Below are positions 1-64,000 of a stretch of 64,000 bases of DNA, piece by piece. Under the pieces are notes generated by a model. The model made no database searches, was not told the origin of the DNA, and saw only the letters and a program-made list of their open reading frames with translations. Both the position numbers and the translations under genes were made by a program. The DNA is from Algibacter luteus (GTDB lineage Bacteria; Bacteroidota; Bacteroidia; Flavobacteriales; Flavobacteriaceae): NCBI RefSeq assembly GCF_900141715.1, contig NZ_FQYK01000007.1:1-64000 (forward strand). Reading direction: 5' to 3'. Numbering within the stretch: position 1 is the stretch's first letter; every line of letters starts with the position of its first letter.

Positions 1-387
1 GTAGAGAAACTGCAAGAAAAAGGAAAAGTGGTTGCAATGGCAGGTGATGGTATTAATGATGCACCAGCATTGGCAAAAAGTGATGTAGGTATTGCGATGG
101 GTACAGGAACAGATGTAGCGATAGAAAGTGCAATGATTACCTTGGTAAAAGGTGATTTACACGGAATAGTAAAGGCTAAAAATTTAAGTCATTCCGTAAT
201 GAAGAATATAAAGCAGAATCTATTTTTCGCACTTATTTACAACACATTAGGAGTACCTATTGCAGCAGGTGTTTTATTTCCTTTTTTAGGAATATTACTC
301 TCACCAATGATAGCAGCGTTAGCAATGAGTTTTAGCTCTGTTTCAGTAATAGTAAACGCATTACGATTAAGAAATATTAAAATATAA
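1..387 (+). CDS. Copper-type P1B ATPase, C-terminal part (5' end outside window)
   Basis: Tail of a heavy-metal-translocating P-type ATPase, an inner-membrane pump that exports Cu+ or a related cation using ATP. The reading frame is open from base 1, so the gene starts outside the window and about 128 residues are visible. They hold the hinge motif [10 protein letters not shown] (near visible residue 15) and the last two membrane helices. These carry a YN pair in the first helix and M-x-x-SS in the second, the pattern of Cu+-transporting P1B-1 pumps. The stop is 4 bp before an RND adaptor with copper-binding motifs, which fits a shared metal-efflux operon. The metal is inferred from motifs and context. 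Confidence 0.9.
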
Positions 388-391
388 CACT

Positions 392-2164
392 ATGAAAAAA
401 TATATAATTTACTTCGGAATATTGTTAGTTGGGTTGTTGTTAGGATGGTTGATTTTTGGTGATTCATCAAAAAAAGAAGCAGAACATAATCACAATGAAG
501 TTTCAGAAACCAATCAAATGTGGACGTGTTCAATGCATCCACAAATTATGCAACCAGAACCAGGCGATTGTCCTATTTGTGGTATGGATTTAATTCCTGC
601 CGAAAGTGGAAGTGATGGCCTATTAGCAGACCAATTCAAATTAACCAAAAATGCTATGGCTTTAGCCAATATCCAAACAACCATAATCGGTAATGGAAAT
701 GTTGATGGCAACACAATTAAATTATCTGGTAAAATTGCTGAAAATGAAGAAGCTAATGCAGTACAAGTAAGCTATTTTTCGGGTAGAATAGAACGTTTGA
801 ATGTCAGTTTTACAGGAGAAGATGTCCGTAAAGGTCAATTATTAGCAACCATTTATTCGCCAGAATTGTATGCAGCACAACAAGAGTTAATTACAGCATC
901 ATCTTTAAAGGAATCGCAACCTACATTGTACAAGGCGGTTCGCAATAAATTGAAGTTGTGGAAGCTATCTGAAAATCAAATCAATCAAATAGAAGAAACT
1001 GGAAAAGTAAAAGAAAACTTTCCAGTTTATGCAACCGTTTCAGGAACAGTTACCGAAAAATTAGTAGAACAAGGCGATTACATTAAACAAGGTCAACAAT
1101 TACTTAAAATTGCAAATCTCAATACGGTTTGGGCAAACTTTGATGTCTATGAAAATCAAATCGATTTTTTTAAAAAGGGACAAGAAGTTTTAGTGACTAC
1201 AAACGCTTATGCTAATAAGGAATTTAAAGGGAAAGTAGATTTCATTGAACCAATATTAAATACCAAAACAAGAACGGTAACCTTACGTGTGGTGCTTAAT
1301 AATAAAAACGATGTATTTAAACCAGGAATGTTTGTAACCGCCAATATTGAACGAGTTTCAAGAAGTAATGATGAGGTATTAACAATCCCAGCATCTGCTG
1401 TACTTTGGACAGGTGAACGTTCTGTTGTCTATTTAAAAACCAATCCAGACCAAACCGTTTTTGAAATGCGTGAAGTTGTTTTAGGTAATCAAATTGGTAA
1501 TGAATATGAAGTTTTAGAAGGATTATTTGTTGGAAATGAAATCGTAACTAACGGAACTTTTACGGTTGATGCAGCAGCTCAATTAAAAGGTAAAAAATCA
1601 ATGATGAATAAAGATGGTGGCAAAGTAATGACTGGTCACGAAGGACATTTAGGAATGGATAATAATGCATCAAAAAAAGAAAGTGACCATGCTAATATGA
1701 ACGAAAGATTGACAGGATCAGAGAAATTTCAAGAACAATTAAAAGTTGTTTACAATGACTATATCAAATTAAAAGATGCTTTAGTTAAAGAAGATTCAAA
1801 AAATACTTCAGATAATGCAACAAGTTTATTAAACAATTTAAGTAAAGTGGATATGAAATTATTAACAGACAATAATGCTCATACACATTGGATGTCATTA
1901 GTCAAAGAAATACAATCTTCTGCAACATTTATTTCTAAAACGTCAGATATAAAAGAACAAAGAGACCATTTCAAGCATCTATCATCACACTTAATAAATG
2001 CTGTTCAACTGTTTGGAGTTAAGGAAAAAGTGTATGTAGAGTTTTGTCCAATGGCAGATAATAACAATGGTGCTTATTGGTTGAGCAAAGTAGAAAAAGT
2101 AATCAATCCATATTTTGGTGAAGCAATGCTAACCTGTGGAGAAGTAAAACAAGTAATAGAATAA
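392..2164 (+). CDS. CusB-like efflux RND periplasmic adaptor with heavy-metal-binding and DUF3347 domains
   Basis: Membrane-fusion subunit of a tripartite heavy-metal exporter, linking an inner-membrane RND pump to an outer-membrane channel. Residues 4-22 form an N-terminal membrane anchor. They are followed by a His-rich spacer and a heavy-metal-binding domain with C46-x-M-H and C60-P-I-C63-G-M. The middle is a normal HlyD/CusB barrel-sandwich and beta-barrel region. From about residue 445 to the end is a DUF3347-type helical domain with FCPMA and a terminal CGEV. At 590 residues it is longer than simple CusB proteins because of these two metal-associated additions. Neither the RND pump nor the outer-membrane channel is in the window; they probably lie upstream. 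Confidence 0.88.
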   Translation: MKKYIIYFGILLVGLLLGWLIFGDSSKKEAEHNHNEVSETNQMWTCSMHPQIMQPEPGDCPICGMDLIPAESGSDGLLADQFKLTKNAMALANIQTTIIGNGNVDGNTIKLSGKIAENEEANAVQVSYFSGRIERLNVSFTGEDVRKGQLLATIYSPELYAAQQELITASSLKESQPTLYKAVRNKLKLWKLSENQINQIEETGKVKENFPVYATVSGTVTEKLVEQGDYIKQGQQLLKIANLNTVWANFDVYENQIDFFKKGQEVLVTTNAYANKEFKGKVDFIEPILNTKTRTVTLRVVLNNKNDVFKPGMFVTANIERVSRSNDEVLTIPASAVLWTGERSVVYLKTNPDQTVFEMREVVLGNQIGNEYEVLEGLFVGNEIVTNGTFTVDAAAQLKGKKSMMNKDGGKVMTGHEGHLGMDNNASKKESDHANMNERLTGSEKFQEQLKVVYNDYIKLKDALVKEDSKNTSDNATSLLNNLSKVDMKLLTDNNAHTHWMSLVKEIQSSATFISKTSDIKEQRDHFKHLSSHLINAVQLFGVKEKVYVEFCPMADNNNGAYWLSKVEKVINPYFGEAMLTCGEVKQVIE

Positions 2165-2197
2165 TAAATCAAGTAATAACAATTAAATTTTAAAACA

Positions 2198-2599
2198 ATG
2201 AAGAAAGTAATTTTAAGTTTAGCTGTAATAGCAGCATTAGGTTTAACAAGTTGTAAAAACGAAACTAAAAAAGTTGAAGAAACTACAACAACAGAAGTAT
2301 CAAAAGAAATCGGAATGACAGATTTATCTTTTGGAGTAAGAGGAAATTGTGGTATGTGTAAAAGTACCATTGAAAAAGCGGCAAATGGTGTAGATGGTGT
2401 TGCAAGTGCTAATTGGGATGTCGATAAAAAGAAAATTGATGTCTCATTTGATGATGCCAAAACAGATGCAATGTCAATTCATAAGGCAATAGCAGCTTCA
2501 GGTTACGATACCGAAAAAGTGGCAGGAAGTGAAGGAGCCTATAAAGATTTACCAAGTTGTTGTCAATACGATCACGAAATGACGATGAATCAAAAATAA
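2198..2599 (+). CDS. HMA-domain lipoprotein (periplasmic metal chaperone candidate)
   Basis: A 133-residue protein with a lipoprotein signal (LTSC, lipid-carrying Cys19), a Lys/Glu/Thr-rich linker and one heavy-metal-associated (HMA) domain. The metal loop reads GNCGMCKS instead of the usual GMTCxxC, but keeps two Cys separated by two residues. Near the C-terminus SCCQYDHEM adds two Cys, a His and a Met that could form a second metal site. It lies 33 bp behind the CusB-like gene and probably shares its transcript. A role in delivering or buffering copper in the periplasm is inferred. A bulged hairpin follows at 2652-2683. Confidence 0.8.
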   Translation: MKKVILSLAVIAALGLTSCKNETKKVEETTTTEVSKEIGMTDLSFGVRGNCGMCKSTIEKAANGVDGVASANWDVDKKKIDVSFDDAKTDAMSIHKAIAASGYDTEKVAGSEGAYKDLPSCCQYDHEMTMNQK

Positions 2600-2651
2600 A
2601 GAAGTAAAATTGTGTATACTGTCCCTTATGTTGTCCCTGTAAAAACAAAAA

Positions 2652-2683
2652 ACCCCGTAAACATTGAAGTTTCGGGATTTTTT
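2652..2683. terminator. Probable bidirectional terminator between metal operon and tRNA-Phe
   Basis: The arms CCCG(T)AAAC and GTTTCGGG form a stem with one bulged T, flanked by an A-run on the left and a T-run on the right. It could end transcripts of the plus-strand HMA gene and of the minus-strand tRNA gene. Confidence 0.6.
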
Positions 2684-2685
2684 CG

Positions 2686-2758
2686 TGGTACCTCCAGGAA
2701 TCGAACCAGGGACACAAGGATTTTCAGTCCTTTGCTCTACCAACTGAGCTAAGGTACC
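2686..2758 (-). tRNA. tRNA-Phe (GAA)
   Basis: The minus strand folds into a complete cloverleaf of 73 nt including discriminator A. The acceptor stem GGTACCT/AGGTACC is perfect, the D stem is GCTC/GAGC, the anticodon stem AAGGA/TCCTT encloses loop CTGAAAA (anticodon GAA, Phe), and the T arm is CCTGG-TTCGATT-CCTGG. CCA is not encoded. The 3' end faces the copper-efflux genes, so it is a candidate integration target. Confidence 0.95.
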
Positions 2759-2773
2759 TCGCCAAAGCGGTTG

Positions 2774-2804
2774 CAAATATATATTCAATTTTGTTATTCG
2801 CCAA
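2774..2804 (-). promoter_or_regulatory. Bacteroidota-type promoter of tRNA-Phe
   Basis: On the minus strand TTGG (complement of 2801-2804) is followed after exactly 19 nt by TATATTTG (complement of 2774-2781). This matches the phylum's TTG-N19-TAnnTTTG consensus. The expected start near 2767 lies about 9 nt ahead of the mature tRNA 5' end at 2758. Confidence 0.65.
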
Positions 2805-2938
2805 GAGAAAATTGTAAAAAATTGAATATTTTGCTTGAAAATTTTAATATGAACAGATAACTTATTTCTAATTAATAATATAGATAAACTTGGACTGGTT
2901 ATTGTGTGTCATTTTGTAAATTTAAGTTTTTTAGAGAT

Positions 2939-3667
2939 ATGAATTTAATAATTGATGTTGGAAATTCTTATGTAAAACTTGCTGTTTTTAAAGGCATAGA
3001 TATAGAATATAAGACAACCGTAGAACTGAATAGGATTTTAAAAGAACTTCAGGCTATTAAAAAGGAGTTTAAGCTAATTGAGCACGCGATAATTTCATCG
3101 GTAGGAAAACTTAAAAAAAGCGATTTAAGTGCTATTTCAAAATATTTTGATATAATTATTTTAGATGCTAATATAAAGGTTCCATTTAAAAACTTATATA
3201 AAACGCCAAAAACGCTAGGTGTTGATAGAATTGCATTGGTTTGCGCTTCAAGGATAAACTACTCAAATAATAATGTTTTAATTATTGATGCTGGCACCTG
3301 TATTACATACGATTTTATAAATAATAAGAATGAATATTTGGGTGGAGCTATTTCTCCTGGAATACGAGTACGCTATAAATCGTTAAATAATTTAACTGCG
3401 AATTTACCGTTATTAGAAACGGAAATGCCTAAAAATATTGTTGGAGAGTCTACAGAGGAGTCTATACATTCTGGCGTTATTCATGGCGTTTTGAATGAAA
3501 TTGATGGGGTTATTGAATCTTATAAAATGAATTATTTAGATTTAACAGTAATTTTAACAGGTGGCGATGGTAAATTCTTGTCTAAACAATTAAAAAGTAG
3601 CATATTTGCCAATCCTAATTTTCTTTTAGAGGGATTGAACTTTATTTTACAATATAACTCAAACTAA
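2939..3667 (+). CDS. coaX: Type III pantothenate kinase
   Basis: Catalyses ATP-dependent phosphorylation of pantothenate, the first step of coenzyme A synthesis, in the cytoplasm. The 242-residue protein shows the CoaX actin-like ATPase motifs: N-terminal DVGNSYVKLAVF phosphate loop, GVDRIALV, DAGTCITYDF and GGAISPGI. I chose ATG 2939 over the in-frame GTG at 2906 because family members begin with M-x-L-x-I-D-x-G-N-S a few residues from the start. The stop codon overlaps the next start by one base, so coaX appears to lead the envelope operon running to about 10.8 kb. Confidence 0.95.
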   Translation: MNLIIDVGNSYVKLAVFKGIDIEYKTTVELNRILKELQAIKKEFKLIEHAIISSVGKLKKSDLSAISKYFDIIILDANIKVPFKNLYKTPKTLGVDRIALVCASRINYSNNNVLIIDAGTCITYDFINNKNEYLGGAISPGIRVRYKSLNNLTANLPLLETEMPKNIVGESTEESIHSGVIHGVLNEIDGVIESYKMNYLDLTVILTGGDGKFLSKQLKSSIFANPNFLLEGLNFILQYNSN

Positions 3668-4971
3668 TGATTAAAAAACTTGTACTAGTTTTTATTGCAG
3701 TAACCGCTATTAATAGTTACGCACAACAAGGAACAACATCACCTTATTCTTTTTATGGTATTGGAAGTTTAAAATTTAAAGGGACTGTTGAAAATAGAAG
3801 TATGGGAGGTTTGAGTATATATACCGATAGTATTCATGTGAATTTGAGAAATCCAGCATCTTACGCAGGTGAAAACTTAGAAATGTGGGGAGGCGAAAGC
3901 AGGCCCGTAAAGTTTGCTGTTGGAGGGAGTTATTCTAGTACGAATTTAGAAAGCGATAAAGGCAGTGATAAGGCCTCTTCTTCAACCTTTGACTATTTAG
4001 CACTAAATATTCCAGTTGGAAAGTTTGGTTTTGGCTTTGGTTTATTGCCATATACAGCTGTTGGTTATAAACTAGAATCGTTAAATGCTAGTGAAGATCC
4101 TGCATATAAATTTGAAGGAGAAGGGGGTTTAAATAAAGCTTTTTTAGGTTTTGGCTATCTTTTGGCTAAAGGATTATCAGTTGGAGTAGATATACAATAT
4201 AATTTTGGAAATGTTCAAAATAGTATCATTGCTTACCAATATTCTGATGGCTTACCTACACAATATCAGTCTCTTGAAAAAAATAGATCGGATTTAAGTG
4301 GGTTAAATTTAAATTTTGGAGTATCTTATAAAACCATGTTAAACCAGAAATTAGAATTAGTTTCTAGTTTGGCTTATAGGCCTGAAAGTAATTTAACATC
4401 GAAGAACGAAAGATCGTTATCTACGGTAACAATAAATAGTTCAGGTCAAGTGTTTGAAAGAAATACTATAGAAGCAGATTTGGCTGCTTCGAATTTAGAT
4501 GAGACAGATTTAATCTTACCTTCGAGGCTGTCATTTGGTGCAGGTATAGGTGAACCTAGAAAGTGGTTCGTTGGAGCAGAAACCACCTTTTTAAAGTCTG
4601 GTGATTTTTCGTCTGAATTATCGAGCAACAACACAGCCTATGAGGATGCCTACTCGTTGTCTATTGGAGGATTTTATATCCCGCAGTATAGTTCTTTTTC
4701 AAGTTATTGGAAACGGGTTGTATATCGTGCAGGATTTAGAACTGAAGAAACTGGGTTAAACATTAATAACGAATCAATTAAAGAGTTTGGCATATCTTTT
4801 GGTATAGGTATACCAGTTGGAGATGCAAGATTACTGTCAAACGCAAATTTAGGCTTCGAAATTGGACAACGAGGTACAAAAAACAGTAATTTAATACAAG
4901 AGAATTTTATTAATTTCCAATTAAGTTTATCTTTGAACGATAGATGGTTTAATAAAAGGAAGTATGACTAA
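3667..4971 (+). CDS. Predicted outer-membrane beta-barrel protein, function unknown
   Basis: A 434-residue protein with a cleavable signal peptide ending in YAQ. The rest is rich in Gly, aromatic and alternating hydrophobic segments typical of outer-membrane beta strands, such as FGFGFGLLPYTAVGY and FGISFGIGIPVG. It ends near a charged tail. It starts at the last base of the coaX stop codon and is followed by an exported TPR protein and lptC, so it probably belongs to an outer-membrane biogenesis or maintenance unit. I do not recognise a named family. It resembles FadL/PorP-like barrels only in general composition. Confidence 0.7.
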   Translation: MIKKLVLVFIAVTAINSYAQQGTTSPYSFYGIGSLKFKGTVENRSMGGLSIYTDSIHVNLRNPASYAGENLEMWGGESRPVKFAVGGSYSSTNLESDKGSDKASSSTFDYLALNIPVGKFGFGFGLLPYTAVGYKLESLNASEDPAYKFEGEGGLNKAFLGFGYLLAKGLSVGVDIQYNFGNVQNSIIAYQYSDGLPTQYQSLEKNRSDLSGLNLNFGVSYKTMLNQKLELVSSLAYRPESNLTSKNERSLSTVTINSSGQVFERNTIEADLAASNLDETDLILPSRLSFGAGIGEPRKWFVGAETTFLKSGDFSSELSSNNTAYEDAYSLSIGGFYIPQYSSFSSYWKRVVYRAGFRTEETGLNINNESIKEFGISFGIGIPVGDARLLSNANLGFEIGQRGTKNSNLIQENFINFQLSLSLNDRWFNKRKYD

Positions 4972-4990
4972 ACAGGACAAAATTAAAATC

Positions 4991-6373
4991 ATGAAAACAA
5001 AAATTACATTATTACTAGCTTTTTTATTTTTTGGGTTGAACTTAGGTTTTGCGCAACAAGATGAAGAATGTATGACGAAGCTTTCGATATTCCATGAATA
5101 TACTAAAGCGAAAAACTTCGATGCTGCTTATGAGCCTTGGATGGCGGTAAGAAATAAGTGTCCTAAGTTTAATAACGCAATATATGTTGATGGTGAAAAA
5201 ATTCTAGAACATAAGATTGATAATGCAACTGGTGCGGAAAAGGTGGCTTTTATTAATGACCTTATTAAATTATGGGAACAAAGAGCAGAACATTTTGCAA
5301 ACAAAACACCAAAAGGTGAATACGCTGCACAATCTTGTCAATTAATGTATGACAATAGAAAAGAGTTAGGGAAATCAGATCAAGAATTATACGATTGTTT
5401 TGATGCTGCTTATAAGTTAGATAAAGAAACATTTTCAAATCCTAAAAGCTTATATACCTATTTTTCTTTAATGGTTGATTTGTATGATGCCGGTAAAAAA
5501 CCTGCTGCAGATTTATTTAATAAATATGATGATGTCGTTGAAAAGGTTGAAGATGAAGTAAAGAGTTTTTCTGGAAAGTTAAATAAGCTTATTGAAAAAG
5601 AAGAAGCTGGTACAGCTTTAACTAGTAAGGAAGGTAAATACAAAAAGTATTATGAAAGCTATTTAAAGGCTTACGATCAAATTTCTGGAAGTATAGATGG
5701 AAAGCTAGGTGATAGAGCAAATTGCCAAAACCTAATTCCATTATATAAGAAAGATTTTGAGGCAAATAAAGGCAATGCAGTTTGGTTACAAAGAGCAGCT
5801 GGAAAAATGTCTGAAAAAGAATGTACAGATGATCCATTATTCTTTGAATTAGTAAACGCTTATCATAATTTAAGTCCTTCGGCTAATTCAGCTTATTACT
5901 TAGGTCTTTTAAAAGATAAAGATGGAGATACAAATGGTGCCATATCATTTTTTGAGCAAGCCATTGGTTTAGAAACAGATGATTTCAAGAAATCTAAACT
6001 ATATTATAAAATTGCTACGAAACTTAAAGCTAGAGGAAGCTTTGGAAAGGCAAGAAACTATTACAGACAAGCTTTAAAGTTAAATCCATCAAATGGAAGA
6101 CCTTATATAGCTATAGCATCTATGTACGCTTCAAGTGCTAATAACTGTGGCGATACTAATTTTGATAAAAGAGCAGTGTATTGGTTAGCGGCAGACGAGG
6201 CTAGAAAAGCGGCTCGTGTTGACCCAACATTAAGTAAAGCAGCTGGACAATCAATTGCTAACTATATGGCTAAAGCACCTCAAAAAGCTGAAATCTTTAG
6301 TTCGGGAAGAGCTGGACAAACTATTAAAATTAATTGTTGGATTGGAGCTTCTGTTACAGTGCCAAATATTTAA
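4991..6373 (+). CDS. Exported tetratricopeptide-repeat protein
   Basis: A 460-residue protein with a signal peptide (LLAFLFFGLNLGFAQ) and alpha-helical TPR-like repeats. The clearest are near residues 285-375, for example NGAISFFEQAIGL followed by GKARNYYRQALKLNPSNGR. TPR arrays bind protein partners, so a scaffold role in the periplasm or at the outer membrane is inferred. The ATG at 4991 is preferred to an in-frame ATG at 4964 because it puts the signal peptide at the N-terminus. Its stop overlaps the lptC start (TAATG), which suggests translational coupling. Confidence 0.75.
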   Translation: MKTKITLLLAFLFFGLNLGFAQQDEECMTKLSIFHEYTKAKNFDAAYEPWMAVRNKCPKFNNAIYVDGEKILEHKIDNATGAEKVAFINDLIKLWEQRAEHFANKTPKGEYAAQSCQLMYDNRKELGKSDQELYDCFDAAYKLDKETFSNPKSLYTYFSLMVDLYDAGKKPAADLFNKYDDVVEKVEDEVKSFSGKLNKLIEKEEAGTALTSKEGKYKKYYESYLKAYDQISGSIDGKLGDRANCQNLIPLYKKDFEANKGNAVWLQRAAGKMSEKECTDDPLFFELVNAYHNLSPSANSAYYLGLLKDKDGDTNGAISFFEQAIGLETDDFKKSKLYYKIATKLKARGSFGKARNYYRQALKLNPSNGRPYIAIASMYASSANNCGDTNFDKRAVYWLAADEARKAARVDPTLSKAAGQSIANYMAKAPQKAEIFSSGRAGQTIKINCWIGASVTVPNI

Positions 6374-6927
6374 TGAAAAAAAGAGTAACATATTATATAT
6401 TAAACATAGTCACAATATTTATTGTGACTATGTTTTTTTCATGTAATGATAGTTTTAAACAAGTACAAAAAATAGGTATTTCTGAAAACGAACCAATAGG
6501 TGTAGATTATAATATTAATGTGAAGTATACGGATTCTGGTAGGGTTTCTGCAAACCTTATTAGTTCAAAAATGTTAGACTATTCCAACAGAGATTTTCCA
6601 TTTCATCAGTTTACAGATGGTGTAACGCTTTATGTATATGATAAGCAAAATAAAAAAAGTACCGTAGTGGCAGAAAATGCCTTTGTATACGCGAATACAG
6701 ATTTAATTGATATGCAGGATAATGTGGTGATTACTACGCATGATAATAGAGTACTAAAAACGGATCAATTGTTTTATGATCAAAAAAAAGAATGGTTGTA
6801 CACGAATAAACCCGTAAGTTTCAAAACCGATCAAGATCTCATAAATGGCAATGGTTTTGATTCCAATGCCGATTTTTCAAATGCCGAAGTATTAGAAGTA
6901 ACTGGAATTATTACTTTGGAAGATTAG
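6373..6927 (+). CDS. lptC: LPS export protein LptC
   Basis: Single-pass periplasmic component of the Lpt bridge that carries lipopolysaccharide from the inner-membrane LptBFG extractor to the outer membrane. The 184-residue protein has an N-terminal hydrophobic anchor followed by the LptC/OstA beta-jellyroll: YSNRDFPFHQFTDGVTLYVYD, AENAFVYANTDLIDMQDNV, then repeated strands ending in GNGFDSNADF. A Cys after the hydrophobic segment (FFSC) leaves open that it is a lipoprotein, as in many Bacteroidota homologues. The start at 6373 overlaps the upstream stop; an in-frame ATG at 6334 lies inside the TPR gene and is less likely. Confidence 0.85.
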   Translation: MKKRVTYYILNIVTIFIVTMFFSCNDSFKQVQKIGISENEPIGVDYNINVKYTDSGRVSANLISSKMLDYSNRDFPFHQFTDGVTLYVYDKQNKKSTVVAENAFVYANTDLIDMQDNVVITTHDNRVLKTDQLFYDQKKEWLYTNKPVSFKTDQDLINGNGFDSNADFSNAEVLEVTGIITLED

Positions 6928-6967
6928 TTTTATCAAATTAATCGAATTTACCTTTCTCAATTTTAAG

Positions 6968-6975
6968 TATCTTTA
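6968..6975 (+). promoter_or_regulatory. Possible internal -7 promoter element
   Basis: TATCTTTA lies 15 bp before the start of the small membrane protein and resembles the Bacteroidota -7 box TAnnTTTG. No matching TTG is seen 19 bp upstream, so this is a weak call. It could let the downstream genes be expressed apart from coaX-lptC. Confidence 0.3.
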
Positions 6976-6990
6976 CGCTTTAAATTTTAA

Positions 6991-7188
6991 ATGATGAAAT
7001 ATTCTAAGATTTTTCAGTACGCTTACCTGGTTTTTGCGGTATTATTTATTTATGATGGCATAACTAAATGGGGTAACGGTACTAATGGTGCTTACATTTC
7101 TTTAGGATTAGCTGCATTGGCTATTTTTATGTACTTTTTTAGAAGACGCTTTAGTGATAAATTTGAGAAAAGAGACAATTCTAAATAA
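6991..7188 (+). CDS. Small two-helix membrane protein, function unknown
   Basis: A 65-residue protein with two predicted membrane helices (about residues 8-23 and 32-50) and a strongly basic tail with FFRRRF. ATG ATG gives two equivalent starts (6991 or 6994). The stop TAA directly abuts the ATG of the CNNM-type gene at 7189, so the two are very likely co-translated. I recognise no family. An accessory role for the neighbouring membrane proteins is only a guess. Confidence 0.6.
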   Translation: MMKYSKIFQYAYLVFAVLFIYDGITKWGNGTNGAYISLGLAALAIFMYFFRRRFSDKFEKRDNSK

Positions 7189-8481
7189 ATGAGCATTTAT
7201 GTTATCATTATAATTGTATCACTAATCCTTTCTGCGTTTTTTTCAGGGATGGAGATCGCTTACGTGTCTTCAAATAAAATTCATATTGAAATTGAGAAAA
7301 AACAGGATGGTATTCTTGCTAAAGCTCTAACAAAACTAACTGCGAAACCCTCTAAATTTATAACTACCATGCTTATTGGAAACAATATTGCACTAGTTAT
7401 TTATGGGTTTTTTATGGGCGATTTGTTAGTGGGTTGGTTTCAGTCTTTACTGCCAACAAGTTATGGCTTACTAGATTATATGTTAACCGATTTGAGTTTG
7501 TTAACACAAACTATCATTTCAACATTTATTATTTTAATTACCGCCGAGTTTTTGCCGAAAGTTTTTTTTCAGATTTATGCAAATACTTTAATTAAAGCAT
7601 TGGCAATACCTGCCTATATTTTTTATATCGGATTTTCATTGGTATCAGAATTTGTGATTTGGATTTCAGATTTTGTGTTGAAAGTGCTTTTTAAAACGGA
7701 TGGAGATCAGATTCAATTAGCTTTTACAAAAGTGGAGTTAGGTAATTACATAAGCGAACAAATGGAGTCGGTTGAAGAAAAAGATGATGTAGATAGCGAA
7801 ATTCAAATTTTTCAAAATGCACTTGAATTTTCAGAAGTAAAAGCTCGAGAAGTAATGATTCCAAGAACTGAAATTATTGCTGTAGAAATTTCAGACTCTG
7901 TAAAATCGCTAAATACCTTATTTACAGAAACAGGAAGAACTAAAATATTGGTTTATAAAGATACTGTTGATGATATTGTAGGATACGTTCACTCTTTTGA
8001 GTTGTTTAAAAAACGTAAAACCATAAAGTCTATGTTAACACCAGTAGAGTTTGTGCCAGAAACTGTGTTAATTAAGGATGTGTTGAGTGTACTCACTAAA
8101 AAGCGCAGAAGTATTGCAGTAGTTCTAGATGAATACGGTGGTACTTCTGGGATAATGACCGTTGAAGATATTGTTGAGGAGTTATTTGGAGAAATTGAAG
8201 ATGAACACGATTCGGTTGATTTGATAGAAGAAACATTAGAAGCTAATAATTATAAATTTTCGGCGCGTTTAGAAGTGGATTACATAAATGAAACTTATAA
8301 GATAAATTTGCCTGAAAGTGAAAATTATGAGACACTTGGGGGGCTTGTAGTGAATCATACTGAAGAAATTCCTGCACAGAATGATGTTGTAATTATAGAT
8401 AACTTTCAATTTACAATTTTAGAAGTGTCAAATACAAAAATTGATTTGGTTGAAATTAAACTACTCATAGAAGATAAATAA
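7189..8481 (+). CDS. CNNM/CorC-type transport protein (DUF21, CBS pair, CorC_HlyC domain)
   Basis: A 430-residue inner-membrane protein of the hemolysin III-like/CNNM family, often linked to Mg2+ or Co2+ efflux. In Flavobacteriia the gliding-associated GldE belongs to this family. The DUF21 membrane domain covers about residues 1-190 with the N-terminal SAFFSGMEIAYVSS motif. It is followed by a CBS pair (about 205-325, with REVMIPRTEI and VLDEYGGTSGIMTVEDIVEE) and a C-terminal CorC_HlyC domain. Substrate is not predictable from sequence. No gldD lies beside it, so a GldE assignment is not supported. Confidence 0.88.
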   Translation: MSIYVIIIIVSLILSAFFSGMEIAYVSSNKIHIEIEKKQDGILAKALTKLTAKPSKFITTMLIGNNIALVIYGFFMGDLLVGWFQSLLPTSYGLLDYMLTDLSLLTQTIISTFIILITAEFLPKVFFQIYANTLIKALAIPAYIFYIGFSLVSEFVIWISDFVLKVLFKTDGDQIQLAFTKVELGNYISEQMESVEEKDDVDSEIQIFQNALEFSEVKAREVMIPRTEIIAVEISDSVKSLNTLFTETGRTKILVYKDTVDDIVGYVHSFELFKKRKTIKSMLTPVEFVPETVLIKDVLSVLTKKRRSIAVVLDEYGGTSGIMTVEDIVEELFGEIEDEHDSVDLIEETLEANNYKFSARLEVDYINETYKINLPESENYETLGGLVVNHTEEIPAQNDVVIIDNFQFTILEVSNTKIDLVEIKLLIEDK

Positions 8482-8607
8482 GTGGTTTTAATATCCGAAA
8501 CATTAAATAAATTTCAGAGTTGAACTTCCAAACTATCATTAACAACTTTTTGGTTTTTTACAATTACAATAAAACAAATATCCCTTTTATTATTGAATAG
8601 AAAATGG

Positions 8608-8615
8608 TATTTTCG
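8608..8615 (+). promoter_or_regulatory. Possible -7 promoter element of the PpiD-like gene
   Basis: TATTTTCG followed by CGC resembles the TAnnTTTG -7 box and lies in the 222-bp gap before the isomerase gene. It would give a leader of about 80 nt. No clear -33 TTG is visible. Confidence 0.35.
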
Positions 8616-8703
8616 CGCACGATATTTTTTTCAGTTAGAAATTAATTGATACCAACTTAACAAGCAAATCCCTACTATCGGGCATTAAAAATTTAATTTA
8701 CAA

Positions 8704-10833
8704 ATGGCAGTTTTAAATAAAATAAGACAACGTTCACTTTTTTTGATATTAATTATCGCTTTAGCGTTATTCTCTTTCGTATTAGCAGATTTATTCAAAA
8801 ACAGTGATGCGCTAACATCGAAGTCTCAAAATATTGTTGCAACCATAAACGGAAAAGAAATTTCTCGTGAAGACTTTATGTTTAAAGTAGAACAGTTACA
8901 ACGTCAAATGGGACCGAATGCAACAACTACCCAAGTGATGAATAGAGTATGGGAACAGGAAGTGAGACAAGCCGTTATGGAAACTCAATTCGAAGAGTTG
9001 GAAATTTCTGTTGAAAAGGACCAAATGAGAGATTTACTTAAAACGTCTTTAGCAACAAACCCTAATTTTTTAAATGAAGCAGGTGTATTCGATGAAAATA
9101 AAATGAATGAATACATCGCTAATTTAAAAGAAACATCACCTGCAGGATTTGAGAGTTGGATTAATTATGAAAATCAATTAGCATCAAATGCCTTAAATCA
9201 AAACTATTTCAATATGGTTAAGGCAGGATTAACAGGAACATTAGCAGAAGGAAAATTAGAGCATGAACTTGAAGGAAATAAAGTAGATATAAAATATGTT
9301 CAAATTCCTTTTTCTTCGATTCCAGATAGTATTGTTGAAGTGTCAAAATCGGAGATTGCCACATACATCAAAAAGAATAAAAAACAATTTGAAGTTGAGG
9401 CATCAAGAGATATTCGATTTGTAGAATTTAAAGAGGTAGCTTCAGTTGAAGATGAAAATGTTATAAAATCAGAATTAGAAACATATATCAACGGAAGATT
9501 GGTTGACGAAAGAGGTAGAAAAGATACTATAGTTGCTTTTTCAAAGGTAAAAGATAATGAAGCTTATATTAATTCAATTGCCGCTTCAGATATTAAGTTT
9601 GATGAGCGTTTTGTATTTAAATCGAGTTTACCGACAGAATTTGCGGATGCTATTTATAATTTAAATGAAGGTGAAGTTTATGGACCTTATAAGCACGACG
9701 GAAGTTTTAAAGTAACAAAAGTTATTGCCGTAAAACAAATTCCAGATTCAGCTAAAGTAAGACACATTTTAATTCCTTATAAAGGCGCGCAAAGTGCTGA
9801 TCCTGAGGAAACAAAAACTGAAGCGCAAGCAAAAGCAACTGCTGATAGCTTGTTAACAATTCTAAAAAGAAATCGCTCAAAATTCCCAGAGTTCGTTACG
9901 GCGTTTTCTTCTGATAAGGGAAGTGTTGAAAAGGGAGGTCGTTACGATTGGCACCCATATAACACGATGGTACCTGAATTCAATGATTTTGAATTTGAAG
10001 GTAAAACAGGTGATTTAGGAGTTGTAAAAACTGTGTTTGGTTTCCATATTATTGAAATAGAAGGTCAAAAAAATAAAACCAAAGCTATTCAGGTAGGTAC
10101 TATTGCTAGAAAAATTGAACCTTCAGAAGCAACTACAGATAAAGTATTTAGAGATGCTTCTAATTTTGAAATTAAAGCAGGTGAGGGCGATTTTGAAGCA
10201 CTTGCCATTGAGAAAAAATATACAGTAAGACCAGTAAATGGCATCAAAGTTTTAGATGAAAATATACCAGGAGTTGGAAATCAAAGACCAATTGTACGTT
10301 GGGCTTTTGAAGATGGCGTTGATGTAGGAGAGATTAAACGATTTAATATTCCTAATGGTTATGTAATTGCACAATTAGTTGCAAAGCACGAAAAAGGTTT
10401 AATGTCTGTTGAAGATGCAACGGCAAGAGTATTGCCAATTGTTAGAAAAGAAAAGAAGGCAAAACTTATTAAAGATAGAGTGTCTGCTACAACTTTGAAT
10501 GAATTAGCAACAGCTGAAAAAACAAGTGTAAGAACTGCAAGTGGTATCAATATGAAAAACCCAACCATATCTGGGGCTGGTAGAGAACCATTAGTAGTAG
10601 GTGCCGCATTCGGTTTAAAGGAAGGTGAAACTTCTGGACTAATTGAAGGTGCAAATGGTGTATATATGGTGCAAGTTACTAAAGTTACTCCAGCAGTAGA
10701 ATTAGATAATTATCAAGCTTCTGCTAATAGAGTTGAACAACAAAAGGCTAGTGCTGTAAATACAAAACTTTATAATGCATTAAAAGAAGCTGCTGAAATT
10801 GAAGACAATAGAGCAGCAAGTCAAATACAATAG
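8704..10833 (+). CDS. Membrane-anchored peptidyl-prolyl isomerase, PpiD/SurA-like
   Basis: A periplasmic folding chaperone for exported and outer-membrane proteins, tethered by one N-terminal helix (about residues 11-30). The 709-residue protein has a SurA-type N-terminal chaperone region with the RQxMGP..TTTQVMNRVWEQ segment. A PpiC-type parvulin domain follows at about 345-450 (VRHILIPYKG, FSSDKGSVEKGGRYDW, TVFGFHIIEI), then a second degenerate C-terminal rotamase-like segment. The length and single N-terminal anchor match PpiD of Bacteroidota. It closes the coaX-lptC envelope gene run and is followed by a strong terminator. Confidence 0.88.
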   Translation: MAVLNKIRQRSLFLILIIALALFSFVLADLFKNSDALTSKSQNIVATINGKEISREDFMFKVEQLQRQMGPNATTTQVMNRVWEQEVRQAVMETQFEELEISVEKDQMRDLLKTSLATNPNFLNEAGVFDENKMNEYIANLKETSPAGFESWINYENQLASNALNQNYFNMVKAGLTGTLAEGKLEHELEGNKVDIKYVQIPFSSIPDSIVEVSKSEIATYIKKNKKQFEVEASRDIRFVEFKEVASVEDENVIKSELETYINGRLVDERGRKDTIVAFSKVKDNEAYINSIAASDIKFDERFVFKSSLPTEFADAIYNLNEGEVYGPYKHDGSFKVTKVIAVKQIPDSAKVRHILIPYKGAQSADPEETKTEAQAKATADSLLTILKRNRSKFPEFVTAFSSDKGSVEKGGRYDWHPYNTMVPEFNDFEFEGKTGDLGVVKTVFGFHIIEIEGQKNKTKAIQVGTIARKIEPSEATTDKVFRDASNFEIKAGEGDFEALAIEKKYTVRPVNGIKVLDENIPGVGNQRPIVRWAFEDGVDVGEIKRFNIPNGYVIAQLVAKHEKGLMSVEDATARVLPIVRKEKKAKLIKDRVSATTLNELATAEKTSVRTASGINMKNPTISGAGREPLVVGAAFGLKEGETSGLIEGANGVYMVQVTKVTPAVELDNYQASANRVEQQKASAVNTKLYNALKEAAEIEDNRAASQIQ

Positions 10834-10852
10834 TTATATTATTATAGATAAA

Positions 10853-10884
10853 TAAAAAAAGCCTCGATTATCGAGGCTTTTTTT
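10853..10884. terminator. Strong bidirectional intrinsic terminator
   Basis: A perfect GCCTCGA-TTA-TCGAGGC hairpin at 10861-10877 with an A-run before it and a T-run after it. It separates the convergent PpiD-like and GHMP kinase genes and can serve both strands. Confidence 0.9.
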
Positions 10885-10890
10885 ATACGT

Positions 10891-11823
10891 CTAAAATACC
10901 ATATTCTTATATGGTAATATGGTAGTAAAACCTTTTTCTTTAAAATATTGTTGAGGATTGATTTTTGATGCAACCATTATAAAATCTCCACCCCAAGCTC
11001 CTAGGCTTTTTATAGCGCCATCAAAATCATGAAACATAGCTTCTTTTAAAGGTATTTGGTTAGTTAATTTTGAAATGATGGTTTCATGTTCATACATTAA
11101 GTTTTGAAAATGTTCTAACGATTTAGAATTTATCATTTCTAAAGTCATTTTGTTAATTATTTCAATGGCTTCTCTGGTATTGACTTTATTTTTATGATAG
11201 TGTTGTATCCCATCGCGACTGTTTTGTTTTTTATTTAAATGCACGAAATAAATTTGTTCCTTAAAGATTGGATTAAAGTCAATCTCAGTAATTACCCTTT
11301 TATCTATTTGAACTTGATTAGTGCTTTTATTAAGATGAAGTTGATAAGTTATAGTATTATTGTTTTGCGCACAAGCAATGTCGTATCCACTCCCGCCAAA
11401 TGTTTTATCTAAAAGCTTGAATGGGTCAATATTTCCCCACTGTGCTATATTATTTATAAGCGTAGATGATGTCCCTAAGCCCCAGTTTTTTGGAAATTCT
11501 AAGTTCGTTTTAATATTAAAACCTTGTTGAGTGTTTAAAAATTCGGGATTTAAATTTTTGGTAGCGTTTAAAATTTGAGACAATCGTTTTGAAAGCGCAT
11601 CTTCATTTTTTGGTTTGAATTGATTTAATTCAAATTCATTTTCAAACCAGACCTCATTATTTTCATCAAAACTTTGCCATACTAATTTAGTTTCTTCAAT
11701 GGGTTTGATACTTAATGATTGTCCAAATTTTGTTGGAATAGCCAAAGCTAATGCACCATCAAGAACGACATATTCTCCAGAGAGTAGGAGCTTGCCATGA
11801 CTGTAAAAGGTTTTACTTTTCAC
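10891..11823 (-). CDS. GHMP-family kinase, probably of the mevalonate pathway
   Basis: A 310-residue small-molecule kinase. The start SHGKLLLSGEYVVLDGALALA is the GHMP N-terminal segment. The Gly/Ser-rich phosphate loop is NWGLGTSSTLINN and a GGSGYDIA motif follows, with the C-terminal GAWGGDF segment of GHMP kinases. It overlaps the 3' end of the HMG-CoA reductase gene by 11 bp, so a mevalonate or phosphomevalonate kinase role in isoprenoid synthesis is likely. Sequence alone does not decide between these substrates. The other mevalonate genes are not in the window. Confidence 0.8.
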   Translation of the reverse strand: MKSKTFYSHGKLLLSGEYVVLDGALALAIPTKFGQSLSIKPIEETKLVWQSFDENNEVWFENEFELNQFKPKNEDALSKRLSQILNATKNLNPEFLNTQQGFNIKTNLEFPKNWGLGTSSTLINNIAQWGNIDPFKLLDKTFGGSGYDIACAQNNNTITYQLHLNKSTNQVQIDKRVITEIDFNPIFKEQIYFVHLNKKQNSRDGIQHYHKNKVNTREAIEIINKMTLEMINSKSLEHFQNLMYEHETIISKLTNQIPLKEAMFHDFDGAIKSLGAWGGDFIMVASKINPQQYFKEKGFTTILPYKNMVF

Positions 11824-13141
11824 TATTCGATCTTAATTTTGTTAAAGCTTCAGTTACCGCACTATGCGTAACAGGATTGGTTTTAAAATGTTCAGTCAAA
11901 GCCAGCTTTTCGTCGTCATTGGCTTCAAACTGATTTAGAATATTCATTAAGTGCATTTTCATATGTCCCTGTTGAATGCCAGTTGTTGTTAATGAACGTA
12001 ATGCCGCAAAATTTTGAGCTAAACCCGCTACGGCAACAATTTGCATCAATTCCTTAGCAGATGGTTTGTGTAATAATTCTAAAGCTAGTTTCACCAAAGG
12101 GTGAAGCCCTGTAAGTCCACCAACGGTTCCTAAAGCTAAAGGCAATTCGGTCCAAAAAGTAAAAATGCCGTTTTCTATTTTAGCATGAGTCAAGCTACTG
12201 TAACTTCCGTTTCTCGCAGCGTAAGCATGTACACCTGCTTCAACTGCCCTGAAATCGTTTCCTGTAGCCAGTACAACCGCGTCAATACCGTTCATAACTC
12301 CTTTGTTATGGGTTACCGCTCTGTATGGCTCTATTTCAGCAATATTTACAGCTTGTATAAATTTGTTAGCAAAGTCTTCACCTGAAATGGTGTCATTTTC
12401 ACTTAAGTCTTCAATAGGGCAACTCACTTCTGCACGTACTAAGCAATCAGGCACGTAATTAGAAAGTATACTCATTACAATGTCTATCTGTTTTTCTTCT
12501 TTAGAAAATAAGGCAAACTGCAAAGCTTCCTGTTTAAAGGTTTTTGCAAACTGTTCTAAGCAAGAATTTATGAAATTAGCGCCCATAGCATCTAAAGTTT
12601 CGAATGATGCATGCAGCTGGTAATAGTTGTTTATGCTTGATGATTTATCCCGCAGTTCAATATCAATAATGCCGCCACCACGCTTTTTCATATTTCTTGT
12701 GATGGCTTCAGTATCATCAATTAATTTTGATTTTACTTGTGTGAAAAACTGTTTTAATTTTTCAAAATTACCTTGATAAATAAAGTGTACTTGACCAATT
12801 TTAGTGGTTGCTATGACTTTTGTCTTAAATCCACCTCTTTCTAACCAAAATTTAGCTGCTTTACTTGCAGCAGCAACAACTGAACTTTCTTCTATAGCCA
12901 TTGGAATAGTATAAAGTTTGTTGTTGATTAGAAAATTAGGAGCAACACCAAGTGGTAAATAATAGTTTGTAATCGTATTTTCTATAAACTCATCGTGTAA
13001 TTGTTGTAGCTTAATATTAGAATTCCAATATTGTTTTAAAATCTCTTTAGCGTCTTCAGCATCTGAAAAATAAGTATCAACTATCCAATCAATCTTTTTT
13101 GATTTTGATAATTTAGAAAAACCAGCAATCGTTTTACTCAT
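11813..13141 (-). CDS. mvaA: Hydroxymethylglutaryl-CoA reductase, class II
   Basis: Interconverts HMG-CoA and mevalonate using NAD(P)H. The 442-residue length, lack of membrane segments and motifs mark the bacterial class II enzyme: AIEESSVVAAASKAAKFWLE, MGANFINSCLEQ, the catalytic Lys in THNKGVMNG and Asp in GNDFRAVEAG, and GGLTGLHPLVKLALELL. This class is often called degradative, but next to a GHMP kinase in a flavobacterium it more likely feeds isoprenoid synthesis. The start codon lies 14 nt from the expected transcription start of a TATCTTTG promoter box. Confidence 0.93.
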   Translation of the reverse strand: MSKTIAGFSKLSKSKKIDWIVDTYFSDAEDAKEILKQYWNSNIKLQQLHDEFIENTITNYYLPLGVAPNFLINNKLYTIPMAIEESSVVAAASKAAKFWLERGGFKTKVIATTKIGQVHFIYQGNFEKLKQFFTQVKSKLIDDTEAITRNMKKRGGGIIDIELRDKSSSINNYYQLHASFETLDAMGANFINSCLEQFAKTFKQEALQFALFSKEEKQIDIVMSILSNYVPDCLVRAEVSCPIEDLSENDTISGEDFANKFIQAVNIAEIEPYRAVTHNKGVMNGIDAVVLATGNDFRAVEAGVHAYAARNGSYSSLTHAKIENGIFTFWTELPLALGTVGGLTGLHPLVKLALELLHKPSAKELMQIVAVAGLAQNFAALRSLTTTGIQQGHMKMHLMNILNQFEANDDEKLALTEHFKTNPVTHSAVTEALTKLRSNSEK

Positions 13142-13161
13142 AGTCTTACAAATTTGCAGTG

Positions 13162-13169
13162 CAAAGATA
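13162..13169 (-). promoter_or_regulatory. Probable -7 promoter box of the HMG-CoA reductase operon
   Basis: On the minus strand TATCTTTG followed by C exactly matches TAnnTTTG, about 21 bp before the start codon. The position 19 nt upstream lacks a clear TTG, so only the -7 half is supported. Confidence 0.5.
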
Positions 13170-13381
13170 CTACTCTTGGTATGAATATTGAATACCTAGT
13201 TAAAAACCGTATTATTAAGTGTTAATAATTAGGGTTTTTTGCATAATTTTTAGTAAACTTGACATCAATTTATGAAATAAATAGTTTTTTTGATGATACA
13301 CTTCTAATTGATTAATTTTTTCAAGTTAAAAGTCAGTTTATTAGTGCAACTTAAGATTAAAAAAATAATTATTATAACTAC

Positions 13382-15616
13382 ATGAAACATATTAAATTCT
13401 CCTATTTCGTTTGCATTTTCATTACAACATTTTTATCGGCACAAACAAAAGAAATTACTTTAGAAGACATTTGGAAAGATGGCACTTTTAGAACTGAACG
13501 TATGGATGTATTGCATTCGATGCAAAACGGTCAGCAATATTCAGTTTTAAATTTTGATAGAGATAGTAGAAGTACCTCGATAGATATTTATGATTACAAA
13601 ACTTTGAAAAAGGTAAAGACCTTGGTAAGTTCTGAAAATCTTGAAGACATTCCATATTTTACAGATTATACGTTTAGTAATAATGAACAAAAAGTAATTT
13701 TAGCTACGAATGAAAAAGCTATTTACCGACGATCAGCACTTGGAAATTACTATGTTTATAATGTAAAGGATGCATCTTTAGATTTAATATCAGAAGATAA
13801 AATTCAAGAACCTACATTTTCGCCCGATGGTAATAAAGTGGCCTTTGCTAAAGACAATAATCTTTATGTCAAAAATCTAGAAAGTGGAGCAATTACTCAA
13901 ATAACTACTGACGGTGAAAAAAATAAAGTTATAAACGGTATCACAGACTGGGTTTATGAGGAAGAATTTAGTTTTGTACGCGCTTTCGATTGGAATGCCG
14001 ATAGTAACAAGATTGCATTTATTCGTTTTGATGAAACTCAGGTTCCTGAGTTTTCTATGGATGTTTATGGTACTGAACTTTATCAAACGCAACACGTTTT
14101 TAAATACCCAAAGGCGGGTGAAGCTAACGCTTTAGTTTCATTACATATTTTCGATTTAACCTCTAAAAATACCGAAGAAGTTAAGTTGGATAAAGCTTAT
14201 GAGGATTTCTATATTCCTAGAATAAAATGGACAAATAGCCCCGATGTTTTAAGTGCACAATACATGAATAGGCACCAAAATGAATTGGACTTATGGATGA
14301 TTAATGCAAAAACTAACAATTCAAAATTAGTGTTAGCGGAAACAGATAAAGCTTATGTTGACGTTACAGATAACTTAACTTTTTTAAAGGACAATAGTTT
14401 TATTTGGACGAGTGAAAAAGACGGTTTCAATCACATTTATCATTATGATAAAAATGGAAACTTAATCAATCAGTTAACAAAAGGAAATTGGGAAGTAACC
14501 AATTACTATGGTTATGATGAAAAGAATAATACAATCTTTTATCAATCTGTTGAAAATGGCTCGATAAATAGAGATGTTTATTCAATAAGCCTTAACGGAA
14601 GAAATAAGAAGCGCCTAACTAAAAGTGATGGTACAAATAGCGCATCCTTTAGTGCCGATTTTTCATTTTTTATTAATACTTTCTCTAGTGCTACAACACC
14701 ACCTGAGTATACTCTGAACAGTTCGGTATCGGGTAATTTAATCAAAAGCATTAAGGATAACGATAAATTAGCTCAAACACTTTCTGAATATAAAACATCT
14801 AAAAAAGAATTCAGTACCATTCAAATTAATGGGAACGATTTAAATATGTGGATGATAAAACCTGCAGATTTTGATGCTTCTAAAACATATCCTTTATTAA
14901 TGTATCAATACTCAGGTCCTGGTTCTCAGCAAGTGGCTAATAGATGGAACGGTGCTAACGATTATTGGTATCAGCATTTAGCACAACAAGGCTATATTAT
15001 TGCTTGTATTGATGGTAGAGGCACTGGTTTTAAAGGAGCCGATTTTAAAAAGGTTACACAGAATGAATTAGGTAAGTATGAGATTGAAGATCAAATTGCG
15101 GCTGCAAAGCAATTAGGCGAATTAGAATATATTGACGCTGACAGAATTGGTATTTGGGGTTGGAGTTATGGTGGTTTTATGAGTAGTAACTGTTTATTTA
15201 AAGGTAACGATGTTTTTAATATGGCAATTGCAGTCGCACCAGTTAGTAGCTGGAGATTTTACGATACGATCTATACAGAGCGTTACATGACCACTCCTCA
15301 AGAAAATGCCAGTGGTTATGATGAAAATTCACCAATAAACCACGTTGATAAATTAAAAGGCGAATTTCTTTTAGTGCATGGTTCTAGTGATGATAATGTG
15401 CATTTACAAAATACCATGCGCTTAGCAGAGGCTTTAATTCAAGCCGATAAGCAATTTGACTGGGCTATTTACCCAGATAAAAACCATGGTATTTATGGTG
15501 GAAACACAAGACTACACTTGTATAAAAAAATGACAAACTTTATACACGAAACGCTTGGTGATAAAATACAGAAAGAAGAAGAAACTAAAGTAAATCAAGT
15601 TAAAATTAAAGGATAA
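13382..15616 (+). CDS. S9B dipeptidyl-peptidase IV-like exopeptidase
   Basis: A 744-residue exported serine peptidase that removes N-terminal dipeptides, usually after Pro or Ala. It has a signal peptide (FITTFLSAQ), an N-terminal eight-bladed beta-propeller (about 40-480, with the DWVYEEE substrate-anchoring Glu motif), and a C-terminal alpha/beta hydrolase domain. The nucleophile is in GWSYGGF (Ser near 595), the Asp in SSDDNVH and the His in KNHGIYGG, so the triad is complete. The POT peptide transporter that follows after 21 bp fits uptake of the released di- and tripeptides. Confidence 0.93.
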   Translation: MKHIKFSYFVCIFITTFLSAQTKEITLEDIWKDGTFRTERMDVLHSMQNGQQYSVLNFDRDSRSTSIDIYDYKTLKKVKTLVSSENLEDIPYFTDYTFSNNEQKVILATNEKAIYRRSALGNYYVYNVKDASLDLISEDKIQEPTFSPDGNKVAFAKDNNLYVKNLESGAITQITTDGEKNKVINGITDWVYEEEFSFVRAFDWNADSNKIAFIRFDETQVPEFSMDVYGTELYQTQHVFKYPKAGEANALVSLHIFDLTSKNTEEVKLDKAYEDFYIPRIKWTNSPDVLSAQYMNRHQNELDLWMINAKTNNSKLVLAETDKAYVDVTDNLTFLKDNSFIWTSEKDGFNHIYHYDKNGNLINQLTKGNWEVTNYYGYDEKNNTIFYQSVENGSINRDVYSISLNGRNKKRLTKSDGTNSASFSADFSFFINTFSSATTPPEYTLNSSVSGNLIKSIKDNDKLAQTLSEYKTSKKEFSTIQINGNDLNMWMIKPADFDASKTYPLLMYQYSGPGSQQVANRWNGANDYWYQHLAQQGYIIACIDGRGTGFKGADFKKVTQNELGKYEIEDQIAAAKQLGELEYIDADRIGIWGWSYGGFMSSNCLFKGNDVFNMAIAVAPVSSWRFYDTIYTERYMTTPQENASGYDENSPINHVDKLKGEFLLVHGSSDDNVHLQNTMRLAEALIQADKQFDWAIYPDKNHGIYGGNTRLHLYKKMTNFIHETLGDKIQKEEETKVNQVKIKG

Positions 15617-15637
15617 AAACTAACCAAAAATAAACAT

Positions 15638-17191
15638 ATGTCTGCGTCAGCTTTAAAACCACATCAAAAGGAATTATTTGGACAACCAATAGGATTATAC
15701 ATACTATTCTTAACAGAAATGTGGGAACGTTTCTCATATTATGGAATGCGAGCACTTTTGGTGCTTTACATGACCACTCAAACTATGGGCGATGATAGAG
15801 GACCTGGTTTAGGTTGGAGCAATCAAGAAGCATTAGCGCTTTATGGTTGGTATACCATGTTGGTTTATGTAATGTCTATTCCTGGAGGGATGATAGCTGA
15901 TAAAATCATAGGGCAAAAACGAGCAGTGCTTTACGGTGCTATAATATTATGTTTAGGACATGGTGTTTTAGTGCTTACCGATATTTGGGCGTTTTACACG
16001 GGATTAGGACTTGTTATACTTGGTGTTGGATTGTTAAAACCTAACATTTCTACTATGGTAGGCGGGTTATATAAGCAAGGAGATATTAGGCGAGATAAAG
16101 GGTTTAGTATTTTTTACATCGGAATTAATTTAGGCTCGTTATTAGCTACTCTTACAGTAGGATTGGTAGTTGCAGAATGGGGATGGCACGCAGGATTTGG
16201 ACTTGCAGGAGTTGTAATGGTTATTGGATTGCTAAACTATATTGCAGGTCAAAAATATTTAACTGAGGTCGGGAATTTCATTCCAAGTACAAATGATGAA
16301 AATGAAGTGTCTTATGGTGATTTATACTCTAAATTATTTAGTTCACCAAAACAGTTAATGTTTGCTGGAATATTATTAGTTGCATCATTAATTGGTTGGT
16401 ACACCATGGGTTGGAGCTACGGATTATTATTTTTGTTTTTAACCGCAATTGCATCATTACTTATGATGATTTATAAAGAATTAGATACACAAATATTTAA
16501 AGATCGATTCTTAGTACTTCTTTTGTCATTTATTATGGTAATTATATTTTGGGGTGCTTTTGAACAAGCAGGAGGTTTAATGAATCTTTACACAGAAACC
16601 AATACGAATAGAATGTTGTTTGGATGGGAAATTCCAACGGTAATGTTTCAAAGTTTAAATGCAGGGTTTATCATTATTTTTGCCACGGGTGTTGCAAGCG
16701 TTTGGGCTAAGCGAAAGTTAAAAGGTAAAGAAGCTTCGTCATTATTTAAAATGGCATTAGGTATTATCATTATGGGATTCGGATTTCTATTTATGGTTTT
16801 CGCTGCAATGGAGTTTGATAAATCTGGAACGTCAAGTATGATTTGGTTAGTGTTAGCTTATTTATTTCATACCATTGGTGAGTTATGTATATCTCCAGTT
16901 GCATTATCATTTATTACAAAATTGGCGCCAGTTAAATATGCGTCGTTAATGATGGGGGTGTATTTTGCTGCAACAGGTTTAGGTAATAAAGTAGCAGGAA
17001 TTGTAGGAGAATCGGCCTCAGAGTTTGGCGAGTTAACTATTTTCTCAGGCATTGTAATCTTCACCGTTATTATAGGTTTATTGTTTATTTTGATTTTAAA
17101 ACCTTTAAAACGATTAACACATGGTGCTGAAGAAAGCGAAAGGATATTAAAAAATGAAGAAGCCGAAGGTTTCGAATTAGCTGATAATTAA
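15638..17191 (+). CDS. POT/PTR family proton-coupled oligopeptide transporter
   Basis: A 517-residue MFS inner-membrane symporter for di- and tripeptides with 12-14 helices. The proton-coupling motif ExxERFSYYGM is at about 27-37 (EMWERFSYYGM). The PTR2 signature FYIGINLGSL is intact, and FEQAGG matches the conserved FExxG segment of helix 7. It sits 21 bp after the DPP-IV-like peptidase, making a digest-and-import pair. A short hairpin terminator follows, so the second POT gene may be transcribed partly on its own. Confidence 0.93.
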   Translation: MSASALKPHQKELFGQPIGLYILFLTEMWERFSYYGMRALLVLYMTTQTMGDDRGPGLGWSNQEALALYGWYTMLVYVMSIPGGMIADKIIGQKRAVLYGAIILCLGHGVLVLTDIWAFYTGLGLVILGVGLLKPNISTMVGGLYKQGDIRRDKGFSIFYIGINLGSLLATLTVGLVVAEWGWHAGFGLAGVVMVIGLLNYIAGQKYLTEVGNFIPSTNDENEVSYGDLYSKLFSSPKQLMFAGILLVASLIGWYTMGWSYGLLFLFLTAIASLLMMIYKELDTQIFKDRFLVLLLSFIMVIIFWGAFEQAGGLMNLYTETNTNRMLFGWEIPTVMFQSLNAGFIIIFATGVASVWAKRKLKGKEASSLFKMALGIIIMGFGFLFMVFAAMEFDKSGTSSMIWLVLAYLFHTIGELCISPVALSFITKLAPVKYASLMMGVYFAATGLGNKVAGIVGESASEFGELTIFSGIVIFTVIIGLLFILILKPLKRLTHGAEESERILKNEEAEGFELADN

Positions 17192-17196
17192 AATTT

Positions 17197-17224
17197 AAAA
17201 CCCTATTTTAGTAGGGTTTTATTC
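17197..17224 (+). terminator. Intrinsic terminator between the two POT genes
   Basis: The arms AAAACCCTA and TAGGGTTTT enclose a 5-6 nt loop and run into further T residues. It would limit read-through from the first transporter into the second. Confidence 0.7.
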
Positions 17225-17247
17225 ATTATAAATTTAACTAATCTTTT

Positions 17248-19032
17248 ATGAATACGGATATTGAAAATCTTTTTAAAGACAAGGTCATTGGTCATCCTGC
17301 GGGTCTTTTTGTAATATTTTTTACTGAAATGTGGGAGCGTTTTTCATTTTACGGAATGAAAATTCTGCTAGTTCTATTTTTAACGGCTCCGTATTTAAGC
17401 GATAATCCGGGGTGGGAATGGTCAAGAGAAAATGCTTTAGCTTTAATTGGCACCTATTCTTCGTTATTATACTTAACACCAATTGTAGGAGGTTGGTTAG
17501 CGGATAAAATTACGGGTTATAAGTGGGCTGTAATTATAGGGTGTTTCATCATGATGTTAGGTCACGCGGCGATGGTTTTCGAAACCACGTGGTCCTTATA
17601 TCTAGGTTTGGCGTTGTTAGTTATTGGTACTGGATTTTTTAAACCAAACATGACGTCAATGATTTCTGAAATGTACAAAGGCAAAGAATCAAAAAAGGAT
17701 GGCGCTTATACCATTTATTATATGGGTGTTAACGCAGGTGCGTTTTTTGGCATGATGCTTTGCGGTTATTTGGCTGAAAATATTGGTTGGAGTTATGGAT
17801 TTGGGTTAGCAGGGATATTCATGCTTGGTGGATTAGTACAATTTTGGTTAGCTAAAGATTTGTTTGGACAAATTGGTGAAAGACCTTCAAAAGTTTATGA
17901 AGTTGAATTACCACAAAATATAAATGAAGAATCACCTTCTGTGAGCATAGAGAAGCAAGAAGATGAAAAACTAAATCCGTTTACATCTATTGATAAATTA
18001 TTAATTGTTTTATCTGCAATTGGAGGACTCTTGTATCTGTTTAATGATCCTATATCAAAAATAGGAAACATCAATTTATTGCCTTTTAGCTTAGGTAATT
18101 TAGATGGTTCAAGTGCCACAATTTTAATAGCTTTGGTCTTGTTCTTGTATCTAATTATTTCAAGAATGTCTAGGTATAATGCTGTAATAAGAGACAAGAT
18201 TATCGCAGTTTCAATTTTTGGGATTTTCACAGTATTCTTTTTTGGAGCTTTTGAGCAGTCATTAGGTTCTATGACGCTTTTTGCTAGAGATTATACGGCC
18301 AGAGCATTAACAGGAAATTCGGCTTTAATATTTAAAATTATTGATACTGTATTAACTATAGTACCGTTGGCAATAATAACTTGGGTATTGTATTTATTAT
18401 TTAAAAAAACATACTCAAAAATACCATATTCAAATATCGTGCTTGGAGCAACATTTGTTTTTTTATGGTATGTTGTTTATTATAAAATTAATAATGAGTT
18501 TAGTAAAGAAACTACAGAGGTTGGTGCTTCTTGGTTCGGTATCTTAAATTCATTCTTCATTATTACATTAGCGCCTCTATTTTCAAAATGGTGGGAAAGT
18601 AAATATAACCCCAGTGTAGCAATGAAATATGGTATTGGATTAATTCTATTAGGTTTAGGATTCGGGATATTAGTTTTTGGAACGCTAGGAATACCACAAG
18701 GAGCAAAAACTGCTTCAGTAAGTATGATTTTCTTAATATTGGCCTATTTATTCCATACCATGGGTGAATTGTGTATTTCTCCAGTAGGATTATCTTATCT
18801 CAGTAAATTGGTTCCAGGTAGAATGATTGGATTTATGTTTGGTATTTGGTATTTAGCCATTGCCATTGGTCAAAAGGCGGCAGGTACCATGGGCGGAATG
18901 ATTGACAAAATAACTGAACAATACTCATTAAGTACATTTTTCTTAATATTTACGTTGGTTCCCGCTGGTGTAGGCGTGATTTCCATGTTATTAAATCCGA
19001 TATTAAAAAAATTAATGCATGGTGTTCGTTAA
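17248..19032 (+). CDS. Second POT/PTR family oligopeptide transporter
   Basis: A 594-residue paralogue of the preceding transporter, about 77 residues longer. It keeps the proton motif EMWERFSFYGM, but the PTR2 signature has drifted to YYMGVNAGAF, and FEQSLG replaces FEQAGG. The extra length lies mainly in a charged, Glu/Lys/Ser-rich segment (about 215-260) between the two MFS halves plus extended helices after it. The divergence suggests a different peptide range from the first copy. A hairpin terminator follows at once. Confidence 0.9.
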   Translation: MNTDIENLFKDKVIGHPAGLFVIFFTEMWERFSFYGMKILLVLFLTAPYLSDNPGWEWSRENALALIGTYSSLLYLTPIVGGWLADKITGYKWAVIIGCFIMMLGHAAMVFETTWSLYLGLALLVIGTGFFKPNMTSMISEMYKGKESKKDGAYTIYYMGVNAGAFFGMMLCGYLAENIGWSYGFGLAGIFMLGGLVQFWLAKDLFGQIGERPSKVYEVELPQNINEESPSVSIEKQEDEKLNPFTSIDKLLIVLSAIGGLLYLFNDPISKIGNINLLPFSLGNLDGSSATILIALVLFLYLIISRMSRYNAVIRDKIIAVSIFGIFTVFFFGAFEQSLGSMTLFARDYTARALTGNSALIFKIIDTVLTIVPLAIITWVLYLLFKKTYSKIPYSNIVLGATFVFLWYVVYYKINNEFSKETTEVGASWFGILNSFFIITLAPLFSKWWESKYNPSVAMKYGIGLILLGLGFGILVFGTLGIPQGAKTASVSMIFLILAYLFHTMGELCISPVGLSYLSKLVPGRMIGFMFGIWYLAIAIGQKAAGTMGGMIDKITEQYSLSTFFLIFTLVPAGVGVISMLLNPILKKLMHGVR

Positions 19033-19057
19033 TCGAATAAATAGTTAAAAAACTATC

Positions 19058-19086
19058 AAAATGCTCCTAATTAGGAGCATTTTTTG
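19058..19086 (+). terminator. Intrinsic terminator after the second POT gene
   Basis: A perfect AAATGCTCCTAATTAGGAGCATTT palindrome at 19059-19082 followed by a T-run. A long in-frame upstream extension of the next gene would start inside this hairpin, which argues for the later start chosen there. Confidence 0.85.
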
Positions 19087-19120
19087 TAAGTTCGGAACAA
19101 CTTTTGCAACAGAGTTAGTC

Positions 19121-19669
19121 ATGAAGAAGATTATATTATTACTACTAGCTACGGCCTTCGTAAGTTTCAATGCCATAGCTCAAAAGATAAATTGGGTATC
19201 TTTAGAAGAAGCTGTTATACGTCAGAAAAAGAATCCTAAAAAAATTATGATTGATGCTTACACCAATTGGTGCGGCCCTTGTAAAATGCTTGATAGAAAC
19301 ACGTTTCAAAATCAAGATGTTGCCGATTATGTGAATAAACATTATTACGCTGTAAAGTTTAATGCAGAAGGTAACGAGGTTGTGAATTTTAATGGACAAG
19401 AATTCTCAAATCCTAATTACAATCCAGATTTAGCAAACAGAAGAAATTCGCCTCACGAATTATCGCGTTATTTTCAAATTCAAGTATTCCCTACCATTGT
19501 TTTTTTAGACGAAAATTCAAATTTAATTTTCCCTTTAAAAGGTTATAAAACGCCGCAGCAAATAGAGCTTTATTTGAAAATGTTTAAACGAGATGATCAT
19601 AAAACTCTAGATACCCAAGAAAAATTTAATGCTTATTATAAGGCATTTCAAAACGAATTTAAAGGGTAA
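19121..19669 (+). CDS. Exported thioredoxin-fold protein (WCGPC)
   Basis: A 182-residue protein with a signal peptide (LLLLATAFVSFNAIAQ) and a thioredoxin-like domain with the redox motif NWCGPCKML. The classic WCGPC points to a disulfide-active periplasmic or outer-membrane-facing protein. The cis-Pro region reads FQIQVFPTIVFLD. The start at ATG 19121 places the signal peptide correctly and lies 35 bp past a terminator. A second thioredoxin-like gene follows after 15 bp. Confidence 0.85.
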   Translation: MKKIILLLLATAFVSFNAIAQKINWVSLEEAVIRQKKNPKKIMIDAYTNWCGPCKMLDRNTFQNQDVADYVNKHYYAVKFNAEGNEVVNFNGQEFSNPNYNPDLANRRNSPHELSRYFQIQVFPTIVFLDENSNLIFPLKGYKTPQQIELYLKMFKRDDHKTLDTQEKFNAYYKAFQNEFKG

Positions 19670-19684
19670 CCTAAAACAATAAAA

Positions 19685-20155
19685 ATGAAAAAAATTATAT
19701 TTATTTTGATTTTAATTGGATTCATGTCTGTTCAAACTTTCGCTCAGAAAAGGATAACATGGCATACCGATTTTAATGAAGCATTAGAATTAGCTTTGAA
19801 TGAAGATAAAAAAGTAATGCTGTTTTTTACAGGCTCAGATTGGTGTGGTTGGTGTATTAAATTACAAAATGAAGTGTTTAAAACTCCTGACTTTGAAAAA
19901 TGGTCTGACGATTTGGTGTTAGTAGAATTAGATTTTCCAAGACGTACACCTCAAGATCCTAAATTGAAAGGGCAAAATCGTCAATTACAAGCAATGTTTA
20001 AAGTAAGAGGGTATCCTTCAGTCTATTTCGTGCAACCAGAAAAAATGCCTGATGGTAAAATGAATTTGAATAATCTTGGTAAAACAGGTTATGTAAGAGG
20101 AGGAGCCGGTAAATGGCTCGAGGTTGCAGATAACATCGTCAATAAAACAATATAG
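19685..20155 (+). CDS. Exported thioredoxin-fold protein (WCGWC)
   Basis: A 156-residue protein with a signal peptide ending in FAQ and a thioredoxin fold of the DUF255/DsbD-gamma-like type. The motif is SDWCGWCIKL and the cis-Pro segment VRGYPSVYFVQ. It is a shorter relative of the preceding gene with a different central dipeptide (GW instead of GP), which should change its redox potential. Its stop is 5 bp from the 3' end of the convergent comEC gene, and its probable terminator lies inside comEC. Confidence 0.85.
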   Translation: MKKIIFILILIGFMSVQTFAQKRITWHTDFNEALELALNEDKKVMLFFTGSDWCGWCIKLQNEVFKTPDFEKWSDDLVLVELDFPRRTPQDPKLKGQNRQLQAMFKVRGYPSVYFVQPEKMPDGKMNLNNLGKTGYVRGGAGKWLEVADNIVNKTI

Positions 20156-20160
20156 AGGTT

Positions 20161-22200
20161 TTAATAATTTATAATAAAGGCTCCTTTTTTACTTGTTTGG
20201 TGAAAAGGGAGCTTTCTTTTTTCACATATATTTTCCCAATGGTCTATATAAGTTTTATAGTTACTTCCATCGGCAATAATTTGTTTTGGCTTTAACGAAT
20301 CAATCAATCTATTTAAGTTAATTTTTGGCGATTGCCTAAGTAATATATATTCTGGATTTATAGACTTTATATTGTAAACTCCTAAACTATCAATAATTAA
20401 AAGATGCTTCTTATTAAGCTGGTAAATTGGTTTGATGCTATCTTCTAAAACTGTTTTTATATGATTGCCAACAGTGTAATCTTTTATAATTTTATTATGA
20501 GCACGAGTTATGCTATCAAAATCGTTTGCAATAACTATTTTGTTATTTGAGAGGTTCCCTAATAAACTATTTCTGCTTTTGTGAAATACAATAAATTCAT
20601 TTGAAGGCTTATTGAAAGTATTAAAGAATAATGCCCCTTGAGCAATAAGTATTGCGCTTAAAAACAGCTTTAAGTTTAAATAATTTTTTTTGAAAAGTAG
20701 TCGAACAAAAGTGATAATGACTAGATAAGAAACAAGCACGTAAAGCAAGCTAAACGAAATGTCTTTAAATAAGAATGCTTCTTGTTTAGATACCCAACCA
20801 ACAAAACTATTCATTAAATAAATAACATGTCCGAACACATCTGCTAAAAATTGTGGAAGCATGTTTAAAACAGCTAATAAAATGACTAGTATGCCAAAAC
20901 CTAGAATAATTCCTAAACCTGGAATGATTACTAAATTCGAAATAAAAAATAAACTTGGAAACTGATGAAAGTAATATAAACTAACAGGAATAATACCAAA
21001 TTGAGCTGAAATGGTTATGGTGAATGTATGCCAGAATACATTTGTGAGCCAGTATTTGGGTTTCCATATACAATAAAGCAATGGGTCAATGGTTACTATT
21101 GCAAATACGGCGAGATAACTTAATTGAAATCCAACATCAAAAATAAATAGTGGTTTAAAAAGCAAGATCACAAATATGCTTATGGCAAGCGTGTTAAATA
21201 TGTTAGTTGGTCGTTTCAAGTTAATTGCGATGGCAACAATACTAAACATAGTTACGGCTCGAGTAACCGAAGCAGAAAGACCTGCAAGCAAGGCAAAACT
21301 CCATAAAATACTTAACAGTAAAATAGTTTTTATAAGTTTTCCATGTTTAAGTCGTTCTATTGGTTTTAAAATGAACCCAAGAATGATTAGTATAATACCC
21401 ACATGCAATCCTGAAACAGCTAATATATGTATGGCTCCAGCATTGGTGTAGCTGGTGTAAACTTCGTCGCTAATATCTTGGCGTTGCCCCATTAAAAGTG
21501 CATTAATAATGGCAAGTTCGTCTGGATTAAAATGATAGAGTTTTAGCTTATCGTTTACATGCTGCCGAATATCATCTGCTATTCCTAAGAGTGTTTTGGT
21601 ATTAGATTCAACTGGGAATAAGACATCTTCATTAATAAAGAGTTGATGATAGATGTATTTTTTCTTTAAATAATTTTTATAATCAAATTGGTGTGGATTT
21701 AAAGGATGAATTAAATTTTTGAATTCAGCTTTACTAATAAAAACATTATCAACTTTTAAAGGATTTTGCAAGCTGTCTTTCTGTATGTTTAGAAGCGTTT
21801 TGCCCGTTGTTTGTTTACCTTCTATTTCTAATATGTCAATAACATATTTATCATAAAAATTACCTGGTTTTAAAACCTCACGAACTCTAAAAGTAATGGT
21901 TTTTAAATGGTTGTTTTCGGCAGAAATTACATGAGTGTAATGATTCGAAAAGTTTTTCTGGTTATGGAAATTAGTAGTTAATACACCGATTGATATGGTT
22001 ACAAAAAAAGTAATTAATCCAAACCAGATAGATTGTGTAAATTGTTTGTGAGTTATAATATAAATAACAGCTAGAAGTATCAATAAAATAGCTGTTAGTG
22101 CAATTGAAAGTTGCAGCGAAATATCAATTAAATAGCCAATAATGATGCCTATAATGAGGCAAAAAGTTAGTTTAATTATGGCGAAATTGAGTAACCTCAT
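20161..22200 (-). CDS. comEC: ComEC/Rec2-family DNA-uptake channel protein
   Basis: A 679-residue polytopic inner-membrane protein. In competent bacteria ComEC passes single-stranded DNA into the cytoplasm. The N-terminus has membrane helices and a DUF4131-like soluble region (about 50-200). The core is the competence domain with the AGAIHILAVSGLHVGII motif (about 250-270) and many helices to about 540. The C-terminal soluble part lacks an HxHxDH metallo-beta-lactamase motif, which longer ComEC proteins carry. It is the last gene of a minus-strand run with lpxB and the NlpC/P60 lipoprotein. Confidence 0.88.
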   Translation of the reverse strand: MRLLNFAIIKLTFCLIIGIIIGYLIDISLQLSIALTAILLILLAVIYIITHKQFTQSIWFGLITFFVTISIGVLTTNFHNQKNFSNHYTHVISAENNHLKTITFRVREVLKPGNFYDKYVIDILEIEGKQTTGKTLLNIQKDSLQNPLKVDNVFISKAEFKNLIHPLNPHQFDYKNYLKKKYIYHQLFINEDVLFPVESNTKTLLGIADDIRQHVNDKLKLYHFNPDELAIINALLMGQRQDISDEVYTSYTNAGAIHILAVSGLHVGIILIILGFILKPIERLKHGKLIKTILLLSILWSFALLAGLSASVTRAVTMFSIVAIAINLKRPTNIFNTLAISIFVILLFKPLFIFDVGFQLSYLAVFAIVTIDPLLYCIWKPKYWLTNVFWHTFTITISAQFGIIPVSLYYFHQFPSLFFISNLVIIPGLGIILGFGILVILLAVLNMLPQFLADVFGHVIYLMNSFVGWVSKQEAFLFKDISFSLLYVLVSYLVIITFVRLLFKKNYLNLKLFLSAILIAQGALFFNTFNKPSNEFIVFHKSRNSLLGNLSNNKIVIANDFDSITRAHNKIIKDYTVGNHIKTVLEDSIKPIYQLNKKHLLIIDSLGVYNIKSINPEYILLRQSPKINLNRLIDSLKPKQIIADGSNYKTYIDHWENICEKRKLPFHQTSKKGAFIINY
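20176..20222 (+). terminator. Terminator for the thioredoxin pair, located inside the comEC 3' end
   Basis: The arms at about 20176-20189 (AAAGGCTCCTTTTT) and 20203-20215 (AAAAGGGAGCTTT) pair with one bulge and one G-U pair, and are followed by CTTTTTT. The signal is oriented for the plus-strand genes but encodes the last codons of comEC on the minus strand. Confidence 0.6.
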
Positions 22201-22224
22201 ACCCTTGAAAGATATAAAATAATC

Positions 22225-22773
22225 TTATAAGATACGTCTAGCTTCATGAAAAGCGTTAAGCCAATAATTTTCATTGAGTCTAGATATGGTTACACCTTGG
22301 CTTGTAGTAGCATGAATAAATTCGATATCGTTGTTTTTTATGGCAATTATAAGACCGACATGATTGATTGAATTTCTTCGATTCTTACCTGTTTTAAAAA
22401 ATAATAAATCACCAGCAGAAACATCTTTTAAAGAAATTTTCCCTCCTCTTTTTGCCATGTCTCGAGACATCCTTGGTAGGATAATATTATTAGATTTGAA
22501 TGATTCATATATCAAACCAGAGCAATCCATTCCAGATTTAGTTGTGCCTCCCCATTTATAACGTGTGCCTTCAAACTGTTTTGCATATTTAATAATATCG
22601 TCCGCTTTAGTCCTATTTTCAACTGAACTAGTAACAACAGGTTGGTTACGTTCTGTTTTGCTCTTTTTCGTGATTATTTTTGTGCTTGAAGTTTTTCTGT
22701 CTTTAGCACGTTTAGAAGATTTACAACTGCCAAAACTTAAAATTAGAAGAAGACAAATTACGACTATTCTCAT
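22225..22773 (-). CDS. NlpC/P60-family peptidoglycan endopeptidase lipoprotein
   Basis: A 182-residue lipoprotein (lipobox FGSC, Cys17) with a Lys/Ser-rich linker and a C-terminal NlpC/P60 cysteine peptidase domain. This family cuts peptide bonds in peptidoglycan stems, often D-Glu to DAP. The catalytic set is visible: Cys84 in GMDCSGL, His138 in NHVGL and a third polar residue His154 in FIHATT. It lies 7 bp downstream of lpxB and upstream of comEC on the minus strand, so it is probably co-transcribed. A housekeeping wall-remodelling role is inferred. Confidence 0.9.
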   Translation of the reverse strand: MRIVVICLLLILSFGSCKSSKRAKDRKTSSTKIITKKSKTERNQPVVTSSVENRTKADDIIKYAKQFEGTRYKWGGTTKSGMDCSGLIYESFKSNNIILPRMSRDMAKRGGKISLKDVSAGDLLFFKTGKNRRNSINHVGLIIAIKNNDIEFIHATTSQGVTISRLNENYWLNAFHEARRIL

Positions 22774-22780
22774 CTCATTA

Positions 22781-23893
22781 TTAAGTTTTTATAGCTTCGT
22801 ATATTAAACGAGCTGTTTTTTCGCTGGCGCCTTTTCCGCCCAAAGTCTTTTCTAATTCGTAATAGGCTAAAAATAGTTGTTTACGATATTCAGAATCCAA
22901 TATATGGTCTAGTTCTTCCTTCAATCGTTTTTTATTGAATTCATTTTGTATCAGTTCTGTAACTACTTCTTTGTCCATTATTAAATTTACTAACGAAATA
23001 AACTTAAGGGTTATTATCCGTTTAGCAATTTGGTACGAGATTGTACTTCCTTTATAACAGACTACTTGAGGCACTTTAAAGAGAGCAGTTTCAAGGGTTG
23101 CAGTTCCCGATGTAACTAGAGCTGCATAAGAGATACTCAATAAATCATAAGTTTTATTTTCGATGAATTTTACATTGGTCGATTTTATAAATTGTTGGTA
23201 AAAACTGAAATCTTGACTCGGTGCGCCTGCAATAACAAATTGATAGTCTGGATAATCATCTATTAAGCTCAGCATAACTGAGAGCATTTTTGTTATTTCT
23301 TGCTTTCTACTACCAGGTAGTAAGGCAATAATTGGTTTGTCTCCAAGATTATTGTCTTTTCTAAAATTAAGTTCATTTACCTGATTTCTATTTGCGATAG
23401 CATCAATTAAAGGATGCCCCACAAAGGTAACTTCATACCCATGTTTTTTATAGAAAGGTTTAACAAAAGGAAGTATAACAAACATGGCATCAATATCTCG
23501 CTTTATGGCTTTTACTCTGCTCGCTCTTGAAGCCCAAACTTGAGGTGAAATGTAATAATTGGTTCTAAAGCCTTTTTGTTTTGCCCATTTCGCTATACGT
23601 AAATTAAAACCTGAATTGTCAATAAAAACGATACCATCAGGATTAAAATTTTCAATATCAGATTTACAAAATGAAATATCTTTAAAAATCTTGTTGAGGT
23701 TCATTAAAACTTCAGCAAAACCCATAAATGCTCGTTCTTTATAGTGTTTTACTAAGGTTCCGCCAGCTTGCTCCATAAGGTCGCCACCCCAAAATCGAAT
23801 ATCTGCATTAGTATCTAGTTTTTTTAATGCGGATATAAGATTGGATCCATGTAAATCACCTGATGCTTCTCCAGCAATAATGTAATATTTCAT
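22781..23893 (-). CDS. lpxB: Lipid-A-disaccharide synthase
   Basis: Glycosyltransferase (GT19) that joins UDP-2,3-diacylglucosamine and lipid X to form the lipid A disaccharide on the cytoplasmic face of the inner membrane. The 370-residue length is normal. Seen are GEASGDLHGSNLISAL at the N-terminus, FIDNSGFNLRIAKWAK, the YYISPQVWAS motif, LLPGSRKQEI and SGTATLETALFKVPQVVCYK near the C-terminus. It follows surE and a small membrane protein on the minus strand and precedes the NlpC/P60 gene by 7 bp. Confidence 0.96.
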   Translation of the reverse strand: MKYYIIAGEASGDLHGSNLISALKKLDTNADIRFWGGDLMEQAGGTLVKHYKERAFMGFAEVLMNLNKIFKDISFCKSDIENFNPDGIVFIDNSGFNLRIAKWAKQKGFRTNYYISPQVWASRASRVKAIKRDIDAMFVILPFVKPFYKKHGYEVTFVGHPLIDAIANRNQVNELNFRKDNNLGDKPIIALLPGSRKQEITKMLSVMLSLIDDYPDYQFVIAGAPSQDFSFYQQFIKSTNVKFIENKTYDLLSISYAALVTSGTATLETALFKVPQVVCYKGSTISYQIAKRIITLKFISLVNLIMDKEVVTELIQNEFNKKRLKEELDHILDSEYRKQLFLAYYELEKTLGGKGASEKTARLIYEAIKT

Positions 23894-23950
23894 TTTTCAG
23901 TGAACAGGTTATGCGCAGTCCAAACCTTTCTAATCAATTTTTAGTAATAT

Positions 23951-23971
23951 CCTCTCGTCTGCGCTCGAGGG
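23951..23971. repeat. Short palindromic element, possible interspersed repeat relic
   Basis: The 86-bp gap between lpxB and the small membrane gene contains a 21-bp near-palindrome with a GC content well above its surroundings (CCTC-TCG-TCTGCG-CTCGAGG). It resembles the CTCGACTGCGCTCGAG-type repeats I associate with flavobacterial genomes. A second patch (GGTTATGCGCAGTCC) at about 23907-23921 may belong to the same relic. A genome-wide copy count would decide. Confidence 0.4.
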
Positions 23972-23979
23972 AAAAGAAA

Positions 23980-24261
23980 TTAAAAGAGTTTAAAAACAAA
24001 GGTAAAAACAGCAATAAATACAGTTATTAACAGCACACCTCTTGCTCTATAATCTTGCTTTTTTTTAATAAAAATAAAGAACGCGATTAAGTTTAAGATA
24101 GCTCCAAGACTAATGAGTTTCCCTAAAAATCCTTCTTGAGCGGCGGCTTTAATTACGTCCGTAAAATCATCGCCCTTTCCCAATAAATTAGATGCAATAA
24201 ATAAACCTATAGCATTTGCAATAAGTCCTACTAACATACCAATAAAAATATCTTTCTTCAT
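23980..24261 (-). CDS. Small membrane protein, function unknown
   Basis: A 93-residue protein with three predicted membrane helices (about 6-27, 47-66 and 74-92) and a soluble loop around residues 28-46 (GKGDDFTDVIKAAAQEG). A short basic stretch KKKQDYRARG sits before the last helix. It lies 19 bp downstream of surE and upstream of lpxB on the minus strand. I recognise no named family and cannot suggest a function. Confidence 0.65.
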   Translation of the reverse strand: MKKDIFIGMLVGLIANAIGLFIASNLLGKGDDFTDVIKAAAQEGFLGKLISLGAILNLIAFFIFIKKKQDYRARGVLLITVFIAVFTFVFKLF

Positions 24262-24280
24262 TAATTATATATTTCTGTTT

Positions 24281-25051
24281 TTATAAATTCCAGTTATTTA
24301 AATCCTTTAAAAAGTAATGTGCGGTTAAATCAAATTGTGCAGGAACTAACGAGATATAACCGTTTTCAAGTGCCCATTCATCAGTATCTTCACCACCATC
24401 TAAATTTACAAACTTTCCAGTAAGCCAGTAGTAATCTTTTCCTTGAGGGGTTTTGCGTTTATCAAATTCTTCAACCCAATTTGCTCTGGCTTGTCTACAT
24501 ACTTTAATTCCTTTAATTTCCTTTTCTTCGATGTTTGGAATATTAACATTTAAAACAACACCGTTAGGTAATCCATGCTCCAAAACTTGTTCTGTTATTT
24601 TTTTTACAAAAGACTTAGAGGCTTCAAAGTTAGCATCCCAACTGTAATCTAATAACGAAAAACCTATGGCAGGTATGCCTTCAATTCCAGCTTCAATAGC
24701 AGCACTCATAGTGCCCGAATATATCACATTTATCGATGCATTCGAACCGTGATTTATTCCAGAAACACAAAGATCTGGTGTTCTGCCTAGAATTTCTCGA
24801 ATTGCCAATTTAACACAATCGGCAGGAGTTCCTGAACAACTAAATTCTTTTTGAGGTCCGTTGTCAATATTTACTTCTGTGGCATACAATGTGGCATTTA
24901 AAGTAATGGCATGCCCCATACCACTTTGAGGGGAATCTGGAGCAACAACTACAACATCACCAATAGTCTTCATTACAGTAATTAACGTCCTGATTCCTGG
25001 GGCATTAATACCGTCATCATTCGTTACAAGTATAAGTGGCTTTTTGCTCAT
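24281..25051 (-). CDS. surE: 5'/3'-nucleotidase SurE
   Basis: Metal-dependent phosphatase acting on nucleoside 5'- and 3'-monophosphates and short polyphosphates. The 256-residue protein has the metal-binding N-terminus LVTNDDGINAPGI, the Asn/Ser pocket SGINHGSNASINVIYSGTMS and the Pro-rich PDSPQSGMGHA loop, all intact. I chose ATG 25051. The in-frame ATG at 25069 would add six residues and lies too close to a TATTTTAG promoter-like box to be in the transcript. It leads the minus-strand run to comEC. Confidence 0.95.
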   Translation of the reverse strand: MSKKPLILVTNDDGINAPGIRTLITVMKTIGDVVVVAPDSPQSGMGHAITLNATLYATEVNIDNGPQKEFSCSGTPADCVKLAIREILGRTPDLCVSGINHGSNASINVIYSGTMSAAIEAGIEGIPAIGFSLLDYSWDANFEASKSFVKKITEQVLEHGLPNGVVLNVNIPNIEEKEIKGIKVCRQARANWVEEFDKRKTPQGKDYYWLTGKFVNLDGGEDTDEWALENGYISLVPAQFDLTAHYFLKDLNNWNL

Positions 25052-25071
25052 ATTTTTGTTAAAAATCATCG

Positions 25072-25079
25072 CTAAAATA
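25072..25079 (-). promoter_or_regulatory. Possible -7 promoter box of surE
   Basis: TATTTTAG on the minus strand lies 21 bp before ATG 25051 and differs from TAnnTTTG by one base. A clear -33 TTG is not seen at the right distance. Confidence 0.35.
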
Positions 25080-25213
25080 CGTAATTTCGTTAGTAAATGG
25101 TTAAATTCTTTGGTTTAACAAAAAATTAATAACGATTCCCATAATTGGCATGGTTTTTTCTTTATTTTAGTGAAAATTATGCTGTGCTTACTAGAAGCAA
25201 AAAAGATTTAAAC

Positions 25214-27364
25214 ATGAAAAATATTATGAAAAGGAATTATAAAGTGCTATCGCTGTTGCTTTTGCTAGCTTTTGCGTCGTGTAGCTTCACATCAAAAAAA
25301 TTCAGTAATCCAGATAAAGATAAATTGTTAATTCAAATAATTACGTTTGTAATTGAACAAGGTCATTTTGATCCTATCGCTATAGATGACGCTTTTTCAG
25401 AGGAATTATTTGAGGATTTCGTTGAGGTGATGGACCCAGTAAAACGATATTTTTATAAGTCTGATTACGAAGATTTTGCAAAATTTAAGCACATTATTGA
25501 TGATCAATTAAAAGTTACAGACATTACGTTTTTTAATGTCGTTCATGATCGTTTCCTAAAACGAATTGAAGAATCAAAAGAGATATATAAGGAGATTTTG
25601 TCTCAACCCTTTGATTACGCTCTCGATGAGAGTTTTGATACTAATTACGAAAACACTGATTTTGTAAAAAATAAAAAAGAGATGAAGGATCGATGGAGAA
25701 AACAATTAAAGTTTTCTACACTTTCTAATTATGATGATATTTTAGACGAAGAAAAAAGGCTTAAAGAAAAGGACCCTTCTTACATTATGAAATCAATCGA
25801 GCAAATCGAGAAAGAGGCAAGAGAGGCTACATTAAGATCTATAAATATTTATTTTGAAGATTATATTGACGATCAAAAACGTGAAGATTGGTTCGCTTTA
25901 TATGTAAATACAATTGTTGAAGAGTTTGATCCTCATACTTACTATCTAGCCCCAAAAGGTAAAGAAGATTTTGATCAGCGTATGTCTGGTAAATTAGAAG
26001 GCATTGGTGCAAGACTTCAGAAGCGAATGGATTATATAAAAATTGTAGAATTAATATCAGGTGGTCCAGCGTGGAGAAATAAAGAGCTTGAAGTTGAAGA
26101 TGTGATTTTAAAAGTAAAACAAGAAGATGAACAGTTTCCAGTAGACATTGTTGGAATGCGAATAAATGATGCTATTAAATATATAAAAGGCCCTAAAGGG
26201 ACAAAAGTAACACTAACCGTAAAGAAAGTTGATGGCACTATTAAAGATGTAACCATAACCAGAGATGTTGTGGAGGTATTTGATACTTATGCGAAATCAT
26301 CAATAGTTGAAAAGGATGGTAAAAAGTTTGGAATTATAGATTTGCCAGCTTTTTATGTTGATTTTGAAGACTACAAAAATATTAATGCCGCTAAAGATGT
26401 AAAGCATGAAATTGAGCGATTAAAAGAAGAAGGCATGGAAGGATTGGTGCTCGATTTACGCAATAATGGTGGAGGTTCTTTGCCAACAGTTGTAGATATG
26501 GCTGGTTTATTTATTAAAGATGGCCCTATCGTACAGGTGCGTTCTACAAACGAGCCAAAAGAAGTTTTAAAGGACAGAGATAAATCTATTGTTTGGGATG
26601 GTCCGTTAGTAATTTTAGTTAACGAAATTTCAGCTTCGGCATCCGAGATTTTGGCTGCTGCAATGCAAGATTATAAGCGTGCAATCATTATAGGAAGTAA
26701 GCAAACATATGGAAAAGGTACAGTGCAAAATGTTATTAATTTAAATAACATGATTAGAACAAATACTAGCGGCGATTTAGGAGCTTTAGCCCTTACAAGA
26801 CAGAAGTATTACAGAATTAATGGAGGATCGGTTCAATTGGAGGGCGTTAAAAGCGATATTACAGTTCCAGGTAGATTTAGTTTTATTGATGTAGGTGAAA
26901 AAGACAAAGAAAATCCATTGCCTTATGATGAAATAGATGCTGCGGATTACACACCATGGGAATACTACTTTGATTATGATGCTACAATTACTAAAAGTAA
27001 GCAACGTATGAGTAATAATGAACAATTAAAGCTTATTGAAGAAAACGCCAAATGGGTAAAAAGTAAAATTGATGAGACGGTTTTCTCATTAAATTATCAA
27101 ACATATAAAGCGCAAGTTGAAGCAAATGAACTTGAATCTAAAAAGTACGATGCTATTACAAATTATAATTCTGATTTAACTTTTGATTCTACTAGATTTG
27201 AAAAGCAACTCATTGCTCAGGATACTACAGATTTAAAAGAAAAACGCAAGCGCTGGCATGAAAGTTTAAGTAAAGATGTTTATGTAGAAGAAGCTTTAAA
27301 CGTTTTAGAAGATTTAAAAACCGCTTATCCAATTAAAAAAGTAGCATCCACGGTACAGAAATAA
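25214..27364 (+). CDS. prc: C-terminal processing (tail-specific) protease, Prc-like lipoprotein
   Basis: S41A periplasmic protease that trims or degrades proteins from their C-termini. The 716-residue protein has a lipoprotein signal (LAFASC), an N-terminal DUF3340-like helical part, a PDZ domain (about 215-300, GIGARLQKRMDYIKIVELISGGPAW) and the peptidase domain. The catalytic dyad is visible as Ser in ISASASEILA and Lys in YGKGTVQN. A C-terminal DUF3340-type region ends the protein. ATG 25214 is preferred to the upstream 25145 start because it gives a proper signal sequence. The permease gene follows after 8 bp. Confidence 0.93.
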   Translation: MKNIMKRNYKVLSLLLLLAFASCSFTSKKFSNPDKDKLLIQIITFVIEQGHFDPIAIDDAFSEELFEDFVEVMDPVKRYFYKSDYEDFAKFKHIIDDQLKVTDITFFNVVHDRFLKRIEESKEIYKEILSQPFDYALDESFDTNYENTDFVKNKKEMKDRWRKQLKFSTLSNYDDILDEEKRLKEKDPSYIMKSIEQIEKEAREATLRSINIYFEDYIDDQKREDWFALYVNTIVEEFDPHTYYLAPKGKEDFDQRMSGKLEGIGARLQKRMDYIKIVELISGGPAWRNKELEVEDVILKVKQEDEQFPVDIVGMRINDAIKYIKGPKGTKVTLTVKKVDGTIKDVTITRDVVEVFDTYAKSSIVEKDGKKFGIIDLPAFYVDFEDYKNINAAKDVKHEIERLKEEGMEGLVLDLRNNGGGSLPTVVDMAGLFIKDGPIVQVRSTNEPKEVLKDRDKSIVWDGPLVILVNEISASASEILAAAMQDYKRAIIIGSKQTYGKGTVQNVINLNNMIRTNTSGDLGALALTRQKYYRINGGSVQLEGVKSDITVPGRFSFIDVGEKDKENPLPYDEIDAADYTPWEYYFDYDATITKSKQRMSNNEQLKLIEENAKWVKSKIDETVFSLNYQTYKAQVEANELESKKYDAITNYNSDLTFDSTRFEKQLIAQDTTDLKEKRKRWHESLSKDVYVEEALNVLEDLKTAYPIKKVASTVQK

Positions 27365-27372
27365 TTTAGTTT

Positions 27373-28467
27373 ATGAGTCAAAAAACAAACTCACTAAAAC
27401 AATTAGCGCTCCAAAAGTTTAAAAAGAACTTTTGGGGCGTTTTAAGTTTTTACTTCATTGCGTTGGTGGGGTTGATTTCAATTTTTGCATATGTGTTCGC
27501 TCCAGACAATTCGCAATATGCCAACCAAATGCATTTAGCAATTCATTCAAAACAGCCTGGTTTTAAGGTTCAAATGCTAACCATTCCATCAAAAATCACA
27601 ATGAACCAAAGCCTAATTGATAGGGTTTTTTTTGGAAGGAAAAATACAAATACGGAAGTTCCTATTTCAGAATATACTATCACAGAAGATGAATTAGTTT
27701 ATAAAGAATTTGCCTCTGATGGATTGCAAGGTGCTGAAAAAGAGCTTAAACTAAATATTTTTCCCAATAACTCCCCTAAAGAATATATAGAGCATAAGAC
27801 TTTTCTTTTCGGAACAGATAAATATGGTAGAGATTTATTAAGCCGTGTATTAGTAGGCGCAAGAATTTCTTTTTTTATAGGATTTGTCGCGGTTCTCATT
27901 TCCCTAATTATTGGTGTAACCTTGGGAAGTATTGCGGGTTACTTTGGAGGAAAAATTGATGCCCTAATCATGTGGATTATCAATGTTACATGGTCTATAC
28001 CTACGCTTTTATTGGTAATTGCTATAACGCTAGCTTTAGGTAAAGGCTTTTGGCAAGTTTTTATTGCTGTTGGTTTAACAATGTGGGTGGAGGTCGCAAG
28101 AGTGGTTCGTGGGCAAATTATAAGCACCAAAGAAATGCAATATGTAACGGCCGCAAGAGCGTTGGGATATAATGATTTTAGAATTATAACGAAGCATATT
28201 TTACCTAATATAATGGCGCCAGTAATTGTTATTTCAGCGGCTAATTTTGCCGCTGCTATTTTAATAGAAAGCGGACTCAGTTTTTTAGGTATTGGTGCCC
28301 AACCACCAATGGCTAGTTGGGGTGCTATGATAAAAGATCATTATAATTATATTATACTTGGAAAACCTTATTTAGCCGTTATACCAGGACTTTGTATAAT
28401 GAGTTTGGTTATGGCATTTATGCTCATTGGAAATGCGTTAAGAGATGCTTTTGATGTGAAAAGCTAA
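27373..28467 (+). CDS. ABC transporter permease, DppC/OppC family
   Basis: A 364-residue inner-membrane permease of the peptide/nickel ABC transporter class. The N-terminal OppC_N anchor (about 16-40) is followed by an extended soluble insert (about 45-145) before the binding-protein-dependent transport domain. That domain contains GTDKYGRDLLSRVLVGAR and the EAA coupling loop ARALGYNDFRIITKHILPN. No partner permease, ATPases or binding protein are adjacent. This is consistent with scattered transporter genes. It may share a transcript with prc. Confidence 0.88.
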   Translation: MSQKTNSLKQLALQKFKKNFWGVLSFYFIALVGLISIFAYVFAPDNSQYANQMHLAIHSKQPGFKVQMLTIPSKITMNQSLIDRVFFGRKNTNTEVPISEYTITEDELVYKEFASDGLQGAEKELKLNIFPNNSPKEYIEHKTFLFGTDKYGRDLLSRVLVGARISFFIGFVAVLISLIIGVTLGSIAGYFGGKIDALIMWIINVTWSIPTLLLVIAITLALGKGFWQVFIAVGLTMWVEVARVVRGQIISTKEMQYVTAARALGYNDFRIITKHILPNIMAPVIVISAANFAAAILIESGLSFLGIGAQPPMASWGAMIKDHYNYIILGKPYLAVIPGLCIMSLVMAFMLIGNALRDAFDVKS

Positions 28468-28510
28468 GGTAGAAGAGAAGCTCAATTTAATTTGAGTTTA
28501 GATCATAAAA

Positions 28511-29122
28511 TTAATTAGAATCTATTTGCATGTTTTCATTCAACGAATCAATATAATTTAAAACATCATCTTTCCCAATATCTTTAGAAGAGGAGGTGAT
28601 AAAGTAATTTGGCATGTCTTCCCAAGTTTCTAAAAGTACAGATTTGTAATCTTCAACATGTCTTATAATAGCATTAGGTTTCAATTTGTCAGCTTTTGTA
28701 AAAATGATAGAAAAAGGAATGCCATTTTCCCCGAGCCACTGCATAAATTCTAAATCTATGGGTTGAGGTGTGTGTCTTATATCCACTAGAACAAATGCCG
28801 TTACAAGCTGTTCGCGGAGAGAAAAATACTCGGTAATAAATTTTTGAAATACTTTTTTAGAACTTTTAGATACACGTGCATAACCATACCCAGGTAAATC
28901 TACCAAGTGCCAATTTTTATTAATTAAAAAATGATTGATAAGCTGAGTTTTACCAGGTCTGCCAGATGTTTTAGCTAAACTTTTTCGGCTGGTAAGCATG
29001 TTAATCAAAGAAGATTTTCCAACATTGCTTCGTCCTATAAAAGCGTATTCGGGTAGTCTGCTTTTAGGGCATTTTGCAACATCAGAGTTGCTCATAACAA
29101 ATTCGGCAGATTTAATGTGCAT
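28511..29122 (-). CDS. engB: Ribosome-biogenesis GTPase EngB/YsxC/YihA
   Basis: Essential GTPase helping late assembly of the 50S subunit. The 203-residue protein has all G motifs: G1 GRSNVGKSSL, G2 T in KTQLINHF context, G3 DLPGYGYA, G4 TKADK and G5 TSSSK. Length and the N-terminal extension IKSAEFVMSNSDVAKCP are typical. Convergent with the preceding permease gene and 43 bp upstream of, on the minus strand downstream of, an alpha/beta hydrolase gene, with which it may form an operon. Confidence 0.95.
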   Translation of the reverse strand: MHIKSAEFVMSNSDVAKCPKSRLPEYAFIGRSNVGKSSLINMLTSRKSLAKTSGRPGKTQLINHFLINKNWHLVDLPGYGYARVSKSSKKVFQKFITEYFSLREQLVTAFVLVDIRHTPQPIDLEFMQWLGENGIPFSIIFTKADKLKPNAIIRHVEDYKSVLLETWEDMPNYFITSSSKDIGKDDVLNYIDSLNENMQIDSN

Positions 29123-29165
29123 ATACGTTTTGAGTTTCGGATTTGGAATATCTTAATTTGTAAAT

Positions 29166-29948
29166 CTAATGAATTGCTCTTTTTTGCAACCAAGAGTCGA
29201 GAATTTCATTAAATTCCTTTGGGTGTTCCATCATAGCGGCGTGTCCACATTTATCAATCCAAAACAATTCCGAATCCGGTAAAAGTTCATTAAATTCTAC
29301 CGCAACTTCAGGTGGTGTTACTGTATCATTTTTACCCCAGATAATGCATGTTGGTGTTTTGATTGTTGGTAAGTCTTTAGACATATTATGCCTAATGGCA
29401 CTTTTTGCAATGGCTAATGTTTTTATAAGCTTATTTCGGTCGTTTACAGTTTCATAAACTTCATCAACTATTTCTTTTGTGGCTATAGCAGGATCGTAAA
29501 AAACATCTTGCGCCTTCTTCTTAATGACTTCATAATCGCTTCGTTTGGTGTAACCTCCACCCATAGCGTTTTCATACAATCCAGAACTGCCAGTAATGAT
29601 AAGTGCTTTAACGCTTTCTGGAAATAGTTTGGTGTGGTACAAACCAATGTGCCCTCCTAAAGAATTCCCTAATAGAATCACTTCTTTATAGCCTTTAAAC
29701 TCAATAAAGTCGTGCAAATATTTTGCAAAATGCTTCACGTTTGTTTTTAATAAAGACAGTGTGTAAAGTGGTAGTTCGGGTATAATTACTTTATAACCCT
29801 TATTACTAAAATATTGAGTAACTGCATCAAAATTACTTAAACCTCCCATAAGGCCATGTAATACAATGATTGTTGTCCCTTCACCTGCTTCTATATAGCT
29901 ATAGTTTTGTTCTTTTTTTAAACGATGCGTCATTAATCGGTTAGTCAT
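29166..29948 (-). CDS. Alpha/beta-fold hydrolase
   Basis: A 260-residue soluble hydrolase. The oxyanion loop is LHGLMGGLSNF, the nucleophile elbow GNSLGGH, the acid probably the Asp in GKNDTVTP and the His in CGHAAMMEHP, so the triad is complete. Substrate cannot be read from sequence; the family ranges over esterases and C-C bond hydrolases. It is followed by engB on the minus strand and faces mraZ across a 296-bp divergent gap. An alternative start at the sixth residue (29933) would give nearly the same protein. Confidence 0.85.
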   Translation of the reverse strand: MTNRLMTHRLKKEQNYSYIEAGEGTTIIVLHGLMGGLSNFDAVTQYFSNKGYKVIIPELPLYTLSLLKTNVKHFAKYLHDFIEFKGYKEVILLGNSLGGHIGLYHTKLFPESVKALIITGSSGLYENAMGGGYTKRSDYEVIKKKAQDVFYDPAIATKEIVDEVYETVNDRNKLIKTLAIAKSAIRHNMSKDLPTIKTPTCIIWGKNDTVTPPEVAVEFNELLPDSELFWIDKCGHAAMMEHPKEFNEILDSWLQKRAIH

Positions 29949-30164
29949 TCATTCGTTAAAAACAAATATAGGTATTTCATTCATAATTCCACCATAATAA
30001 TTGTTTTCGAGAAAAAAAGTGAATGATGATCATTTCAAAATTAAAATATCAACTATGTTAAGACGGAAAAGTAGTAATACATATAAAATATTCAAGTAGT
30101 CTCAACATGTGGTTTTTGATTTATAAATCGGATAAAAAACAACTTTCATCAAAAATTTATTAAC

Positions 30165-30194
30165 AAAGTGGTATTAAGTGGTATAATGTGGGAT
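30165..30194 (+). promoter_or_regulatory. Predicted MraZ operator: three GTGG repeats spaced 10 bp
   Basis: GTGG occurs at 30168-30171, 30178-30181 and 30188-30191, each in the context A-A/T-GTGG-TAT or GAT. The exact 10-bp period and position before mraZ match the direct-repeat boxes bound by MraZ in other bacteria (TGGG-N6 in E. coli, AAAGTG-type in mollicutes). The array overlaps the -33 region of the probable promoter, so bound MraZ should repress the dcw cluster. The match is by pattern; binding in this phylum is inferred. Confidence 0.65.
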
Positions 30195-30203
30195 ATTTTT
30201 CAA

Positions 30204-30211
30204 TATATTTG
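30204..30211 (+). promoter_or_regulatory. Probable -7 box of the dcw cluster promoter
   Basis: TATATTTG fits TAnnTTTG exactly. The expected start near 30217 would leave a leader of about 28 nt to TTG 30245. No consensus TTG is found 19 nt upstream, where the GTGG repeats lie; this would suit a regulated promoter. Confidence 0.5.
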
Positions 30212-30244
30212 ACACTTAATCGTTTAAAAGTCAACAAACCTTCT

Positions 30245-30715
30245 TTGGATTTAATTACAGGAACATACGATTGTAAAGTGGATGCTAAAGGCAGATTAAT
30301 GATGCCTGCGTCTATCAAAAAGCAACTTTCTGCTGTTTTGCAGGATGGTTTTGTGCTGCGTCGTTCGGTGTTTCAAAAATGTTTAGAGCTATACCCGATG
30401 GGTGAATGGCAGGTGTTGATGCAGAAGATGAATAAGCTTAATAAGTTTAAAAAGAAGAATAACGATTTCATAAGAAGGTTTACTGCCGGTGCAAAAATGG
30501 TTGAAGTTGATGTGAATGGCAGGTTATTGATTCCAAAAGATTTAACAGTGTTTGCTAATATTTCAAAAAATATTGTAGTGGCTTCGGCTATTAACATTAT
30601 TGAAATTTGGGATAAAGATTTATACGAACAAGCTATTGATGATGCAGCATTAGATTTTGCTGATTTGGCTGAAGAGGTAATGGGACAAGATGATGACGAC
30701 CATGGAATATCATAA
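30245..30715 (+). CDS. mraZ: Transcriptional regulator MraZ
   Basis: AbrB-like DNA-binding protein with two SpoVT-type half domains that autoregulates the division and cell-wall cluster. Both signature copies are visible: TGTYDCKVDAKGRLMMPA near the start and VEVDVNGRLLIPKDL about 75 residues on. I chose TTG 30245, giving 156 residues, because MraZ proteins start a few residues before the first motif. The alternative GTG at 30188 lies inside the predicted operator and ahead of the -7 box. The gene end overlaps the rsmH start by 26 bp. Confidence 0.92.
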   Translation: MDLITGTYDCKVDAKGRLMMPASIKKQLSAVLQDGFVLRRSVFQKCLELYPMGEWQVLMQKMNKLNKFKKKNNDFIRRFTAGAKMVEVDVNGRLLIPKDLTVFANISKNIVVASAINIIEIWDKDLYEQAIDDAALDFADLAEEVMGQDDDDHGIS

Positions 30716-31598
30716 TCCTGTGCTCTTAAAAGAAACTGTTGATGGGCTGAATATAAGTCCAGATGGTATTTATGTAGATGTCACTTTCGGTGGTGGTGGA
30801 CATAGTAAAGAAATATTAAAACGACTTGGTGATAAAGGAAAGCTATATGCTTTTGATCAAGATTCGGACGCTCTTAAAAATACAATTGATGATGATAGGT
30901 TTACGCTAATTCATGAAAATTTTAGATTTCTAAAACGGTTTTTAAGGTTTCATGGTGTGAGGCAAGTTGATGGAATTTTGGCGGATTTTGGAGTGTCATC
31001 TCATCAATTTGATGTGGCAGAACGAGGTTTTTCAACACGTTTTGAAGCAGATTTGGATATGCGAATGAATCAGGCTAGCGAACTTTCTGCATTTCATGTG
31101 GTTAATGAATATGATGAAGAACAAATAAAGCAAGTGTTATTGCAGTACGGTGAGTTGCGTGCAGCTCCTGCCATGGCAAAATTAATTGTTGAGAGCAGAG
31201 CAAAACAGCCGATTGTAACAAGCGAACAATTAAAAGCAGTGCTTAAAAAGTTTTTGCCACCGCGTTTTGAAAATAAAGTGTTGGCCCAGATTTATCAAGC
31301 TATTAGAATAGAGGTCAATCAAGAAATTGAGGTTTTAAAGGAGTTTTTGATGCAAACTCCAGAAGTGTTGAAACCAGGAGGTCGTTTAAGTTTGATATCC
31401 TATCATTCTCTTGAAGATCGATTGGTGAAACGATTTATAAGAAACGGTATGTTTAGTGGTGAGCCAGAGCGCGATATGTATGGCAATTTTGAAGTGCCAC
31501 TTAAAAAAGTAAATGGGTTAATTGTACCAACGGCAGAAGAAATAAAAATTAATAACAGGGCAAGAAGTGCGAAACTGAGAATTGCTGAGAAATTATAA
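30690..31598 (+). CDS. rsmH: 16S rRNA m4C1402 methyltransferase RsmH
   Basis: SAM-dependent enzyme (old name MraW) that N4-methylates C1402 in the 16S rRNA decoding centre. The 302-residue protein shows YHNPVLLKETVDGL, the SAM loop DVTFGGGGHSKEIL, DGILADFGVSSHQFD, and the closing SLISYHSLEDRLVKRF. Starts at 30690, 30693 or 30702 are all possible; 30702 would begin directly with MEYHNPVLL, which is the usual family length. It overlaps mraZ, so translation is probably coupled. Confidence 0.95.
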   Translation: MMTTMEYHNPVLLKETVDGLNISPDGIYVDVTFGGGGHSKEILKRLGDKGKLYAFDQDSDALKNTIDDDRFTLIHENFRFLKRFLRFHGVRQVDGILADFGVSSHQFDVAERGFSTRFEADLDMRMNQASELSAFHVVNEYDEEQIKQVLLQYGELRAAPAMAKLIVESRAKQPIVTSEQLKAVLKKFLPPRFENKVLAQIYQAIRIEVNQEIEVLKEFLMQTPEVLKPGGRLSLISYHSLEDRLVKRFIRNGMFSGEPERDMYGNFEVPLKKVNGLIVPTAEEIKINNRARSAKLRIAEKL

Positions 31599-31916
31599 AT
31601 GAAGAAGAATATCTATAACATATTAAAAGGGACTTTTTTAGTTAGTGATGATTCATTTAGAAACTGGCGTTTCATAATATTTATTTCAGGTCTTGCAATA
31701 ATCATGATTGCTAGCTCGCATAGTGCAGATAAGAAAGTTTACGAAATAGCCAGGTTAAAAAATGAAGTTAAAGAAATGCGATCGGCTTTTGTTGATGGGC
31801 GTTCAAAACTTATGAGACTTAAAATGGAGTCGCATGTTATAGCTGTAATGAAAGAAAAAGGGTTGGCGCCCTCCGTAATTCCGCCAAAAAAAATAAAAGT
31901 TAAAAAGCAAAATTGA
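31599..31916 (+). CDS. ftsL: FtsL-like division protein
   Basis: A 105-residue bitopic membrane protein: short cytoplasmic N-terminus, one membrane helix (about 24-42) and a periplasmic coiled coil (about 45-80, KVYEIARLKNEVKEMRSAF) with a basic C-terminal tail. This topology and its place between rsmH and ftsI identify the FtsL of Bacteroidota, although primary sequence is poorly conserved. It forms part of the FtsQLB-type divisome complex. Its start immediately follows the rsmH stop. Confidence 0.85.
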   Translation: MKKNIYNILKGTFLVSDDSFRNWRFIIFISGLAIIMIASSHSADKKVYEIARLKNEVKEMRSAFVDGRSKLMRLKMESHVIAVMKEKGLAPSVIPPKKIKVKKQN

Positions 31917-31926
31917 TAACGCACCC

Positions 31927-33942
31927 TTGGCAGTAAACGAGAGAAACATATTAAACCGTTTGTATTTTATAGCTGGATGTATGTTCATCTTCGGTCTTGC
32001 TGTGGTGTTTAAATTATTAAGTATCCAGTTTCTTCAAGGAGATGTTTATAGAGCTAAAGCCACAGAGCGTGTTGTAAAAAATGTTATTATTCCTGCCAAC
32101 AGAGGAAATGTGTATTCGGTTAACGGCAATTTATTAGCCACGTCAATCCCTAAATACGATATTCGTTTAGATGCACTTACCCCTTCATCAAAAACTTTCG
32201 AAAAACACATCAAGACGCTTTGCGATTCTCTTTCAAAATTTACAGGTAAATCCTCTAATCAAATAGAAAAGGATGTGAGACGGGCACGTGCAAATAAAAA
32301 CAGATATTTTTTATTGGCTAGAAATATTGGGTATTCAGATTATATCCGATTAAGAAATTTTCCATTATTAAACCTCGGTGCTTTTAAGGGTGGTTTAATA
32401 GTAGAGCAAACTACAAAGCGTGAACATCCTATGGGTGGTATCGCTCAAAGAACAATTGGTTACGAGCGAATTGATGATAATGGAAATGTGACTAGACCTG
32501 GAATTGACGGTGCTTTTGGAGTGAAATATTTACGAGGTGTCGACGGGCAACGTAAAAAACAACAAATAGGGAAAGGGCAGTGGAAACCTTTAAGTGATGC
32601 CAATGAAATTGAGCCAAAAGATGGGTATGATGTTTATACAACCATTGATGTTAACATTCAAGATATAGCGCATCACTCATTGCTGGAACAATTAGAAAAA
32701 TACAAAGCAGACCATGGCTGTGTTGTAGTAATGGAAACTAAAACGGGCGAAATTCGTGCCATTTCAAACCTTGGAAGAAATAAAAACGGACATTATTATG
32801 AGCGTTTAAATTACGCTGTAGGTGAAAGTCATGAGTCAGGTTCTACATTTAAACTTATGGCGCTTGCCGCAGTTTTTGAAGACAAACTTGCTGATACCAG
32901 TGATGTAGTGGATACAGAGAAAGGCATTGTAAAATATTATGGAAAATCAGTTCGAGATTCTAAACATGGTGGCTACGGAAAAATTAGTGTTGCCAAAGCT
33001 TTTGAGGTGTCATCAAACACTGGTATTGTTAAAGTAATAGATAAAGCCTACAGAAAACAGCCAGAAAAGTTTGTTGATAGATTGTATGAAATGAATCTTC
33101 AAGACAACTTAAATCTCCCTTTAATTGGTGAGCCAGAACCTATAATTCCAGATCCTAGGGTAAAAAATGGGCGTTGGAGCGGTATTGCTTTGCAGTGGAT
33201 GGCTTATGGTTATGGCGTTCAGTTTACCCCATTACAAACCCTTACGTTTTATAATGCCATTGCGAATGATGGAGTTATGGTTAAACCTAGGTTTTTAAAA
33301 GAGGTTAAAGAGTTTGATAAAGTTATTGAGCCTTTTAATAAAGAGGTAATCAACAAACAAATATGCTCTAAAGAAACCATCGCTAAATTGCAAACATTGC
33401 TCAAAAATGTTGTTGAAAAGAAACATGGAACAGGCCACAGGTTGTATTCTGAAAACTTTTCGATGGCAGGAAAAACAGGTACTTGTCAAAAAAATTATAG
33501 AGATAAGGAAAAGCTTAACTACATCTCGTCTTTTGCTGGATATTTCCCTGCTGAAAACCCAAAATATTCTTGCATTGTAGTTATTCATGAGCCTGATAAG
33601 AGCGTTGGGTATTATGGTGCCGATGTTTCTGGTCCTGTGTTTAAAAGAGTCGCGCAAAAAATCTACACAGATACACCATTAATTGATGAGATAGAATCTT
33701 TAGAAGTTCAAATTGGTTCAGTTGAAGAAGATTATGAAAGCTATTATAAAACAGCGCAAACTTATAAAACAATTATGCCAAATGTTGTTGGTATGCCAGC
33801 AATGGATGCCTTAGCATTGTTAGAAAATATGCAAGTAAATGTTGCTGTAAAATTAGAAGGTAGCGGTGTTGTTAAGGCGCAATCAATCAATAAGAACACA
33901 AAATTAAAAAACAATCAAACTATAGTCTTAAGAGCCTCATGA
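31927..33942 (+). CDS. ftsI: Division-specific penicillin-binding protein (FtsI/PBP3) with PASTA domain
   Basis: Septal peptidoglycan transpeptidase. The 671-residue protein has an N-terminal anchor (about 12-32), the PBP dimer domain with RGNVYSVNGNLLA, and the transpeptidase domain. The active-site motifs are SxxK in SGSTFKLMA, SSN in VSSNTG and KTG in AGKTGTC. A single PASTA repeat follows at about 618-671 (MPNVVGMPAMDALALLE). TTG 31927 is the start, as no ATG precedes the membrane helix. The stop overlaps the murE start (ATGA). Confidence 0.95.
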   Translation: MAVNERNILNRLYFIAGCMFIFGLAVVFKLLSIQFLQGDVYRAKATERVVKNVIIPANRGNVYSVNGNLLATSIPKYDIRLDALTPSSKTFEKHIKTLCDSLSKFTGKSSNQIEKDVRRARANKNRYFLLARNIGYSDYIRLRNFPLLNLGAFKGGLIVEQTTKREHPMGGIAQRTIGYERIDDNGNVTRPGIDGAFGVKYLRGVDGQRKKQQIGKGQWKPLSDANEIEPKDGYDVYTTIDVNIQDIAHHSLLEQLEKYKADHGCVVVMETKTGEIRAISNLGRNKNGHYYERLNYAVGESHESGSTFKLMALAAVFEDKLADTSDVVDTEKGIVKYYGKSVRDSKHGGYGKISVAKAFEVSSNTGIVKVIDKAYRKQPEKFVDRLYEMNLQDNLNLPLIGEPEPIIPDPRVKNGRWSGIALQWMAYGYGVQFTPLQTLTFYNAIANDGVMVKPRFLKEVKEFDKVIEPFNKEVINKQICSKETIAKLQTLLKNVVEKKHGTGHRLYSENFSMAGKTGTCQKNYRDKEKLNYISSFAGYFPAENPKYSCIVVIHEPDKSVGYYGADVSGPVFKRVAQKIYTDTPLIDEIESLEVQIGSVEEDYESYYKTAQTYKTIMPNVVGMPAMDALALLENMQVNVAVKLEGSGVVKAQSINKNTKLKNNQTIVLRAS

Positions 33943-35402
33943 AAGTTTTAAAAGACATATTATATAAGGTTACTTTAAACGCTGTCGTTGGTTCGACTAG
34001 TGTCGAGTTGTCTACTATAGAATTCGACTCTAGAAAAATAATAAAGGGCAGTTTGTTTGTGGCAATTCGAGGTTCAATCACAGATGGTCATGAGTATATT
34101 GATAAAGCAATAAAAAATGGTGCCACTAGTGTAGTTTGTGAAGCGATTCCAGAAAAATTGGTAGATAGTATTACCTATATAGAAGTTGATAATACCAGTA
34201 AAGCATTAGCGGTAATGGCATCAAATTACTATGAAAACCCTTCAGAGAATTTAAGGCTAGTTGGTGTTACAGGTACAAATGGAAAAACTACAGTAACAAG
34301 CTTGCTGTATCAATTATTTAAAAAAGCAGGATATAAAGTTGGGTTGCTCTCAACTGTGAAAATTATGGTAGATGAAACTGAGTATAAGGCAACTCATACT
34401 ACTCCAGATTCTTTAACCATAAATAAGTATTTAAGAGAAATGAATGATGAAGGTGTAGAATTTTGCTTTATGGAAGTGAGTTCTCATGGCATTCATCAAT
34501 ATAGAACCGAAGGTTTGCATTTTGAAGGTGGAATCTTCACAAATCTTACCCATGATCATTTGGATTATCACAGCACATTTGCTGAATATCGCGATGTTAA
34601 AAAGAAGTTTTTTGATGAGCTTCCTAGTAATGCATTTGCGTTATCTAATGTCGATGATAAGAACGGTTTAGTGATGTTGCAGAATACAAGAGCTAAAAAA
34701 TATACCTATGCTTTAAAGCAATACGCAGACTACAAAACTCAAATTTTAGAAAATCAATTTGGAGGCTTATTACTCAAAGTTAATGATAGTGAAGTTTGGA
34801 CAAGACTTATTGGAAATTTTAATGCCTACAATGTTTTGGCTATTTACGCTACTGCTGAATTGTTGGGGTTAGAACGAGTTGAAATATTGCGCTTAATAAG
34901 TGATTTAGAAAGTGTGAGTGGAAGATTTCAGTACGTGGTATCAAGTGATAAAATTACCGCCATTGTTGATTATGCTCATACTCCTGATGCTTTAAAAAAT
35001 GTATTAGAAACTATTAATAGCATTCGAACTAAAAACGAAGAGTTAATAACAGTTGTGGGTTGCGGTGGAGACAGAGATAAAACCAAACGACCAAAAATGG
35101 GACATATCGCCACGGCCTTAAGTACCAAAGTCATTTTTACAAATGATAATCCCAGAACTGAAAACCCTGATCAGATTTTAAAAGAAATTGAATCTGGAGT
35201 AGAGCCCCAAAATTTCAAGAAGGCATTAACCATTGCGGACAGAAAGCAAGCCATAAAAGCAGCATGCCAAATGGCGCAACCCAACGATATCATATTAATT
35301 GCTGGAAAAGGTCATGAAGCCTATCAAGAAATTAATGGTGAGCGATTTGATTTTGATGACCTTAAAATAGTAAAAGAACTTTTAAAACAATTACAGAAGT
35401 AA
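33939..35402 (+). CDS. murE: UDP-MurNAc-L-Ala-D-Glu:meso-diaminopimelate ligase MurE
   Basis: ATP-dependent ligase adding the third stem residue of the peptidoglycan precursor. The 487-residue protein has the Mur-ligase ATP loop GVTGTNGKTTVTSL, the HTTPD motif, EVSSHGI, the LTHDHLDYH segment and the C-terminal ligase domain with DYAHTPDALKN. The substrate loop reads NDNPRTENP, and the DNPR sequence marks specificity for meso-diaminopimelate over lysine, so this organism should have DAP-type peptidoglycan. murF, the usual next gene, is absent; a decayed repeat fills the 42-bp gap to mraY. Confidence 0.96.
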   Translation: MKVLKDILYKVTLNAVVGSTSVELSTIEFDSRKIIKGSLFVAIRGSITDGHEYIDKAIKNGATSVVCEAIPEKLVDSITYIEVDNTSKALAVMASNYYENPSENLRLVGVTGTNGKTTVTSLLYQLFKKAGYKVGLLSTVKIMVDETEYKATHTTPDSLTINKYLREMNDEGVEFCFMEVSSHGIHQYRTEGLHFEGGIFTNLTHDHLDYHSTFAEYRDVKKKFFDELPSNAFALSNVDDKNGLVMLQNTRAKKYTYALKQYADYKTQILENQFGGLLLKVNDSEVWTRLIGNFNAYNVLAIYATAELLGLERVEILRLISDLESVSGRFQYVVSSDKITAIVDYAHTPDALKNVLETINSIRTKNEELITVVGCGGDRDKTKRPKMGHIATALSTKVIFTNDNPRTENPDQILKEIESGVEPQNFKKALTIADRKQAIKAACQMAQPNDIILIAGKGHEAYQEINGERFDFDDLKIVKELLKQLQK

Positions 35403-35404
35403 AT

Positions 35405-35434
35405 GTCATTCTAAGCTTAAGCAAAGAATCTCAA
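35405..35434 (+). repeat. Decayed interspersed repeat, copy 1 (murE-mraY gap)
   Basis: About 30 bp from TGTCATTCTAAG to GAATCTCA, resembling the TGTCATTCTGAGC...GAAGAATCTC repeats seen between genes in flavobacteria. It aligns with the element at 36691-36720 at 22 of 30 positions by eye. It lies where murF stands in other bacteria. Confidence 0.45.
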
Positions 35435-35444
35435 AAATAATAAG

Positions 35445-36686
35445 ATGTTATACTACCTATTTGAATATTTAGAACAGCAGTTTCAACTTCCAGGGGCTAC
35501 TCTTTTTGGGTTTTTAACCTTTAGAGCTGCAATGGCAATGATTTTGTCGCTGTTAATTTCTACAATTTATGGTAAAAGAATTATCCGTTTTTTACAAAGA
35601 CAACAAGTAGGTGAAACGATTAGAGATTTAGGGCTTGAAGGGCAGAAAGAAAAAGCAGGAACACCTACTATGGGTGGTGTAATTATCATTTTGGCTACGC
35701 TTATTCCTGTACTGTTATTGGCAAAATTAGAGAACATTTATATCATTCTTCTCATAGTAACCACATTATGGATGGGAACTATAGGGTTTATAGATGATTA
35801 CATTAAGAAGTTTAAAAAAAATAAAGAAGGACTTAAAGGGCGCTTTAAAGTTTTAGGGCAAGTAGGATTAGGAATTATTGTTGGAGCAACTTTGTTTTTC
35901 CATCCTGAAGTAACGATGAAAGAAAAACTGCCCATTGCAGAACAGCGAGCGTTGTTGGCTGAAAATCCAGATATCGAGCCTTTTAAATTGTTTAAAGATG
36001 AAGTTAAATCCACCAAAACTACCATTCCTTTTGTTAAAGGAAACGAGTTTGATTATTCAATGGTCATTACTTGGATAAGCCCAAATCTTGAAAAATACGC
36101 GTGGATAGTATTTATTTTGGTTGCCATTTTTATAATTACAGCAGTTTCTAACGGCGCAAATCTTACCGATGGAATAGATGGGTTGGCAGCTGGAACTTCT
36201 GCAATAATTGTGCTCACTTTAGGGATTTTTGCCTGGGTATCGGGTAACATAATTTTCTCAGAGTATTTGAATATTATGTATATACCAAGAGTTGAAGAAA
36301 TTACAATTTATATCACGGCATTTGTAGGTGCATTAATTGGTTTTTTATGGTATAACACATTTCCTGCTCAGGTCTTTATGGGTGATACGGGAAGTTTAAC
36401 CATTGGTGGAATTATAGCAGTAATTGCTATTGCAGTTAGAAAAGAATGGTTAATTCCAGTATTATGCGGCATCTTTTTAGCCGAAAACCTTTCTGTAGTA
36501 ATGCAGGTAAGTTGGTTTAAATACACCAAAAAGAAGTATGGTGAAGGACGACGAATTTTTAAAATGTCACCATTGCATCACCATTATCAAAAATCTGGAT
36601 ATCACGAAAGTAAAATAGTTACACGTTTTTGGATTGTAGGCATATTGCTCGCAATCCTTTCAATTGTAACATTGAAAATTAGATAA
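35445..36686 (+). CDS. mraY: Phospho-MurNAc-pentapeptide transferase MraY
   Basis: Inner-membrane enzyme that loads phospho-MurNAc-pentapeptide on undecaprenyl phosphate to make lipid I. The 413-residue polytopic protein has [16 protein letters not shown], the catalytic [28 protein letters not shown] and [10 protein letters not shown], and [15 protein letters not shown] near the C-terminus. A soluble insert at about 150-200 (between helices) makes it longer than the roughly 360-residue E. coli enzyme; this insert is common in Bacteroidota. Decayed repeats flank the gene on both sides. Confidence 0.96.
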
Positions 36687-36690
36687 TACT

Positions 36691-36720
36691 TGTTATGCTG
36701 AGTGTAACCAAAGCATTTCA
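36691..36720 (+). repeat. Decayed interspersed repeat, copy 2 (mraY-murD gap)
   Basis: About 30 bp (TGTTATGCTGAG to GCATTTCA) related to the element before mraY. It fills most of the 42-bp gap, which has the same length as the murE-mraY gap. Copy number elsewhere in the genome is unknown. Confidence 0.45.
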
Positions 36721-36728
36721 TAAAAAGA

Positions 36729-38066
36729 ATGAAAAAACAACGATTAGTCATATTAGGAGGGGGAGAAAGTGGTGTTGGAACAGCACTTTTAGGAAAAGCG
36801 AATGGATATGATGTTTTTGTTTCAGATAAAGGAAAAATAAAAGAGAATTACAAACAAGTTCTTTTACATAATGAGATTGAATGGGAAGATGAAACGCATA
36901 CAGAATCAAAAATTCTAAATGCTGATATCGTCATGAAAAGCCCTGGCATTCCCGATAAAGTTGCATTGGTTAAAGCTATTCGTGATAAAGGAATTCAAGT
37001 CGTTTCAGAAATTGAATTTGCGTCTAAATTCACAAATGCTACAGTTGTTGGGATAACAGGAAGTAATGGTAAAACTACCACGGCAACGTTAACGCATCAT
37101 ATTTTAAAACAAGAATTAAATGTAGGGTTAGCAGGAAATATTGGAGATAGTTTTGCAAAACAGGTTTTAGAAAATGATTATGAAAATTACGTGCTAGAAA
37201 TAAGCAGTTTTCAGTTAGATGATATCATTGGTTTCAAGCCTAAAATTGCCGTATTACTCAATATTACACCCGATCATTTAGATAGATATAATTATGAATT
37301 TGAAAATTATATCCAATCAAAATTTAGAATTGCCTTGAATCAAACAAAAGAAGATTATTTGATTTATGACGCCGATGATGAAGTGATAACAAATCATCTA
37401 AAAAACAACCCAGTTCAATCCCAATTATTGCCATTTTCATTAACAAAAACTATTGAAAATGGCGCGTATTTAGATAAAGAAAACATAAAACTAACAATAA
37501 ATAACAATCAAATAATTATGCCAACAGGAAACATAACTTTAGAAGGAAAGCACAATATTAAAAATGCCATGGCAGCTTCCACTGTGGCACATTTACTAAA
37601 AATTAGAAAACAAACTATTCGTGAAAGTTTAGAGAATTTTCAAGGTGTCGAACATCGTTTAGAGCAGGTGCTTAAAATCAACAAAGTGCAGTACATAAAC
37701 GACTCAAAAGCCACTAATGTAAATGCAACGTATTATGCGCTTGAAAGTATGGATGCTCCAACGGTTTGGATTGTAGGGGGTGTCGATAAAGGAAATAATT
37801 ATGAAGAGTTATTTCCGTTTATAAATGAAAAAGTGAAAGCCATTATATGTCTAGGTGTTGATAATGAGAAGCTAATGAACACTTTTGGTAATATGGTTGA
37901 TGTGATTATTGAAACGCAATTTATGAGTGAAGCTGTGAAAATAGCTTATAAAATTGCAGAAGCTGGCGATAACGTTTTGCTATCTCCTGCTTGTGCAAGT
38001 TTTGATTTATTTGAAAACTATGAGGACCGCGGTCGCCAATTTAAAAATGCAGTAAGAAACTTATAA
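36729..38066 (+). CDS. murD: UDP-MurNAc-L-alanine:D-glutamate ligase MurD
   Basis: Cytoplasmic ATP-dependent ligase adding D-Glu to UDP-MurNAc-L-Ala. The 445-residue protein has an N-terminal Rossmann-like domain (LGGGESGVGTALL), the ATP loop GITGSNGKTTTATL, EISSFQLDDI, LNITPDHLDRY and the C-terminal domain with YINDSKATNVNATYYAL and SPACASFDLFENYEDRG. All expected Mur-ligase motifs are present. ftsW follows after 12 bp. Confidence 0.96.
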   Translation: MKKQRLVILGGGESGVGTALLGKANGYDVFVSDKGKIKENYKQVLLHNEIEWEDETHTESKILNADIVMKSPGIPDKVALVKAIRDKGIQVVSEIEFASKFTNATVVGITGSNGKTTTATLTHHILKQELNVGLAGNIGDSFAKQVLENDYENYVLEISSFQLDDIIGFKPKIAVLLNITPDHLDRYNYEFENYIQSKFRIALNQTKEDYLIYDADDEVITNHLKNNPVQSQLLPFSLTKTIENGAYLDKENIKLTINNNQIIMPTGNITLEGKHNIKNAMAASTVAHLLKIRKQTIRESLENFQGVEHRLEQVLKINKVQYINDSKATNVNATYYALESMDAPTVWIVGGVDKGNNYEELFPFINEKVKAIICLGVDNEKLMNTFGNMVDVIIETQFMSEAVKIAYKIAEAGDNVLLSPACASFDLFENYEDRGRQFKNAVRNL

Positions 38067-38078
38067 TTATAGTTAAAA

Positions 38079-39272
38079 GTGCAAACCCTATTTAAAAACA
38101 TAAAAGGCGATAGATTAATTTGGGCAATAGTAGCGTTATTGGCTATTCTTTCGTTTTTACCTGTATACAGTGCCGCTAGCAACTTAGCTTACAAAGGTGC
38201 AGGCAGTAGTACTTTTACTTTTTTTATTAAGCACTTTGTGCATTTGGTTTTAGGATTTGCAATTATTTATGGTGTGCATAAAATTCCATACAGGTATTTT
38301 AAAGGCTTGTCATTAATAATGATACCAGTGGTTTTAGTTTTGTTAGGATTAACCATTCTTCAAGGAAAAACTATTGATGGTGCGAATGCTAGCAGATGGA
38401 TTCAAATTCCCTTTGTCGGTATGTCTTTTCAAACATCTACCCTAGCTGCTGTTGTGCTTATGGTGTATGTGGCAAGATATATGTCTAAAATTAAAGACGA
38501 AATTATCACCTTTAAAGCATCTATATTACCGCTATGGCTGCCTGTTTTTCTCATCTTAATCTTGATTTTGCCTGCAAATTTCTCAACGGCAGCAATTATG
38601 TTTTTAATGGTGTTAATGTTGGTATTTTTAGGTGGATATCCACTGAGGTATTTAGCCGTAATTGTTGGTTCGGGTATTTTGGTTTTAACTCTTTTTATTT
38701 TAATAGCTAAAGCGTTTCCAGATGCTATGCCTAATAGAGTTGATACGTGGATGGGACGAATTGAAAGTTTCTCTAACCCTGAAGATACGGAAGCTGATTA
38801 TCAAATAGAAAAGGCAAAAATTGCCATTGCTACCGGAGGAATTAAAGGTGTAGGCCCAGGAAAGAGTATGCAAAAGAACTTTTTACCACAGTCGTCTTCA
38901 GATTTTATTTTCGCCATTATTATTGAAGAATATGGATTAATTGGCGGGTTTGTAATCATGACATTATACTTGTGGTTATTATTTAGAATTGTAATTGTTT
39001 CGCAAAAAGCAGATACTATTTTTGGTAAACTTTTGGTATTAGGTGTTGGGTTGCCAATTGTATTTCAAGCCTTAATTAATATGGCTGTTGCAGTAGAATT
39101 GTTTCCGGTTACAGGTCAAACCTTACCATTAATAAGTAGTGGAGGTACATCAATTTGGATGACATGTTTAGCCATAGGAATAATTTTAAGTGTTAGTGCA
39201 AAACGAGAAGAAATAAAAGAACAAGAGATAAACGAAGACAATCCATTAGAAATACTTTCGGAAACTATATAA
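38079..39272 (+). CDS. ftsW: Septal peptidoglycan polymerase FtsW
   Basis: SEDS-family membrane glycosyltransferase that polymerises lipid II at the septum with FtsI. The 397-residue protein has about ten helices and the family motifs GANASRWIQIP, the periplasmic loop ending KSMQKNFLPQSSSDFIFA, and VTGQTLPLISSGGTS. GTG 38079 is the start, giving a short N-terminus before the first helix. Position between murD and murG separates it from the elongation paralogue RodA. Confidence 0.95.
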   Translation: MQTLFKNIKGDRLIWAIVALLAILSFLPVYSAASNLAYKGAGSSTFTFFIKHFVHLVLGFAIIYGVHKIPYRYFKGLSLIMIPVVLVLLGLTILQGKTIDGANASRWIQIPFVGMSFQTSTLAAVVLMVYVARYMSKIKDEIITFKASILPLWLPVFLILILILPANFSTAAIMFLMVLMLVFLGGYPLRYLAVIVGSGILVLTLFILIAKAFPDAMPNRVDTWMGRIESFSNPEDTEADYQIEKAKIAIATGGIKGVGPGKSMQKNFLPQSSSDFIFAIIIEEYGLIGGFVIMTLYLWLLFRIVIVSQKADTIFGKLLVLGVGLPIVFQALINMAVAVELFPVTGQTLPLISSGGTSIWMTCLAIGIILSVSAKREEIKEQEINEDNPLEILSETI

Positions 39273-40373
39273 ATGAGCAACTATAAAATCATATTATCTG
39301 GTGGAGGTACAGGAGGACATATTTATCCTGCCATTGCCATTGCAAACGAGTTAAAATCGCGTTTTCCTGATGCTGAATTTTTGTTTGTGGGTGCTAAAGA
39401 TAGGATGGAAATGGAAAAAGTTCCTCAAGCCGGATATCGTATTGAAGGATTATGGATTTCTGGTGTTCAGCGTAAGCTTACCATGAAGAATTTAAGTTTT
39501 CCTTTTAAAGTGATGAGTAGTCTTTTAAAAGCTCGAAAAATCATCAAAACATTTAAGCCAGATGTTGCCATTGGTACAGGTGGATTTGCAAGTGGGCCAT
39601 TGTTGCAAGCAGCGGTTTCTAATAAGATTCCTTCGTTAATACAAGAGCAAAATTCATATCCTGGAATAACCAACAAGATTTTAGCAAAAAAAGCTAAAAA
39701 AATATGTGTCGCTTATGATGGGTTGGAACGATTTTTTCCAAAAGATAAAATTATAAAAACAGGAAATCCTGTACGTCAAAGTTTATTAGATATTGAAACC
39801 AAAACCGTTGAAGCAAAAAAATTTTTCGATTTAGATGCTAATAAGCTCACGTTATTGATAATTGGCGGGAGTTTAGGTTCTAGAAGAATAAACCAACTCA
39901 TAGAAAAGGAGCTCGACTTCTTCGATACTCAAAACATCCAAATTATATGGCAGTGCGGTAAGTTGTATTATCAGCAATATAAACTTCACGGTAACACGAA
40001 AAGTATTCAGGTTTATGAATTTTTAAATAATATGGATTTTGCTTATGCCGCGGCAGATATAGTGATTTCAAGAGCAGGGGCGGGGTCGGTTTCAGAGCTA
40101 TGTATTGTTGGGAAGCCTGTGATTTTTATTCCATCGCCAAATGTGGCAGAAGACCATCAAACCAAAAACGCCATGTCTATTGTGAAAGAAGATGCAGCTT
40201 TAATGATTAAGGAAGAAGATTTAGATGCAAATTTTGAAAACACGTTATCACAGCTTATCCATTCAACTGAAAAGCAAAAAACATTAGGCAAAAACATAAA
40301 AGCACTGGCATTGGTAAATGCTACAAAAGATATAGCAGACGAAGTCGAAAAACTTCTCAAGGAAAGTAAATGA
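39273..40373 (+). CDS. murG: UDP-GlcNAc:lipid I GlcNAc transferase MurG
   Basis: GT28 glycosyltransferase at the inner face of the membrane that converts lipid I to lipid II. The 366-residue protein has the first Gly-rich loop [16 protein letters not shown], a second loop [11 protein letters not shown] and the UDP-GlcNAc site [12 protein letters not shown] with [15 protein letters not shown]. Its start follows the ftsW stop directly and its end overlaps murC by 4 bp, so the genes are tightly coupled. Confidence 0.96.
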
Positions 40374-41722
40374 ATTTAAAAGATATCCATAACATCTATT
40401 TTATTGGCATTGGCGGTATAGGCATGAGTGCTTTGGCTCGCTATTTTAATGCCAATAATAAGCTTGTTTCTGGTTACGATAAAACACCAACAGATATCAC
40501 TAATGGATTAAGAGAATTGGGTATTGAGGTTAATTTTACAGATTCAGTCGAAAATATTAAATCTGTGTTACAAAATAAGGAAACAACATTGATTGTCTAT
40601 ACGCCTGCAATACCTAAAAACCATGAACAATTAAATTATTTTAAAAACAACGGATTTAAGGTATTTAAACGTTCTCAAATCTTAGGATTAATTACAGAAA
40701 ATACATTTTGTTTAGCAGTTGCGGGTACACACGGAAAAACAACTACAACAAGTATTTTAGGACATCTAATGCATGAATGCCAAGTGCCTTTAACTGCTTT
40801 TTTAGGTGGAATTAGTGAGAATTATAATTCAAATTTAATTTTGGGTGGTAATGAAGTTTCTGTTGTTGAAGCCGATGAGTTCGATCGTTCGTTTTTAACC
40901 CTCTCACCGAATTTAGCTTGCATTACCTCTATGGATGCAGATCATTTGGATATTTATGGTGATGCTTCAGAATTAAAAAAATCCTTTGAAGATTTCACGA
41001 AAAGGATAAAACCTAGCGGGAAATTGTTTATTAAAAATGGCTTGCCTCTAAGCGGTATAACTTATGGGATAGAAGACGATTCAGATTATACAATTCAAAA
41101 TATAAAAATAGATAATGGTACTTATGTTTTTGATGTAAAAACTCCAAAAACAGTACTAGAAAATTTAAAATTTAACCTACCTGGTAGACACAATTTGTCG
41201 AATGCATTAGTAGCCTTGGCGATGGCTGTAGAATATGGTTGCCCAAACCAACAGCTCGCCAAAGCTTTAGCATCTTATAAAGGTGTAAAACGCAGATTTA
41301 CGTATCACATTAAAACTGATGATTTTGTGTTTATTGATGATTATGCCCATCATCCAGAAGAAATAAATGCAGTGTATCAAGCAGTTAGAGAAATGTATCC
41401 TATCAAGAAAGTATTAGCCATTTTTCAGCCTCATTTATATAGTAGAACGAATGATTTTGCAGATGAATTTGCAAAAAGCTTATCTCAGTTTGATGAGCTG
41501 ATATTATTAGATATTTATCCAGCTAGAGAATTGCCGATTCCTGGTGTTACCTCCGCTTGGTTATTAGAAAAGGTAAGTCATAAAAACAAGCAACTCATTG
41601 GTAAAAATGAATTGCTCACTAAAATACACGAATCTCAAGCTCAAGTTATTTTAACAATGGGCGCTGGAGATATTGGAGAAGAAGTAAGACATATTAAAAA
41701 GGAATTTAGTTATGCGAATTAA
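40370..41722 (+). CDS. murC: UDP-MurNAc:L-alanine ligase MurC
   Basis: First amino-acid ligase of the peptidoglycan stem. The 450-residue protein has the N-terminal UDP-binding [17 protein letters not shown] loop [33 protein letters not shown] and the C-terminal [15 protein letters not shown] with FQPHLYSRT. No ddl gene or fusion follows, unlike in many proteobacteria; ftsQ begins 11 bp inside the murC end. Confidence 0.96.
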
Positions 41723-42431
41723 TTGGGGCTACATAAAATTAGTGGTTTTGTTTGCTGTGGTGGTCTTTTTGTTTGCCTTTGCTACGACAAGAAATGGTGA
41801 ACGACAAATTACAGAACCAAGCATAAAATTTGTTGGCGAAAACAATTTGTTCTTAACAAACGAAACTGTTAGTAAATTGTTAATACAAAATTATGGCGCT
41901 CTTAAAAACGTGCCTAAAGAAACTTTAGTTTTGGATGAATTAGAAAAAGCCCTCAAATCTAATCCTATGGTTAAAAATGCTGAAGTGTATGTGTCTGTAA
42001 ATGCTACACTTAACGCGGAAATAGAACAAAAAACACCTATTGCAAGAGTAAGTACAAATGCGTCTTATTATATTGATGATGAAGGTTCATTCATGCCATT
42101 GTCAAAAAATTATTCTGCACGAGTGCCATTAGTTACTGGTTATGTGGAAAAAAATAATTTAAAAAACGTCTATAAAATAGCTCGAAAAATTAAAGAAGAT
42201 GAGTTTCTAAAAAAACATGTTTTTGAGATTCATCAAGATAGAGATAAGAAGCTTTATTTAAGACTAAGGAAGTGTGATTTTTTGGTGCAAATAGGTGATG
42301 AAAAATTTTTGGATAAAAAAATAAATAACCTCAAAGCATTTTATAAAAAAAATCAAAAGGATAATACACTAAACAGTTATAGTAAAGTGAATTTACAGTT
42401 TGAAAATCAAGTAATATGTACCAAAATTTAA
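41712..42431 (+). CDS. ftsQ: Cell-division protein FtsQ/DivIB
   Basis: A 239-residue bitopic divisome protein: short basic N-terminus, a membrane helix (about 9-26) and a periplasmic part with a POTRA-like domain (about 35-105, IKFVGENNLFLTNETVSKLL) and a beta domain. It recruits the FtsL complex and checks septal synthesis. Sequence similarity is weak as usual for this family; the assignment rests on topology, the DDEGSFMPLS segment and location between murC and ftsA. The gene overlaps murC by 11 bp. Confidence 0.9.
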   Translation: MRINWGYIKLVVLFAVVVFLFAFATTRNGERQITEPSIKFVGENNLFLTNETVSKLLIQNYGALKNVPKETLVLDELEKALKSNPMVKNAEVYVSVNATLNAEIEQKTPIARVSTNASYYIDDEGSFMPLSKNYSARVPLVTGYVEKNNLKNVYKIARKIKEDEFLKKHVFEIHQDRDKKLYLRLRKCDFLVQIGDEKFLDKKINNLKAFYKKNQKDNTLNSYSKVNLQFENQVICTKI

Positions 42432-42434
42432 ACT

Positions 42435-43748
42435 ATGGAGCATAATTTAGCAGTAGGATTAGACATAGGAACCACGAAAATTGTGGCAATGATTGGGCGT
42501 AAAAATGAATACGGCAAAGTTGAAATTTTAGGTATAGGTAAATCTAAAAGTTTGGGAGTGCATCGTGGTGTTGTAAACAACATAACCCAAACTATTCAGT
42601 CTATTCAACAAGCTGTTCAAGAAGCAGAAGTTGCAGCAGATTTAAAAATAGAAGATGTAACTGTTGGGATAGCAGGACAACATATAAGAAGTTTACAACA
42701 TAGTGATTATATCACCAGAGCGAATTCTGAAACGGTGATTGACGAAGATGATATTGATAGACTTATCAATCAAGTTCATAAACTTGTAATGCTTCCGGGT
42801 GAAGAAATTATTCATGTACTGCCTCAAGAATATAAAGTTGATGGTCAAGCCGAAATAAAAGAGCCCATTGGCATGTATGGTGGTAGATTAGAAGCTAATT
42901 TTCATGTTGTTGTTGGTCAAGTATCATCCATTAGAAATATAGGGCGTTGTGTACAAAGTTCTGGATTGAACCTTGAAGGAATTACCCTCGAGCCTTTAGC
43001 ATCTGCTAATGCCGTTTTAAGTCAAGAAGAAAAAGAGGCAGGTGTTGCTTTAATTGACATAGGTGGCGGAACAACAGATTTGGCCATTTTTAGAGATGGA
43101 ATCATTCGTCATACGGCAGTAATTCCATTTGGAGGTAATGTGATTACTGAAGATATTAAAGAAGGTTGTTCTATAATTGAAAAGCAAGCCGAATTATTAA
43201 AAATAAAATTTGGTTCTGCGTGGCCAGGGGAAAATAAGGATAATGAAATTGTTTCTATTCCTGGGTTAAGAGGAAGAGAGCCTAAAGAAATAACCTTAAA
43301 AAACTTATCTAAAATTATTCACGCCCGTGTTGTTGAAATAATCGAGCAAGTGTATGTCGAGATAAAGAATTACGGACACGAAGAACAAAAGAAAAAATTA
43401 ATAGCCGGAATAGTTTTAACAGGAGGAGGAAGTCAACTTAAACATTTAAAGCAATTAGTTGAATATATCACAGGCATGGATACTAGAATTGGGTACCCTA
43501 ATGAGCATTTAGCAGGCGATAGTGATGACGATGTTACGAGCCCGCTTTTCGCAACTGCGGTTGGTTTAGTGTTAGATGGTTTAAAACGTCAAGAAAGAAA
43601 AAAAGTTGAACTGCAAGAGGAGATAATAAGTCATGAAGAAGAATCGGAAGATGAAGACGAAGTAAAAGAAAAACCATTAAAAGAACGACGCTCTTTTCTT
43701 GATAAGTTAACCGAACGTGTTAAAGACTTTTTAGATAATGCAGAGTAG
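42435..43748 (+). CDS. ftsA: Divisome actin-like protein FtsA
   Basis: Actin-fold ATPase that tethers FtsZ filaments to the membrane. The 437-residue protein has GLDIGTTKIVAMIG, the SHS2-type 1C domain region, LIDIGGGTTDLAIF and LTGGGSQLKHLKQL. The C-terminus carries a Glu/Lys-rich linker and a terminal amphipathic helix (SFLDKLTERVKDFLDN) that fits the membrane-targeting sequence. The gene is 3 bp after ftsQ and 91 bp before ftsZ. Confidence 0.96.
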   Translation: MEHNLAVGLDIGTTKIVAMIGRKNEYGKVEILGIGKSKSLGVHRGVVNNITQTIQSIQQAVQEAEVAADLKIEDVTVGIAGQHIRSLQHSDYITRANSETVIDEDDIDRLINQVHKLVMLPGEEIIHVLPQEYKVDGQAEIKEPIGMYGGRLEANFHVVVGQVSSIRNIGRCVQSSGLNLEGITLEPLASANAVLSQEEKEAGVALIDIGGGTTDLAIFRDGIIRHTAVIPFGGNVITEDIKEGCSIIEKQAELLKIKFGSAWPGENKDNEIVSIPGLRGREPKEITLKNLSKIIHARVVEIIEQVYVEIKNYGHEEQKKKLIAGIVLTGGGSQLKHLKQLVEYITGMDTRIGYPNEHLAGDSDDDVTSPLFATAVGLVLDGLKRQERKKVELQEEIISHEEESEDEDEVKEKPLKERRSFLDKLTERVKDFLDNAE

Positions 43749-43839
43749 AACTATAAAATAAAAAGTCTTTAAGACTTAGTGAGAAAAAAATCCATTTGAA
43801 TTAAAATATTAAGTACAAAACCCCAAAAAACAGAATTTT

Positions 43840-45828
43840 ATGAGCAGCAAAAAAGAATTCGAAACAAACATTTCATTTGATTTGCCTAAAAACCAATCAA
43901 ATGTCATTAAAGTCATAGGTGTTGGTGGCGGTGGTAGCAATGCCATAAATCATATGTTCCAGCAAGGTATAAAAGGTGTAGATTTTTACATCTGTAATAC
44001 CGATGCACAGGCATTACAAAATAGTGGTGTGCCTAATAAAATTCAGCTAGGTCTTAATTTAACTGAAGGATTAGGTGCTGGTGCAAATCCAGATATAGGC
44101 GAGCAATCTGCTGTTGAGAGTTTTGATGACATTTCTCAAATGCTAGACTCAAACACAAAAATGGTTTTTATTACTGCAGGAATGGGCGGTGGAACCGGTA
44201 CTGGGGCAGCTCCAATTATTGCTAAAATGGCTAAAGATTTAGACATTTTAACTGTTGGAATTGTAACAATGCCATTTCAGTTTGAAGGGAGAATGCGTAT
44301 TGAGCAATCTCAAAAAGGAATTGAAAAATTAAGAAAAGTAGTCGATTCGTTAATTGTAATCAATAATAATAAACTTCGTGAAGTATACGGAAACCTAGGT
44401 TTTAAAGCAGGTTTCTCGAAAGCCGATGAGGTGCTATCTACCGCTGCTCGTGGTATAGCAGAAGTTATTACGCATCACTACACACAAAACATCGATTTAC
44501 GCGACGCTAAAACTGTTTTAAGTAATAGCGGAACGGCCATAATGGGTTCTGCCTTAGCTTCAGGTCAAGATCGTGCACAAGATGCCATTCGTAAAGCACT
44601 CGATTCTCCATTATTAAACGATAATAAAATAACAGGAGCTAAGAATGTATTATTATTAATCGTTTCTGGCACCCAAGAAATAACAATTGACGAGATTGGA
44701 GAAATAAATGATCACATTCAAAATGAAGCTGGTCATGGTGCTAACATTATTATGGGTGTTGGCGAAGATGAATCATTAGAAGAGTCAATTGCTGTAACCA
44801 TTATAGCTACAGGATTTAATATAGAACAACAAGATGAAATTTCCAATACAGAAACTAAGAAGGTTGTTCATTCATTAAGTGAAGATTTAGAATTAGATGC
44901 AAAAGAAAAAGAACCTGTTGTTATCGAACCAACAATTGTTCTTGAAGAAAAGAAGGAGCCGCCAGTAGTTCGTCACACTTTAGAGATTGAAGAAGAGGAA
45001 GTTACTTTTGTTAAAAAGGAAGAGATTGAAGAAAAACATAGGGATATTGAACTCATTCCAACTTCAGAAATTATAAAAAACATGAATGTGGTTTATGATG
45101 AAGTAAAAGCTGATTATGGCACATTTGAAGAAGATGAAGATTTCATTATCAAACCAGTTACTAGAATGGTTGCAGACGTTGAAAATGTCCAGGATATTGA
45201 AGTTATTTCAGATAGTATTGAAGAAGAGCAACAAATCACATTAACCTTCGATTTGCCATTGTCAAATTCAAGCGAATCCAAAGAAGAAGAAATAGAAAAT
45301 GAAGATTTAGTAACTTATGATTTAACCGATGATGTAAAAGATATATCTGTTAATGATTATGTGGAGTTAATCACTGTAAACGAGACAAACGAAGAAGGCG
45401 ATATTCGTTATGCATTGGATGATTATGTTGAGGTAGAATCTTCAATGAATAATACTCAGAAAGCAACTAAAGTTGTTGAAGAAGAAGTAGATGAGGAAGT
45501 TGTCTTTGAAAAGAAAGTTGTTAAAGAACCTGAATTAGGAGAAGACACAGCAGAAGAAATAGACCCAATGAATAGTCCAATTTCTGAGTTGTTAAAAGAG
45601 CGTGCGGAAGAGCGCAGACGTAAAATGAAGGACTTTAACTATAAATTTAATAATGCCAAAATTGATGATATTGAAAAAGTGCCTGCTTACAAGCGTCAAG
45701 GTGTCGATTTAAAAGAAAATAAGCATTCATCAGAAACAGATTTATCTAGAACAAGTATTGGTTTAGATGATAATGATGATCTTCAATTAAGAAATAATAA
45801 TTCATTTTTACATGATAATGTAGATTGA
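43840..45828 (+). CDS. ftsZ: Cell-division GTPase FtsZ with long acidic C-terminal linker
   Basis: Tubulin-like GTPase forming the Z ring. The GTPase core covers about residues 18-320, with [13 protein letters not shown], the GTP signature [10 protein letters not shown] and the T7-loop region [11 protein letters not shown] to [10 protein letters not shown]. At 662 residues it is far longer than the roughly 380-residue E. coli protein: residues 325-610 form an acidic, repeat-poor linker. The probable C-terminal binding peptide VPAYKRQG is at 614-621, but 41 further residues follow. A strong terminator comes 35 bp after the stop. Confidence 0.96.
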
Positions 45829-45862
45829 TTTATTCGAATTTAACCTAGTGTGTTATTTAATG

Positions 45863-45898
45863 ACCCGAAAAGTTCCCTCGACTTTTCGGGTTTTTTTT
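45863..45898 (+). terminator. Strong terminator at the end of the dcw cluster
   Basis: An 11-bp perfect stem ACCCGAAAAGT/ACTTTTCGGGT with a 7-nt loop, followed by eight T residues. It separates ftsZ from yqeY. Confidence 0.92.
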
Positions 45899-45962
45899 CT
45901 GGTCTTTAATGCAAAGGCAGAAATCTATTTTTTATCTTCGCAAACAGCAAATATTAAAAACT

Positions 45963-46412
45963 ATGAGTTTACAACAAGAAGTAATGACAGCATTAAAAGC
46001 AGCTATGAAATCTAAAGATCAAACAGCGTTAACAGCATTACGAGCTGTAAAATCGGCTATTCTTTTAGCTCAGACAGAATCAGGTGCAAAAGAAGAATTA
46101 ACGCAAGAGCAGGAGCTTAAAATACTCCAGAAGCTAGTTAAACAACGTAAAGATAGTGCTGCAATTTATTTAGAACAAGGTAGAAAGGATTTGGCATTAC
46201 CTGAAATTGATGAAGCTGAAGTTATAAGTCAGTTTTTACCTGAAGCACTAACTGATGACGAAATTGAGAAGGTTGTTGTGGCTATAATTGACCAAATAGG
46301 AGCTAACGGCATGAAGGATATGGGGAAAGTTATGGGAATGGTTAGTAAAGAATTAGCTGGACAAGCAGATGGTAAAACCATTTCTAATATTGTAAAGGCT
46401 AAGTTATCTTAA
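45963..46412 (+). CDS. yqeY: GatB/YqeY domain protein
   Basis: A 149-residue cytoplasmic protein of the YqeY family, related to the tRNA-binding tail of GatB. Typical features are MSLQQEVMTALKAAMKSKD at the start, LRAVKSAILLAQTE, and the C-terminal GMKDMGKVMGMVSKELAGQADG. The exact role is not known; tRNA-linked functions are proposed for the family. I chose ATG 45963; the ORF is open from 45909, but a promoter-like TATCTTCG lies between. tRNA-Arg follows 22 bp downstream on the same strand and may be co-transcribed. Confidence 0.9.
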   Translation: MSLQQEVMTALKAAMKSKDQTALTALRAVKSAILLAQTESGAKEELTQEQELKILQKLVKQRKDSAAIYLEQGRKDLALPEIDEAEVISQFLPEALTDDEIEKVVVAIIDQIGANGMKDMGKVMGMVSKELAGQADGKTISNIVKAKLS

Positions 46413-46434
46413 GTTATTAAACATAAAATATAAT

Positions 46435-46508
46435 GGCTGCGTAGTTCAACTGGATAGAATATCAGATTTCGGCTCTGAGGGTTGGGGGTTCGAATCCCTT
46501 CGCGGTCA
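46435..46508 (+). tRNA. tRNA-Arg (TCG)
   Basis: A complete 74-nt cloverleaf with acceptor GGCTGCG/CGCGGTC (two G-U pairs), D arm GTTC/GAAT, a perfect anticodon stem TCAGA/TCTGA with loop TTTCGGC (anticodon TCG, reads CGA as Arg) and T arm GGGGG-TTCGAAT-CCCTT. Discriminator A follows. CCA is not encoded. Confidence 0.92.
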
Positions 46509-46513
46509 CAAAT

Positions 46514-46569
46514 AAAAAGCAACTAAAAAATAATCTCAATATTTTTGGATTAGTTTTTAGTTGCTTTTT
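46514..46569 (+). terminator. Terminator after tRNA-Arg
   Basis: Long arms AAAAAGCAACTAAAAA and TTTTTAGTTGCTTTTT plus inner TAATC/GATTA pairing enclose a loop of about 14 nt. The T-run is part of the right arm, as often seen downstream of flavobacterial tRNAs. Confidence 0.8.
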
Positions 46570-46662
46570 GCATATAGTAAAAACTTAGAATGTTTTATTA
46601 AGGCATTTTAAAATCCCAATTATTTTAATTCAAGAATATAACCATAAAAGGATCTAAATCAC

Positions 46663-46678
46663 CATGACTTTTATCATG
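46663..46678. promoter_or_regulatory. CRP/FNR-like palindrome upstream of the CBS genes
   Basis: CATGA-CTTTTA-TCATG has 5-bp perfect arms and a TGA-N6-TCA core, the general form of sites bound by CRP/FNR-family regulators. It lies 57 bp before the first CBS gene. No such regulator is encoded in the window, so this is a pattern match only. Confidence 0.4.
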
Positions 46679-46735
46679 CTTTATTTAGAATTAGTTTAAT
46701 AATTTTAGTGAACTAAACATTTAAAACTTAATGTC

Positions 46736-47155
46736 ATGATACGAAAAGCACCAGTTTCTATGATAATGACAGAGCATGTCATCACATTAAAAAAAACAGA
46801 TAGCCTAGAAAAAGCCGAAAAGTTATTTAAGCGACATAAAATACGACATATTCCTGTTGTCGATGACGATGCCATAATTGGAATGCTTAGTTATTCTGAC
46901 TTATTACGATTGAGTTTTGCCGATGTTACCAATGAAGACGAAAACATTGTAGATGTAATGGTATATAATATGTTTAAAATAGACCAAGTTATGAAACGAA
47001 ACTTAGTTACAGTATCGTCATCAAAATCTATAAAAGAGGTTGCTGAAATATTAGCTACAAACGAATTTCATGCGCTACCGGTAGTGGATAATAATAAGTT
47101 AAGTGGCATTGTAACTACTACAGATTTAATTAAGTATTTACTTAAACAGTTTTAA
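46736..47155 (+). CDS. CBS-domain pair protein, copy 1
   Basis: A 139-residue stand-alone CBS pair (Bateman module) without an attached enzyme or channel. The two repeats are PVSMIMTEHVITL to SYSDLLRL (about 6-60) and VMKRNLVTVSSSKSI to TTTDLIKYL (about 80-135). Such modules bind adenosine nucleotides or other ligands and act as sensors. It is clearly paralogous to the next gene, sharing LFKRHKIRHIPVV and NEFHALPVVDN. A palindromic FNR-like site lies upstream. Function in this organism is not known. Confidence 0.85.
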   Translation: MIRKAPVSMIMTEHVITLKKTDSLEKAEKLFKRHKIRHIPVVDDDAIIGMLSYSDLLRLSFADVTNEDENIVDVMVYNMFKIDQVMKRNLVTVSSSKSIKEVAEILATNEFHALPVVDNNKLSGIVTTTDLIKYLLKQF

Positions 47156-47256
47156 ATCATCTTAGTATGTCATCAAATAAGGTTTTATTATTTCAAATGA
47201 TTTATTGATAAAGCCTCCTTATGAGTTAGTATTTTTTTTAATCTAAATGAAATCTC

Positions 47257-47673
47257 ATGAAACATATTCCAGTATCTTCAATTATGACTAAAAAAATTGT
47301 AGCAATTACCCTTACGGAAGATTTAGAAAGGGCTGAATTGTTATTTAAGCGTCATAAAATAAGACATATTCCAGTCGTTTCCAATGAGGTTATAGTTGGA
47401 ATGTTAAGTTATACAGATTTGATGCGAATAAGTATTGCAGAAACTGATGATGAAGCCGGAAATACAATTGATTCGATAGTCTTTAATACTTTTAAAATAG
47501 AACAAGTCATGGCAAAAAGTGTCGTGACTGTAAGTAGTGAAACGTCAATTAAAGAAGCTGCTAAAATTCTGGCTAAAAATGAATTTCATGCTTTACCAGT
47601 AGTTGATAATGGCGAATTAGTTGGTATTATAACAACTACAGATTTACTCAACTATCTCGTTAACGAGATTTAA
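47257..47673 (+). CDS. CBS-domain pair protein, copy 2
   Basis: A 138-residue CBS pair, the tandem duplicate of the gene 101 bp upstream; I judge about 60% identity by eye. Shared blocks are LFKRHKIRHIPVV, GMLSY-DL and NEFHALPVVDN followed by TTTDL. The linker between repeats (AETDDEAGNTIDSIV) is one of the more divergent parts, so the two may bind different ligands or form a heterodimer. The stop overlaps that of the convergent rpe gene, and a perfect 16-bp palindrome lies at its 3' end. Confidence 0.85.
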   Translation: MKHIPVSSIMTKKIVAITLTEDLERAELLFKRHKIRHIPVVSNEVIVGMLSYTDLMRISIAETDDEAGNTIDSIVFNTFKIEQVMAKSVVTVSSETSIKEAAKILAKNEFHALPVVDNGELVGIITTTDLLNYLVNEI

Positions 47674-48332
47674 GAATTAGCAAGAGCTTTTAATTCTTTG
47701 ATAGTTTCAGGTTGGTTCTTACTTTTAAAAACATAGCTTCCTGCTACTAATACATCGGCTCCGGCATCAACCAGTTGTTTAGCATTTTTATTGGTTACTC
47801 CGCCATCAATTTCTATTTTGGTTGCAGCACCTTTTCTTGTAATTAATTCTTTTAGCTGCTTAACTTTATTATAAGTGTTTTCAATAAAACTTTGTCCGCC
47901 AAACCCCGGGTTAACACTCATTAAGCATACTAAATCAATATCATTTATCGTATCTTCCAAAAGACTAACATTGGTGTGCGGGTTTAGCGCGACACCAGCT
48001 TTCATGCCTTCTGCTTTTATGGCTTGTAAGGTTCTATGTAAATGTGTGCAGGCTTCGACGTGTACAGTTAAAACATGACTACCTAAATCGGCAAACGTTT
48101 TAATGTATCTATCAGGGTCTACAATCATTAAGTGTACATCAATGGTTTTATTGGCGTGTTTGTTAATAGCTTGTAGTACCGGCATCCCAAATGAAATATT
48201 TGGTACAAAAACACCATCCATAATATCAATATGAAACCAATCTGCATCACTCTTGTTCACCATTTCTATATCTCGTTGAAGGTTAGCAAAATCTGCTGCT
48301 AATATGGAAGGTGCAATTAATTTAGAACTCAT
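47670..48332 (-). CDS. rpe: Ribulose-phosphate 3-epimerase
   Basis: TIM-barrel enzyme interconverting ribulose-5-phosphate and xylulose-5-phosphate in the pentose phosphate pathway. The 220-residue protein has the metal and catalytic motifs APSILAADFANL, WFHIDIMDGVFVPNISFG, DVHLMIVDPDRYI, VHVEAC, LMSVNPGFGGQSFI and EIDGGVTNKNAK, all intact. Length is normal. It is convergent with and overlaps the CBS gene by 4 bp. Confidence 0.97.
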   Translation of the reverse strand: MSSKLIAPSILAADFANLQRDIEMVNKSDADWFHIDIMDGVFVPNISFGMPVLQAINKHANKTIDVHLMIVDPDRYIKTFADLGSHVLTVHVEACTHLHRTLQAIKAEGMKAGVALNPHTNVSLLEDTINDIDLVCLMSVNPGFGGQSFIENTYNKVKQLKELITRKGAATKIEIDGGVTNKNAKQLVDAGADVLVAGSYVFKSKNQPETIKELKALANS

Positions 48333-48379
48333 TTTAAAATATTAAATATTGTGTAAAAATAAATGTTTTAGAATCTTTT

Positions 48380-48790
48380 TTAACCAATGACACTAATAAA
48401 ATTTTCAACCATTGAAATAACCTTGTTTGCAATTTTGTTATCGGCTTGTTTTAACCATTTAAGGTATTCGTTTAACTGATTAAATTCGGAGCTACTTTTT
48501 ACTATCGAAAACCCGAAATTATAGTCTTCAAATATGCGTTGTTCAATTTTATTGTTTATTACTTTAATTATGTTTTTGTGTCTAGAATCAAATTTAATTT
48601 TTTCATAGGTAGTATCTACATGCTCTTCATCGCCTTCAAGAACTTGTAAAAAGTTGCCATTTTGGTATATTAAAATACCCGTAATATTTCGTTTTAAATT
48701 ATTTTGTTTCGCCTTGGCGTATATTCTTTTTATATTTTCTAACGACTCAGATTCATTTGAATCACTAATGTAACAAATCGTTTTTAACAT
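48380..48790 (-). CDS. Short BLUF-domain blue-light sensor
   Basis: A 136-residue protein with an N-terminal BLUF domain (about 1-95) binding FAD and a short C-terminal helical cap, but no output domain. The key photocycle residues match AppA in identity and spacing: Tyr7 (ICYIS), Asn31 and Gln49 (GNFLQVLEGD). The typical ITGILIY and EGDEEHVDTTYEKI segments are also present. Short BLUF proteins act through partner proteins, which cannot be identified here. It lies downstream of rpoD but after a terminator, so it should have its own promoter. Confidence 0.92.
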   Translation of the reverse strand: MLKTICYISDSNESESLENIKRIYAKAKQNNLKRNITGILIYQNGNFLQVLEGDEEHVDTTYEKIKFDSRHKNIIKVINNKIEQRIFEDYNFGFSIVKSSSEFNQLNEYLKWLKQADNKIANKVISMVENFISVIG

Positions 48791-48862
48791 ATAAGGTTTA
48801 TATTGGTTGGTGTCGCTAATGTAAAAAGATGTTTTGGTTATTTCGAATTTTTTTAAAAAATA

Positions 48863-48887
48863 AACCCGCGGTAATCAGCCGCGGGTT
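48863..48887 (-). terminator. Terminator downstream of rpoD
   Basis: A 9-bp GC-rich stem AACCCGCGG/CCGCGGGTT with a 7-nt loop, followed on the minus strand by TATTTTTT. It is placed between rpoD and the BLUF gene. Confidence 0.85.
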
Positions 48888-48964
48888 CTTTCATCAATCA
48901 AAAAACGAACAGTTATGTTTTGTAACTGTTGTTACTGTAATTTAGTCGTAATTATTGTTAATTA

Positions 48965-49828
48965 CTATCCTAAATAAGTCTTTAATATTTTACTTCTAGA
49001 CGTATGTTTTAATCTACGAATAGCTTTTTCTTTAATTTGTCTTACACGCTCACGAGTTAAATCGAAAGTCTCACCAATTTCTTCAAGAGTCATTGGGTGT
49101 TGATTACCTAACCCAAAGTATAAACGAATAACGTCGGCTTCACGAGGCGTTAATGTCTCTAGGGCACGTTCAATTTCTGTACGTAAAGATTCGTGCAATA
49201 ATTCCTTATCAGGATTTGGTGATTCTCCAGAATTCAATACATCATACAAGTTAGAATCTTCACCTTCTACTAAGGGAGCATCCATACTTACGTGACGTCC
49301 TGAGTTTTTCATGGACTCTTTTACATCATTAATTGTCATATCCAATTCCTTTGCAATTTCTTCAGCCGAAGGTGGACGTTCATGACTTTGCTCTAAAAAT
49401 GCAAAAGTTTTATTTATTTTATTGATGGAACCAATTTTATTTAATGGTAATCGCACAATACGAGATTGTTCAGCTAATGCTTGAAGAATCGATTGGCGAA
49501 TCCACCAAACCGCATACGATATAAATTTAAATCCACGAGTTTCATCAAAACGTTGTGCTGCTTTAATTAAACCTAAGTTACCCTCATTAATTAAATCAGG
49601 TAATGTAAGTCCTTGGTTTTGGTACTGTTTAGCCACAGATACAACGAAACGTAAATTAGCTTTTGTTAACTTTTCTAAAGCGATTTGATCACCAGCTTTA
49701 ATGCGTTGAGCTAATTCTACTTCTTCGTCGGCTGTAATTAAATCAACCTTACCAATTTCCTGTAGGTATTTATCTAACGAAGCGGTTTCTCTATTAGTAA
49801 CCTGCTTCGTAATTTTAAGTTGTCTCAT
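48965..49828 (-). CDS. rpoD: Primary sigma factor RpoD (short Bacteroidota type)
   Basis: Housekeeping sigma-70 subunit of RNA polymerase. The 287-residue length and absence of a long region 1.1 are typical of the Bacteroidota primary sigma factor. Region 1.2 ([15 protein letters not shown]), region 2 ([36 protein letters not shown]), region 3 and region 4.2 ([19 protein letters not shown]) are all present. Unusually for this phylum, AGGAGA lies 8 nt before the start codon, a good Shine-Dalgarno site. Sigma factors of this group read the TTG-N19-TAnnTTTG promoters seen elsewhere in the window. Confidence 0.96.
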
Positions 49829-49980
49829 CTAAAGTTCTCCTGTATTAAATTGTGAATAAAATAGGTCGTTCAATAGTTATACGTAAGAATAACAGTTTTT
49901 GTTACAAAAAAATTCAAAATAATTGCTATTTCTTATATTTATGACTCGAAATTGATTAAAAAGTCACTTATATGTGTTAA
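49829..49980. other. Non-coding start of the 438-bp gap between rpoD and the hypothetical gene
   Basis: This part holds the rpoD leader and should hold its promoter on the minus strand, but I find no clear TTG-N19-TAnnTTTG match. The rest of the gap (49981-50259) is the start-less coding remnant listed next. Confidence 0.5.
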
Positions 49981-50259
49981 TCATTTAAATTAAAAGCTTA
50001 CTACTTTTATCAATACGGACCAATAAAAGGCAAAGTAAGTTTTATTCCAGACAGAAAAGAAAAGGATAATAATTTTTATGTGCATGTAGATTTACCTAAG
50101 AATCATAGATTTAATTTACGGTCAGGGTATTCTGTACAAGGCGATATCATTTTAAATAAAATGATATTAGGTAGATATATTATTAAAAAATTATTCGAAA
50201 AGTACGACAATCAATTCACCACACAAAAACCGCCACCTGTAAAACAAGAGTTTAATTAG
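49981..50259 (+). pseudogene. 5'-truncated coding remnant, possibly the C-terminus of an HlyD-type secretion adaptor
   Basis: From a TAA at 49978 to the TAG at 50257 runs a 92-codon open frame without an in-frame start in its first half. It reads like a protein: QYGPIKGKVSFIPDRKEKD, FYVHVDLPKNHRF, LRSGYSVQGDIILNKM and LGRYIIKKLFEKYD. This strand-and-tail pattern resembles the C-terminal beta-barrel and closing helix of HlyD/bacteriocin-export membrane-fusion proteins of Bacteroidota. The upstream part of such a gene is missing; rpoD lies there in the other direction. I judge this a rearrangement relic. The family call is from memory of the pattern, not from a search. Confidence 0.45.
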
Positions 50260-50266
50260 TTCAGTT

Positions 50267-50641
50267 TTAAATTTTAATTAAATAATTAGGCGTTAGGTTT
50301 ATGCTTTCCAGCATCTCTTCAGTATATTTATAATGACCGCGTACAGTAATGATTCTAAAACGAGACGATTTTAAATTACTAATAGTGTTCAAAAACAACC
50401 ACTTCGATTTTAATAGTCTTGGTTTTTCGGATTTTAAGCTAATATCAAAATAATGCTTTCGACCCTCTTTGGTTGCAACAATATCTGGAGTTATACTAAT
50501 ATCGCTACCCGCTTTTATAAATGATTTCGGAGTTTCATAACCTTCAATATCGGCTTTAATATTTTCAAACCCTCTATTTTCTAGATAGGTAATTGAACTT
50601 TCTACTACGTCGGTGTTATTTATTTTATCTTCTTGTATCAT
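50267..50641 (-). CDS. Hypothetical protein, possible degenerate PD-(D/E)XK nuclease-like fold
   Basis: A 124-residue protein without signal or membrane segments. The segment ITPDIVATKEGRKHYFDISL with a following Lys has the layout of a PD-(D/E)XK nuclease core: PD, a strand, a turn, then hydrophobic strand ending xxK. The usual Glu of ExK is replaced (SLK), so nuclease activity is doubtful. The N-terminus (VVESSITYLENRGFENIKA) is a plausible first helix. It lies 7 bp from the end of the HlyD-like remnant on the opposite strand. Function unknown. Confidence 0.6.
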   Translation of the reverse strand: MIQEDKINNTDVVESSITYLENRGFENIKADIEGYETPKSFIKAGSDISITPDIVATKEGRKHYFDISLKSEKPRLLKSKWLFLNTISNLKSSRFRIITVRGHYKYTEEMLESINLTPNYLIKI

Positions 50642-50712
50642 AATTCATAAGATAATGAAAATCAACACATAAGCAAATAATTAACAAGGTTTAACTTTTG
50701 GAAGTACCTGAG

Positions 50713-51714
50713 TTACTCAAAATCAAATGCGTCATTATCAATAATAATGCGATCTCGTAATCTATTAATTTTTTGGTGCATTCTATTGAAAAATAGAGAA
50801 CGGTCCTTCTCTCCTGCATTAACCAATAATTTGGAAATGCTCATTTGTTTCTCAAAGAACTCATGCATGAGTTCGCAAGTTGGCTGGTGTTCAATTTTAA
50901 AATAACTTATTACTGTAAAAGGAGTAAAAAATACCTTTTGATGTGGAGTTTTCACCATAACGGTGTTACTCATTGTATGTATATCATTTATATAAAGATT
51001 GTAGATTGATTTATTTTTTGAACCAACTAAACATTGCTGGATAGCTTGTTTTTCAATAAGGTGTACAACATCTTCAATATCTTTACAAATTAGTAAAGCG
51101 AGTTCTTTTGAGAGCGCGCCAGATTCAAAATAATAGAGTACTTGCTGCAAAGAACCATTAATAGTTGTGTTATTCCATATTTCAGTAATATTTATGTCTT
51201 TATATACTTGTCCTAATTTAAAAGCATTTTCTAGCAGAGAGTCTGGAATGTTTTTTATGAAATGATCAAACGAAATTTTATTTCGAGTCATTTCTGGATC
51301 TACATCTTTTAACCAAACATACATTTTGTAGCGCGACAAGTACGAATCTTTTAAAGTGTGAAAAAGTGGAATGTCTTTAGCTGAATAAATTATGGTCGCA
51401 CTTTTTAGTTTTGTTAATGGGTATACGTTGTTATAAGATTGTTTTAGCCACATTTCTAAACCCACAATGTTATGGATTGGTGGCGATAAGTCTGCAAGAA
51501 TGGTTGTACTACTTCCAACCTCAAATAACTTATTTAATGAAATTTTATAATGTTTTGCGAGTTTAACTCCTTCTTCTAATGAAATACTTGTTTTTTGGTT
51601 GATTCTTCTATAAGCAGCATCGTAGCCAATATCTAGTACCGAAGCAATTTCGTCAACAAATGAAGTGTTATTATTGGATTTAGACTTTAAATATTTAATA
51701 AATAATTCTTGCAT
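50713..51714 (-). CDS. Predicted helix-turn-helix regulator with a large unknown C-terminal domain
   Basis: A 333-residue cytoplasmic protein. Residues about 15-65 look like a helix-turn-helix of the XRE type (FVDEIASVLDIGYDAAYRRI followed by SISLEEGVKLAKHYKISLNKLF). The remaining 260 residues are mainly alpha-helical with no motif I recognise. This architecture fits Bacteroidota regulators with a ligand or partner domain, but I cannot name a family. It is transcribed away from the secreted protein at 51891 across 176 bp, which makes that gene a possible target. Confidence 0.65.
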   Translation of the reverse strand: MQELFIKYLKSKSNNNTSFVDEIASVLDIGYDAAYRRINQKTSISLEEGVKLAKHYKISLNKLFEVGSSTTILADLSPPIHNIVGLEMWLKQSYNNVYPLTKLKSATIIYSAKDIPLFHTLKDSYLSRYKMYVWLKDVDPEMTRNKISFDHFIKNIPDSLLENAFKLGQVYKDINITEIWNNTTINGSLQQVLYYFESGALSKELALLICKDIEDVVHLIEKQAIQQCLVGSKNKSIYNLYINDIHTMSNTVMVKTPHQKVFFTPFTVISYFKIEHQPTCELMHEFFEKQMSISKLLVNAGEKDRSLFFNRMHQKINRLRDRIIIDNDAFDFE

Positions 51715-51890
51715 TTTTTCAAAAATTGCAAGTAGGAAGTAGAATGGTTTTGTGAAAATTAAGAAAAATAAATGAGTTTTTCAGACTATTTACGATATGC
51801 CTATGTGATTTTTACAACTAATTTTAAGTTATTAATCAATTGCATATCAGTTGCTAAGCAGTTTTTGTGTGATATTTAAATCAATTTATT

Positions 51891-52385
51891 ATGAAAACAA
51901 TTAAATATATTATTATCACCGCTCTTTTGATGCAAGGTGTTTGTGTTTATACCCAAACAGAAACAAATAGTTTATTCATTCGTGTATTTTCAGAATCAAG
52001 AAAAAAAATAGCTAAAGGTAAAATTGTGTTTATGAACGATAGTATTTTGTGTTTGAAAAGAGGTCAAAAAAAGCAGAATATTCAAGTGAAGGATATCTGG
52101 CGAATTAAAACGAAACGATCTGAAGGGAATAGTGTTTTAGCATCTACAGCAACAGGCGCAACTATTGGAATAGTATTGGGAGTTGCAACCGCAGATCCAT
52201 CTGATTGGTGGGGTTACACAGCAGGCGAAGGCGCAATAGCTTTTGGGAGCTTAGGAGCTATTGGAGGAGCTGCAATAGGAGGAATCTCCAGTGCGTTTAA
52301 AAACTCTGAAACTTATGTTATAAATGGAGATATTGATAAATGGAGGCTTTTTAAAGAAATGATTGAGAAGGTAAAGTATAAATAA
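51891..52385 (+). CDS. Exported protein with glycine-zipper-like segment, function unknown
   Basis: A 164-residue protein with a signal peptide (IITALLMQGVCVYTQ), a short basic beta-rich region (KGKIVFMNDSILCLKRGQKKQNIQVKDIWRIK spans about 45-75) and a Gly/Ala-rich hydrophobic stretch at about 88-137 (ATGATIGIVLGVAT, GSLGAIGGAAIGGI) like glycine-zipper membrane segments. The C-terminus is charged. It may insert in or associate with a membrane. No family is recognised. The upstream neighbour is a divergent HTH gene. Confidence 0.6.
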   Translation: MKTIKYIIITALLMQGVCVYTQTETNSLFIRVFSESRKKIAKGKIVFMNDSILCLKRGQKKQNIQVKDIWRIKTKRSEGNSVLASTATGATIGIVLGVATADPSDWWGYTAGEGAIAFGSLGAIGGAAIGGISSAFKNSETYVINGDIDKWRLFKEMIEKVKYK

Positions 52386-52401
52386 ATATACCTAAACAAA
52401 T

Positions 52402-52432
52402 AAAAGCCCGTTTCAAATTGAAACGGGCTTGT
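52402..52432. terminator. Bidirectional terminator before pnp 3' end
   Basis: A 13-bp perfect inverted repeat AAGCCCGTTTCAA/TTGAAACGGGCTT at 52404-52430 separates the convergent glycine-rich gene and pnp. The T-run is short on both sides. Confidence 0.75.
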
Positions 52433-52454
52433 TATTAAGATTTGAAAAAAGAAA

Positions 52455-54710
52455 CTAATCCTCTTTTTTGTTGTCTCTTGGCCTTCTATCGTCACGACGG
52501 TTGTCGCGTCCACGATTATCTCTACCTCGGTTATCACGACCTCGATTATCTCTATTGTTATCTCTTGGTGGTCTTGCTACATAACCTTCTGGTTTTTCTA
52601 ATAAAGCTTTACGAGATACTTTTTCTTTACGTGTTTTTGGATCAACTCCAAAATACTTCACGTTAAATACGTCTCCCATATTTACTACATCAGAAACATT
52701 TTCAGTACGTTCCCAAGCTAATTCACTTACGTGCAACAAAACCTCATTTCCTGGAGCCTGAATATATTCAACAACAGCTCCAAAATCTAACATTTTAATT
52801 ACTTTAACTTCGTAAGTACCTCCAACTTCAGGCTTGAACAATAAAGAATCTATTTTTGCCATTACAGCATCAATACCTTTACTTCCAACACCTAAAACTT
52901 CTACAACACCTTCTTCTGTAACTGGGTCTTCATTAATTACAATAGTCGTATCGGTTTCTTTTTGTAATTCTTGAATTACTTTTCCACCAGGACCAATTAA
53001 TGCGCCAATAAATTCATTAGGAATACGTCTAGTTACCATTGTAGGTGCGTGTTCTTTAACTTCAGCATTAGGTGTAGCAATGGTCTCAGTAATTTTATCT
53101 AAGATATGTAAACGACCATCACGAGCTTGTTTTAAGGCATTTACTAAAATCTCGTAACTTAATCCTTTTACTTTTATATCCATTTGGCAAGCCGTTATAC
53201 CATCAGCTGTACCTGTTACTTTAAAGTCCATATCACCTAAATGATCTTCATCACCTAAAATATCAGATAAAACAGCATATTTTCCAGAATCGGCATCAGA
53301 AATTAATCCCATGGCAATACCAGAAACAGGCTTTTTTAATTGAACACCAGCATCCATCATCGCCATAGTTCCAGCACAAACCGTTGCCATTGAAGAAGAA
53401 CCATTAGATTCTAAAATCTCTGAAACGATACGTACAGTGTACGGGCAATCTTCAGGAACCATACCTTTTAATGCACGCTGTGCTAAATTTCCATGTCCTA
53501 CTTCACGGCGCGAAGTCCCACGAATTGGTCTTGCTTCACCGGTTGAAAAAGGAGGGAAGTTGTAATGTAAATAAAAACGCTCTTCACCTTCAAAAGATGG
53601 CATATCAATTTGGTTTGCTTCTCTACTTGTACCTAAAGTAACCGTAGCTAAAGCTTGAGTTTCTCCTCGTGTAAAAATTGAAGAACCATGGGTTGATGGT
53701 AAATAATCTACCTCACACCAAATTGGTCTAATTTCGTCAGTTTTTCTACCATCTAAACGTAAACCTTCATTTAATGTTAAATCTCTAACTGCTGCTTTTT
53801 CAGCTTTACTGTAGTATTTAGAAACTAAATCACCAATATCTTCTAACTCTTCTTCAGAGAATGAAGCTTTTATTTCTTCTTTTATTTCTGCAAATGCAGC
53901 ACTACGTTCATGTTTTGCAGAACCTGCTTTAGCAACAGCATATACTTTGTCATATGCCATATCATGAATTTTCTTAGCCAAATCTTCATCTTCGCGTTCT
54001 GGATCGTACTCACGTACTTCTTTTTTACCGAAAGCTTCAGCTAATTTTACTTGAGCAGCACATTGTACTTTAATTGCTTCATGTGCAAACTTTATAGCTT
54101 CAGTCATTTCTTCTTCAGAAATCTCATTCATTTCACCTTCAACCATCATTACAGAATCAGCCGAAGCTCCAATCATCATATCGATGTCAGATTCTTCTAA
54201 TTGTGATCTTGTTGGATTGATAATAAATTCGCCATTTACACGACCAACTCTGGCTTCAGAAATTGGGCATTCAAAAGGGAAATCAGATAATTGAATTGCT
54301 GCAGATGCGGCTAAACCTGCCATAGCATCTGGCATAACATCATCATCATGAGACATTAATTGAATCATCACCTGAGTTTCAGAATGATAATCTTTTGGGA
54401 ATAACGGACGTAAAACACGGTCTACCAAACGCATAGTTAAAACTTCACCATCACTTGGTCTAGCTTCTCTTTTAAAGAAACCGCCAGGGTATCTACCAGC
54501 AGCTGCAAATTTTTCACGATAATCTACTGTTAAAGGTAAAAAGTCCACATCGGCTTGTTTGTAATTGGAAACAACTGTACACAAAAGCATACATTTTCCA
54601 GATTGCACAACAACACTACCATGAGCTTGTTTTGCTAATTTTCCGGTTTCAATAGAAATTTCTCTACCGTCACCAAGGTCTATAACCTCTTTAAAAACTT
54701 TTGGAATCAT
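52455..54710 (-). CDS. pnp: Polyribonucleotide nucleotidyltransferase
   Basis: Phosphorolytic 3'-5' exoribonuclease of RNA turnover. The protein has two RNase PH domains (about 10-230 and 310-545, with [17 protein letters not shown] and [16 protein letters not shown]), a KH domain ([20 protein letters not shown]) and an S1 domain (about 625-700). A tail of about 42 residues with repeated RGRDN/RDNRG units follows S1. ATG 54710 (751 residues) is chosen over 54731 because family members start just before [13 protein letters not shown]. It lies downstream of rpsO on the same strand, the usual rpsO-pnp order, but with a repeat and terminator between. Confidence 0.97.
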
Positions 54711-54899
54711 AAATTTTTTCTTGTAATTCAAGTATAATCATACTCAAATCATGTTAAACAATGGTCGTTGTGTTGTGTGTAGTTGTTGTGTGTGCGACTT
54801 TAAAGTCTTGACCAATGAAAAACTGTTTGTTCCGATTTCGCCTCGGAATCTAGCTTCTTCTAAAACGTTCTTTAAACTCTTACGCTGGAGTTGTTTTAT
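54711..54899. other. pnp upstream region, no gene seen
   Basis: First part of the 318-bp gap between pnp and rpsO. It includes a 12-bp palindrome GACTTTAAAGTC (54796-54807) and a CCGATTTCGCCTCGG hairpin at about 54834-54848; both may lie in the pnp leader. The open frame that crosses this region on the plus strand is not considered coding. Confidence 0.45.
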
Positions 54900-54986
54900 T
54901 GGGCGTTACCCACAAGGGGTCGGGCTTTTCGCTATATCTTTTTTGCAGAAAAAGCAAAAAAGGATGCCACTACAATCCCTAACGCA
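54900..54986. repeat. Interspersed flavobacterial repeat element with nested inverted arms
   Basis: An 87-bp element starting TGGGCGTTACCCACAAGG and ending ATCCCTAACGCA. Outer arms GCGTTA (54903-54908) and TAACGC (54980-54985) pair, and inner arms CTTTTTTGC and GCAAAAAAGG pair. I recall the same GGGCGTTACCC...TCGGGC...CCCTAACGC frame as a frequent intergenic repeat in Flavobacteriaceae, but copies elsewhere could not be checked. It is GC-richer than its surroundings. Confidence 0.6.
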
Positions 54987-54989
54987 AAA

Positions 54990-55022
54990 ACAAAAAAGAG
55001 GCTAGAAATAGCCTCTTTTTTA
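54990..55022 (-). terminator. Intrinsic terminator of rpsO
   Basis: AAAAAAGAGGCTA-GAAA-TAGCCTCTTTTTT forms a perfect stem with a tetraloop-like GAAA loop. It lies 7 bp past the rpsO stop on the minus strand and also reads well on the plus strand. Confidence 0.88.
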
Positions 55023-55028
55023 TAAATA

Positions 55029-55298
55029 TTATTTTCTTAAATTTAATTCTTTTACTATGGCACGATATCTTAAGATATCTTTCTTAGTTAAGTAATCTAG
55101 TAAAGCACGACGCTTTCCTACTAATTTCACTAAAGAACGCTCAGTATTATAATCTTTACGATTATTTTTTAAATGCTCAGTTAAGTGATTAATTCTATGC
55201 GTAAATAACGCAATTTGTCCTTCTGCACTTCCAGTATCGTTCTTTCCTTTACCGTGTTTTGCGAAAAGTTTTTCTTTTGCTTCTTTTGCTAAATACAT
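55029..55298 (-). CDS. rpsO: 30S ribosomal protein S15
   Basis: Early-binding 16S rRNA protein of the 30S platform. The 89-residue protein has the standard S15 sequence: KNDTGSAEGQIALFTHRINHL, HLKNNRKDYNTERSL and VGKRRALLDYL. ATG 55298 gives the canonical length; an in-frame ATG at 55382 is excluded because it lies in the promoter -33 element. The leader of about 48 nt begins with a hairpin at 55331-55347 that could be used for autoregulation, as known for S15 in other bacteria. Confidence 0.97.
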   Translation of the reverse strand: MYLAKEAKEKLFAKHGKGKNDTGSAEGQIALFTHRINHLTEHLKNNRKDYNTERSLVKLVGKRRALLDYLTKKDILRYRAIVKELNLRK

Positions 55299-55330
55299 GC
55301 TAATATTATTGTAAATGATTGTTATGTACA

Positions 55331-55347
55331 CGAAAGCCTTTCTTTCG
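55331..55347 (-). promoter_or_regulatory. Hairpin at the 5' end of the rpsO leader
   Basis: CGAAAG-AAAGG-CTTTCG on the minus strand forms a 6-bp stem right at the expected transcription start. It could stabilise the mRNA or take part in S15 feedback control; both are inferences. Confidence 0.45.
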
Positions 55348-55352
55348 AGCGG

Positions 55353-55382
55353 CAAAGATAGGTATTTTTTATAATTAAACAA
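55353..55382 (-). promoter_or_regulatory. Promoter of rpsO
   Basis: On the minus strand TTG (complement of 55380-55382) is followed after 19 nt by TATCTTTG (complement of 55353-55360), an exact TTG-N19-TAnnTTTG match. The predicted start lies near 55346, at the leader hairpin. Confidence 0.75.
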
Positions 55383-55436
55383 GACTTCTTTTTCTGTAAA
55401 ATTTTTATTAAATTAACATGAAAATACTTAATATCC

Positions 55437-56537
55437 ATGGATAAAATATTTACCAATGCCATAGATACCAATTTATTACCCGAAATTTTTAACAATGCCT
55501 ATCATGGTATTGCAATTGTGGGTTTAGATGGAAAGTGGTTATTAGTAAGTAAAAGTTTGTGCGATATATTGGGTTATACAGAAAATGAGCTGTTAAGTCT
55601 TACTTTCCAAGATATCACGCATAAAGAAGATATACCTTTAGATTTACGTCAATTAAATCAACTTCTAAAAGGTGAAATAGAAAACTACAAAATGCAGAAG
55701 CGCTATTTTACCAAAAATGGGGACCTCATTTGGGCGCAATTATCGGTTTCTCTAGTTCGAGATGAAGAAAATAAACCAAAATATTTTATTTCACAAGTAC
55801 AAGATATTACCAAGCGTAAGCGTAAAGACAATAATAGAGCTATAATTGCAAAAGTTATAAAAGAGCAAAATCAGCGCCTATTAAATTTCTCAAGAATAAT
55901 TACTCACAATTTAAAAACTCATGCAGGGAATTTAGATAATTTAACAAAATTTGTTGAAGAAGAAATCCCTGAAACTTCAACCAATGAGAGTTTTAAAGTA
56001 TTAAAACAAGCGGTTCAAAATTTACAAGATACCGTCGCGCACCTTACAGAAATAGCTAAATTTTCCAAATACGATAAATCTCAACTTAGACCATTAAATT
56101 TATATGATTATGCTGTAAATGCCATTTACAACATAGCATCTTTGGCAAAAAATAATAATTGTGAGATTGAGAATTTAATCGAAAAAGATGTAAAAGTTAT
56201 TGGTATTGAGGCTTATCTAGACAGCATATTATTAAATCTGCTAACAAATGCTATTAAATACCGAGAAGAATCTAGAACAGGGCATATTATTTTAAAAACC
56301 AAATTAAAAAATAATCGAATTGTTTTGACCGTACAAGATAACGGCATGGGCATTGACTTAAAAAAACATGGAAAAAAAATGTTTTCGCTTTATCAAACCT
56401 TCCATAATCATAGCGATTCCACAGGTGTCGGTTTATTTATCACAAAAAATCAAGTTGAGACTATTGGAGGTCGAATCAAGGTGAAAAGTAAAGTAGGTAA
56501 AGGTTCTAAGTTTATGGTTTATTTCAGACCAGGTTAG
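55437..56537 (+). CDS. PAS-domain sensor histidine kinase
   Basis: A 366-residue soluble kinase. An N-terminal PAS domain (about 15-125: NAYHGIAIVGLDGKWLLVSK, TENELLSLTFQDITHKED, ISQVQDITKRK) is followed by the dimerisation/phosphoacceptor helix with RIITHNLKTHAGNL and an HATPase domain (about 255-364: NLLTNAIKYREE, DNGMGID, GVGLFITKNQVE). The H-N-L-K/R box is the form common in Bacteroidota PAS kinases. No response regulator is adjacent, so it is an orphan kinase. No membrane segment is seen, so it senses a cytoplasmic signal. Confidence 0.92.
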   Translation: MDKIFTNAIDTNLLPEIFNNAYHGIAIVGLDGKWLLVSKSLCDILGYTENELLSLTFQDITHKEDIPLDLRQLNQLLKGEIENYKMQKRYFTKNGDLIWAQLSVSLVRDEENKPKYFISQVQDITKRKRKDNNRAIIAKVIKEQNQRLLNFSRIITHNLKTHAGNLDNLTKFVEEEIPETSTNESFKVLKQAVQNLQDTVAHLTEIAKFSKYDKSQLRPLNLYDYAVNAIYNIASLAKNNNCEIENLIEKDVKVIGIEAYLDSILLNLLTNAIKYREESRTGHIILKTKLKNNRIVLTVQDNGMGIDLKKHGKKMFSLYQTFHNHSDSTGVGLFITKNQVETIGGRIKVKSKVGKGSKFMVYFRPG

Positions 56538-56554
56538 TTTAATTGCTCAATTTC

Positions 56555-56594
56555 AAAAAAAAAGAGTCGGTAATTTTACCGACTCTTTTTTTTT
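56555..56594. terminator. Bidirectional terminator between the histidine kinase and accD
   Basis: AAGAGTCGGTAA-TT-TTACCGACTCTT, flanked by an A-run and a T-run, is a perfect symmetrical stem. It can end both convergent genes. Confidence 0.9.
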
Positions 56595-56610
56595 ATATTT
56601 ATACTACATT

Positions 56611-57468
56611 TTATTTTCTTAGAGGTTGATTCAATATCAAATCTAAATATTTATTTACCTTGTCTTTAAGCTCTTTACGCAGCGTTATAAAGTCAAGAAA
56701 CCCGTGTTCTAGTAAAAATTCTGAAGTTTGGAATCCTTCTGGTAACTCCTTTCCAGTTGTATCTCTTACAATACGTGGTCCAGCGAATCCTATTAAAGCT
56801 CCAGGCTCTGCAATATTAATATCGCCTAACATAGCAAAAGAAGCCGTAGTTCCTCCTGTTGTTGGGTCGGTACATAATGAAATGTAAGGCAATTGAGCAT
56901 CGGCTAATTGCGCTAATTTTACAGATGTTTTGGCTAATTGCATCAATGAAAATGCAGCTTCCATCATTCTAGCTCCTCCAGATTTTGATATAACCATTAA
57001 AGGCAATTTGTTTTTAAGCGCATAATCTGCCGCTCGAGCAATTTTTTCACCTACAACACTTCCCATAGATCCGCCAATAAAAGCAAAATCCATACAAGCT
57101 ACCACCAATTCTTTACCTTTAGATTTTCCAACAGCACATCTAACCGCATCTTTTAGTTTGGTTTTCTTCTGTGCAGCTTTTAAACGATCTGGATATTTTT
57201 TGGTGTCTTCAAATTTAAGAGGGTCTTTAGATTCTAGATTTGCATCTAACTCCTTAAATTTATTATCGTCAAAAAGAATTTCAAAATATTCTCTACTACC
57301 AATTCTTACATGGTACCCGTCTTCTGGACTAACGTAATAGTTTTTTTCTAACTCTTCAGTATCAACAATTTTACCCGTTGGAGATTTATACCACAGTCCT
57401 TTTGGGGTGTCTTTTTTCTCTTCGGTAGTTGTTGTAATTCCTTTTGTTTTTCTTTTAAACCAAGACAT
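56611..57468 (-). CDS. accD: Acetyl-CoA carboxylase carboxyltransferase beta subunit, zinc-finger cysteines absent
   Basis: With AccA, transfers CO2 from biotin-carboxyl carrier protein to acetyl-CoA, the committed step of fatty acid synthesis. The 285-residue protein keeps the crotonase-like core: [62 protein letters not shown] and [12 protein letters not shown]. The N-terminal zinc ribbon of E. coli AccD (two CxxC pairs) has lost all cysteines: the region reads [12 protein letters not shown] and [11 protein letters not shown]. accA is not in the window. Confidence 0.95.
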
Positions 57469-57780
57469 ATATTGATTTATTTTTTAAGTTTTTACGATTT
57501 TTTGATTTATAATAAATCTAAAAATCATGGATTTTGGTTAGTTGATTTTTGCGTTTGCAAAGTGTACAAAATTACTATTTTTATTAATCAAACTCAAAAT
57601 TTGTGACTCCAATCTCGAATCATTAAATATAGTAAAAATTAAAATCCTGCTCTAAACTAACTTAGTTAGTTGTAAAACAGGATTTTATATATTATTTGTG
57701 TTAAAGAATCAAAGCAATGTTTCTTTCCGTTAACATTCGGGAAAGAATTAAAAATTCAACCCTTAACAAACGCCCTAATA
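57469..57780. other. 312-bp gap between accD and fbaA; holds a compound hairpin
   Basis: No gene is seen here. Outer arms AAAATCCTG (57641-57649) and CAGGATTTT (57678-57686) enclose inner arms AACTAAC/GTTAGTT (57655-57671). On the minus strand the outer stem is followed by TTAATTTTT, so it probably ends fbaA transcription. The rest should contain the accD promoter, but no exact TTG-N19-TAnnTTTG match was found. Confidence 0.6.
57641..57686 (-). terminator. Probable fbaA terminator with nested stems
   Basis: Two stacked inverted repeats (AAAATCCTG/CAGGATTTT outside AACTAAC/GTTAGTT) followed on the minus strand by a T-rich tract. It is about 95 bp past the fbaA stop. Confidence 0.6.
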
Positions 57781-58848
57781 TTATAGAGTATTTACATTGT
57801 TTAAATCTTCAAAAGCCTTTTTTAAACGCTCCACAAAAGTTTTTTCGCCTTCACGTAACCAAACTCTTGGGTCATAATATTTTTTGTTAGGAACATCGTC
57901 TCCATCTGGGTTTCCAATTTGTCCTTTTAAATAATCAGCTTTAGAGTTCATATAATCTCTAATACCACTCATAAATGCATATTGTAAATCGGTGTCGATA
58001 TTCATTTTAATCACTCCGTAGCTAATACCCTCACGAATTTCTTCAACTGTAGAACCAGATCCGCCGTGGAATACAAAATCGATATGATTATGCTCTACAC
58101 CGTATTTTTTCGAGATATATTCTTGAGAATTTTTTAAGATTTTTGGAGTTAACTTGACATTTCCTGGTTTGTAAACACCATGTACATTACCAAAAGCCGC
58201 AGCAATAGTAAATTGATCGCTTACTTTACTTAATTCTTCGTAAGCATAAGCCACCTCTTCAGGTTGTGTGTATAATTTAGAATCATCAACATCGGTATTA
58301 TCCACACCATCTTCTTCACCACCTGTAATACCAAGTTCTATTTCTAAAGTCATGCCCATTTTAGACATTCTTTCTAAATATTGCTTACAAATTTCGATGT
58401 TTTCTTCAATTGGCTCCTCTGAAAGGTCAATCATATGTGAACTGAATAATGATTTTCCAGTTTCTTTATAATGTACTTCACTAGCATCTAATAATCCATC
58501 AATCCATGGCAGTAATTTTTTAGCACAATGGTCTGTATGTAAAATAACAGTAACACCGTAAGCTTCAGCTAAGGTATGTACATGTTTTGCTCCAGCAACT
58601 GCTCCTGCAATGGCTGCTTTTTGCCCATCGTTGCTTAAACCTTTACCTGCATTAAATTGTGCACCACCATTAGAGAATTGTATAATTACAGGCGCATTTA
58701 AATCTCTAGCCGTTTCTAAAACGCCATTTATAGTGTCTGACCCTATTACGTTTACTGCTGGTAACGCATAGTTATTAGCTTTTGCGTGGTTGAAAATAGC
58801 TTGTACTTCTTTGCCTGTAGCAACCCCTGGTTTTATGTTGTGTCCCAT
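57781..58848 (-). CDS. fbaA: Class II fructose-bisphosphate aldolase
   Basis: Zinc-dependent glycolytic and gluconeogenic aldolase cleaving fructose-1,6-bisphosphate. The 355-residue length fits the class IIA E. coli-type enzyme. Metal-binding His residues are in VILHTDHCAKK, FGNVHGVYKPGN and DFVFHGGSGS, with catalytic and phosphate-binding NMDTDLQYAF near the C-terminus (here MNIDTDLQYAF). The LEIELGITGGEEDGVDN segment is also typical. Terminators isolate it from accD. Confidence 0.97.
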   Translation of the reverse strand: MGHNIKPGVATGKEVQAIFNHAKANNYALPAVNVIGSDTINGVLETARDLNAPVIIQFSNGGAQFNAGKGLSNDGQKAAIAGAVAGAKHVHTLAEAYGVTVILHTDHCAKKLLPWIDGLLDASEVHYKETGKSLFSSHMIDLSEEPIEENIEICKQYLERMSKMGMTLEIELGITGGEEDGVDNTDVDDSKLYTQPEEVAYAYEELSKVSDQFTIAAAFGNVHGVYKPGNVKLTPKILKNSQEYISKKYGVEHNHIDFVFHGGSGSTVEEIREGISYGVIKMNIDTDLQYAFMSGIRDYMNSKADYLKGQIGNPDGDDVPNKKYYDPRVWLREGEKTFVERLKKAFEDLNNVNTL

Positions 58849-59051
58849 TACTTATGTTTTAAATTTAATTAGTGATTAGTAAAATTCAAAAGTAATCAAT
58901 TTTATAATAATTAGTGTCGGTTTTTACCTTTGAAAGCGTAAAGTTTGACTAAAACGTTTTAGTAGAATTTTGAGTTTAGTGACTTGTTATTATGAGTTTT
59001 ACAGTGGTAATAAATAAGTTTAAATAGTGATAAAGGTAGAAACTGTATCTA

Positions 59052-61601
59052 TTAAAAAGGGTAGTTGATACCAATATTATAAACAGCGTTGGTAAAGTTA
59101 AAGTCGTTTAACCACCTGTTACCCTCACTGTAAGAGGGGTCGTAGGATTTGAAACCAACATCAAATCTGAATATAAAAAAACTAAAATCGTATCGTAACC
59201 CAAAGCCAGAACCAACCGCAATGTCTTTTAATGAATTAAACCCTGAAAAAGTGGCAGCATCATCTTCAACATTGTCTAAAACATTCCAAATATTTCCGGC
59301 GTCAACGAAAATAGCGCCATTTAAATCGCCAAAAACATTGAATCGTTGTTCTACACTAAAAGCTAGTTTAAAATTAGCTTCATTGAACTCGTTCGTAGAT
59401 TCAGAGCTTCCAGGACCTAAATTATAGGCACTCCACGCACGATTATCGTTAGGTCCACCGGCAAAGAAACTCTTTGCAAACGGAATACTGTTGGAGTTGC
59501 CATATGGAATAGCTATACCCACAAATCCTCTAGCTGCAAGTACATTTTTTTTGCCTAAATCCCAGTGTTTAATATAATCAAGTTCGGTTTTAACGTATTG
59601 GGAATAGGCAACATCAAGAAATTGATAACGACCTTCATCATCTTTTTTCAATCCTAAAAGTTTTGAAGTGCTAGCTAATACATTGCCTGCCAATTCAAGT
59701 TTTGCTCGAAAAATAGAAAAATCATTATCAAATAAATTCGTTCTATCATCTTTTGAATAACTAAAACTAGACGATAAAATTAAGTTGTTTTCTGTTAATC
59801 TGTTTTTACGTTCGCTGATGCCCGAAACGGCTTGATAGTCGGTTGAATTACTTGATTCATAGTTGGTATCACTCAAAACTAAATCGATAAAATCGTCTGC
59901 TTTTTCCTCTATTAAACTTTCAGCTCCAGCTTCATTTGTTGAAATATATTCTGAAGGAGTATTATAAGAGTCGAGTGCAATATCTTCCAAACTATCAAAG
60001 GCATTGGTATAAACACTAAAGTAATTATTTGGGTTTTTATTGTTTACAAATTGAATATTAAACAAGTCTAATCTGTTTGTAACCTTGGTGCTGGGATACC
60101 AATTATAACTAAAATTACCACTAAAAGTTTGCTTATCTAATCCTATGTTGGTTTGACTAGTGGTAGCTAAGCCAATACTTGTACTAGGAGACATGTATTT
60201 TGGAATGATGTTTTCTGTATAAAACGGAGAAAACAATCTTGGGATGGTTAATTTTACGTTTAAACCATATTCTACGATATCAAAAAACGGGTCGCCTTTT
60301 TCTCGAGCATCTTCAGATGCACCAATAGAACCAATACCCGATAACGACAAGGTTTCAGCGCCTTTAAAAATATTTCTAATTTGTAAACTTGGGTTAAGCG
60401 AAAAACCTACTTGCTGAATATTACTTTGCGATACATCGGCACTAAAATTTAAATTAAACTTTTTTAAAGGCGACAGTCGAATGGTATCTGTTAATGTGTT
60501 ATCTGGATTCTCAAAATATTCAATATTAGGATATTTAAACGTACGAAGCTCAGTTAAATAACGATAGGTTCTAGTTCGGTCTATGTTTCGATAAACCGCT
60601 CCTGGAGATATAAAAATAGCATCTGTAATGGCCTTTGGTCTATATCGCATTTTACCATAACTGAACAATTTATAACCACCATACGACACCGAATCTTGAA
60701 AGGGTTTGTTTCGGTTTTCATAACTATAATCGGTAATAATATTGACATCACTAATTCTATAAACTTTAAAAGGTTCTCGTCGTATAGAATCTGGAGTTCT
60801 TATGGCTCTGTCTTGTATTTTAATGCCAACATTTACTTTTTTGTTGGTGCCTATAGTATCCATTTCAAAGGTGATATAATCTTGATTGAAATGATAAATA
60901 CCAGAATTTAATAATTCATTTGATATGCGTTCGCGCTCTTGTTCAAAATTTGTTACTCGATATTGTTCTCCAGTTTTTATTAATGCATTTTTCTCAAACC
61001 TTTTGTACAAGGAATCAATAATTGGCGACTTTATAGTTTCTGTTATTGAATCTATTAAAAAGGCTTGTTTTGTTGCGACTTCGTAGGTTATTTGGGCACG
61101 TTTATTATCTTTTTTTTCAATATTATAGTCTGCTTCAACATCAAACCACCCATTGCTTATGTAATAATCTTTAAGTCTACCAACCGATCGTTTGGTTTTT
61201 TCTTCATTAACAATAACCGGGGCTTCTCCGGTTTCTTTAAGCCAATTATTAAAACCAACTGCAGTCTTTTTAAGCTTATCTACTTGCTTTTGCGAAAAAC
61301 GTTTAGTTAGTTTTTCTCTTCGTTTAGGTTTTTTATCTAACCAAGATTCAAAAAGAGAATCTCGATTCGGTCTGGCCTTATTGTAAATATGGAGGCGAAG
61401 TGGAATACCGGCTATTTTTCTGTTGGGTTTTTGATATAGTAAATTGTTTATGGTTTCGGTATTATCTTTTTTCTCATTAACAACAACAGTCGTGTTAGTT
61501 AGTAAATACTCGTCTTCAGCAACTCTTTTCACTGCGTTACAAGAGTATAAATAACCTGCAAGTAATGCTAAAATTAATATTTTTGAGAGCTGTTTTTTCA
61601 A
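59052..61601 (-). CDS. tamL: Omp85-family outer-membrane lipoprotein, TamL-like
   Basis: An 849-residue Omp85/BamA-superfamily barrel with an N-terminal lipoprotein signal (GYLYSC, Cys21). POTRA-like repeats fill about residues 25-370 and the C-terminal 16-strand barrel about 400-849, with the conserved FAKSFFAGGPNDNRAWSAYNL segment before the end and a terminal aromatic residue (IGINYPF). A lipidated Omp85 of this length matches TamL of Bacteroidota, which works with a TamB-like partner in outer-membrane assembly. No tamB-like gene is next to it here. BamA is less likely because of the lipobox. Confidence 0.85.
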   Translation of the reverse strand: MKKQLSKILILALLAGYLYSCNAVKRVAEDEYLLTNTTVVVNEKKDNTETINNLLYQKPNRKIAGIPLRLHIYNKARPNRDSLFESWLDKKPKRREKLTKRFSQKQVDKLKKTAVGFNNWLKETGEAPVIVNEEKTKRSVGRLKDYYISNGWFDVEADYNIEKKDNKRAQITYEVATKQAFLIDSITETIKSPIIDSLYKRFEKNALIKTGEQYRVTNFEQERERISNELLNSGIYHFNQDYITFEMDTIGTNKKVNVGIKIQDRAIRTPDSIRREPFKVYRISDVNIITDYSYENRNKPFQDSVSYGGYKLFSYGKMRYRPKAITDAIFISPGAVYRNIDRTRTYRYLTELRTFKYPNIEYFENPDNTLTDTIRLSPLKKFNLNFSADVSQSNIQQVGFSLNPSLQIRNIFKGAETLSLSGIGSIGASEDAREKGDPFFDIVEYGLNVKLTIPRLFSPFYTENIIPKYMSPSTSIGLATTSQTNIGLDKQTFSGNFSYNWYPSTKVTNRLDLFNIQFVNNKNPNNYFSVYTNAFDSLEDIALDSYNTPSEYISTNEAGAESLIEEKADDFIDLVLSDTNYESSNSTDYQAVSGISERKNRLTENNLILSSSFSYSKDDRTNLFDNDFSIFRAKLELAGNVLASTSKLLGLKKDDEGRYQFLDVAYSQYVKTELDYIKHWDLGKKNVLAARGFVGIAIPYGNSNSIPFAKSFFAGGPNDNRAWSAYNLGPGSSESTNEFNEANFKLAFSVEQRFNVFGDLNGAIFVDAGNIWNVLDNVEDDAATFSGFNSLKDIAVGSGFGLRYDFSFFIFRFDVGFKSYDPSYSEGNRWLNDFNFTNAVYNIGINYPF

Positions 61602-61718
61602 ATGAAATTAATAGTTAATTTAAGTTTTAGACTTTTAAAGACGTCAGTATTTGTAAGTTTGTAATTGAAATGTTGATAATCGATTCAAAAATACATTATT
61701 TAAACATAAAAAATATAA

Positions 61719-62441
61719 ATGCTTTCTAAAAGTCAAATAAAATTAATAACGAGTTTAAAGCAAAAAAAATATAGACAACAGCATGGTTTTTTTGTTGTTG
61801 AAGGAATTAAAACAATAAAAGAATTATTGCATTCAGATTTTAAGCTTCACTTATTATTTACTACAGAATCGTTCAATATTAATGCCAAAGATGAAGTTTT
61901 AATCACGGAAGTAGATTTAAAGCGCATTAGTTTTTTAAAGACCCCAAATAAAGCACTTGCAATTTTTAAAATACCAGAATTTAAAGCTATAGAACAGTCT
62001 GGTCTTATTGTTGCTCTTGATGCCATAAGAGATCCTGGAAATCTAGGTACCATTATTAGATTATGTGATTGGTTTGGTGTTAAGGAGTTGGTTTGCAGTA
62101 AAGAAACTGTAGATTGTTATAACCCCAAGGTTATTCAGGCAACTATGGGTTCAATTACACGAGTAAATATTTCTTATGTTGATTTGGTTTCGTTTTTAAA
62201 AGAAGGCAATTTACTTGTTTTCGGTGCGTTTATGGAAGGTGAAAATGTTTATAAAACTACACTCCCTGAAAAAGGTATTTTAGTGATGGGTAACGAAGCC
62301 AATGGCATTTCAAACGAAGTTGAAAAGTTTGTAACAGAAAAAATATCAATTCCAAGGTTTGGAGATGTTCAAGCAACCGAAAGTTTAAATGTAGCTACAG
62401 CAACTGCTATTTTATTAAGCGAATTTTGCAGACGATTCTAA
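61719..62441 (+). CDS. TrmH/SpoU-family RNA 2'-O-methyltransferase
   Basis: A 240-residue SPOUT-class enzyme that methylates ribose in rRNA or tRNA. It has an N-terminal substrate-binding domain (KQKKYRQQHGFFVVEG) and the three SPOUT motifs: DAIRDPGNLGTIIRLCDWFG, MGNEANGIS and IPRFGDVQATESLNVATATAIL. The knotted SAM pocket is intact. Target nucleotide is not readable from sequence. It is divergent from tamL and convergent with porT; a TAAGTTTG box at 61653-61660 may be its promoter. Confidence 0.92.
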   Translation: MLSKSQIKLITSLKQKKYRQQHGFFVVEGIKTIKELLHSDFKLHLLFTTESFNINAKDEVLITEVDLKRISFLKTPNKALAIFKIPEFKAIEQSGLIVALDAIRDPGNLGTIIRLCDWFGVKELVCSKETVDCYNPKVIQATMGSITRVNISYVDLVSFLKEGNLLVFGAFMEGENVYKTTLPEKGILVMGNEANGISNEVEKFVTEKISIPRFGDVQATESLNVATATAILLSEFCRRF

Positions 62442-62496
62442 AATAACAATCACGTAACAAATTAAAAATAATTATTGATTCTTTTTTACTTGTAGC

Positions 62497-63228
62497 TTAT
62501 TGAAACGTAAAGTTTATAAAAACACCACGTGTCTGCATACCTGCTATATTACTTGTCCAAGGGCTATTAGGGTCGTTATCTCTAACTAATTCATCGTTAA
62601 TTCCGAAAAGCCCACGAATAGAAGGTGTAAATTTAAAGTTGTACAAATAGAAGTCGATACCAAAACCTAATTCGTAGAAAATAGAATTTTTGGTTGTTCT
62701 AAATTGTCCGTTGCTATTGTCTTCAGGGTTGTTTTCGTTGCTAGATAGATTGAGTGCTGTTGAAAACCCGCCAACAATAAAAGGTTTAAAATTATTAACT
62801 CGTTTCGTCGATACTTTTAATAATAAAGGGATATGGATGTATGTCGATTTTACCTCTCTTACTAAATCTGAAGCTTTAACATCTGGTTCGTTTTGAAACC
62901 ATTCTTGCCCATAATATAATTCTCGAGTCGTAATAAGTAAACCAGGTTCTAAACGCAAATCAATAAAACTATTTATACGTAAATTACCAATAAGACCAAC
63001 GCTAAAGCCTGGGCTTCGTTTTACATATATATCGCGTAAATCGGTGTTATAGTCAAAATTAAAATCGTAATTATTAATGCCTAAAAAGTACCCCCAGCGT
63101 AACAAATTGTTATCGGTAGATCCTCGTCCTTGGTTGGCGTCATAGGTCACTTTTTCTTTCTTAAATAACTGAGCGTTAGAAGTTTCTATGATGAATAAAA
63201 AAGAAATAAAGGCAAAAAAATACTTCAT
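62497..63228 (-). CDS. porT: Type IX secretion protein PorT
   Basis: Outer-membrane beta-barrel protein required for the type IX secretion system of Bacteroidota, which exports gliding adhesins and enzymes. The 243-residue protein has a signal peptide (FAFISFLFIIETSNAQ) and barrel strands with GYFLGINNYDFNF, LRLEPGLLITTRELYYG, YIHIPLLLKVSTKR and IFYELGFGIDFYL, ending in a terminal aromatic strand (VFINFTFQ). ATG 63228 is chosen because the upstream frame overlaps ubiE. Location after ubiE and near a TrmH gene matches conserved flavobacterial order, to my knowledge. Confidence 0.88.
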   Translation of the reverse strand: MKYFFAFISFLFIIETSNAQLFKKEKVTYDANQGRGSTDNNLLRWGYFLGINNYDFNFDYNTDLRDIYVKRSPGFSVGLIGNLRINSFIDLRLEPGLLITTRELYYGQEWFQNEPDVKASDLVREVKSTYIHIPLLLKVSTKRVNNFKPFIVGGFSTALNLSSNENNPEDNSNGQFRTTKNSIFYELGFGIDFYLYNFKFTPSIRGLFGINDELVRDNDPNSPWTSNIAGMQTRGVFINFTFQ

Positions 63229-63232
63229 ATAA

Positions 63233-63958
63233 TTACTTAGACGATTTATAAATAGTTGCAACACCAAAGGTTTGAGGGAAATCTTCAACATTTATAAACC
63301 CAATATTACGTAAAATATTGTTTAAGGCTTCTCCATATGGAAATACGGATGCAGAATCACTTAAATATTTATAGGCACTTCGGTCTTTAGAAAAGGCTTT
63401 ACCAATAAGCGGTAAAATATTTTTGGTGTAAAACTTATAACCCTGTTTGAATGGTGTTTTTGTGGGAACAGAGGTTTCTAAAATCACAAATGTTCCATGA
63501 GGTTTTAAAACTCGGTATATTTCTTTCAAACCGTTTTCAAGAGTTTCAAAGTTTCTCACACCAAAAGCAACGGTAATAGCATCAAATGAATCATCTTCAA
63601 AAGGCATGTTTTCAGAATCACCTAAAACCATTTCAATTTTAGATTCTAATGATTTTTTGTTAATTTTTTGTTTCCCAATTTCAAGCATACCACTGCTAAT
63701 ATCCAAACCTACAATTTTAGTTGCATTGGTTTCAGCAAGATTTATAGCTAAATCGCCGGTGCCAGTAGCGATATCTAAAACAGTGTCAGGATTCGACTTT
63801 TTAACTATTTCAACAACTCTTTTCCGCCATTTAATATCAATACCAAAAGATATCACGCGGTTCAAACCATCATAATCACCAGAAATGTTGTCAAACATTT
63901 GGGTAACCTGTTCTTTTTTACCTAAGTCGCTGTTTTTATAAGGCTTTACTTTCGACAA
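63233..63958 (-). CDS. ubiE: Demethylmenaquinone methyltransferase
   Basis: SAM-dependent C-methyltransferase of the last menaquinone step (MenG/UbiE). The 241-residue protein has [18 protein letters not shown], motif [15 protein letters not shown], motif post-[15 protein letters not shown], and [23 protein letters not shown] spanning about 125-148, followed by the [17 protein letters not shown] tail, all typical. As Bacteroidota use menaquinone, a MenG role is expected. Its stop is 4 bp from the porT start, so the two are probably one operon. Confidence 0.95.
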
Positions 63959-63975
63959 ATCTTAAATTTTTTCAG

Positions 63976-63983
63976 CAAATATA
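63976..63983 (-). promoter_or_regulatory. Probable -7 box of the ubiE-porT promoter
   Basis: TATATTTG on the minus strand exactly fits TAnnTTTG, 18 bp before the ubiE start codon. The -33 element would lie just outside the window, so only half of the promoter can be seen. Confidence 0.5.
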
Positions 63984-64000
63984 ATCTTTTAAGAAAGCTA

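Follow-up and report, generated by a model that had tools for sequence, protein, structure and literature searches.

In Mollicutes, the MraZ operator consists of direct repeats of AAAGTG[T/G] (Fisunov 2016, cited in PMC8475190, in part). The MraZ-bound site at the dcw promoter of Burkholderia cenocepacia comprises four GTG repeats, each of 7 nt with a 3-nt spacer, which lie downstream of the -10 box and overlap the start site; those of Escherichia coli are placed alike (PMC7761207, in part). MraZ represses in E. coli and Mycoplasma genitalium, whereas more FtsZ was found upon MraZ overexpression in M. gallisepticum, which speaks against a simple repressor (PMC8475190, in part, and work cited there). 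DnaA sites were identified by ChIP or in vitro binding at the ftsL promoter region of Bacillus subtilis and at ftsZ of Caulobacter; the parts of that article dealing with these sites make no mention of MraZ (PMC8203912). In Bacteroidota, the sigma-A promoter is characterized by TTTG at -33 and TAnnTTTG at -7 (PMC6847099, in part), and among the openly licensed PMC papers listed in literature searches, no title or abstract describes MraZ sites from this phylum or a DnaA box at mraZ.

The stretch analyzed here (64,000 nucleotides of Algibacter luteus, contig NZ_FQYK01000007.1; referred to as the window) carries GTGGTATTAAGTGGTATAATGTGG at 30168-30191, in which three exact GTGG (at 30168, 30178, and 30188) follow one another with a period of 10 bp, i.e., at least three GTG-core direct repeats upstream of mraZ (Table 1). 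Such an array ahead of TATATTTG and a TTG start of mraZ had been proposed in an earlier sequence-only reading, and all of its elements were found in place. GTGG-N6-GTGG-N6-GTGG had a single exact match in the window on both strands (0 in 100 shuffles) and a single one in the 3.38-Mb genome, where two more appeared elsewhere when one mismatch was allowed. The box units read AAGTGG, AAGTGG, and ATGTGG, and profile matches placed an MraZ protein at the locus, encoded by the single MraZ gene found in this genome. As far as the cited parts describe the known systems, the array resembles that of Mollicutes in its nearly identical unit, its location at an mraZ promoter heading the division cluster, and its single occurrence in the genome, but differs in that it overlaps the -33 region of a TAnnTTTG promoter of the Bacteroidota type and has a DnaA-box-like 9-mer attached to it. 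GTG repeats at a 10-b step and the dcw promoter are shared with B. cenocepacia; unlike in B. cenocepacia and E. coli, there are three repeats, and they are located upstream of the -7 box.

Table 1. Features of the mraZ promoter region and the dcw cluster in the window (positions relative to the inferred transcription start where given).
Feature	Position	Strand	Remarks
DnaA-box-like element TTATTAACA	30157..30165	+	upstream of MraZ box 1, 2 b apart; about -59 to -51
MraZ box 1 (predicted), core GTGG	30168..30171	+	about -48
MraZ box 2 (predicted), core GTGG	30178..30181	+	about -38
MraZ box 3 (predicted), core GTGG	30188..30191	+	about -28
Sigma-A -7 box TATATTTG	30204..30211	+	begins 16 b past the first base of the last GTGG
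Inferred transcription start	30216	+	-7 box spacing of F. psychrophilum (PMC9723704, in part)
mraZ	30245..30715	+	Pfam PF02381, 8e-26; NCBIfam TIGR00242, above cut-off
mraZ start codon TTG	30245..30247	+	TTG/GTG/ATG at this position in 135/136 relatives
12 further dcw genes after mraZ	30690..45828	+	ORFs; order: rsmH, ftsL-like, penicillin-binding protein, murE, mraY, murD, ftsW-like, murG, murC, ftsQ-like, ftsA, ftsZ
Terminator-like hairpin behind ftsZ	45862..45892	+	13 pairs and T-run; pattern scan

mraZ was detected in 36 of 40 genomes (own genome included), 30 of which supplied loci, and in 233 of 247 genomes of the phylum; of 568 relatives, the best 80 were kept. Loci without a protein anchor (L065, L159, L164, L165, L215, and L218) were left out. 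Anchoring succeeded for 139 of 140 flavobacterial loci, and since three of the 139 upstreams were identical to others, 136 distinct ones remained. Three exact GTGG repeats were present in 126 of these 136, two in eight, and one in two, counts that are not independent because many loci come from close relatives; when one locus per genus was sampled, 27 of 30 had three exact repeats and three had two. The alignment of flavobacterial mraZ upstreams that the sequence-only reading had called for thus showed that the 10-bp-spaced GTGG is kept. Outside the order, at least three GTG[GT] were found in 15 of 17 anchored loci of a class-level sample (20 mraZ places fetched; because some also belong to the f17 and f18 sets, a few are counted twice), in 27 of 28 loci of lineage f18, and in all 30 of lineage f17, in which one upstream was a duplicate (29 distinct). 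We take f17 to be Cyclobacteriaceae and f18 to be Chitinophagaceae. Among 18 genomes without a detected mraZ, 12 were searched for rsmH and ten yielded it (one of these loci, L171, contained a diverged MraZ-like frame by eye); none of the ten had an array, or even two GTG[GT] at a 10-bp distance, within 400 b upstream of rsmH. The array therefore co-occurred with mraZ and was missing without it (0 of 10 rsmH upstreams). Since relatives keep the 10-bp GTGG array upstream of mraZ, its assignment as an MraZ operator, with binding as a prediction, is supported.

Further GTGG were found exactly 21 b before box 1 in 37 of the 126 three-box flavobacterial loci (followed by T in 32) and 32 b before it in 12 of the 126.

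TANNTTTG alone occurred at chance frequency (96 in the window vs 111 expected), and its weight comes from its fixed place in relatives, not from its frequency. TAnnTTTG started 16 b (111 loci) or 15 b (14 loci) after the last GTGG in 125 of the 136 relatives, was elsewhere in eight, and was missing in three; the proposal of a -7 box behind the repeats was thus confirmed by a nearly fixed distance. In Flavobacterium psychrophilum, the -7 box of sigma-A promoters extends from -12 to -5, and the median leader is 24 nt (PMC9723704, in part). This spacing puts the start near 30216 and the three boxes at about -48, -38, and -28, and the leader from 30216 to the TTG at 30245 would be 29 nt. With the start site so placed, the window promoter has TAnnTTTG at -7, while TTTG at -33 is missing (the region reads GTGGTATAATGTGG) and boxes 2 and 3 would lie across the -33 region. 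In a search for a leader RNA element, no Rfam match was obtained in 29900-30800, and the leader fold was no better than those of shuffles. A sigma-70-like TTAACA-16-TATAAT at 30160-30187 (11 of 12) was rejected, as TATAAT was not kept in relatives.

Position -15, counted from the conserved G-x-Y of MraZ, read TTG in 93, GTG in 23, and ATG in 19 of the 136 loci (the remaining one had ATG at -12). A varying first base before an invariant TG looks like a start codon, and the TTG start proposed previously was thereby upheld, with one of the three codons at this position in 135 of 136. By comparison, rsmH of the same loci started with ATG in 113 of 115 scored (21 of 136 were not scored). The near-even distribution in the one-per-genus sample (TTG 11, ATG 10, and GTG 9) indicates that the TTG excess in the larger set is partly due to the sampling of close relatives. 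The start codon was ATG in 26 and TTG in two of 28 loci in f18, and ATG in 30 of 30 in f17. The program-made ORF list picks GTG at 30188, within repeat 3; this codon and the in-frame TTG at 30209 were both rejected, because the inferred transcript would start downstream of them and homology sets in only at 30245. The operator helps in locating the start codon of mraZ, which in this family is frequently TTG or GTG. A weak start codon would keep the MraZ repressor scarce. In six of the 136 flavobacterial loci (L027, L055, L108, L118, L119, and L141), the start codon, GTG, was itself part of an additional MraZ-box-like GTGGTAAA that followed the last array GTGG at a distance of 41 to 51 b.

All 13 genes from mraZ to ftsZ are on one strand, with the largest gap (91 b) before ftsZ. 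RsmH, MurE, MraY, MurD, MurG, MurC, FtsA, and FtsZ scored above NCBIfam cut-offs, and the penicillin-binding protein and FtsW below; the ftsL-like and ftsQ-like genes had no NCBIfam match and were named by place. The pattern scan gave 16 terminator-like sites in this region, compared with 9.4 expected, and the hairpin behind ftsZ was the strongest. Judging from MraZ work elsewhere and the gene order, all 13 genes are likely to be repressed by MraZ, and internal promoters may be present within the run. Downstream of the dcw region, the neighboring frames 46736-47155 (139 aa) and 47257-47673 (138 aa) were similar to each other and, as named from their sequences, are probably tandem copies of a CBS-domain protein.

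The sequence-only reading considered 30165-30247 and did not list TTATTAACA, which lies just outside this range at 30157-30165. A column count around the array revealed a second block, TTAT[CT]AACAA, conserved like the box spacers, and elements of the TTATTAACA type were about as conserved as the GTGG repeats. TTATYAACA was present in 129 of the 136 flavobacterial upstreams (shuffle mean of 2.95; largest of 20 shuffles, 7) and in 27 of the 30 one-per-genus loci; in 123 of the 126 three-box loci, box 1 was preceded at 1-4 b by TTAT[ACT][AC]ACA, with A at position 6 in 122 of the 123. The DnaA box consensus is TTATNCACA (PMC4447404, in part), from which the window copy is one base off (A for C at position 6) and which it therefore fails to match. 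In f18, the exact textbook box TTWTNCACA was present in the reverse orientation in 23 of 28 upstreams (shuffle mean of 2.15), and in 17 of 28 the distance from the element to the last box downstream was 56 b. In f17, also in reverse, TTTTCCACA was found in 10 and TTTTCAACA in 16 of the 29 distinct upstreams (shuffle means of 0.3 and 0.45, respectively), and in 18 of 30 the element preceded the last box by 35 b. A 9-mer that stays constant while its orientation and distance vary by lineage favors a separate protein. TTWT[CT][AC]ACA was missing within 150 b upstream of rsmH in all ten loci without a detected mraZ. In the window genome, TTATYAACA was at chance frequency (275 vs 263 for the reversed control), and most of its copies thus mean nothing.

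If the element is a DnaA box, flavobacterial replication origins should share its odd spelling. In the complete flavobacterial genome G095, in which a coarse skew narrowed the search to a 450-kb stretch, the skew minimum was at 2,547,347 and the densest 600-b cluster of TTWTN[AC]ACA started at 2,546,899, between rpiB-like and RNase R-like frames (names assigned from sequence); it held four TTATTAACA and two TTTTCAACA. Four TTATYAACA within 500 b of the minimum compared with 0.07 expected, and as many were found in seven of 4,490 windows. In genome G302 of f18, two TTTTCCACA and one TTATCCACA, i.e., three TTWTCCACA, were located within 500 b of the skew minimum at 640,660 (0.08 expected; as many in seven of 1,840 windows), and no TTATYAACA was present in the same range. 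The spelling at these two putative origins matched that of the mraZ-adjacent element in the respective lineage. One of the three origin hunts failed: the skew minimum of G041 (f17), at 1,832,752, had no box cluster and the origin was not located.

Upstreams of rpiB from the order gave a similar result: among 21, TTATYAACA occurred 36 times in 17 and was absent from four (2.24 expected; largest of 200 shuffles, 7), and TTATCCACA occurred nine times in nine (0.18 expected). A blind ranking of 9-mers in these upstreams placed TTATCCACA first and GTTATTAAC, TATTAACAA, and TTATTAACA among the next six; a second rpiB-like match (L331) was left out. TTATTAACA, TTATCAACA, and TTATCCACA boxes were seen at the putative flavobacterial origin (L294; G095:C1:2546735-2547530) and in rpiB upstreams L303-L320 and L323. 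The rpiB upstreams of f17 and f18 had no box cluster, so that rpiB is an origin marker in this order only. The surroundings of the 9-mer differed: at mraZ, it was usually preceded by C or T and was followed by A in 124 of 129 cases, and at origins it was usually preceded by G and was followed by A in 17 of 32. The recognition helix of DnaA had the sequence RDHATV in all five flavobacterial genes that were read, RDHSTV in a gene from f17, and RDHTTV in 1j1v, a difference that may explain the altered spelling of the box.

These results suggested that TTATTAACA is a DnaA box built into the MraZ operator, an assignment that we regard as fairly probable, with DnaA binding as part of the prediction. 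An operator for MraZ alone, in which TTATYAACA is needed by MraZ or RNA polymerase as a flanking contact, as a bendable stretch that spaces the boxes, or as an A/T-rich element of the UP type, and its likeness to origin 9-mers is a coincidence in AT-rich DNA, would account for the 2-3 b that separate it from box 1 in most flavobacteria, for its position at the place of a UP element, and for the 37 of 126 loci with a GTGG 21 b before box 1, where TTATYAACA is enclosed by MraZ boxes and may be seen as a spacer. We consider this rather unlikely: the 9-mer is reversed and at other distances in f18 and f17, an exact textbook DnaA box stands in most f18 loci, and the spelling of the element varies between lineages as origin boxes do. 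Another regulator, whose motif overlaps the DnaA box and whose site accompanies the MraZ operator, would fit a single-copy 9-mer with A instead of C at position 6 in flavobacteria, but is improbable in view of the same exact f18 boxes and of the high places that TTATTAACA and TTATCCACA took in the blind enrichment ranking for putative flavobacterial origins.

With respect to the array itself, activation by MraZ instead of repression could be invoked on the basis of FtsZ in M. gallisepticum and of a window promoter that, without TTTG at -33, could need help; this is quite improbable given that a protein bound to boxes 2 and 3 would block polymerase at the -33 region and that MraZ represses in the two other species mentioned. 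A chance repeat without function, for which the chance frequency of TANNTTTG might be cited, was refuted by the conservation of three exact repeats in relatives and by the shuffles, and has practically no probability left.

According to the model that we prefer, a composite promoter of MraZ operator and DnaA box, which is somewhat more probable than its alternatives taken together, MraZ would bind the three GTGG boxes on one helix face, cover the -33 region of the sigma-A promoter, and repress its own transcript, comprising mraZ and 12 division and cell-wall genes up to the hairpin behind ftsZ; a weak start codon would hold MraZ low. Binding and repression by MraZ, for which MraZ work elsewhere is the basis, are highly probable. 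DnaA, on a box separated from the MraZ boxes by 2 b, would either compete with MraZ or cooperate with it, by which dcw transcription would be linked to replication initiation. The DnaA sites at B. subtilis ftsL, itself a dcw gene, and Caulobacter ftsZ are likewise at division-gene promoters; in contrast to them, the site here is predicted and, in three lineages, accompanies an MraZ array. In E. coli, the DnaA boxes upstream of ftsZ were shown to play no part in its transcription (PMC8203912, in part), and RsmH and PbpB levels of B. subtilis were unchanged on replication arrest (PMC11019786); both results count against coupling through DnaA, and we put forward such cell cycle coupling of the dcw genes tentatively, as possible but doubtful. 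For Flavobacteriales and the two other sampled lineages of the class, a composite MraZ-DnaA operator, whose box spelling drifted with that of the chromosome origin and at which DnaA acts directly on division and cell-wall transcription in competition or cooperation with MraZ, falls just short of an even chance.

The arrangement had been thought undescribed in Flavobacteriia; this stands insofar as none was found in the titles and abstracts of the openly licensed PMC papers listed in literature searches, but the type of operator was known from Mollicutes. What differs from the known systems is its placing and the attached DnaA-like 9-mer. If the model is true, the replication initiator acts directly on the transcription of division and cell-wall genes, and a DnaA-like site at the dcw switch could tie cell division to DNA copying. 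The site offers a concrete 9-bp target for mutation in a laboratory flavobacterium.

In the window genome, the rpiB upstream held just two boxes, one TTATCCACA and one TTATTAACA, and no clear box cluster was found beside dnaA or in the first 10 kb of 14 other contigs; in Bacteroidetes, oriC commonly lies at a distance from dnaA (PMC4755523, in part). Two candidates were rejected here: TTATCCACA as a clustered origin box, its 32 copies being scattered, and a TTATCAACA group at C5:802021-802951, all three copies of which are inside ORFs (this hunt covered 100 of the 275 TTATYAACA places). TTATCCACA looks avoided in this genome (32 copies vs 75 of the reversed pattern). In G041, four DnaA-like boxes were found in 264 b at 1456-1719 of a stretch (L200; G041:C1:1-10000) that also encodes DnaA, away from the skew minimum of the chromosome; this group could be a dnaA promoter or a second candidate origin.
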